Source of the DNA: Ignavibacteriales bacterium
GTDB taxonomy: Bacteria > Bacteroidota > Ignavibacteria > UBA10030 > UBA8401
Direction of reading: 5' to 3'
Assembly (NCBI GenBank): GCA_016182545.1
Contig: JACPGG010000114.1
Location: 1-32,660, forward strand
DNA length: 32,660 bases
A model generated the notes under the pieces. It ran no database searches. It was not told the DNA's origin and saw only the letters and a list, made by a program, of their open reading frames with translations. Positions 1 through 32,660 of the stretch are shown piece by piece. Position 1 is the stretch's first letter. Each line of letters opens with the position of its first letter. Made by a program: the position numbers and the translations under genes.

Positions 1-409
1 TGATCAACGCAACGCCGGCAAAAATAAAGATCGCTCTCATTACCAGCGCACCGAGAATACCACAAAAAAGGACTTTGTGTTGGTACAATCTCGGCACCTG
101 AAAATAGGTGAAGACCATCAGAAAGACGAACACGTTGTCAACGCTTAGTGATTTTTCAATGAGATACCCCGTCAGAAACGCGAGCGCCGCTTCTTTGTTT
201 GTATACTCACTCCCCGGCGCCATCCAGTCCCAGTAATAATAAATGAGCGTATTAAAAACGAGTGCAAGCGAGATCCATACCGCACTCCACATCAGCGCTT
301 CCTTCATTTTCACTTCGTGCGCCTGTTTGTGAAATACGCCAAGATCGAGCGCCAGCATCAGCAGCACGAACAGATTGAAAAAGATCCACATCAATGTCAT
401 TTGTTCCAT
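1..409 (-). CDS. TerC/Alx-family integral membrane protein (3' end outside window)
   Basis: An open frame runs from ATG at 409 to the window edge with no stop, so only the first 136 residues are visible. It begins MEQMTLMWIFFNLFVLLML and has hydrophobic segments at about residues 7-27, 40-60, 92-106 and 115-136. The stretch GYLIEKSLSVDNVFVFLMVF (about residues 81-100), with acidic residues inside a membrane helix, is the hallmark of the TerC/Alx family. Family members are inner-membrane proteins linked to metal ion (manganese) export or tellurite resistance; the substrate cannot be read here. It follows htpX on the same strand, 126 nt away, with a perfect hairpin in the gap. The family call is firm; the function is only family-level. 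Confidence 0.88.
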   Translation of the reverse strand, partial: MEQMTLMWIFFNLFVLLMLALDLGVFHKQAHEVKMKEALMWSAVWISLALVFNTLIYYYWDWMAPGSEYTNKEAALAFLTGYLIEKSLSVDNVFVFLMVFTYFQVPRLYQHKVLFCGILGALVMRAIFIFAGVALI

Positions 410-481
410 AATTCCCCATCAGTACAAAAAAAGAGCCGTAAAGATCCGGGCTTTACCTTTTTCTTCACGGCAAGAAAATGG

Positions 482-528
482 CAGCCTTGCGAAGGTTATC
501 TTGCGGCTAAGAAACCTTCGCAAGGCTG
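482..528 (-). repeat. Perfect 16-bp hairpin after htpX stop
   Basis: Arms CAGCCTTGCGAAGGTT (482-497) and AACCTTCGCAAGGCTG (513-528) are perfectly complementary around a 15-nt loop. The hairpin starts 7 nt beyond the htpX stop and precedes the TerC gene. No U-tract follows on the minus strand, so it looks more like a transcript-stabilising or processing hairpin or a repeat element than a terminator. Confidence 0.8.
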
Positions 529-535
529 GGTTCAT

Positions 536-1393
536 CTATCGTGTTGTGTTTCCGTATACCATTGCTTCGAGCCGCGCGATCCGTTCTTCCATCGGCGGAT
601 GAGTGCTGAATAAACTCATAACCCCCCCTCCGTGCAGCGGATTGACGATGAACATGTGCGCCGTTGCGGGAGTAGCGTGCATCGGGATCTGTTGCGACGC
701 AGTGTGGAGTCTTTTGAGCGCACTTGCCAACGATAAAGGATTTCCGCTCATCGTTGCTCCCGTTTCATCGGCGAGAAACTCGCGCGAACGCGAGATCGCC
801 ATCTGCACCAATAAGGCTGCGATCGGTGCGACGATCATCATGACGATCGCTACAAGAGGATTCGATCTTTCTTCATTATCAGAACTGCGCCCTCCAAAGA
901 TCATCGCCCACTGCGCCATATGTGCAAGGTAGCTGATAGCACCGGCAAATGTCGCGGCGATCGTTCCAACAAGAATATCACGATTCTTGATATGTGCAAG
1001 TTCGTGCGCGATAACGCCGCGTAATTCATCTCTTGAAAGTAATTGCACGATCCCTTCCGTCACCGCGACTGCTGAGTGTTGCGGATCGCGTCCGGTGGCG
1101 AATGCATTCGGTTGTTCGCCGGGAATCAAATACAATTTCGGCATCGGCAACCCGGCACGCATCGTCAATTCCTGCGTTATTTGAAACAGTGCGGGTTGTT
1201 CGCTTTGCTTCAATTCATGTGCACCATACATACGAAGCACAATTTTATCGCTCCACCAGTACGAAACAAAGTTCATGATGCCGGCAAAGAACAGAGCGAA
1301 CAACATTCCGCTCTGCCCGCCGATTGCGCCCCCGACCATTACAACCATAACGGTGAGAACGCCCATGAGAAGAAACGTTTTCATCGTGTTCAT
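536..1393 (-). CDS. htpX: HtpX-like membrane zinc metalloprotease (M48B)
   Basis: A membrane protease that degrades damaged or misassembled membrane proteins. Two N-terminal hydrophobic segments (about residues 5-25 and 30-48) precede the zinc site AHELAH (HEXXH near residue 130) followed by KNRD. Two further membrane segments lie at about 146-160 and 180-200, with the downstream motif [11 protein letters not shown] carrying the third ligand region (E in EFLAD). The 285-residue length is normal for HtpX. An upstream ATG at 1402 is in frame, but the AAGGGAGA ribosome site (1403-1410) abuts it and sits 9 nt before the ATG at 1393, so 1393 is preferred. Next on the strand comes TerC. Confidence 0.93.
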
Positions 1394-1480
1394 ATAAATC
1401 ATTCTCCCTTACTGTGAAAAGTTCTCAATCGCTACCCTCAATAACACCGCGTAAACTTCAAGAAGTTCCACTAAATGATG

Positions 1481-2041
1481 CTACGAATAAAGATATAATA
1501 TCCAATACATCAACGGGATACAGACCCCGAACCCGACAAACCACTTCCCACGTCCGCTCAATCCGGTTTTCCCTCGCAACATGAATAAACCGGTGATTCC
1601 CATAAAAATCAATGCAACTGCAAACAGATCGGCAATGTAGGTCCAGAAACCCTTCGTCGCATTCAGATGGAGTTGATTCATCTCGAACAACACGGGACGT
1701 GTGGGGGATGCTTCTTTGAGAACATTTCCGGTCGGAAGATCGATTGAATACGTTATCCCTTGATAAAACAACTGTGCGGTGGATGAGTCGGGACGGAAAT
1801 AATTTTGAGGATCTTCGGCTAATTGCAGCTTTGTCTTTGCCTCAGCGATTATTTCTTCTTTTCCAATTGACGTGAACGGCTCAACTGAGATGATCACCTT
1901 TTGGCGTGTATAATTCGGATTCCAGTCGGCGATATGATTGACAGCCAGCCCGCTGATTCCGTAAATGAACACCGTCGCAACACTGAGATATCCGATGTCG
2001 CGATGAAGGATCTTATTCCACGCTCTCCAATTGAAATCCAT
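1481..2041 (-). CDS. PepSY-associated transmembrane protein
   Basis: A 186-residue protein with one N-terminal membrane helix (about residues 17-35), a periplasmic middle part, and two C-terminal helices (about 135-155 and 165-184). The N-terminus MDFNWRAWNKILHRDIGYLS and the segment EMNQLHLNATKGFWTYIADLFA match the general pattern of PepSY_TM-like proteins, often found near iron or copper handling and respiratory genes. Its ATG overlaps the TAA of the DUF4920 gene by one base, so the two are co-translated partners. No catalytic motif is visible. Confidence 0.7.
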   Translation of the reverse strand: MDFNWRAWNKILHRDIGYLSVATVFIYGISGLAVNHIADWNPNYTRQKVIISVEPFTSIGKEEIIAEAKTKLQLAEDPQNYFRPDSSTAQLFYQGITYSIDLPTGNVLKEASPTRPVLFEMNQLHLNATKGFWTYIADLFAVALIFMGITGLFMLRGKTGLSGRGKWFVGFGVCIPLMYWILYLYS

Positions 2042-2499
2042 TACTTCAGAACAACTGCTCCTTCGCCCATCAGTTGGATCGTTGTCTGTGGTCCCTTGAC
2101 TGACGATGGATCGAATGTTGTCCCTTCCTCTTTCGCGTGCATCTCTCCCTGTTTGATCAATTCTTCTTTCGACAATGTCTTAACGCTCACCGTTCCTTCG
2201 GCAACAACGTTCTGCCCTTTGATCTCCATCGGAAACACGATCACGCCGTCTTCCACTTTGAACCGGATCGATTCAAATTCCCTATCGCTTGAAATCTTGA
2301 TCCAGCAGCCACGATGCTCGCACACAGCAACGATTGCTCCTTCCACCTGGACGAGTGTACCGTCAAATTTTTCCGGCGCAGCAAGTATGTCGGAAATCTT
2401 CGTTTTTTCTTTCAATGTAAGTTCTTTGCCGAATTTCTTTTTATCGGCGGCGTTCAATGCAAGGACGAACAACAACAAAAACATTATGTAGTATCTCAT
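2041..2499 (-). CDS. Secreted DUF4920 protein
   Basis: A 152-residue exported protein. The frame stays open up to 2622, but the ATG at 2499 follows a good CGGAGA ribosome site and starts a signal peptide (MRYYIMFLLLFVLALNA, then ADKKK), so 2499 is chosen. The mature part carries VQVEGAIVAVCEHRGCWIKI, the conserved CxxxGCW pattern of DUF4920, in a likely OB-fold. The function is unknown; the cysteine pair suggests metal or redox binding (inference). It overlaps the PepSY-like gene by one base. Confidence 0.75.
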   Translation of the reverse strand: MRYYIMFLLLFVLALNAADKKKFGKELTLKEKTKISDILAAPEKFDGTLVQVEGAIVAVCEHRGCWIKISSDREFESIRFKVEDGVIVFPMEIKGQNVVAEGTVSVKTLSKEELIKQGEMHAKEEGTTFDPSSVKGPQTTIQLMGEGAVVLK

Positions 2500-2522
2500 G
2501 GTATTCTCCGTTTCAAAATAAA

Positions 2523-2551
2523 AATGCCTCAGTGTTGACTGAGGCATTATA
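2523..2551 (-). promoter_or_regulatory. Leader hairpin and TATAAT box upstream of the DUF4920 gene
   Basis: Arms AATGCCTCAG (2523-2532) and CTGAGGCATT (2539-2548) form a perfect 10-bp stem with a 6-nt loop. On the minus strand the stem is followed by TTTTTATTTTG and then the ribosome site, like a terminator or attenuator in the leader. A TATAAT sequence on the minus strand (2546-2551) overlaps the outer arm, so the transcript might instead begin within the hairpin. Which reading is right cannot be settled from sequence. Confidence 0.5.
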
Positions 2552-2670
2552 CTAAGTTTTTGGTTCAGAAAAAATCTGTTATTGACATTCAATTTATCGT
2601 TTTTTAGTTTGCACCCACTCAAGTCATTAATGTCAATCTAAATCAATCTAAAATAGTATAGGAGAATAAT

Positions 2671-3264
2671 ATGAGAAGAACTTTTCTTTCAATTCTTTGT
2701 TTTCCTGCTGTGTTTCTCTCAATGGTTGCACAAGAGATCAATCCAAAAATTGGTTTAAGCACCACGGTCAGTTCTTCTCCCACTATCGGTGTGCGATTAT
2801 TCTTTCCGCAGTCGTTTGATATTCGTTTTTCCTATTCGTTCCTCAGCAATTCAATAGAAAGAGATATTTCAACTTCACAAGGCACACAGTCGCTTGAAAT
2901 GAAAAGAACGGAACATGAAATAACCTTGGGTATCGCAGCCTATCTCGCTGCACGGATACTAAGCGAGAACACTACGACACGACTCTACGTCGGCATTAAT
3001 TTCTCCTATAACAACCAACAGCAAGACGAACCGGTATTACAAGTACCAAGTTTTGAGTACACTTCAAAAACTGCAAAAGCAGATCTATACGGCGTGTCGA
3101 TTTTTGCTGGAAACGAGTTAGTATTGTTTGAGGTGGTAAGCGTTTTTGGGGAGGCAGGTATCCTCTATTCGACCGGCAAAATTCCATCAGCGGTATTATC
3201 AAATCCTTCTACAACGACAACATCTGTTAGCGGAAATATTGGAATGATTTATTATTTCAATTAA
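2671..3264 (+). CDS. Predicted outer-membrane beta-barrel protein
   Basis: A 197-residue protein with a signal peptide (MRRTFLSILCFPAVFLSMVAQ) and then alternating hydrophobic/polar strands such as VRLFFPQSFDIRFSYSF and TRLYVGINFSYNN. It ends in a strand with terminal aromatic residue and asparagine (GNIGMIYYFN), typical of small outer-membrane barrels. AGGAGA precedes the ATG. It is the only complete plus-strand gene in the window and is divergent from the DUF4920 gene. I do not recognise a named family. Confidence 0.6.
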   Translation: MRRTFLSILCFPAVFLSMVAQEINPKIGLSTTVSSSPTIGVRLFFPQSFDIRFSYSFLSNSIERDISTSQGTQSLEMKRTEHEITLGIAAYLAARILSENTTTRLYVGINFSYNNQQQDEPVLQVPSFEYTSKTAKADLYGVSIFAGNELVLFEVVSVFGEAGILYSTGKIPSAVLSNPSTTTTSVSGNIGMIYYFN

Positions 3265-3282
3265 GATTTTACGCTTAATAAA

Positions 3283-4614
3283 TCACTTTGGCGCTTTATA
3301 CATCCGCATAATATACGCTGCAATTGAATCTGCTTCTGCAGGTTTCAACCCCTGGTTGGGCATCGGCGGGAATGCGGGATCCATTTTTTGAGGATTCAAG
3401 ACAAATGACAATAATTTCGCTCTGTCGTTTTCGTACTTCGGCAGCACATCCTTATACGCAGGACCGACTTTCTTTATTCCAAATTCATGACACGCAGAAC
3501 ATTTTGCCGAGAAGATCTCTTCACCAGAGATCACTTTGAGACTGATCCCCATTGCAGCGAGCAATTCTTCATGGTGCTTGTCGTATTGATATGCAAGGAA
3601 TGACGAATGCTTCTTTGTCGCACCCGCAAATGAATTCGTATCCGCAATAACGACCGAGACTATTGAAATGATGAGCACGTAAAACGCGAGGGCGGCAAAT
3701 TTCGATTCAAAACTCTTCATCATTGCATACACATAATGGCTGGTCAGGAAAAGAAAAAAAATTCCGACCACGGAAGCGACGAACACGGCGCCTGACAATC
3801 CGGCGACCGGCGCAACGATCACCGAAAGAACGACAAAAAGCGGTTGAATAAGAATTGAAATGAGAGCTGTCGGAAGAGTCGCCGATTTGACGAATGCCGC
3901 GTACTCGGCTGCGATGTTCTTTTTCCCCCCTTCCCAACTGAATGTGAAGAAGAGCGTACCGACCGTAGCGATGGTCAATGAGAGCGCAACGAATTGGAGA
4001 AACTTTACGATCACTCCCGCTGAAAAGATCAATTCAACGACAGTGGTGACCGAACTCCACTGCGTCGGCTCGGATGCCAATGTGGTGCCGGCGAAAAGAA
4101 AAAAGATACCGACAAAAAGAAATAACAACGAATATTTTCCCGATGTCCGCTTCTGTTCGGATAGTTCGGTGCGGAACACGGAGATCTCTTCGTTCCCCTG
4201 CTTGATCGTCTCAAGGACGGAACTCAATTTGAATGCTGAATTGTACGACGACGCAAATGCAGAACCTGCCATAAAGAACACCGCACCCCACGTTAAAATG
4301 CTGACGCTGATCGATTCGCTCCCCTGCAGCAATTGTGCGTAGGCAAAAACAAGCGTGATGTACGGAACGACGCCGAACAGAAAGAGTATGCTCTTGTTCG
4401 GCAATACATGGTCGATGACATCCTTCGCAAAGTGGAGCGCATTGATGTCGTTCCGCTTCCTTCCCTTTCGTCCGTAATACAGAGAAAGCGTGAGTGCTCC
4501 GAAGAGATAACTCACAAACGGAAGAAAGAGGATCTGCACGAAGTTCATCACAAAGTGAAGCACTTCGATCTGTGCAGCCGATTGAGGTAACGCAAGTTGT
4601 TTCAGAAAATCCAT
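3283..4614 (-). CDS. Polytopic membrane protein with C-terminal monoheme cytochrome c domain
   Basis: A 443-residue protein. The first ~330 residues hold about eight hydrophobic helices (for example around 22-46, 75-95, 105-120, 160-180, 205-225, 240-265, 270-297 and 307-323). A class I cytochrome c domain follows, with heme site CSACH (residues 372-376), GPAYKDV and the likely axial methionine in PPMPNQG (Met418). It is the last gene of the oxidase cluster, just after subunit II, which itself lacks a heme domain. The heme probably faces the periplasm and passes electrons to the CuA site, or serves another membrane redox step. The membrane part belongs to no family I can name. Confidence 0.8.
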   Translation of the reverse strand: MDFLKQLALPQSAAQIEVLHFVMNFVQILFLPFVSYLFGALTLSLYYGRKGRKRNDINALHFAKDVIDHVLPNKSILFLFGVVPYITLVFAYAQLLQGSESISVSILTWGAVFFMAGSAFASSYNSAFKLSSVLETIKQGNEEISVFRTELSEQKRTSGKYSLLFLFVGIFFLFAGTTLASEPTQWSSVTTVVELIFSAGVIVKFLQFVALSLTIATVGTLFFTFSWEGGKKNIAAEYAAFVKSATLPTALISILIQPLFVVLSVIVAPVAGLSGAVFVASVVGIFFLFLTSHYVYAMMKSFESKFAALAFYVLIISIVSVVIADTNSFAGATKKHSSFLAYQYDKHHEELLAAMGISLKVISGEEIFSAKCSACHEFGIKKVGPAYKDVLPKYENDRAKLLSFVLNPQKMDPAFPPMPNQGLKPAEADSIAAYIMRMYKAPK

Positions 4615-4655
4615 TGTCGTGTCACAATTTGATTTGAGTAATTTTCTTTTTACAG

Positions 4656-4684
4656 CAATCCGATCGCTTGAAGCAATCGGATTG
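4656..4684 (-). repeat. Hairpin 2 nt after the coxB stop
   Basis: Arms CAATCCGAT (4656-4664) and ATCGGATTG (4676-4684) pair perfectly, with a further short GCT/AGC stem inside. It lies between subunit II and the membrane cytochrome gene. The T-rich flank is on the plus strand, so for minus-strand transcripts it is more likely a 3'-end stabiliser or processing site than a terminator. Confidence 0.65.
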
Positions 4685-4686
4685 TT

Positions 4687-5334
4687 TTATTTCGTCTGAG
4701 CGACAAGTTTCGGTTCAAGGTTCGCTTTCTTTGATGCATCGGCAAACCATTGGTCGAACGCTTTCTGTTCCATAATATGCACAGCTGAATACATGTACGA
4801 ATGGTTCAATCCGCAGTACTCCGCGCACGCAATGTCGTAGCGCCCAACTTTTTCCGATTGAAACCAAGCATCGTTCTTTTTGTTGGGGTACACATCCTTC
4901 TTTACGCGGAATGCCGGAATGAAAAATGCATGATTCACATCCATCGAATGCAGATCAACGCGCACCGGTTTGCTGACCGGCACATAGAGCGTATCGGTCT
5001 TTAATCCGTTGGGATACTCGAAACTCCACTGCCACATCCGCGCCGTCACTTTTATTTGCAGCGCATCGTCCGGGATCGCACGCATATCTTTGTAGCCGAC
5101 CCAGCCGAAATAGAACATGCTGATGAAGAGCAGCAGTGGAATTCCTGTCCAGAGTATTTCCAGCGTCAGATTCCCTTCGATGTTCTTCGGTACGGGATTC
5201 CGCTTTCTGCTGTACCGGATAACAAAATAGATCATCGCGACCGTGATACCGATAAGAACGATCAGGGACAGTGCTGTGATGTACACAAACAGCGCATCAA
5301 CATCATTTGTAAAATTAGACGACGACGTGAACAT
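4687..5334 (-). CDS. coxB: Cytochrome c oxidase subunit II
   Basis: Subunit II receives electrons from cytochrome c at the binuclear CuA centre. Two N-terminal membrane helices (about 16-40 and 60-80) are followed by the aromatic motif TARMWQWSFEYPNG. The CuA ligands are all visible: His135 in VNHAFF, and CAEYCGLNHSYM (Cys170, Glu172, Cys174, His178, Met181). At 215 residues it ends soon after the CuA site, so it is not a caa3-type subunit II with fused heme. It lies downstream of subunit IV, an unusual final place in the order I-III-IV-II. Confidence 0.97.
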   Translation of the reverse strand: MFTSSSNFTNDVDALFVYITALSLIVLIGITVAMIYFVIRYSRKRNPVPKNIEGNLTLEILWTGIPLLLFISMFYFGWVGYKDMRAIPDDALQIKVTARMWQWSFEYPNGLKTDTLYVPVSKPVRVDLHSMDVNHAFFIPAFRVKKDVYPNKKNDAWFQSEKVGRYDIACAEYCGLNHSYMYSAVHIMEQKAFDQWFADASKKANLEPKLVAQTK

Positions 5335-5352
5335 TCAAATTACCTCGTTATG

Positions 5353-5385
5353 AAATGGAGCCCACCTCAAATGTGGACTCCATTT
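5353..5385 (-). repeat. Palindrome of the GGAGCCCACC family, 3 nt after coxD
   Basis: Left arm AAATGGAGCCCAC (5353-5365) and right arm GTGGACTCCATTT (5373-5385) pair with one mismatch. Related copies are at 25474-25504 and, inverted, at 26867-26889. All three lie in gaps between same-strand genes. Confidence 0.7.
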
Positions 5386-5388
5386 GAT

Positions 5389-5685
5389 CTACCTCGTGAA
5401 AGAATAATCCCAAAATGTAAATGTGATGAAAATTGCGAACGTGATAAATGCGACCGCGATGAATAACTTGAACACCCGATCTTCGTACTTCAAATGCATA
5501 AAGTAATTCAAGACAAACCACGATTTTGTCGATGCAATCAGTAATGCGACGACGACGGTCCAATTCCCAAGTCCGATACCAGCTGCCGTTACGGTAATAC
5601 CGGTAAACGCAAGCAGCGCGAGCCAGATGAAAATATATTTTCCGTACTCTATAACGTGTGCTTCTTGGTGATGATGATCGCTCAT
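5389..5685 (-). CDS. coxD: Cytochrome c oxidase subunit IV (prokaryotic type)
   Basis: A 98-residue small subunit with a His-rich start (MSDHHHQEAHVIEYGKYIFIW) and three membrane helices (about 16-36, 41-60 and 72-94). The central motif STKSWFVLNYFMHLKYEDRVFK is typical of the bacterial COX4 family. It probably helps assemble or stabilise the oxidase. It sits between subunits III and II in the same operon. Confidence 0.92.
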   Translation of the reverse strand: MSDHHHQEAHVIEYGKYIFIWLALLAFTGITVTAAGIGLGNWTVVVALLIASTKSWFVLNYFMHLKYEDRVFKLFIAVAFITFAIFITFTFWDYSFTR

Positions 5686-5746
5686 TGTGAACCTCTAAAA
5701 ATTTTATTCTTGCAAGTCGCGTTAACGCCGACCCGCCACAAATCTT

Positions 5747-6370
5747 TTAATGTATCAAATAGAACAACGGGAACAGGAAGATCCAGATCAAATCGACCAA
5801 GTGCCAGTACAATGCCGCATTCTCCAGACGAACATATTGTGTTTGATGCACTTTTCCCTGACCGATATGGCGCAAAATGAACAGGAAGAACACAACACCG
5901 ACGATAACGTGCAGCGCGTGGAGTCCTGTCATAACATAATACAGACCAAAATAAAGAATTTCTCCTTCCGGCTTGTTCAGCAGTTCTTTTGAGCCGGGGT
6001 AAATGCCGTGATGGATCTTTGCGCTCCATTCGAAATACTTGTTTACCATGAATGCAAACGCGAACATGATCGTGACCCACACAAGCCCTTTGGCAAAGCG
6101 GACATTCCCTTTTTGCATTGCAGTGATCGACATTGCCGCGGTCATGCTGCTTGTCAGCAGGATGATGGTGTTGATCAACCCGATGGTCGTGTTCAATTCC
6201 TGTGCAGCGATGTGAAATTCCTGTTGATGCGTGAATCGATACACCGAGTACACGATGAATAATCCGCCGAAGAGAACCAATTCGGTGAAGAGGAAGAGCC
6301 ACATTCCCATACGGGAACCGTAATCATCCCTGTGAACGTGATGAACTGCAGTGGGTGCAGAAGAACTCAC
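5747..6370 (-). CDS. coxC: Cytochrome c oxidase subunit III
   Basis: A 207-residue subunit III with five membrane helices. Recognisable motifs are GMWLFLFTELVLFGGLF near the start, the central YVMTGLHALHVIVG and the terminal ENAALYWHLVDLIWIFLFPLFYL. The length fits the five-helix form. The start is GTG (6368-6370) placed directly after the TAA of coxA with no gap, so translation is probably coupled. Confidence 0.96.
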   Translation of the reverse strand: MSSSAPTAVHHVHRDDYGSRMGMWLFLFTELVLFGGLFIVYSVYRFTHQQEFHIAAQELNTTIGLINTIILLTSSMTAAMSITAMQKGNVRFAKGLVWVTIMFAFAFMVNKYFEWSAKIHHGIYPGSKELLNKPEGEILYFGLYYVMTGLHALHVIVGVVFFLFILRHIGQGKVHQTQYVRLENAALYWHLVDLIWIFLFPLFYLIH

Positions 6371-8020
6371 TTACGTTCCCTCCTTTTTAGCGACTTCATA
6401 TTCAGAGTAATCATACGGACCTGTTGTCACGGTCGGCACCTCGTGAAAATTTTCTACGATCGGCGGCGTTTGCGTCGTCCACTCCAGCGTTTCTCCGCCC
6501 CACGGATTCTTCGGAGTCTTTGCGCCCCGTCTCATCCCGACAAAAAGATTCGTGAACATGATGATGAGTCCGAGGATGAGGATCCATGAACCGATGGTTG
6601 ATGCAAAATGATACGGTTGAAACTCAGGGAGATAATCGTAGTATCGGCGAGGCATTCCAAGATAACCCATGATGAACATCGGGAAGTACAAAAGATTGTA
6701 TCCGAACGTTACGATCGCCCACGCCCATGTAGCAACCTTCATATTGTACATTCTCCCGAACATTTTCGGGAACCAGTAATGCATCGCCGCAAAAATTCCG
6801 AAACCCGTCCCGCCGAACATCACATAGTGAAAATGCGCAACGACGAACGACGTATCCTGTAAATGGATATTCACCGACAGCGCACCGAGCATCAGACCGG
6901 TGAAACCACCGATTGAAAATTGGAAAATGAATGAAAGGACATACAGCAGCGGCGGATCTGCCTGGATCGATCCTTTGTACAATGTGGAAACCCAGTTGAA
7001 CACTTTAATGGCACTGGGGATGGAAACAATGAATGTGATGAATGAAAAGACGAACATCGCCGTGTCGCTCATTCCTGCCGTGAACATGTGGTGTGCCCAC
7101 ACGAGCGAGCCGAAGAATGCGATCGCGATACTGGAGAATGCAATGAACTTATATCCAAAAATTGTCCGCCGCGCAAAAACGGGAATGATCTCCGAAACAA
7201 TTCCCATCGCCGGTAGGATCATAATGTAAACGGCAGGATGCGAATAGATCCAGAACAAATGCTGATACAGCACGGGATCGCCGCCGAGAACAGGATCAAA
7301 AATTCCGACGCCGAGTGTCCGTTCAATGATGACGAGCGCGAGTGTGATACCGATGATCGGCGTTGCAAGTACCTGTACCCACGCAGTCGCATACAACGAC
7401 CAGATAAATAGCGGCAACCTGAACCACGACATTCCCGGCGCGCGCATCCGGTGGATCGTCGTAATGAAATTAATTCCGGTCAGTATCGACGAAAAGCCGA
7501 GAAGAAATGCTGCGGTCAACGCCGGAAGCACATTCGTTGTCGTGCGAACAGAATACGGAACATAGAACATCCATCCCGTATCCGCAGAACCTCCCGGAAG
7601 CAGCCATCCTGCAACAGCAACCAGCCCTCCGGTGATGAACAGGTACCACGAAAGTAAATTCACCCGTGGAAAGATAACATCCTTCGCACCGATCATGATC
7701 GGCAGGAAGAAATTGCCGAACACCGCGGGAAGCCCCGGAATGATGAACAGGAAGATCATGATAATGCCGTGCAGAGTGAAGAACTGGTTGTACGTCTGCG
7801 CATCGATGAACGTTTTGCCGGGAGAGATCAATTCCAAACGGATCATGAATCCGAATCCCACAGCGACAAAGAAGAATGCAAGCATCGTGTACAGATAGAG
7901 CAGTCCGATACGTTTATGATCGACGCTCAATATCCATCCCAACAATCCTTTATGCGTGTTGGTCGTTACTTCAAGATAACTTGGTTCTATTTTATCAACT
8001 GGCATTGCAACATGTGCCAT
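6371..8020 (-). CDS. coxA: Cytochrome c oxidase subunit I (A2-type heme-copper oxidase)
   Basis: The catalytic subunit, reducing oxygen to water while pumping protons. Twelve or more helices in 549 residues. Ligands are visible: His84 (FFTLHG) for the low-spin heme; His261 and the cross-linked Tyr265 in YSHPAVYIMILP; His310-His311 (WAHHMF) for CuB; His396 and His398 in VVAHFHYVMFG for the two hemes. YSHP instead of GHPE marks the A2 class, in which Tyr-Ser replaces the D-channel glutamate. It follows the SCO gene and is directly joined to coxC. Confidence 0.98.
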   Translation of the reverse strand: MAHVAMPVDKIEPSYLEVTTNTHKGLLGWILSVDHKRIGLLYLYTMLAFFFVAVGFGFMIRLELISPGKTFIDAQTYNQFFTLHGIIMIFLFIIPGLPAVFGNFFLPIMIGAKDVIFPRVNLLSWYLFITGGLVAVAGWLLPGGSADTGWMFYVPYSVRTTTNVLPALTAAFLLGFSSILTGINFITTIHRMRAPGMSWFRLPLFIWSLYATAWVQVLATPIIGITLALVIIERTLGVGIFDPVLGGDPVLYQHLFWIYSHPAVYIMILPAMGIVSEIIPVFARRTIFGYKFIAFSSIAIAFFGSLVWAHHMFTAGMSDTAMFVFSFITFIVSIPSAIKVFNWVSTLYKGSIQADPPLLYVLSFIFQFSIGGFTGLMLGALSVNIHLQDTSFVVAHFHYVMFGGTGFGIFAAMHYWFPKMFGRMYNMKVATWAWAIVTFGYNLLYFPMFIMGYLGMPRRYYDYLPEFQPYHFASTIGSWILILGLIIMFTNLFVGMRRGAKTPKNPWGGETLEWTTQTPPIVENFHEVPTVTTGPYDYSEYEVAKKEGT

Positions 8021-8051
8021 ACTAATTCACCTCTATAGATTAAAATCCTCT

Positions 8052-8119
8052 CACACTAAGTCACAAAGTCACAAAAAAAAATTATTCTTTGTGTTTTGGT
8101 GGTTTCGTGGTTAAAAACC
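8052..8119. repeat. Imperfect inverted intergenic repeat (TTTGTG type)
   Basis: The gap between the SCO gene and coxA carries CACTAAGTCACAAAG (8053-8067) facing CTTTGTGTTTTGGTG (8087-8101), then GTGGTTTCGTGGTTAAA. Reduplicated CTTTGTG/TTGGTGGTTAAA units of this sort are familiar dispersed intergenic repeats in several bacterial groups. It begins just after the SCO stop codon. Confidence 0.5.
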
Positions 8120-8881
8120 TTATTTTTGAATTTTCTTCGGTTTCACAGAAATATAGACCACGAACACAACTGCAAAAAATAAAATAACAGCGCCTGAAAC
8201 CCTGGTTACATCGAAGACATACCGCTGTCCATCAGGATTGTAACTGTAACAGTAACTCAACAACTTCGCTATTGTCGGTCCCGTTCTTCCTTCGGATGCT
8301 TCGGTCATTGCCATCTTTACATCGAACGGAAGGTATTTCGTTCCATAGAGGTAACGGGCAATCTTTCCTTCGGGACTGACGGCGATAATTGTTCCTGCAT
8401 GGAGAAAATCATTTCCTTCTCTTTTGAACATGAACCCCGCCGCATCGGTCAGCGTGTGGATCGTTGCGCTGTCGCCGGTCAGGAATTTCCATGACTCGTC
8501 GGGAATCTTCTTGTTGAGAAGCCCCATGTAATTTTCTTTTTTTGACGCTGCAAGTTCCGGCTTTTCGCGTTCATCAAAACTGATGGTAATGATCTGGTAA
8601 TCCTTGCCGATCTCCATTTCATGAAAATTCACGATCGTCGTAAGTTCTGTCAGGATCGGGCTGCAAATGCCCGGGCATCGATAGTACACAAAATTGAGAA
8701 TGAACGGTTTCTTGACGATATCTTTCAGTGTAACCTGATATCCCTTTTCGTCAAAGAACTCGAGATTCATCGGGAGTGTCTGACCGATCTTCTCATCGAT
8801 ACCGATCTCGATCTTCTGTGTCGAATCTTTCGCAATCAACACTCCGAAGCAGACCATCATCAATAGCACGATTTTTTTCAT
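8120..8881 (-). CDS. SCO1/SenC-type copper chaperone
   Basis: A thioredoxin-fold protein that delivers copper to, or keeps reduced, the CuA site of subunit II. It has a signal peptide (MKKIVLLMMVCFGVLIAKD), the copper-binding CPGIC (Cys69, Cys73) and the distant His161 in FLHAGT, so all three ligands are present. A C-terminal membrane helix (about residues 225-244, GAVILFFAVVFVVYI) anchors it, which is less common than the usual N-terminal anchor. It lies between a cytochrome c gene and coxA. Confidence 0.94.
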   Translation of the reverse strand: MKKIVLLMMVCFGVLIAKDSTQKIEIGIDEKIGQTLPMNLEFFDEKGYQVTLKDIVKKPFILNFVYYRCPGICSPILTELTTIVNFHEMEIGKDYQIITISFDEREKPELAASKKENYMGLLNKKIPDESWKFLTGDSATIHTLTDAAGFMFKREGNDFLHAGTIIAVSPEGKIARYLYGTKYLPFDVKMAMTEASEGRTGPTIAKLLSYCYSYNPDGQRYVFDVTRVSGAVILFFAVVFVVYISVKPKKIQK

Positions 8882-8898
8882 AATAATTTTTCTCCTCC

Positions 8899-8950
8899 GT
8901 CATTCTGAACGCAGCGAAGAATCCAGATTTCTCGCTTCGCTCGAAATGGC
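8899..8950. repeat. CATTCTGAACGCAGCGAAG-type inverted repeat
   Basis: CATTCTGAACGCAGCGAAGA is followed by an inverted near-copy ending CTCGCTTCGCTCGAAATGGC. This is the widespread CATTTCGAGCGAAGCGAG-type intergenic repeat. It fills most of the 78-nt gap between the monoheme cytochrome and SCO genes and starts 9 nt after the stop codon. Confidence 0.65.
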
Positions 8951-8959
8951 AATACTCTC

Positions 8960-9889
8960 TTAACTTTTCCTGTTCACTTTCGACAAATACGAATACAACG
9001 CATTCCACTCTTCACTGCTCAATCGCACAACTTCCGGTTTGAAGCCGATCGTCACAGGGTCGGACGAAATGATTCGGACAAAATCATCAAGACTTCTTCC
9101 CTGTGCGGCAAGCGCTGCCGTAGCGATTTTGTTTTCATTCCGGCTCACCTTCATCGCGATCTTCGCTCCGGCATCATTCTTTATTGCTTCATCCATGCTT
9201 TCGCAGAATTGATCGACTGCATTGATTTCAGCATCATTCTCCTGCGTCACTTTTTGCAAAGCCATCTTCACGGGAATCTGTGCCGGCAACTGCGTCCCTT
9301 TCGACAGATTGTACACTCTCTCCAGATCAAGCAGCTCGGATAAGCTATCGACAGGAAAATCCGTTGCAAAGGTTCTGATAAAATGGATAATCGCAAAACG
9401 GTCTTCAGCCGGAGTGTAATTGAATGCCGGCATGCCGCTCAATAAAATTCCATCCTGCAAAGTCTTGTAGATGTTCGAAACTTTCCTTCCGTTCTTCCAC
9501 CCTTCCGCGGAATGAAAATTTCTCGGCTTCACCGTCAACGCCGCCGCACTCAATCCGTCTCCCATCCCGTTATCGCCGTGGCACGAGGCACAATTTGCTT
9601 TGTAGAGATTCGCCCCTTTGTCTATCAGCGCTTTGGATGATCTTCCCGCAATCGCGACATTCACCGGCGCGATCAATGCGCCGCGCTGCATCGGCACATC
9701 GAGGACGAACTGCGCCGAGTCTTTCAATACCACCGGAGTAATAGCATTCTTACTGACATCGTTCATGTTCCAAATATAATACGTGCCGAGAAATCCGCCC
9801 GCCAGCAGAAAATAGATGTACGATAATCCAAATAACCGAATCGGATTCTTCAGCAATTCTTTGAAATCAATTTCGTCTTTGATGTGCAT
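8960..9889 (-). CDS. Membrane-anchored monoheme cytochrome c
   Basis: A 309-residue protein with a short cytoplasmic start, one membrane helix (about 20-40) and a cytochrome c domain with CASCHGDNGMGDG (Cys100, Cys103, His104) and the likely methionine ligand in LSGMPAFNY. A helical C-terminal part of ~120 residues has no recognised domain. It lies between actF and the SCO/oxidase genes and is the best candidate for the electron shuttle between ACIII and the oxidase, whose subunit II lacks its own heme (inference from position). Confidence 0.88.
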   Translation of the reverse strand: MHIKDEIDFKELLKNPIRLFGLSYIYFLLAGGFLGTYYIWNMNDVSKNAITPVVLKDSAQFVLDVPMQRGALIAPVNVAIAGRSSKALIDKGANLYKANCASCHGDNGMGDGLSAAALTVKPRNFHSAEGWKNGRKVSNIYKTLQDGILLSGMPAFNYTPAEDRFAIIHFIRTFATDFPVDSLSELLDLERVYNLSKGTQLPAQIPVKMALQKVTQENDAEINAVDQFCESMDEAIKNDAGAKIAMKVSRNENKIATAALAAQGRSLDDFVRIISSDPVTIGFKPEVVRLSSEEWNALYSYLSKVNRKS

Positions 9890-9911
9890 AGAAAATTAAA
9901 TTGTTTATTGA

Positions 9912-9944
9912 AAGTGACCGTCACCTTTAAGGTGACGGTCACTT
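9912..9944. repeat. Palindrome GTGACCGTCACC family, copy 1
   Basis: Arms AAGTGACCGTCACCTT (9912-9927) and AAGGTGACGGTCACTT (9929-9944) are a perfect 16-bp inverted repeat around one base. It starts 11 nt after the actF stop. Near-identical copies occur at 16585-16617 and 26798-26830. Confidence 0.9.
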
Positions 9945-9955
9945 GATTGCCATTT

Positions 9956-11036
9956 CTATAAATGAAAATCGATGCCGCGCTGCAGCTTCGGATCGCCGAT
10001 GGGAACCATATTGTGCTTCTTTGCCTGCATCGCAAACACTACGATGATCAGTCCGATCGTCAGTAACGGGAATGCGAGTTCCGTGTAACTGAAGACCGGC
10101 GATTCGTTGTACGTCGGCATCACGAGCCAGTAGAGGTCGAGAAAATGGACAAAGATCAGCAAGAGCGATGAGCGTTTCAGGTTTGCTTTGTTCATCTTCG
10201 AAGGACGCGACACAAGCATGAAATAAGGAATCCAGAAATGGAGCAGCACCATTGCAATAGAAACATATTCCCACCCGTTCTTCCACCGCGCGATGAACCA
10301 GAAATTCTCTTCCGGCAGGTTCGCGTACCAGATCAGCATGAACTGGCTGAATGCAATGTATGCCCAGAACGACAACAATCCGAACAGCAGTGCACCGAAA
10401 CTGTAATAGTGATCCTCGTTGATCCCTTTGAAGAAATATCCTTTCTCACTCAGAGAAACGACAAGATACGTGATCACACGAGATCGCAAAAAACGGAATG
10501 AACACCGCCGCCAATTTGATATTCGTCCGTGTATGCTTTTGATCCTTGTCGGCATCCTGCTTGAGCGAATTCCGGCTGAACAAATAATAGAACAAGATCC
10601 ACGCACCGAGCACGACTGCAAAACGGATCATGAAGAACTGCGTATTTAAGTACGGTTCTTTGTGTTTCAGAATTTCATCCGCTGCAACAACATCCGCGTG
10701 CGTCCAGTGAAACAGATCATGCATGTTCATGAACAACGGGACTGCAAGAAGGATCGTGACCGGGAGAAGCGCCGCAAGAAATTCTGTCACCCGACGGAAC
10801 GGCGTGCTCCACACAGCTCCGGCTATGTATTCCAGGGCGACAAAGAACAACGCACCGACCGCAACGCTTGTCAGGAACGCAAATCCGATAACGTTATTGA
10901 ACGCTGCACGGTGCACATCCGTGGCGTATGAAACGCCGACAAGAATCAAACCGGCAACAGTGAGACCCCAACCCGTTTTGACAAAGTTCGTCGGTAATTC
11001 TTTTTTTGCGACGATGACTGATTCTATAGTGTCCAT
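9956..11036 (-). pseudogene. actF: ActF, alternative complex III membrane subunit, with internal deletion and frameshift
   Basis: Two overlapping frames together spell one ActF. The first (ATG 11036 down to a stop at 10446) contains helices such as TGWGLTVAGLILVGVSYA, the conserved FHWTHAD and KLAAVFIPFFAIS. The second resumes with ITYLVVSLSEKGYFFKGINEDHYYSFG and runs through FWAYIAFSQFMLIWYANLPEE to the stop at 9956. The switch lies between about 10471 and 10486. In ActF proteins a segment of roughly 35-40 residues containing a WxMSxxPHWFST-like motif normally lies between these parts; it is missing. The gene therefore seems to have lost about 110 nt plus its frame. Either it is inactive or the assembly is wrong here. 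The true start is taken at ATG 11036 rather than the TTG at 11063. Confidence 0.85.
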
Positions 11037-11067
11037 TGTTTTCTTGATCCCTTTGTGTTGCAATTCG

Positions 11068-11085
11068 CTCGACCTAAAGGTCGAG
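11068..11085. repeat. CTCGACCT/AGGTCGAG palindrome after the actE stop
   Basis: Arms CTCGACCT (11068-11075) and AGGTCGAG (11078-11085) pair perfectly, one base beyond the stop of the ActD/ActE frame. A related palindrome (CTCGACC, GGTCGAG) lies inside the small Tat gene at 16734-16752, and both are followed by a similar CTAC-containing flank. Confidence 0.7.
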
Positions 11086-11086
11086 G

Positions 11087-11911
11087 CTACTGTAGATCAG
11101 ACTCCTTTGCGTTGAGCGCACGCTGCAATGTGCGGACATAGTGAACAACTGCCCAACGTTCCTCGCGGGTAATTTGGTACTGATATGACGGCATCACGTT
11201 CTGTCCGGTGGTGACAACGTGAAAGATCGCTCCGTCGGGCCACTGGCGGACTTTGTCCGAGTGCAGCGTCGGCGGATTCGGGAATTGTCCCGCAAGGCGG
11301 CTGTCGCCGTTGCCGAAATTTCCGTGGCACGGAGTGCAGAACGTGAAAAATTTCTTTTTCCCGAGCTCCAGCACCTGCTTTGTCGGCAGCAACGGATTGA
11401 CCAAATATTTCCCGACTGAATCCGCCCTGTCCGATGTCTTGTAGGGATAAGGGATGAATCCGCGTGCGACCGTTCCTTCCACCGGCATACGCATGCCGAA
11501 ACCGTCTTCGTAAAAATCACTCTTCATCTGCGCGTTCACTCTCGGCTGCTGCATCATCCAATCGAACGGCGGAAGGTACATCAATTTATTCCAGGTAAAA
11601 TATCCGCCGCCGGCTGAAGCGACTGCAATGCCCGCAAGGAGCAAAATAAATTTCGGTTCGAACATCTGCGGTTTGAAATTCAGGAACTCTTCTGAATAGT
11701 ACACCGCATCGACTTCCCCGCCGAGTCTTTTGAGAAGGTCTTTTGCTTCCTTCTCGTTGAACATTGGATCTTCCGCCTGAATCGTAATGCCGAATTTATC
11801 GGCAGAGACACTTTTCATGTACGGCGTGTCGTGCAGCGGATGACTGTTGTTCGGGAATTTAAGGAATGCCGTGATCAGCGCACCTACGGTCAGCAGCACG
11901 GCAAGCAGCAC
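11087..11911 (-). CDS. actE: ActD C-terminal half fused in frame to ActE monoheme cytochrome c
   Basis: The first ~75 residues are the end of ActD (DUF3341): a membrane helix, then KFPNNSHPLHDTPYMKSVSADKFG and QAEDPMF. With no stop, the frame continues into a second membrane helix (about 88-103) and an ActE-like cytochrome: PFDWMMQQPRVNAQMK, GMRMPVEGTVARG, heme site CTPCHG (Cys192, Cys195, His196) and methionine in NVMPSYQY. ActD and ActE are separate genes in the ACIII clusters I know, and ActE is usually a lipoprotein, so this looks like a fusion. The frame also reads upstream without a start (KIGGKPYWSWPAFVPVTYE) to about 11975, where it meets the actD remnant; 11911 is only an internal GTG. 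Confidence 0.8.
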   Translation of the reverse strand: MLLAVLLTVGALITAFLKFPNNSHPLHDTPYMKSVSADKFGITIQAEDPMFNEKEAKDLLKRLGGEVDAVYYSEEFLNFKPQMFEPKFILLLAGIAVASAGGGYFTWNKLMYLPPFDWMMQQPRVNAQMKSDFYEDGFGMRMPVEGTVARGFIPYPYKTSDRADSVGKYLVNPLLPTKQVLELGKKKFFTFCTPCHGNFGNGDSRLAGQFPNPPTLHSDKVRQWPDGAIFHVVTTGQNVMPSYQYQITREERWAVVHYVRTLQRALNAKESDLQ

Positions 11912-12010
11912 GGCGATCTCGTATGTAACGGGAACGAACGCGGGCCACGACCAGTATGGTTTTCCGCCGATTTTGGAGTTTTATAGATCGCAGTTATCGC
12001 GTATAGATTG

Positions 12011-12018
<8 letters not shown>
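11912..12018 (-). pseudogene. actD: actD 5' remnant (DUF3341), deleted and out of frame
   Basis: ATG at 12018 overlaps the actC stop by 8 nt and starts [18 protein letters not shown], the normal opening of ActD, behind a GGAG-like site inside actC. About 17 codons later, near 11968-11978, the sequence jumps to the late motif IGGKPYWSWPAF in another frame. The intervening ~65-70 residues of a normal ActD, including the conserved HxPFPVHGMD-type region and a membrane helix, are absent. The original frame ends in a TGA after 42 codons. ActD is a peripheral/membrane ACIII subunit; as read it cannot be made whole. Confidence 0.75.
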
Positions 12019-13384
<1,366 letters not shown>

Positions 13385-13427
13385 GAAAATTTCTCCGTGA
13401 GTAATAACAAATTGATATTGGATGCTG

Positions 13428-13498
13428 GATACTTGATACTGAAATTTTATTCGTTATGCTTTTTTATCCAGTATCCAGAAACGCGCATCAAGCATCTG
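13428..13498. repeat. GGATGCTGGATAC-type inverted repeat between actB and actC
   Basis: Iterated TGGATGCTGGATAC and TTGATACTG units on the left face TATCCAGTATCCAG and GCATCAAGCATC on the right, an imperfect inverted repeat a few bases after the actB stop. The rest of the 118-nt gap is AT-rich and carries the actC ribosome site. Confidence 0.55.
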
Positions 13499-13502
13499 TA
13501 AC

Positions 13503-16500
13503 TTAAACTTCTACCGTGTTTCTCAACTTCGCAATATACGTCACGTTCGGTCCGACGTTGATCTCTTCCAGCACGCGGTAGCCGACCTCATGATGACGGT
13601 ATTTATAGATCGTTGAATTCTTGTCGTTCACATTTCCGAAGACGATCGCTTCCGCGGGACATGCTTCCTGACATGCGGTCGTTACACCGGCACCCGTAAA
13701 CTCAACTCCATCTTCAATTGCATGCTGGCGCGTCTCCATGATGCGCTGCACGCAGAATGTGCATTTCTCCATCACACCGCGCGAGCGGACAGTCACTTCA
13801 GGATTATGCATCATGTTCAGCGGCTGCTGATACTGATACTCGCTGTTGAACTCGTTACGGAAGTCGAGGAAGTTGAACCGGCGCACTTTGTACGGGCAGT
13901 TGTTGGAGCAATACTTCGTCCCGACACAACGGTTGTACGCCATCTGGTTCAATCCGTCCGGACTGTGCGTTGTCGCAACGACCGGGCAGACGTTCTCGCA
14001 CGGCGCGTTATCGCAATGCTGGCACATCATCGGCTGGTTGGCAACGCTGGGGGCGTCGGATGAACCGGAAAAATAGCGGTCAATGCGGATCCATGTCATC
14101 TCACGTCCCTTCATCACTTGCTCTTTACCGACAACCGGAATGTTATTTTCAACATTGCATGAAAGTGTGCAGACGCCGCATCCCGTACATTTGTTCAGAT
14201 CGATTGCCATTGCCCACTTCACACCGTCGTATTTGACGCGAGGGACGATGGTGTTTTCGTGATGCTCTTTTTCGATGAACTTCGGGTCGTCGATATATTG
14301 GATCAATGTCCCTTCCTGGACGATATCCCGTTTCTTCTGGATATCTTTCAGGAAAGTATCATCAAGCGAATGGTGTTCCTGTGTGGATGCAAGGAGATAT
14401 TTTTCGGAGGTTGTCGAAACTTTCACATCAGAATACAACCATTGAGAAAGTTTAGATGATTTCGACATCAATTGATTGGCATTGAAGCCGACACCGGTCC
14501 CAACCGAACCACTCACGCTTCTTCCGTATCCCAGCATCACGGCAACAAATTTATCTGCAAGACCGGGCTGTACATGCACCGGCAATTTCATCGAGCGACC
14601 GCCGACTGCAACCTCGACCATCGTCCCTTCTTCAGCGCCGAGCTCTTTCGCCGTCGCGACCGAGATGGCCACGTAATTGTCCCACGCGATCTTCGATGCG
14701 GGGTGCGGCATCTCCTGCAGCCAGCCGTTGTTCGAGAATCTTCCATCGCCGACAAAATAATTATCATGGAGATAGAGAACGAAATCGTTTGACACTGCAG
14801 GGAGACCGATTGCTTTCACTGCATCATTCCTAAATCCTGCAATGCTTTGTGCTGGTTCGGAATATGTGATGACACCGTCATGCAGTGCGGAATACCAGAA
14901 CGATTTGAAATCGACTTTCAATTTCAGCGCCGGATATACTTCCTTCTCCCAGCGGTTCATGATATATGCATGATAAAGAGCATCTTTGTTCTCGTTCGCA
15001 TTGCCGTTCGTCCAGGACAATAAGATCGCTTCCTTCTGATGAGTATCATACAGCGGCGAGATGACCGGCTGCTGCAAACTCATCAACCCTGTGCGCGTTT
15101 TGTGGTCTCCCCATGATTCGAACGGATGATTGATCGGCAGAACGAATCCGCTCACACCGGCAGATTCATTCGTCAATTCAGCAAGCGTAACAATTGTTTC
15201 AACTTTCTTCAATCCCTCTGTGTAGCCGAGATCAGAGGCAAGATGATAGACCGGATTCGTATCGAAATGAACAACAACACCGACTTTTCCGGCATTCATA
15301 TTTGCAACAAGTGATTCCCACGCTTCCTTCTTTGCAAGTTCAAGATGCTCAACGGACGATTGATCCTTTCTATAAAGAGCAGAATTTCCGAGGAGTTCAT
15401 TCAACATGTTGACAGCGATGTGCACCGATTCCGGCATTGTTGAACCTGCGTGTACGATTGCGGCACCTTTGTTCGCGCTAAGATCGCTCGCAAGTTGTTT
15501 TACGACCGCTTCATCGAGCCCGTTCTTCTTTGCGAATGCTGAAAGTGAATATTTCGACAATTGGGCCGTCGGTTTGAATTCATTGATAAGTGAAAGCACA
15601 AATTCCAATTGCTGATCGGGGCGGATACGCAGGCGATAATCGGCATTCATTGCGGTGGAATGCATTGTGGCGTCGGCAGAATACAGCCGATTCCAGCCAA
15701 AAGACTGGCTGGCATGAAAATTCTTTCCTTTCATCACATCCCGCTTCGAAACGAACATGCGGGTCTGCTCCGGCATATTGCCATCGTAGCCAAGAAAATC
15801 CGATTCGATCGCAAGGATCACTTTTGCTTTGTCCCACTGGATCAGCGGGAACGATCCCCCATTCGATTTCGTCCATGCCGACCTTCTGTTCAGGTCGTTG
15901 AACAATTCGTAGGAATAGATCTTTGCTGTGGGATATTTTGCAACAAATTCAGTGAGAAGTCTTTTTGCCGAGGGAGATGTTACGGTGTGCGTAACGAGTG
16001 CGATCTCTTTTTTCTGATTGACTGCGGCGGTCAATGCAGCGATGATCTTTGTATTGACCTCTTTCCACGAACTCTTCGAAAGGATTCCCGAATTGACGAG
16101 CATCGGCTCTTTCAACCGCTCCGGATCATACAGGTTGAGAATGCTCGCCTGTCCCTTTGCACAGATCTTTCCTTGATTTACGGGATGATCGGGATTACCA
16201 TCGATCTTGATCGGTCTTCCTTCACGGGTTTTGATTAATATCCCGCACGCTTCTGCACAGCCGGTACATGTGGATGCATAAAAATTCGGTTTACCGAGGG
16301 TGATCTCTTCCGGCTTTCTATTATAGGGTACAATCTCCCCTTTGTCACGGTAATCAGAACATCCTGCTGCAGCGAATGCAGCTGACGCTGCCAATGCACC
16401 GAGGAATTGTTTGCGCGACATCGGCGAGAGAGTATCAACATCGAAATCTTCCGTAACACCTTTTGCAAACTCACGTGCCTTGTCGTCACCAACGGAAGGA

Positions 16501-16559
16501 TCGTTGTGATATTCGCGGAGGTTTTTCCAGTATTTTGATTCGTTCGGTTCGTTAGCCAT
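13503..16559 (-). CDS. actB: ActB, molybdopterin-oxidoreductase-like Fe-S subunit of alternative complex III
   Basis: A 1018-residue protein. After a Tat-like signal (SRKQFLGALAASAAFAAAGC, residues 48-67) comes a cysteine set Cys98, Cys101, Cys105, Cys133, and then the large oxidoreductase-like region, which in ActB has lost the molybdenum cofactor. The C-terminal quarter is a four-cluster ferredoxin domain with CTGCGVCTLSC, CQHCDNAPCENVCP, YCSNNCPYKVRRFN, CTFC and CQEACPAEAI. It passes electrons from the quinol site. The signal has Arg-Lys in place of the usual Arg-Arg, and ends in an AAGC lipobox-like site. It is intact, unlike its partners actD and actF. Confidence 0.96.
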   Translation of the reverse strand: MANEPNESKYWKNLREYHNDPSVGDDKAREFAKGVTEDFDVDTLSPMSRKQFLGALAASAAFAAAGCSDYRDKGEIVPYNRKPEEITLGKPNFYASTCTGCAEACGILIKTREGRPIKIDGNPDHPVNQGKICAKGQASILNLYDPERLKEPMLVNSGILSKSSWKEVNTKIIAALTAAVNQKKEIALVTHTVTSPSAKRLLTEFVAKYPTAKIYSYELFNDLNRRSAWTKSNGGSFPLIQWDKAKVILAIESDFLGYDGNMPEQTRMFVSKRDVMKGKNFHASQSFGWNRLYSADATMHSTAMNADYRLRIRPDQQLEFVLSLINEFKPTAQLSKYSLSAFAKKNGLDEAVVKQLASDLSANKGAAIVHAGSTMPESVHIAVNMLNELLGNSALYRKDQSSVEHLELAKKEAWESLVANMNAGKVGVVVHFDTNPVYHLASDLGYTEGLKKVETIVTLAELTNESAGVSGFVLPINHPFESWGDHKTRTGLMSLQQPVISPLYDTHQKEAILLSWTNGNANENKDALYHAYIMNRWEKEVYPALKLKVDFKSFWYSALHDGVITYSEPAQSIAGFRNDAVKAIGLPAVSNDFVLYLHDNYFVGDGRFSNNGWLQEMPHPASKIAWDNYVAISVATAKELGAEEGTMVEVAVGGRSMKLPVHVQPGLADKFVAVMLGYGRSVSGSVGTGVGFNANQLMSKSSKLSQWLYSDVKVSTTSEKYLLASTQEHHSLDDTFLKDIQKKRDIVQEGTLIQYIDDPKFIEKEHHENTIVPRVKYDGVKWAMAIDLNKCTGCGVCTLSCNVENNIPVVGKEQVMKGREMTWIRIDRYFSGSSDAPSVANQPMMCQHCDNAPCENVCPVVATTHSPDGLNQMAYNRCVGTKYCSNNCPYKVRRFNFLDFRNEFNSEYQYQQPLNMMHNPEVTVRSRGVMEKCTFCVQRIMETRQHAIEDGVEFTGAGVTTACQEACPAEAIVFGNVNDKNSTIYKYRHHEVGYRVLEEINVGPNVTYIAKLRNTVEV

Positions 16560-16584
16560 TGATTTCGTTTTTTGTTTCGCATAA

Positions 16585-16617
16585 AAGTGACCGTCACCTC
16601 CAAGGTGACGGTCACTT
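16585..16617. repeat. Palindrome GTGACCGTCACC family, copy 2
   Basis: Arms AAGTGACCGTCACCT (16585-16599) and AGGTGACGGTCACTT (16603-16617) are perfect, with a 3-nt loop. It lies 7 nt after the stop of the small Tat-signal gene and 25 nt before the actB start. Confidence 0.9.
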
Positions 16618-16624
16618 CACACAA

Positions 16625-16819
16625 TTATTTTGTACGTTTCACCGCCATCGGATTGATGGTGATAGAAACTGATTGTTCTGAATTCTTCTTCGTCTGTTTT
16701 GACCCGGTGAACAACTTGAATGCACCGAATCCCTCGACCATAAAGGTCGAGACTACAGATCCAATTCCGATCTTTGTGATAAATTTTCGGCGCTCTGAAT
16801 TGACAATACTCGATTTCAT
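16625..16819 (-). CDS. Small Tat-signal protein between actA and actB
   Basis: A 64-residue protein with a good ribosome site (GAGGG, 8 nt upstream). It has a twin-arginine motif ERRKFITK, a hydrophobic stretch (IGIGSVVSTFMVEGFGAF) and then a polar tail ending VSITINPMAVKRTK. Nothing else is recognisable; it could be a very small exported protein or the surviving N-terminus of a Rieske-like or other Tat substrate. The codons for STFMVE coincide with a CTCGACC...GGTCGAG palindrome seen elsewhere between genes. Its place inside the act operon suggests a role in complex assembly, but that is a guess. Confidence 0.6.
   Translation of the reverse strand: MKSSIVNSERRKFITKIGIGSVVSTFMVEGFGAFKLFTGSKQTKKNSEQSVSITINPMAVKRTK
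16734..16752. repeat. CTCGACC palindrome inside the small Tat gene
   Basis: Arms CTCGACC (16734-16740) and GGTCGAG (16746-16752) match the arms of the intergenic palindrome at 11068-11085, with similar flanking bases. Here the element is inside a reading frame, in the segment encoding the signal's hydrophobic core. Confidence 0.55.
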
Positions 16820-16839
16820 TTCTTTTCCCTCATAATAAA

Positions 16840-16872
16840 AGATTTTCCAAATCTTTAAGATTTGGAAAATCT
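16840..16872 (-). repeat. 16-bp palindrome between actA and the small Tat gene
   Basis: AGATTTTCCAAATCTT (16840-16855) and AAGATTTGGAAAATCT (16857-16872) are perfect arms around one base. It is 7 nt after the actA stop; TTTTATTA follows on the minus strand, so partial termination or transcript-end stabilisation is possible. Confidence 0.75.
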
Positions 16873-16879
16873 ATACTTC

Positions 16880-17449
16880 TTACCGATGACACGCAAAACA
16901 GTTTTCCGGACCTTTTTTGATCCCCGGAATATTCGCTAATTTTACCGGTGCTGTTCTGTGGCACGAAATACAATTGTTCATTGTCCATGAGTTCGCCTGC
17001 TTCACCACATCCATCTCCTGGATATTGCCGTGGCATGTCTGGCATTCGATTCCCTTATTCACATGCACGCTGTGGTTGAAGTACGCATAGTCAGGCACTT
17101 TGTGTATCCGTTTCCACGGCATCAACTTCCCTTCATTGTAATATTGCGTCAAGCGGATGATTTCCGGTCTGTTCTTTCGCGCAACGGTATGACAGTTCAT
17201 GCACGTGTTGACCGGAGGAACCATCGCATGCCGCGATTTTGAAGCGCCGGTGTGGCAGTACTGGCAATCGATTCCCATCGTTCCCGCATGTAATTTGTGT
17301 GAGTACGGGATTGGCTGTTCGGGTTGATACCCGACGCCATCGCGTTCTGCGCGGGAGATGTAATATGTAAATGTTAATGAAGCGAGTGCCACAAAGAGGA
17401 TGATGGGTACGCGGATCTTGAGGAAATAATCAAGAAAAGACTTATTCAT
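16880..17449 (-). CDS. actA: ActA, pentaheme cytochrome c of alternative complex III
   Basis: First gene of the cluster. The protein has one N-terminal membrane helix (IRVPIILFVALASLTFTYYI) and a periplasmic domain with five heme sites: CQYCH, CMNCH, CQTCH, CISCH and CFACH. Extra histidines (PYSHKLH, FNHSVHV) are likely axial ligands. Five hemes and about 190 residues fit ActA. The start is ATG at 17449, behind AGGTG; the TTG at 17464 is less likely. It passes electrons out of the ACIII core toward cytochrome c. Confidence 0.95.
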   Translation of the reverse strand: MNKSFLDYFLKIRVPIILFVALASLTFTYYISRAERDGVGYQPEQPIPYSHKLHAGTMGIDCQYCHTGASKSRHAMVPPVNTCMNCHTVARKNRPEIIRLTQYYNEGKLMPWKRIHKVPDYAYFNHSVHVNKGIECQTCHGNIQEMDVVKQANSWTMNNCISCHRTAPVKLANIPGIKKGPENCFACHR

Positions 17450-17627
17450 CGACAACACCTGCAAACTAGGGAAAATGGAATATACAACGATTGAATGGAC
17501 GAAATGCTAACGGCGGAAGAAATAACGATCTTCATCAATAGAATGTTTTTCTTACTGATTGAGTAAAGTTAAGGATGACTAAAGTTGCACTGCGAATTGA
17601 CGAAACTGATCTACATCTCACTACCAG
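17450..17627 (-). other. Upstream region of the act/cox cluster
   Basis: The gap between tRNA-Asp and actA is AT-rich. A TATATT on the minus strand near 17483 could be a -10 box for the cluster, but no convincing -35 partner is seen. Otherwise I see nothing in it. Confidence 0.3.
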
Positions 17628-17702
17628 CGGGGCCGAAGGGACTCGAACCCTCGACTTCTTGCGTGACAGGCAAGCGCTCTAACCAAACTGAGCTACGACC
17701 CC
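17628..17702 (-). tRNA. tRNA-Asp (GTC)
   Basis: Read on the minus strand, GGGGTCG and CGGCCCC form the acceptor stem (one G-T wobble-type pair), with a D-arm GCTCAGTTTGGTTAGAGC. The anticodon arm is CTTGC, loop CTGTCAC with anticodon GTC, GCAAG, and the T-arm contains GGGTTCGAGTCCC. The discriminator base is G, and CTGG follows, so CCA is not encoded. Confidence 0.95.
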
Positions 17703-17943
17703 GGAAATAAATTCCAAAAACCAGAAAAAATTAAGAACAAAATCCAAGCACCAAATTGAGTCCCGATGTTTCTTACCGGGACGAAATCCCGCCGCAGTTT
17801 GGCGGGACTGCTTGTCCGCCATGCTTGATCTCTTGGCGGAAGATACGACCCCGTTCTTACAGAACGCTATAAATATACAAAATTTTAGTGCCGTCAGGCA
17901 AGATGAATTTTGGAAAAATGCGGGATTGCGGACTGCGGGAGTC
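17703..17943. repeat. Gap between tRNA-Asp and an LPP20-like gene, with short hairpins
   Basis: About 240 nt without a gene. It holds GTCCCG/CGGGAC (17761-17783), TCCCGCC/GGCGGGA (17790-17810) and TCCGCCA/TGGCGGA (17816-17841 region) hairpins in a row. These resemble dispersed GGCGGGA-type repeats. One of them may end the transcript of the LPP20-like gene, but none has a clear U-tract on the minus strand. Confidence 0.5.
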
Positions 17944-18672
17944 TTATTTCTTCATTCGAGCGAGTATATAAAATGCTTTTTTCTTTCGATCCTTCCAGCG
18001 TTCCAGAATTTCAATGTTGGTGAGTGTCACGTTCATCTCTTCGTTCCGTATATCCTGCGCTTCGACAGCATCTCTTTTCTGCATCGATTGCATTTTTACC
18101 TGAAGCGAACGGGCAAGGGACATATATGCGTTCTTTTCCGCGATCTGCCAGGAGCTTATCTCATAATAAAACTCTTCGGAAAATCCAACAGCATAAAAAT
18201 AGTGATTATCTCCCGGCAGCTCTTCCACCCATGACGGCTGTTTGATACCATCCAGGCGAATTCTTTTTCGAACATCATCGTGAACAATACAATTCGAGTC
18301 GCCGATCAACACAAGGGTCTTTTGCTTATCAATGTAAGAGTCAAGCACCTTCAAAGTAGATTGATAGAACTCGGTCAATGCCGTGTCATAAGTTTGTTCG
18401 TATTTCGCCCCCATGGAGTGGACTCCCGCTTCAGTCGCCCAAAAAGTTTGCCCTCCGGAAATCTGCATCATTGTATAGCGCGCAAGGAGATCGCATCCGA
18501 ATCGAAATCCTTGCGATATAGCAGAATCCCGATAGTATGTCGGCGGCTGGGTGATCATTGTGACTGTATTTACACACCGGACATCACGCGGAAAAAGGAA
18601 CCAGCGAGGATAGTCTTGTGCACAGATTTTTTGGGTGCCCAGCAAGATGAGAAAGAGAAATGTACTTTTCAT
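17944..18672 (-). CDS. Exported protein with C-terminal LPP20-like domain
   Basis: A 242-residue protein with a signal peptide (MKSTFLFLILLGTQKICAQ) but no proper lipobox. The N-terminal ~130 residues match nothing I know. The C-terminal part (PSWVEELPGDNHYFYAVGFS, then AEKNAYMSLARSLQVKMQS) has the pattern of the LPP20 domain: Pro-Trp, a Tyr-rich strand, and an alanine-rich helix. Its ATG lies only 8 nt after the terminator-like hairpin of the upstream gene and has no ribosome site. Two more LPP20-type proteins are nearby. The function is unknown. Confidence 0.65.
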   Translation of the reverse strand: MKSTFLFLILLGTQKICAQDYPRWFLFPRDVRCVNTVTMITQPPTYYRDSAISQGFRFGCDLLARYTMMQISGGQTFWATEAGVHSMGAKYEQTYDTALTEFYQSTLKVLDSYIDKQKTLVLIGDSNCIVHDDVRKRIRLDGIKQPSWVEELPGDNHYFYAVGFSEEFYYEISSWQIAEKNAYMSLARSLQVKMQSMQKRDAVEAQDIRNEEMNVTLTNIEILERWKDRKKKAFYILARMKK

Positions 18673-18680
18673 AAAAAGAA

Positions 18681-18706
18681 AAGCCGCCGGGAAATCACGG
18701 CGGCTT
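18681..18706 (-). terminator. Rho-independent terminator of the LPP20 lipoprotein gene
   Basis: Arms AAGCCGCCG (18681-18689) and CGGCGGCTT (18698-18706) form a GC-rich 9-bp stem with an 8-nt loop. On the minus strand it is followed by TTTTCTTTTTATG. The U-tract runs into the start codon of the next gene. Confidence 0.8.
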
Positions 18707-18725
18707 GTTGTTTCTTGGGAATATA

Positions 18726-19313
18726 CTATTGCGGAGTCGGGGTTCCCGATTGTCCTTTTTTGTAATCTTCGTATTTTTGAACTTCGTCGTCAAGTTCTTT
18801 GTAGGTCTGCGATGCGCGGAACCGTGTGTACAACTGTTCGTTCTTTTTGATCTGTTCGCGCAATGCTTCCTGTGCTGCGCCGAGAGGATACTCGATCAAC
18901 ACATACGCGCGCCAGTTGTTTCCGTCTTTCACGATCTTTTTCTGCTTCTCTTTTGAACCGCTTAAACTTGTGGAGACGACAGTCTTTGATGCTGCGGTAA
19001 ATTGGTCCAACAACTGAGCATCATCGCCGATACCGGTCTCTTCCTGGAATCGTTTTTGAAGAGCATTGATCTTTACTTCCACCTGGCGTCCGACCTCGGT
19101 ACGTGCTGCCTGCAACGCTTTGTCAACAGCAAGCTGCATGTCTTTCGATGTAGAGGTGTTTACAGCATAGAGGTAATTCGGATCACCCGGAACATTGGAA
19201 TACCATTCCGGCACATCGCCTGTATCGGTCTGTGGGAGCGGTTGGCTTCCGCCGCATCCGATCAACAAAAGAGCAAAGAACGCTGCAACGAGTAGTGAAG
19301 AATAAGTGCGCAT
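18726..19313 (-). CDS. LPP20-family lipoprotein
   Basis: A 195-residue lipoprotein: signal peptide with lipobox LLIGC (Cys20), then VPEWYSNVPGDPNYLYAVNTS and an amphipathic alanine-rich helix (AVDKALQAARTEVGRQVEVKINALQKRF), the LPP20 pattern. A C-terminal coiled-coil-like tail (REQIKKNEQLYTRFRASQTYKELDDEVQKYEDYKK) follows. It is probably tethered to the outer membrane facing the periplasm. GGAGG precedes the ATG by 5 nt, and a terminator follows the stop. Confidence 0.8.
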   Translation of the reverse strand: MRTYSSLLVAAFFALLLIGCGGSQPLPQTDTGDVPEWYSNVPGDPNYLYAVNTSTSKDMQLAVDKALQAARTEVGRQVEVKINALQKRFQEETGIGDDAQLLDQFTAASKTVVSTSLSGSKEKQKKIVKDGNNWRAYVLIEYPLGAAQEALREQIKKNEQLYTRFRASQTYKELDDEVQKYEDYKKGQSGTPTPQ

Positions 19314-19472
19314 ACATCCTCCTGTATTGTTATGACTATGGGGGTTACGTGAATTTTATCTGTGAATAAGGTAGTGCGAATATAGATAGTTTCATGATGA
19401 AAAGAAAGATTCTTTCAAGACACTTTACTGCTGAATTGACATATCTCACGCCTGCTTCTTTTACTCTCCCGG

Positions 19473-20162
19473 CTATTTGCGAAGCAACTTTGAATACTTG
19501 AAAGGAGAATTTTCGTTGAGTATTCTCATTGCTTTGAACGATAATCGTATACCGACTACAAGTGATATTAAAGCACCAAAAGCGATCAATTCTATATTGT
19601 TGATAGAAAGGAAAAAATCATACGCGCCGTGGAACAGTGTCGCAGCGACCAATCCCAACAATAAATAAATACGGTCATGCTTCTTGAACTTTGCCAACCC
19701 GACGAAATATCCCATCAAAATAGAAAATGACGCATGTGCCGGAACCGCCGTGAAAATTCGCATCACTGCAACATGCAAGCCGCCGTCCATGACATAGAGG
19801 ATATTCTCCGATGTGGCAAATCCCATCGACACCATAACGGCGTACGTGATCCCGTCAAACGGTTCGTTAAAATCCGGTTTCGGGTATGCAACCAGATACA
19901 GACAGATGAATTTACACAACTCTTCGGTCAAACCGATAAAAATGAAATTATTGAGTGCAATTGAAGCAATCGACCCGCTCAATACAAATGTCTGCTTGAA
20001 CCACATCTCGATCAATGCAGCGGGCACGATAATGAAAAATCCCGCAAAGAACGATTTCAGCAATAATGCAAGCGGCTCTTTTTCGTACTTGTCCCGCAGG
20101 TAGACGTAGAGCGCAATTGCTACGCCGGGGGCTATTGCCAGACCAAGGAGCGTATAATCCAT
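19473..20162 (-). CDS. PrsW-type intramembrane metalloprotease (Abi/CPBP clan)
   Basis: An eight-helix membrane protein of 229 residues. Motifs in order are the N-terminal LYVYLRDKYEKEP, the EExxK site GLTEELCKF (Glu80, Glu81, Lys84), EPFDGITYAVMVSMGFATSEN (Glu119), AHASFSILMGYFVG (His143) and LFHGAYDF. These are the conserved residues of PrsW proteases, which cut anti-sigma factors in some bacteria. No anti-sigma gene is visible nearby, so the target is unknown. The ATG at 20162 is preferred over an upstream non-ATG start at 20177. Confidence 0.88.
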   Translation of the reverse strand: MDYTLLGLAIAPGVAIALYVYLRDKYEKEPLALLLKSFFAGFFIIVPAALIEMWFKQTFVLSGSIASIALNNFIFIGLTEELCKFICLYLVAYPKPDFNEPFDGITYAVMVSMGFATSENILYVMDGGLHVAVMRIFTAVPAHASFSILMGYFVGLAKFKKHDRIYLLLGLVAATLFHGAYDFFLSINNIELIAFGALISLVVGIRLSFKAMRILNENSPFKYSKLLRK

Positions 20163-20205
20163 GTTTTCGCCACACAAAAAATATTCACTTAATTAATTAA
20201 TATCG

Positions 20206-20304
20206 TCATGCTGAGCAAGTGCCGCCGCATCTTGGTCCATCCTTCGACGCCTGCCTGCCGGCAGGCAGGTGCTCGTCAAAAACACTTGCTTGCTCAGGAT
20301 GAAT
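20206..20304. repeat. Nested inverted repeat with a 20-bp GC palindrome
   Basis: CATGCTGAGCAAGTG on the left faces CACTTGCTTGCTCAGGATG on the right, a familiar intergenic repeat type. At its centre is CCTGCCTGCCGGCAGGCAGG (20250-20269), a perfect 20-bp palindrome. The whole fills the gap between the 447-residue LPP20-like gene and the PrsW gene. Confidence 0.75.
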
Positions 20305-20368
20305 ATTATACGGCGGCACGCGTCAAAGCACAATTCAAAAGATATAAAATCTCATTTTGCTGAAGACG

Positions 20369-21712
20369 TTATTTTTTCAACGACTCAAGAATTTTGGGGA
20401 TGACCTTCTTCTGCAGCGATACTGCGATCTCATCGTACGCTTTCATTCCCGCTTTGTCGTAGTTGATGCTGACACCTTTCACATTATTGAACGATGTTTT
20501 GTACACCTCTTCGCCAGAATTCAAATCCAGTACGGAAATATTCGCATCCACATACACGGAATACAAGCCCTGATACTCTCCCCCGTCCCTTCCATTCGAT
20601 TTTATGGAGACGACCATGTTCGCTTTCGCAGGATCGTCGACGAATGTGAACCCGCTTGATGACAGAGAATTCTTCAGCAGCGGCTCGATGCGCGGAAGTT
20701 TGAGTTTATTGCCAAGAAGCATCTCTTCGGTTTCGAACATGATCGTCAACGATACGACGTTCATTGTAAAACGCGCATCGGGACCGGTGAAACTCTTTGC
20801 AAGCATTACGAGCAAGGGTGATGCATTTTCTCCCATCATTCCGGCAACATTTGCTTCTGCTTTTACCAATTGTAATTTTTCTGTACCAATAACTTTTGCG
20901 ATCTGCGTCGCTGCAATACCGCTTTTATCCGATTTTGAATTAGGGACGATGTCCCCGCTCCCGCGAATGAACGCATACTTCACCGGAAAATTCGGTACCG
21001 GCTGTGTTGTTGCCGTATTTGTAACGATCACTTCGAGCGGTGTGCGGAGCGGTTTGCCGACCTGCGCATCGATCTTCGGATTCTTCGCTTTCAACTCTAC
21101 CTGATTGAGGAGCGACTGAATCGATGAGAATATTTCGTTGGTCAGGAAAATTTTCCCGGCGCCGTACTGCACTTCCATCGTCTCGTTGATGAATTTTTCC
21201 ACTGCAGACAATGCCTGTACATACAGTTGAAGCGCATCGGAGAGCGAATTGTTCTTTTCTGCAGATTTTGCTTTGGAATAAAAGTCCAATCCGAGGGCCG
21301 TTGCCTTTCGCAGCTTTTCCGCCTGTATCCGTTTGTACTCTTCGATATTCAGCCGATGATAGACCCAGTATTGCCCGTCTCCTTCCCACGTATCGACAGC
21401 TTCGACCCCTTCAAGGTCCGCTTTTGTCGATGTGCGCACGGCTGATTCAAATTCTTCTTTCAGGTCGCCGAGTTTCTCCGAGATCTTGCTCATCTGCGAA
21501 GCATCGATCGAGACCATGATCTGCTGTGCAATGTCGTTGAGTGCCGCATCCTTTGCACGCTGCGTATATTCCTGCGTTGCACCGGTAACAGGAACAACAC
21601 CAAGTCCGTGATAATAACCGGGATTATTGGGACGTTTATCGACCCACGATGGTTTGTCTCCTCGTGCAAACAGGAGAGAGAAGAGTGGAATAAGAAGTAT
21701 GAGCTTTTTCAT
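20369..21712 (-). CDS. Large LPP20/CsgG-like exported protein
   Basis: A 447-residue protein. The signal peptide MKKLILLIPLFSLLFARG starts at the ATG at 21712; longer frames upstream are not used because they lack a signal. The LPP20 domain (KPSWVDKRPNNPGYYHGLGVV, AALNDIAQQIMVSIDA) spans about residues 20-140. A helical linker (KAKSAEKNNSLSDALQLYVQALSAVEKF), an Ig-like strand region (PLEVIVTNTATTQPVPNFPVKYAFIRG) and a C-terminal domain ending LQKKVIPKILESLKK follow. The multi-domain layout suggests an envelope scaffold. It is unlike any characterised protein I can name. Confidence 0.7.
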   Translation of the reverse strand: MKKLILLIPLFSLLFARGDKPSWVDKRPNNPGYYHGLGVVPVTGATQEYTQRAKDAALNDIAQQIMVSIDASQMSKISEKLGDLKEEFESAVRTSTKADLEGVEAVDTWEGDGQYWVYHRLNIEEYKRIQAEKLRKATALGLDFYSKAKSAEKNNSLSDALQLYVQALSAVEKFINETMEVQYGAGKIFLTNEIFSSIQSLLNQVELKAKNPKIDAQVGKPLRTPLEVIVTNTATTQPVPNFPVKYAFIRGSGDIVPNSKSDKSGIAATQIAKVIGTEKLQLVKAEANVAGMMGENASPLLVMLAKSFTGPDARFTMNVVSLTIMFETEEMLLGNKLKLPRIEPLLKNSLSSSGFTFVDDPAKANMVVSIKSNGRDGGEYQGLYSVYVDANISVLDLNSGEEVYKTSFNNVKGVSINYDKAGMKAYDEIAVSLQKKVIPKILESLKK

Positions 21713-21809
21713 AGGAAAGTATGATAATGTGAGAAGGAATGACTGCGTAAAGATAAATTGATGCTTGATGATTTTCAAGACTATCAGTGAAAATTGTGTA
21801 CAATCGTGG

Positions 21810-23027
21810 TCAGTTCCTTGTGCTCCACTCATTGTACAATCCCATCCGCTCCGACACTTTTGCAACGTAACTGCGCGTCTCTTCAAACGGAAGGTTCTTC
21901 TTTAAATGATCGAACACCTCGTCCGGTGTCATGGAATTGATTTTCGGTAATGCTTGTATCACATTCCGTTTTCCCGTAAATGCTTTTGCAACATTGCCGG
22001 GACCTGTATTGTATGCTGAAATAGCGCAGTAGATCCTGCTTTTAGGATCTTTCACACCTCGAAAATCAACGGTCAACAGTTTTGCAAGATAACCGGAACC
22101 TAATTCGATATTATTGTCAGGAACAAAAAGATACTCGCCTGTAACGAGCGTGTCGCGCTTATACACAAAAAAGTACGCATCGCGCGCGCCTGATTTGGGA
22201 ACGAGCTGCATCAAGCCGTACGCGGGAACATACGAACGCGCCTGCGGATTGAAATAACTTTCGGTGTGCATAATGGCAAAAATGAGCGTCACATCGATGC
22301 CAAACCGTTCCGCTTCCTTCTGGATCTGTTCCTTGAATCCCGTCGCCCGTTTCTTCACGTGATTCGGCACAAGAGGTATTTGCACCCCCACGACAACACG
22401 CTTGATCCCATCCTTTCCCTCAATCGTTTCTTTCGATACCGAAGAGGACTGAACCGTTTGTTCCGCAAATTGCTTCGCATTTTGTTCAGATACAGGGGCG
22501 CCGTTTTTCATCACCACCTGACCTGCGATGAGCGGTTCTTCTGCTGCGGCAATTTCCATCTTCTTTTCGAGCGGATCGTCTCCTCCTTTTGTTGTCACTA
22601 TTTTTTCAACCTGCGCTTTCAATTTCTCCTGCAACAATTTCTGATTCTTGGCTTCAGATTCTGTGACGAGAATTTCCACTTTGGCGGTACCGGATTCAAA
22701 ATCTATCTTCTTTCGTGAAGAGTATCCTTCATCGTATGCTACATATTCTTTCTTCGTGCTTGTTTGGACATTCTTCTTTCCCCATTTTTTCTCGATCTGT
22801 CCCGTATACTCCTTGAACAATCGTTCTTGTTCCACCACATAATCGGCGTATTGCTTCGTCACTTCCGCTTTGTACTGCCGGAACGATTCATCCTCCTTCT
22901 GCACCCCCTGTTCCTGTTCCTTTTTGAATATCTCGAATTCATCCTTCTCTCGCTGATCCTGCGCAATGGCAATTGAGCAGCAAAAGATGAAAGCGAAAAA
23001 ATATGATAGCATATTGGTCGATGTCAT
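21810..23027 (-). CDS. MltC-like lytic transglycosylase
   Basis: A 405-residue exported enzyme that cuts peptidoglycan. After the signal peptide (MTSTNMLSYFFAFIFCCSIAIAQ) comes a charged coiled-coil-like region (residues 24-90), then an MltC-type N-terminal domain. The SLT domain follows, with the catalytic Glu256 in AIMHTESYFNP, AYGLMQLVPKSGARDAY and ISAYNTGPGNV. Unlike E. coli MltC there is no lipobox. AAGGAA precedes the start. It follows the PQQ-propeller gene by 14 nt, so they share a transcript. Confidence 0.88.
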   Translation of the reverse strand: MTSTNMLSYFFAFIFCCSIAIAQDQREKDEFEIFKKEQEQGVQKEDESFRQYKAEVTKQYADYVVEQERLFKEYTGQIEKKWGKKNVQTSTKKEYVAYDEGYSSRKKIDFESGTAKVEILVTESEAKNQKLLQEKLKAQVEKIVTTKGGDDPLEKKMEIAAAEEPLIAGQVVMKNGAPVSEQNAKQFAEQTVQSSSVSKETIEGKDGIKRVVVGVQIPLVPNHVKKRATGFKEQIQKEAERFGIDVTLIFAIMHTESYFNPQARSYVPAYGLMQLVPKSGARDAYFFVYKRDTLVTGEYLFVPDNNIELGSGYLAKLLTVDFRGVKDPKSRIYCAISAYNTGPGNVAKAFTGKRNVIQALPKINSMTPDEVFDHLKKNLPFEETRSYVAKVSERMGLYNEWSTRN

Positions 23028-23041
23028 AATGAATTCCTTGT

Positions 23042-25426
23042 TTACGGAATTGCCCCACCTGATATTTCATCTTTATAGATGAACAACACAGACGAGCAAT
23101 CAGGCATGATAAATACTCCTGTTTCTTTATCGAGTTCAGTCTGCCACACTATCTTTCCGGTACTAAGATTCAGCAGTGTTGCCATTTTATTGATACAATA
23201 GAAGAGATTGTTTTTGATGAACATCGGACGATACTGAACGGAATTATCGCTGTAATCCCATTCGTAATACCACAATCTTTTTCCGGTCAGTGGATTGATC
23301 GACGTAACACCATCTTCACCCAAAGCGATAAGAGAGTTGAGTGAAGGAGCGTAATTCACCTGTAACACTCTCGAAATTCCGCTATGATATTTCTCCCCGG
23401 CAATATCTTTTGGCAGATATGCAAAATTCGAATCGGTAAAATATCGCAATGAATCCTTTGCCATCATATGCTCTCCTTCCCAGTACGATGACTGCCGGAA
23501 GAGTTCGTCATACGAGTATGAACCGATCCCGCTGTCCGAGAATTCGAACGACCACCGGAGTGCGTTTTTCTTCAACGACAGGGTGTATAGAAATTTTTCC
23601 GAACCGAACAATAACAGCGTATCGCCAACGGTATATCCGGAAACTGAATATGCCGGGAACAACGGCGATGGATCAAATTCAAATTCTTTCTTCCACAATA
23701 CTTTCCCGTTCGACGTGTCGACGGCAAGCAGGGAATAGTCGTCCTCCTCCCAAATCTTTTTCGTTTGAAGTTTCTCCTTCTTTGCGTCGTATGAATATTC
23801 CGTCCTGCTTCCCCCGGTACGGGCATAAAGTATCGTGTCGATCATTGCTGCATCGAGAACATAGCTGCCGTTCAGGTCTTGTTCGATCAGCATCCAGCGC
23901 AGCGTTCCGGTTTCAGTATCGAGCGCAACCAGGTTTTTGTTCCCGGGCAGAATCACCATGGAGCCGAGCGCAAGCGGTTTTGCAAGCGCTTCAAACCCTC
24001 CCTTGAACGATAATCCCTGCGCGATCTGCATATAATTTTTAAATATGACTCCACCCGATTCCATATCGACAATAACCATCCCCTCCCCTCCTTCAGTATC
24101 GGTGTTTGGTTCAATCATATCAGAAATTGTGTGGATGAGCACCCTTACTTCACTATCATTCGACGTAATGCTGTACGTAAATCCCGCCTGTTCAAATCCG
24201 AATGAGAGGTGATCGTTATCCGCTGCTGCAGAAATCGGTTTCAACGGCAGTTCCCGCTTCGGCAGCGATTCGTCCGAGTGTGCGACGAGCGTTCTATATA
24301 GTACCTTTCCAGTCAACGCATTGAGACTCATAACATATAATTTGAGATCATCGGTCGGATCGATATACGTGACGATGACGTTGTTCGTATCGCTTGCAAC
24401 GAACCGGTGCACAAAACCGTTCACATGAGGATACTTCGGGGCGGTCTGCCAGAGCATTTTCCCGTTGTCGAGATTCAATCCGATCAATTTATTTTCAAGA
24501 CTGATGATCATGACTTCTCCGGAATCGGTCGTCGTCGTCACGTAATTTCTTATCTCTCCGATATCGATTACCGATTCGGATACTTTGCCGGTTTCCACAT
24601 TGATATGGAGGAATTTTTCTTCGCCGAAAAATCCGCAGCCGGCAGTCGTTGGTGCGATGACATTGTATTGCTCATCGACGGAGAGGGGACGGCGTGCAAG
24701 GAGTGAATCTTCTTTGAGATCGACAAGTGCTACATCTTTTTCGCTCACGAGAGCGATGAATTTTTGGTGGTGGGGAAGATAATACCATGCCCGTTGTTGC
24801 TTGATGAGATCGCCGTTCGGTACGCATTGCGGCAGAGACAGGAGTCTCTTTCCCGTTCCTGCATCAAACAATGCTGCGGAACCATCTTCAAGAAATGCGA
24901 AATACTTATTCCTTCTTTCAAGCATGATGGCATTCTGCGAACCCTGCTCGATCAGATCTTTTTCGTACTGCACCTGTTTCCGCCATACTTCCGTGCCGCC
25001 CGAAAGTGTTACGCAAAGATCGTTGGAGCCGAATGTCAGGATAAGCAGCGTATCGAAATGTTTGATTGATCGGAATTCATCCTGTTCGATGGCGGGATAT
25101 CGTTGCTTCCAGAGTAGTCTGTTCTGGAACATTGCAAAACATTTCAACGAATCTTCATCACTCACTATATAGAGCGAATCGTATACAATCTGATGCATTC
25201 CTTTTTCGATGTACTCTTCGATTTTGACACCCCATACCTTTTTTCCGGTTCTCGTTTCATACAGCCATGCATATTCATCCGATTGGAGAAAAATATACTG
25301 ACCGCTCATGAGCGGACGAATGTGTTTGACCTCTTCCTGAAGTTCATGCTTCCAGATAGAACTATTTTTCGTTTGAGATATTGTGAGGATTGTGAAGATG
25401 CACAGAAGTGAAAGAATGGATTTCAT
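23042..25426 (-). CDS. Large exported PQQ-type beta-propeller protein
   Basis: A 794-residue protein with a signal peptide (MKSILSLLCIFTILTISQT). Repeats with the PQQ/BamB signature are spread through it: TGKKVWGVKI, GKMLWQTAP, TGTLRWMLIEQD, GKVLWKKEFEFD, GKRLWYYEW and GKIVWQTELDKETG. That would make one or two propellers. No enzyme residues are obvious, so it is probably a binding or scaffold protein rather than a quinoprotein dehydrogenase. It precedes the transglycosylase with a 14-nt gap. Confidence 0.75.
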   Translation of the reverse strand: MKSILSLLCIFTILTISQTKNSSIWKHELQEEVKHIRPLMSGQYIFLQSDEYAWLYETRTGKKVWGVKIEEYIEKGMHQIVYDSLYIVSDEDSLKCFAMFQNRLLWKQRYPAIEQDEFRSIKHFDTLLILTFGSNDLCVTLSGGTEVWRKQVQYEKDLIEQGSQNAIMLERRNKYFAFLEDGSAALFDAGTGKRLLSLPQCVPNGDLIKQQRAWYYLPHHQKFIALVSEKDVALVDLKEDSLLARRPLSVDEQYNVIAPTTAGCGFFGEEKFLHINVETGKVSESVIDIGEIRNYVTTTTDSGEVMIISLENKLIGLNLDNGKMLWQTAPKYPHVNGFVHRFVASDTNNVIVTYIDPTDDLKLYVMSLNALTGKVLYRTLVAHSDESLPKRELPLKPISAAADNDHLSFGFEQAGFTYSITSNDSEVRVLIHTISDMIEPNTDTEGGEGMVIVDMESGGVIFKNYMQIAQGLSFKGGFEALAKPLALGSMVILPGNKNLVALDTETGTLRWMLIEQDLNGSYVLDAAMIDTILYARTGGSRTEYSYDAKKEKLQTKKIWEEDDYSLLAVDTSNGKVLWKKEFEFDPSPLFPAYSVSGYTVGDTLLLFGSEKFLYTLSLKKNALRWSFEFSDSGIGSYSYDELFRQSSYWEGEHMMAKDSLRYFTDSNFAYLPKDIAGEKYHSGISRVLQVNYAPSLNSLIALGEDGVTSINPLTGKRLWYYEWDYSDNSVQYRPMFIKNNLFYCINKMATLLNLSTGKIVWQTELDKETGVFIMPDCSSVLFIYKDEISGGAIP

Positions 25427-25473
25427 GGATCCCCCAAAAAGACGTGACGCAAAGAAAGGAAGACAATCAAATA

Positions 25474-25504
25474 GTTGGAGCCCGTCTCAAAGGTGGACTC
25501 CAAC
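25474..25504. repeat. Palindrome of the GGAGCCC family, after the M48 stop
   Basis: GTTGGAGCCCGTCT (25474-25487) faces AGGTGGACTCCAAC (25491-25504), with two mismatches. It is 8 nt beyond the stop of the M48 gene and resembles the element at 5353-5385. Confidence 0.65.
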
Positions 25505-25512
25505 CGAATTTG

Positions 25513-26724
25513 CTACCGCACTCCGGATGTATTATCGCGATACCGTTGCGCAAACTGTTTGGATGGCGAAGAACGGTACCCTTCAGAACGGATAAACTGG
25601 TTGACCTTCAGCATCCGTTCGGCGAACTCGTCTTTCTTCATATAATTGTCGTCGAAAATATCGGGAGTCGCTGTCGGTGCTTCCTGAAGGCGGCTCAGCA
25701 TGCTTTGCAGTGCCGTCGGATCGTACCCGGCACGCTTCAAATAGAGCATTGCAAGTTTATCGGCATCTTCTTCATATGCCAATAACCGCGGAGCGATGAG
25801 ATTGTTGTATGCATTCGTTGCGTACTCTTCCAGATCTTTTTCCTCTTCTCCCATCGGTCCGGTCTCCTCTTCCAATTCGGCAAATGCCTGTTCCGATTTT
25901 ATGTTTGCCTCGCTTTTTTTCAATTCTTTCAGTCCGTGCCTTTGCACGACGTGCGACATTTCATGGGCAATGACAGCGGCAAGTTCCGCTTCATTATTGC
26001 AGACCTTGAAGATTCCCTTGGTAATAAAAATATAACCGCCGGGGCAGGCAAATGCGCTGGCGCGCTCGTCATTGAGAATATAGAAACGGAAACCGAGATC
26101 GTACGCTTTTGTATATTTGGAGAGATAATTGCCGATGAGATTGATGTACCGCGTCGCCGTCCGATCACTCACCAATCCTTTTTGTGAAGCGATCTTCTGC
26201 GCAATTCCTAATCCGATCCCTTCTTCATGGAAGTACAGATCGAACGGTTTTTCGATTTCCATTTTTCCGCGATACGGTTCAACGGTGAAGCCGTGTTCAA
26301 ACGAATCCATATCATCGGGTGTCACTTCCGGATCGGAATACTTGCTGATATCTTCCGACGGTTCTTCACTCCCATCAACATATTTTTTCCCGAATCCTTT
26401 CACCGCTGCAGCCAGTTCAGCCCGTGATGCGCGGGTGGATGCCTTTCCTTTCGTCACACTCTCGTCACGGACATTTGTTCCGCCGCGAGAGGAGAAGCTG
26501 TTTTCCGAGAGCCAGCCAATATCGCTCTGGTCGGTCTTCACTTTCAGCCAACTCCCTTTTTGGTCCATCTTGGTCACATCGACCTGCGCCTGGATCATAC
26601 CGAGGATCTGGAAGTACGACGCAGGACCTTCACGCAGGTAATTGGTCGGTTGTGTGGTGCGCAGTTTTTGTGCGCTGCTTTCTATGACGAAAAGAAATGG
26701 AAGGAAGTATACGAATAGTTTCAT
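25513..26724 (-). CDS. SH3-domain M48-family metalloprotease
   Basis: A 403-residue exported protein. The signal peptide (MKLFVYFLPFLFVIESSAQ) is followed by a bacterial SH3 domain (about 20-78, with YLREGPASYFQILG and GWLSENSF). Next comes an M48C peptidase domain with the zinc site AHEMSHVVQRH (HEXXH about residues 254-258) and the third ligand in YEEDADKLAMLYLKRAGYDP. It may act in envelope quality control like BepA/LoiP. ATG 26724 sits 6 nt after AGGAGAG; the GTG at 26730 overlaps that site. It lies downstream of the cyclase gene. Confidence 0.88.
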   Translation of the reverse strand: MKLFVYFLPFLFVIESSAQKLRTTQPTNYLREGPASYFQILGMIQAQVDVTKMDQKGSWLKVKTDQSDIGWLSENSFSSRGGTNVRDESVTKGKASTRASRAELAAAVKGFGKKYVDGSEEPSEDISKYSDPEVTPDDMDSFEHGFTVEPYRGKMEIEKPFDLYFHEEGIGLGIAQKIASQKGLVSDRTATRYINLIGNYLSKYTKAYDLGFRFYILNDERASAFACPGGYIFITKGIFKVCNNEAELAAVIAHEMSHVVQRHGLKELKKSEANIKSEQAFAELEEETGPMGEEEKDLEEYATNAYNNLIAPRLLAYEEDADKLAMLYLKRAGYDPTALQSMLSRLQEAPTATPDIFDDNYMKKDEFAERMLKVNQFIRSEGYRSSPSKQFAQRYRDNTSGVR

Positions 26725-26797
26725 AGTCACTCTCCTGTTTTAACGTCGGCAATCTACGTAAATTTTGGACATCGTGCACAGGTGATTTATCGCAATG

Positions 26798-26830
26798 AGA
26801 TGACCGTCACCTCGAGGGTGACGGTCATCT
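26798..26830. repeat. Palindrome GTGACCGTCACC family, copy 3
   Basis: Arms AGATGACCGTCACC (26798-26811) and GGTGACGGTCATCT (26817-26830) are perfect with a 5-nt loop. Both arms carry compensating changes (GATGACC/GGTCATC instead of AGTGACC/GGTCACT) relative to copies 1 and 2, so pairing is kept. It lies between the M48 and cyclase genes. Confidence 0.9.
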
Positions 26831-26866
26831 GGTCATCACTTGGTTGTCATCACGTCGAAATAGGTG

Positions 26867-26889
26867 GAGTCCACCTCGAAGGTGGGCTC
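26867..26889. repeat. Palindrome of the GAGTCCACC family, inverted orientation
   Basis: GAGTCCACCT (26867-26876) and AGGTGGGCTC (26880-26889) pair with one mismatch, 10 nt after the cyclase stop. A second palindrome (26798-26830) follows in the same gap. Confidence 0.65.
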
Positions 26890-26899
26890 GACCTGAAGC

Positions 26900-29044
26900 C
26901 TACTTACTCGTCATCACGTACACCCCATCCCACTCCTTGCCGGGGGGATTCTTTTTGCATTCTTCGCATCGTTCAATATACATTGCGGACGCGTAATCCT
27001 TTTCATTCAACTTCAACACCGTTCGGAACATCGCGATCGCATCGTTCCAATGCTGTTCGCGGTATAATTTCAAACCGGACTCGAAGGTCTGGACGATCGT
27101 GAGGCGCTCTTCCGATATCTCGCTTTTTCTGCAGAACACCTCATAGATCTTGATCGGGAGTTTCTTCCCCTTCACGCGGATCAGATCCATTTCGCGCAAT
27201 AAAAATTCATCGAGCACCTGTTCGTTCACTGTCGACTCGCTGATCATCACCGAGGTGCCGTAGTACTTGTTCACCCCTTCCAGTCGCGACGCGAGATTCA
27301 CTGTATCGCCGATGACGGTATATTCTTTCTTCGTCCTGCCGCCGATGTAACCGACAACCATATTTCCGCTGTTGATACCGATACGCGTAGAAAAGACCGG
27401 TTCCCCTCTCTCGCGCGCTGCCTTCGTCATGTTATAAACAGTCTGTGAAAATTCAAATGCTGCGCGCACGGCATGTATGCGGTGATTCGGATTCTTGAGC
27501 GGAATGCCGAACTGCACCATCACTGCATCGCCGATGAATTTATCGATCGTCCCCTCATGCTTAAAGAAGATGTCGCTCGCCGTGGAAAAATAATTGTTCA
27601 GGAACTCTACCAGTTCTTTCGGTTTTTTTGTTTCGGAGATCGATGTGAATCCTTCGATATCCGAGAACATGATCGAGGCATCGACCTCCTCGCCGCCGAG
27701 TTCAACTCCTTCCGGATTCGCGCTCAACTGTTTGACGATATGCGGATTGACGAACTGTCCGAAGATCTTCTGTATCTGCCGTTTGCTTCTCCCTTCCGTT
27801 GCAAAGTTCCAGGCGACCGAAACGATATACGTGAGCATCGCCGAGGTTACCGGAAAGACCGCTTTCAGCCAGATCAACTGGTGCGTGAAAAGCTGATTAG
27901 AAACGAGAAGGAATAGTGCGATCACCACAAGTACTCCCACGGTGCTTGTCACAATGTTCTCATTGTAGTTCGAAAGGAGCGACACCGCGATCGCGATGAA
28001 GATGCAAATAAGCAGCAACAGGAAGAACGGAACTTCTTGAATAAAATGATTCTGCAAGAAATTACTCAATGCCGTTGCGTGAATCTCGACTCCCGGATAC
28101 GGTTCAAGGTATGTGAACGGCGTCGGACGGAGATCGAGCAGTCCCGGCGCGTTGGAGCCGATGAAAACAATTTTGTCTTTGAATATGCCTGCGGGAACAT
28201 CGGGCGTCATCCCCTGTAATTCTTTCATCGCCGACACGACAACAGAGTGGATCGAATAATATTTGAAGACGCCATCCGGTCCACCCCGTCCGTACCAATA
28301 GATCAAGTATGGAGACGAGACAGTCCGGTCGATCGATGATTCCTGACGGAACAGATCGTGATAGATCGAGAATGATAATGCATGCAATTGCTTTCCGTGA
28401 AGTTCATAGACAAGCGGCACCCTTCTGCACACACCATCTTCGTCGGGAATAAAATTTACCACCCCTATCCCTTTTGCACCTTCCTGAAACGGGATCAACG
28501 GTGCAAATGTCTTGTCAAAATGATATTGTTGCGTTACAGGGAGATCGGTTGTATGGTCCGGAAATTTTATCAACGTATCTCCCGGCTGATCTTCCTCGTA
28601 CTGATGCGTCAATTGCGTGGAGAGGAATACATTGCCGGCATTGCGGATCGATTGTGCAAAGAGTGAATCGTTGTCCGCTCCGGATGAGATGACGCGGTCC
28701 TCGTCCGGTTCGTTGAAATGGAAATCATACACGATCGCCTTCGCCCCTCCCTTGGCAAGGTAATCGGTCGTCACGGCATAAAAATCACGGGGCCAGGGCC
28801 AACTTGTTTTGCTGTTGTGTTTGAAGTACTGCAGGCTGTTCTGATCGATCGTGAGGATAACGACCGATGAATCGGGCTTGTGCGAACCTTGCCCGAACCG
28901 GAATTGAATATCGAGAGCATTCATTTCCACACGGTTGCCGACAGGAGACAACGATATCAGCCATGCTGTCATCAATCCGGCAATTGCGGAAAAAACGATC
29001 CGTATCTGTTTCGTAAAGAAAAATTTTTTATGCGCTTCAGACAT
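26900..29044 (-). CDS. CHASE2-domain class III adenylate/guanylate cyclase
   Basis: A 714-residue membrane receptor. After one helix (about 16-32) an extracytoplasmic CHASE2 sensor spans ~35-335, then three helices (about 340-357, 366-384, 394-412) and the cyclase domain. Metal-binding aspartates are Asp462 (MFSDIEGFTSISE) and Asp506 (TIDKFIGDAVM). Lys502 is in the base-recognition place, and VIGDTVNLASRLE carries the Asn583/Arg587 transition-state pair, so the enzyme looks active. A TPR-like tail (FESGLKLYREQHWNDAIAMFRTVLKLN) ends the protein. It probably makes cAMP in response to an unknown signal. Confidence 0.93.
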   Translation of the reverse strand: MSEAHKKFFFTKQIRIVFSAIAGLMTAWLISLSPVGNRVEMNALDIQFRFGQGSHKPDSSVVILTIDQNSLQYFKHNSKTSWPWPRDFYAVTTDYLAKGGAKAIVYDFHFNEPDEDRVISSGADNDSLFAQSIRNAGNVFLSTQLTHQYEEDQPGDTLIKFPDHTTDLPVTQQYHFDKTFAPLIPFQEGAKGIGVVNFIPDEDGVCRRVPLVYELHGKQLHALSFSIYHDLFRQESSIDRTVSSPYLIYWYGRGGPDGVFKYYSIHSVVVSAMKELQGMTPDVPAGIFKDKIVFIGSNAPGLLDLRPTPFTYLEPYPGVEIHATALSNFLQNHFIQEVPFFLLLLICIFIAIAVSLLSNYNENIVTSTVGVLVVIALFLLVSNQLFTHQLIWLKAVFPVTSAMLTYIVSVAWNFATEGRSKRQIQKIFGQFVNPHIVKQLSANPEGVELGGEEVDASIMFSDIEGFTSISETKKPKELVEFLNNYFSTASDIFFKHEGTIDKFIGDAVMVQFGIPLKNPNHRIHAVRAAFEFSQTVYNMTKAARERGEPVFSTRIGINSGNMVVGYIGGRTKKEYTVIGDTVNLASRLEGVNKYYGTSVMISESTVNEQVLDEFLLREMDLIRVKGKKLPIKIYEVFCRKSEISEERLTIVQTFESGLKLYREQHWNDAIAMFRTVLKLNEKDYASAMYIERCEECKKNPPGKEWDGVYVMTSK

Positions 29045-29444
29045 TTGAATTTCTTAAAGTTGATGCGTCGAAGGTGGATCTGTCATAAGAAGAACTGCAC
29101 GAAAGAAGGTATTTTTGACGTGAAATTCAATGAAAAAATGAATCTGTTATTTCGAGTCCCGTTTTGCGGAACAAGAAATCGGGGGTACGATCAGATTTAT
29201 CATCCCGATACAATTCATCGGAATTTGAAATGACAATGAAGATAATTTTGATGCGGATTCTAATACCGATTCTAAAAAGTAGTTTTCTATTTTGGAATCA
29301 TACTTCGACGCGATGTCGCCGTAATGATCATCCTGAGCAAATCCTGATGCTTCATATCAGGATGAGTCGAAGGATATTTTGTGATGGCGACATCTTGCTC
29401 AGTATGACCATATTTTATTACAAGATCATTTAATAGAAATGGCT
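29045..29444. repeat. Gene-free region with dispersed inverted repeats
   Basis: About 400 nt upstream of the cyclase gene without a credible ORF. Positions 29147-29235 carry an imperfect inverted repeat (TTATTTCGAGTCCCG against GAATTTGAAATGACA). Positions 29311-29409 carry CATCCTGAGCAA facing TTGCTCAGTATGACC, with an inner hairpin ATCCTGAT/ATCAGGAT (29341-29363). These are the same broad repeat classes seen at 8899 and 20206. A cyclase promoter probably lies here, but I cannot pick it out. Confidence 0.6.
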
Positions 29445-29861
29445 CTAGTTGCTTACTTTGATTGCAATCAATTTTAGGATGGTGCCGACATGCGAACGCT
29501 TTTTCACTTCTATCCGGATTCCTCTCCCCTCCGCGTACTTTCTGGCATTCTTCAATTCGGATTTTATTTTTTCCGGCAGGCCGCTCTTTTCCACCTCCCG
29601 CACAGCTTTATCTCCAAAGACGAATGAAAGAATAAAATATCCGTTACGGGCAGAAAAGAAAAAGAGATTTCGCTTCTTGAGGAGCAATTTTAATGTCCAG
29701 CCGATCTTTGAGCCGTAGAATTTCCACTCTTCGATGACGGTACCATGTTCTTTATCAACGGCAGACCGTATCTCTTCCCACAATAAAAATGTTCTACCCA
29801 ATGCTGCAGATAATTTTGCACGATCAGGCATTTCCGTTTTATTTCCGAAAATATTGCTCAC
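29445..29861 (-). CDS. DUF3788 family protein
   Basis: A 138-residue cytoplasmic protein. The pattern ALGRTFLLWEEIRSAV, EEWKFYGSKIGWTLKLLLKKRNLFFFSARNGYFILSFVFGDKAV and AEGRGIRIEVKKRSHVGTILKLIAIK is that of DUF3788, small alpha/beta proteins of the YdhG/DUF1801-like kind. Function unknown. The next gene upstream is the small secreted protein, 30 nt away. Confidence 0.75.
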   Translation of the reverse strand: MSNIFGNKTEMPDRAKLSAALGRTFLLWEEIRSAVDKEHGTVIEEWKFYGSKIGWTLKLLLKKRNLFFFSARNGYFILSFVFGDKAVREVEKSGLPEKIKSELKNARKYAEGRGIRIEVKKRSHVGTILKLIAIKVSN

Positions 29862-29891
29862 GATGTTCCGGGCGTGTAATGCAAAGATCCG

Positions 29892-30149
29892 TTACTGAAG
29901 CTCTTCAACACTGTACGTTCCGTTGATCCGCACCCGTTTCGGCGTGCTTCTGTGACCGACTGAAAATACAAGCGTGTAGCCGTCAGCGATGGGCCAATCG
30001 ATCGCAGTCCAGGTGCCGACCACATTGTCACCCGAATATAATTTCACCGTGTAGGTTTTCGGCTGGCTTTGCGAGAAGGATGTTGTCGTAACGATTGCAA
30101 CGACGGCAAAAATACAGATGGCGGATGCGATGAAGAGTTTGGTTTTCAT
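29892..30149 (-). CDS. Small exported protein of unknown function
   Basis: 85 residues with a clear signal peptide (MKTKLFIASAICIFAVVAIVTTTSFSQS). A ~57-residue mature part, rich in beta-strand-type residues (KTYTVKLYSGDNVVGTWTA, GYTLVFSVGHRSTPKRVRINGTYSVEEL), follows. No family is recognised. It is the last ordinary chromosomal gene before the cassette-like region. Confidence 0.65.
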   Translation of the reverse strand: MKTKLFIASAICIFAVVAIVTTTSFSQSQPKTYTVKLYSGDNVVGTWTAIDWPIADGYTLVFSVGHRSTPKRVRINGTYSVEELQ

Positions 30150-30221
30150 GAACGATCCTTTTTGTTATGATTGGGTGATTATTTTCATGATGGCTCGTTT
30201 GGCTTTTTACTTAGTAAAGAG

Positions 30222-30228
30222 GTTAGGC
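30222..30228 (-). other. attC-like R'' half-site at the end of the cassette array
   Basis: GCCTAAC on the minus strand lies 5 nt after the stop of the lipoprotein gene, exactly the spacing seen for the SIMPL gene and site A. No partner R' box is visible toward 29892, so this appears to be a truncated last attC site and marks the left edge of the array. Confidence 0.5.
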
Positions 30229-30233
30229 AGTGC

Positions 30234-30875
30234 TTACTTTAATGAATAAGTTAACAGTCTTCTACTACTACCCAATTTATTGCTGGACGAATATGTATCC
30301 GTTTTTACTATCCCAACGTTTGGATTGAGATAGATCAAATTGTAACCTACCGTGGTGTCTCTAGCTGAATTATAGACTTGATAAGTATGACAGGTAATTT
30401 GAGCCTGATCCACGGTAACTGTGTCTGTCATTGAAGTTAACTTTATTATTGAGCCGCTGTTTACTATTGAATCACCAATGTTCGAAGGATATTTAATTAA
30501 ATGATCAATTGACGGATCTTGATGTGAACCAAATTGTTGACTTAAATACAGGATGTACAGTCCATCAATCCGATTGATATAATAATTTTCACCTGTTATT
30601 TGATGCGATGCACTCAAACTATAGTGTATTGCAAACCATCGTTCATTCCCGATCATAGAATCTCTCACCACAGTCATTGTATCCATTTGAAACGTTGAAT
30701 CAATACTTGGAACACCAAAACTATAATTGGTGCGATATATCCAAGTATTTCCCACTGCCAACGGAAGTATTCCTTCGATGTCATCGTTCGAGGATGTGAA
30801 ATTACTCTTGCAACTACTAAAATTGAGGGCAATAAAAATAATTGCCAATGATGGAATTATGCCAATTGTTTTCAT
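30234..30875 (-). CDS. Cassette lipoprotein of unknown function
   Basis: A 213-residue lipoprotein: signal and lipobox in MKTIGIIPSLAIIFIALNFSSC (Cys22). A domain follows with GILPLAVGNTWIYRTNYSFG and many Thr/Ser-rich beta strands, a look common in small Bacteroidota lipoproteins. A TTG at 30881 is in frame, but ATG 30875 starts the signal properly. There is no clear ribosome site. The gene is visibly more AT-rich than the act/cox genes. It starts 19 nt after one attC-like site and ends 5 nt before the next half-site, so it looks like an integron cassette gene. Confidence 0.65.
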   Translation of the reverse strand: MKTIGIIPSLAIIFIALNFSSCKSNFTSSNDDIEGILPLAVGNTWIYRTNYSFGVPSIDSTFQMDTMTVVRDSMIGNERWFAIHYSLSASHQITGENYYINRIDGLYILYLSQQFGSHQDPSIDHLIKYPSNIGDSIVNSGSIIKLTSMTDTVTVDQAQITCHTYQVYNSARDTTVGYNLIYLNPNVGIVKTDTYSSSNKLGSSRRLLTYSLK

Positions 30876-30894
30876 ATGCAACTGTTTTTGTGCT

Positions 30895-31113
30895 GGCTAA
30901 CGGACTGGAACTCCGCCATTAGCGTATATGCAGATTCCCGTCAGAATGCAGCCGCACCTGTGTGTTGAAGCACTTCGGTGCGCAAGCACACCTTTTTAAT
31001 CTTATTCGTACTTCCTGCAGTCCCGCGTTGTGTGCGGGAACTGTTTATAATAGAATGATTCTTTTATTTGGTTCGTGCAACATATTGACTTTTTACACAG
31101 TACCTGGTTAGCC
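30895..31113 (-). other. attC-like site A (cassette recombination site)
   Basis: Read on the minus strand: GGCTAAC (31113-31107) at one end and AGTTCCAGTCCGTTAGCC (30912-30895) at the other, the end boxes being complementary. It lies between the stop of the SIMPL gene and the start of the lipoprotein gene. At 219 nt it is longer than typical attC sites. It contains internal hairpins, for example AGTTCCCGC/GCGGGACT near 31019-31042. R boxes have one mismatch to RYYYAAC/GTTRRRY. Confidence 0.6.
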
Positions 31114-31118
31114 AGCCG

Positions 31119-31862
31119 TTATTTTATTTCAAATATTACACGAACTTGACTTGTCACAGAAATTGTTTGTGCGAAAAAACCTGACCCTCTTGTTTCATCA
31201 AAACTATTCGATTCAAATGAATTTGTAGATGGATTAAAAGGATTGGGATACGCCCTTGCGCCACGAATGGCTATATTATTTGACAGCGGTTGATTTTGTA
31301 ATATTTCCTCAACGAATAGGACTTTCCCTATTGTTGCTCCCAATGCTTTTGCAATATCTTCGGCTTTCTCTTTTGCTTTTAGACCTGCTTCAATCCTTGC
31401 TCGACGCCTTAAACCTAATTCATCTTTAAAGGAGAAATTTATTTGCGAAAGATATTCTACTTCGGCTTCACTGATTGTGAATATAATTGATTGTAACAAC
31501 TTAAGACTATCTATTTTAATGGAGGTTTCAATAAGTGCACGATAATCACGATTCGATGAAAGAAAAGATTTATCTCCATAATTTTCACCACTGAAAAACT
31601 CAGAAGTAGATATATTTTTAGACTTAACTCCAAGTCCAATAATTTTATCAGTTAATTCTTTAGTTTTGCTGCCTGCGCTTTCAACTGCTTGACGTAAACT
31701 TGCTCCGACACCTTTTATTCTGAATGAAACAACAGCTTGATCTGCTACTTCTTTCAGCTCAACACTTCCTGTAACAATGAATTGGTTTTGATTTTCTTCG
31801 ACTTTTTGAGCAAATGTAGTTTGAAGTAATAAAAATAAACCTAAAACATATTTGAATTTCAT
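31119..31862 (-). CDS. SIMPL (DUF541) domain protein, cassette gene
   Basis: A 247-residue exported protein. The signal peptide MKFKYVLGLFLLLQTTFAQ is followed by the SIMPL domain: FIVTGSVELKEVADQAVVSFRIKG, the helix SLRQAVESAGSKTKELTDKIIGLGV, KNISTSEF and AGLKAKEKAEDIAKALGATIGKV. Bacterial members are periplasmic; a general function is not known. A surface-loop-like insert reads AYPNPFNPSTNSF, resembling the start of a type IX sorting domain. AGGAGAG lies 6-7 nt before the ATG. The stop is 5 nt before attC-like site A and the start 18 nt after site B, so it forms a complete cassette. Confidence 0.8.
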   Translation of the reverse strand: MKFKYVLGLFLLLQTTFAQKVEENQNQFIVTGSVELKEVADQAVVSFRIKGVGASLRQAVESAGSKTKELTDKIIGLGVKSKNISTSEFFSGENYGDKSFLSSNRDYRALIETSIKIDSLKLLQSIIFTISEAEVEYLSQINFSFKDELGLRRRARIEAGLKAKEKAEDIAKALGATIGKVLFVEEILQNQPLSNNIAIRGARAYPNPFNPSTNSFESNSFDETRGSGFFAQTISVTSQVRVIFEIK

Positions 31863-31880
31863 TTGTCTCTCCTTGAGGCT

Positions 31881-32043
31881 GGCTAACGGACTGGAACTAA
31901 GCCGTGTGGCAACGCTCCAGAGGGTTGATTATAGTTTTAAATTTAAAATGCTGTATCGCAATGTAGTATGTATTTTGATGACTCGACACTCAAAATTTCA
32001 GAGCGTCGGCGGTTGCCACATCGGCTTGAGTGACTGGTTAGGC
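31881..32043 (-). other. attC-like site B (best-formed)
   Basis: On the minus strand it opens GCCTAAC (32043-32037), then CAGTC, then ACTCAAGCCGATGTGGCAAC. It closes with GTTGCCACACGGCTT, AGTTCCAGTCC and GTTAGCC (31887-31881). The arms fold on each other: ACTCAAGCC pairs with GGCTTAGT leaving one unpaired base, as in the L-box bulge of attC sites. The total of 163 nt is somewhat large for attC. Confidence 0.68.
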
Positions 32044-32270
32044 AGCACATTGAGTTTTGCTGACAGTTGAATGTGCGCCGACAATTTAGTTTTGCACAAG
32101 CAACGATGCGCTGTTTGCATTGTTGCGATGTTATTATTGCCGACTGCGCAAGCGAGTTGTCTTTTAACTTGCTTGCGCACGCACTCTGCTGAATGATCCC
32201 GCCGGGAACACCGCCCAACCTTTTGATACAACCAAAACTCAAAGAACAGTTACAACTCGTTGAACATGCT
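32044..32270 (-). other. Non-coding, hairpin-rich cassette
   Basis: The 227 nt between sites B and C hold no credible gene; frames that cross it run into the attC-like sequence. Three stem-loops sit in a row: GCACATT/AATGTGC (32045-32076), GCAACGATGC/GCATTGTTGC (32100-32126, one mismatch) and TGCGCAAGCGAGTT/AACTTGCTTGCGCA (32145-32179, one mismatch). It could be a structured RNA, a promoter cassette, or a decayed gene. Confidence 0.5.
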
Positions 32271-32443
32271 GCCTAACGGACTGGAACTCCGCCATAGGCG
32301 GACAAGTAACCTGCTTTGTAACGCTCCAGAGCGCCGCGACTGTTGATTAATTTGCTGATAAGTATTTTGTTCGTATGTCATGAGTAGAAAACTCAGTTAT
32401 CTCAGTTCACGCGCGGGCGCGGTTGCAACGTCAGAAGTTATGT
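32271..32443 (-). other. attC-like site C
   Basis: GCCTAAC on the plus strand at 32271-32277 followed by GGACTGGAACT gives the R' end (minus-strand AGTTCCAGTCCGTTAGGC). The far end is GTTATGT (32437-32443), preceded by GCGCGGTTGCAACGTC, which resembles the corresponding end of site B (GGCGGTTGCCACATC). The interior repeats AACGCTCCAGAG of site B. The outer box is diverged. Confidence 0.5.
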
Positions 32444-32458
32444 TTAAAAAGTCTACCT

Positions 32459-32522
32459 TGATCTTCCCCCGAAATTGTGGGCATGAGAAAAAGCCATTAT
32501 CTTTGGCAGAAGGAGGTTGACA
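32459..32522 (+). repeat. Left end of an IS3-family element
   Basis: TGATCTTCCCCCGAAATTGT (32459-32478) resembles IS3-family terminal inverted repeats, which often begin TGATC. It is followed by an AAGGAGG ribosome site and the transposase OrfA start. The other end lies outside the window, so no target duplication can be checked. Confidence 0.6.
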
Positions 32523-32660
32523 ATGGAAGGTACAGAGCACAGCAAACGAAAACAATACAACAAGGAATTTAAACTGGAGGCAGTGCGGTTAGCCCTTGAG
32601 AATGGACGTAACGTTGCCTCAGTTGCACGAGACTTAGGGATTAGTCAGAATGCGTTGTAC
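32523..32660 (+). CDS. IS3-family transposase OrfA (5' part only)
   Basis: ATG 8 nt after a strong AGGAGG. The visible 46 residues run MEGTEHSKRKQYNKEFKLEA, then VRLALENGRNVASVARDLGIS and QNALY, the helix-turn-helix start of IS3/IS911-type OrfA proteins, which bind the element's ends. The frame runs off the window. It is on the opposite strand to the cassettes. Confidence 0.9.
   Translation, partial: MEGTEHSKRKQYNKEFKLEAVRLALENGRNVASVARDLGISQNALY

Follow-up and report, generated by a model that had tools for sequence, protein, structure and literature searches.

Organization of the Locus

The analyzed window (the whole stretch of 32,660 nucleotides, contig C174) carries, on the minus strand of its right part, a cyclase gene, two short genes, and a segment at 30222-32443 in which cassette-like genes alternate with attC-like sites (Table 1). 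The 18-nt sequence AGTTCCAGTCCGTTAGSC occurs in three minus-strand copies (30895-30912, 31881-31898, and 32271-32288), with none expected from shuffled sequences; these belong to sites A, B, and C, respectively. Across the whole genome its 16-mer core has 14 matches with at most two mismatches, versus five for the reversed pattern; the matches lie on C174, C152, C102, C12, C31, C191, and C151, and not each of them is an established attC site. Spacing of the genes is regular. The stops at 31119 and 30234 are each separated by 5 nt from the boxes GGCTAAC (31113-31107) and GCCTAAC (30228-30222), respectively, and the start codons at 31862 and 30875 follow an R' box by 18 and 19 nt. The GC content of the segment is 39.0% versus 46.9% for positions 1-30221, where the lowest value for a window of the same length (2222 nt) is 42.5%.

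Table 1. Features of the cassette segment and its surroundings in the window.
Feature	Position	Strand	Evidence
CHASE2/adenylate cyclase gene, distal chromosomal flank	26900-29044	-	Pfam CHASE2 and Guanylate_cyc; orthologues in G001, G003, G011, and G007
DUF3788 gene	29445-29861	-	Pfam DUF3788; between flank and array
85-aa ORF	29892-30149	-	Between flank and array
Half-site GCCTAAC (R''-type)	30222-30228	-	5 nt past the last cassette gene; no R' partner before the next gene
Last cassette gene, lipoprotein-like	30234-30881 (ATG 30875)	-	No Pfam, NCBIfam, or PADLOC match
Site A, attC R'' and R' boxes with an IS1111/IS110-type remnant inside (~30920-31103)	30895-31113	-	IS matches; no L-box stem
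Cassette gene, SIMPL/DUF541 protein	31119-31862	-	Pfam SIMPL, 92 bits
Site B, intact attC, 163 nt	31881-32043	-	R1 188 bits (site B is one of the training sequences); covarying paired stem; fold z = -2.7 against shuffles
Third cassette body	32044-32270	-	No convincing ORF (translations); inverted repeat 32145-32179
Site C, attC whose L'' is broken by an IS end	32271-32434	-	R1 58.7 bits for 32311-32434; 85% against a C152 site over 129 nt
Left end of an IS1111/IS110-type IS (earlier the "CATAAC box", minus-strand reading)	32432-32459	+	28 of 28 nt shared with the G020 element's left end
IS3-type element start, truncated at the contig end; orfA (transposase) from 32523	32459-32660	+	Pfam HTH_Tnp_1, 46.5 bits

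The half-site that had been proposed to close the array is indeed present as a box, but it lacks a partner, and it is a probable remnant of a decayed last attC site. The DUF3788 gene and the 85-aa ORF are absent between the orthologous flanks in two relatives (G001 and G011); they are either part of the flank or decayed cassettes. A homologue of the SIMPL gene, 53% identical, is found at another place in G004, where it is followed by GCCTAACCCAGTC, an R'' half-site. The inverted repeat in the third cassette body is 14 nt long, and this body could encode an RNA.

None of the window cassettes matched a defence family. Elsewhere in the genome, cassette-like genes adjoining attC sites match the defence families AbiJ (C102; L016 17524-18318) and PD-Lambda-3_B (C191; L019 174-713). 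One small gene (NNGNRPKLELNLGQSQQVTLLKPP...) is found both near the attC array of G003 (L154 666-1178) and beside an attC-inserted insertion sequence in G020 (L161 14280-14738).

In a comparison of DnaG with eight genomes outside the order, the best match was to Ignavibacteriales (42%, 500 bits), followed by Calditrichia (375 bits), Gemmatimonas (373 bits), and Chlorobiaceae (356 bits). The uncultured host is thus likely to be Ignavibacteria-like, a label and not an identification, since DnaG is one gene; the FCB-group host proposed earlier is consistent with this ranking among the genomes tried.

Site B and a Lineage-Bound attC Family

Six sites from this genome, site B among them, align over their full length and were used to build the attC model R1. 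Their structure starts with the R''/R' pair (CTAAC/GTTAG), continues as ACT[C]AAGCCG[A]TGTGGCAAC against GTTGCCACACGGCTTAGT, and leaves two bases of the stem unpaired (top strand, C and A; bottom strand, G and T). Class 1 attC sites are arranged in this way. In site B and the five others, the R and L boxes pair and one arm has unpaired bases, and the computed fold of site B agrees with the unpaired L-box base of the original prediction. In the six-site alignment, 96.4% of cells pair and nine of the 23 pairs have changed on both sides, a level reached by none of 500 shuffles; when the partner is slid by one column, pairing falls to at most 43%. Among 35 R1 matches, 95.3% of cells pair and 16 pairs have two-sided changes, although here the alignment was fitted to the structure and is biased towards it. 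Rfam, searched over the region at a relaxed threshold, gave no match and thus cannot test attC sites here.

A search of 60 genomes, including the host itself, yielded at least one R1 match in 34, with arrays among them. Scores outside the training set reach 169 bits in relatives. There are eight sites in approximately 6.6 kb in G003, where the same sites accompany other genes; G031 has 39 matches and G059 has 31. In six distant genomes with similar IntI proteins, R1 found one match, and that a weak one; hence, at this sensitivity the site family is lineage-bound. Its sites have a conserved central region of approximately 100 nt that is common to the order and distinguishes them from those of known sedentary chromosomal integrons. 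Such a region is as expected from the established idea of lineage-specific attC families and models (PMC8352920).

Single attC sites scoring 138-170 bits also occur in genomes of other families: L113 (G037), L116 (G035), and L119 (G023). No integrase over the cut-off was found in G023 or G037. These single sites suggest transfer of cassettes between families.

Insertion Sequence Debris in Sites A and C

Site B is the only intact attC among the three sites in the window. Site A scores 13.5 bits with R1; the R'' and R' boxes are kept and pair with each other, but the L-box stem of an attC is absent. The middle of the site matches the non-coding region of an insertion sequence (IS) in G020 (84% over 95 nt, E 6e-21, and 91% over 33 nt), all matches falling within 30920-31081. 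The length of site A, 219 nt, is thus explained by the IS1111/IS110-type remnant inside it.

In site C, the putative partner box CATAAC turned out to be an IS end. Because 32432-32459 matches the left end of the G020 element at every position, site C is an attC cut at T^CGGCTT. The same 26 nt precede the start of an IS110-type transposase on C31, with the same insertion point (C31:11942), and the left end seen in site C also heads whole IS copies in relatives. The 26-mer common to site C and C31 had been considered as a variant of the R'' box; this candidate was rejected because full IS copies were found. The exact end of the IS3-type element is put at 32459 by inference from the nucleotide sequence. 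At the tail of C152, inspection by eye revealed an R''-like box followed by a sequence like the IS end of site A and then by a sequence shared with the end of the C31 IS110-type gene.

Could sites A and C instead be truly long attC sites that represent a new family, given that the R' box is kept in both and that A also keeps a pairing R'' box? We consider this very improbable, because the interior of A is IS non-coding sequence with no L-box stem, and the left part of C is the IS left end. Of the predicted site lengths of 163-219 nt, the lower one is true of site B and the longer ones reflect IS damage. A new family of long sites, as it had been put forward, therefore gives way to a 163-nt site of canonical R- and L-box layout with excess length from IS insertions. 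The remaining sequence features of the original prediction (the shared end of three minus-strand sites, the gene spacing, the low GC content, and the site B fold) were all recovered. Entry of the IS on the L'' side has very probably cost sites A and C their function.

A hairpin, TCCGCCATAGGCGGA, lies at 32288-32302 within an arm of site C. Short hairpins of this kind (TCCGCC...GGCGGA) are also found at L018 10032 and 11141, L016 17131, and L019 2614, several of them inside attC arms, and may be copies of a small palindromic repeat inserting at such places.

An Integrase and the Other Flank on Contig C152

The original prediction described an array without integrase and suggested a search for intI with its additional domain. 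The window has no intI because the contig ends at 32660, but the same genome encodes a full-length IntI of 326 aa on C152 (TIGR02249, 443 bits versus a curated cut-off of 265). Over 314 residues it can be aligned with 2a3v, an integron integrase of solved structure, and the alignment runs through the region of the extra domain. The gene is divergent from three attC sites recognized by R1; the only candidate trace of attI between intI and the first cassette is a GTTAGGC box (L015:8790). The IntI copy of G003 contains a stop.

With a full integrase beside the same repeats, one repeat per gene in one orientation, and a covarying paired stem, it is hardly conceivable that the repeats are dispersed elements or IS target scars unrelated to integrons, even though IS elements occur at two of the three sites. 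We retain the reading of the window as a piece of a chromosomal integron, which the integrase and the further attC sites in the same genome support.

Comparison with relatives connects the two contigs. In G001 and G003 the cyclase gene is followed by genes for a PDZ protein, a hydrolase, and further proteins that are orthologues of the left part of C152; in G003 one small gene separates the cyclase and PDZ genes. In G011 the cyclase gene adjoins the PDZ gene, and in G007, as judged by eye, a PDZ-like gene. In the host genome the PDZ gene is on C152 and the cyclase gene on C174, and both contigs end in cassettes of matching orientation. Since the two flanks are neighbors in relatives, the integron on C152 most likely has its distal end in the window. 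A search for shared end sequence found no 18-mer common to the contig ends. On C152, the SixA and GppA genes lie between intI and the PDZ gene; the flanks retrieved from relatives contained neither gene, and thus the history of the locus involves more than one insertion.

Sites on other contigs were also observed. C12 (L017 1-1506) and C102 (L016 17040-18491) have attC sites whose upstream side is chromosomal and is not intI; on C12 it consists of dnaG and a cyclase-like gene. The genome thus probably contains further, separate clusters. At least these two contigs, as well as SixA and GppA, count against a single integron, and the simplest reading is nevertheless that C174 and C152 form one.

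The window might also be a separate integrase-less attC cluster (CALIN) and not the end of the C152 integron. A CALIN is defined as a locus that has two or more attC sites but lacks intI; C174 has no intI, but it ends inside the array, and draft assemblies are known to inflate CALIN counts (PMC9024848). C12 and C102 do show that this genome has attC sites with something other than intI on their upstream side. Synteny of the window and C152 flanks in relatives, with an orientation that fits one array, makes a separate cluster unlikely.

An Insertion Sequence That Favors attC Sites

The least ordinary part of the locus is the IS. Whole copies of 1447-1478 bp are present in G020, G005, and G053. 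They consist of a left end CAGAAGTTATGTTTAAAAAGTC, the transposase gene, a long non-coding region (approximately 320 nt or more) past the gene, and a right end GACTTTTTACATAACA, which is followed by GCTTGAGCGACTGG or GGTTGAGCGAATTG, that is, by the L''-R'' side of an attC. The subterminal inverted ends are GTTATGTTTAAAAAGTC and GACTTTTTACATAAC. The G020 transposase is of the IS110-family DEDD type (NF033542, 206 bits versus a cut-off of 140; PF01548 and PF02371 also matched), and the family assignment is made on this copy, the window having only ends and a remnant. PF01548 had no match in the host genome because the IS copies are cut at contig ends.

Nine copies of the left end were found in 98 genomes of the order, and in eight of them one or both sides are clearly attC-like; flanks were judged by eye and without a shuffled control, several being incomplete, and for the ninth copy (G053) only 6 nt of right flank were available. 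This distribution indicates that the IS probably favors attC sites and inserts into the L'' side at T^C.

Within their non-coding region, two elements carry 8-9 nt that are complementary to the right flank of the target and vary along with it: CGCTCAAGC matches the target GCTTGAGCG in G020, and GCTCAACC matches GGTTGAGC in G005. With two cases, the guide complement is a lead and not a result. For the left side of the target, a guide match is clear in G005 only (TCGCTGC), and we make no claim for that side. IS1111 elements have been reported that target attC sites and derive the RNA that guides them from the non-coding region (PMC11187229). The IS described here resembles the members of that group ISKpn4 and ISPst6 (PMC11187229, citing Tetu and Holmes, 2008; Post and Hall, 2009) in its IS110-family DEDD transposase, long non-coding region past the gene, related subterminal inverted ends, and insertion in attC; the likeness is one of these features. 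It differs in belonging to another bacterial group and in insertion in the L'' side at T^C. It is conceivable, at slightly under even chances, that the order harbors an RNA-guided IS1111-type lineage specialized on the L'' side of attC, with the guide RNA following changes of the host attC.

Discussion

Taken together, the segment is highly likely to be the distal end of a sedentary chromosomal integron whose sites A and C were broken by an attC-seeking IS. Of the original interpretation, the integron piece is supported, the new long-site family as stated is not, and the lack of an integrase applies to the window only. In the proposed scenario, one integron would have occupied the region between the cyclase and PDZ genes, its minus-strand cassette genes each having an attC-type site behind. 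IntI is known to recombine attC sites through their bottom strand in its folded form, so that cassettes are inserted, excised, and reordered; the cassettes of the window would then be old ones, far from attI. An IS1111/IS110-type element very probably entered the L'' side of sites A and C, with an IS3 element following at C; the sequence of site B is still intact. We have placed the locus among integrons on the basis of intI and attC; recombination by IntI is predicted.

Complete integrons have been reported from Chlorobi, Ignavibacteriae, and Salinibacter (PMC9024848). Like other sedentary chromosomal integrons (PMC9024848), this one has intI divergent from the cassette array, lineage-specific attC sites, and cassette genes mostly of unknown function. 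Unlike them, its array is broken by IS elements, and it is known here from a fragmented assembly only. Similarly to a CALIN, an attC cluster that lacks an integrase (PMC9024848), it has attC sites on a contig without intI, but synteny links this cluster to an intI-bearing contig.

The locus adds a sedentary integron and a usable site model to the thinly sampled FCB branch, where integrons are known but few. It also demonstrates that what looks like a long attC may be an attC containing IS debris, a pitfall for surveys of such sites. The IS ties RNA-guided IS110/IS1111 transposition to cassette mobility in another bacterial group. If a guided, attC-specialized IS lineage does exist, cassettes in integrons would be repeatedly frozen and arrays split.
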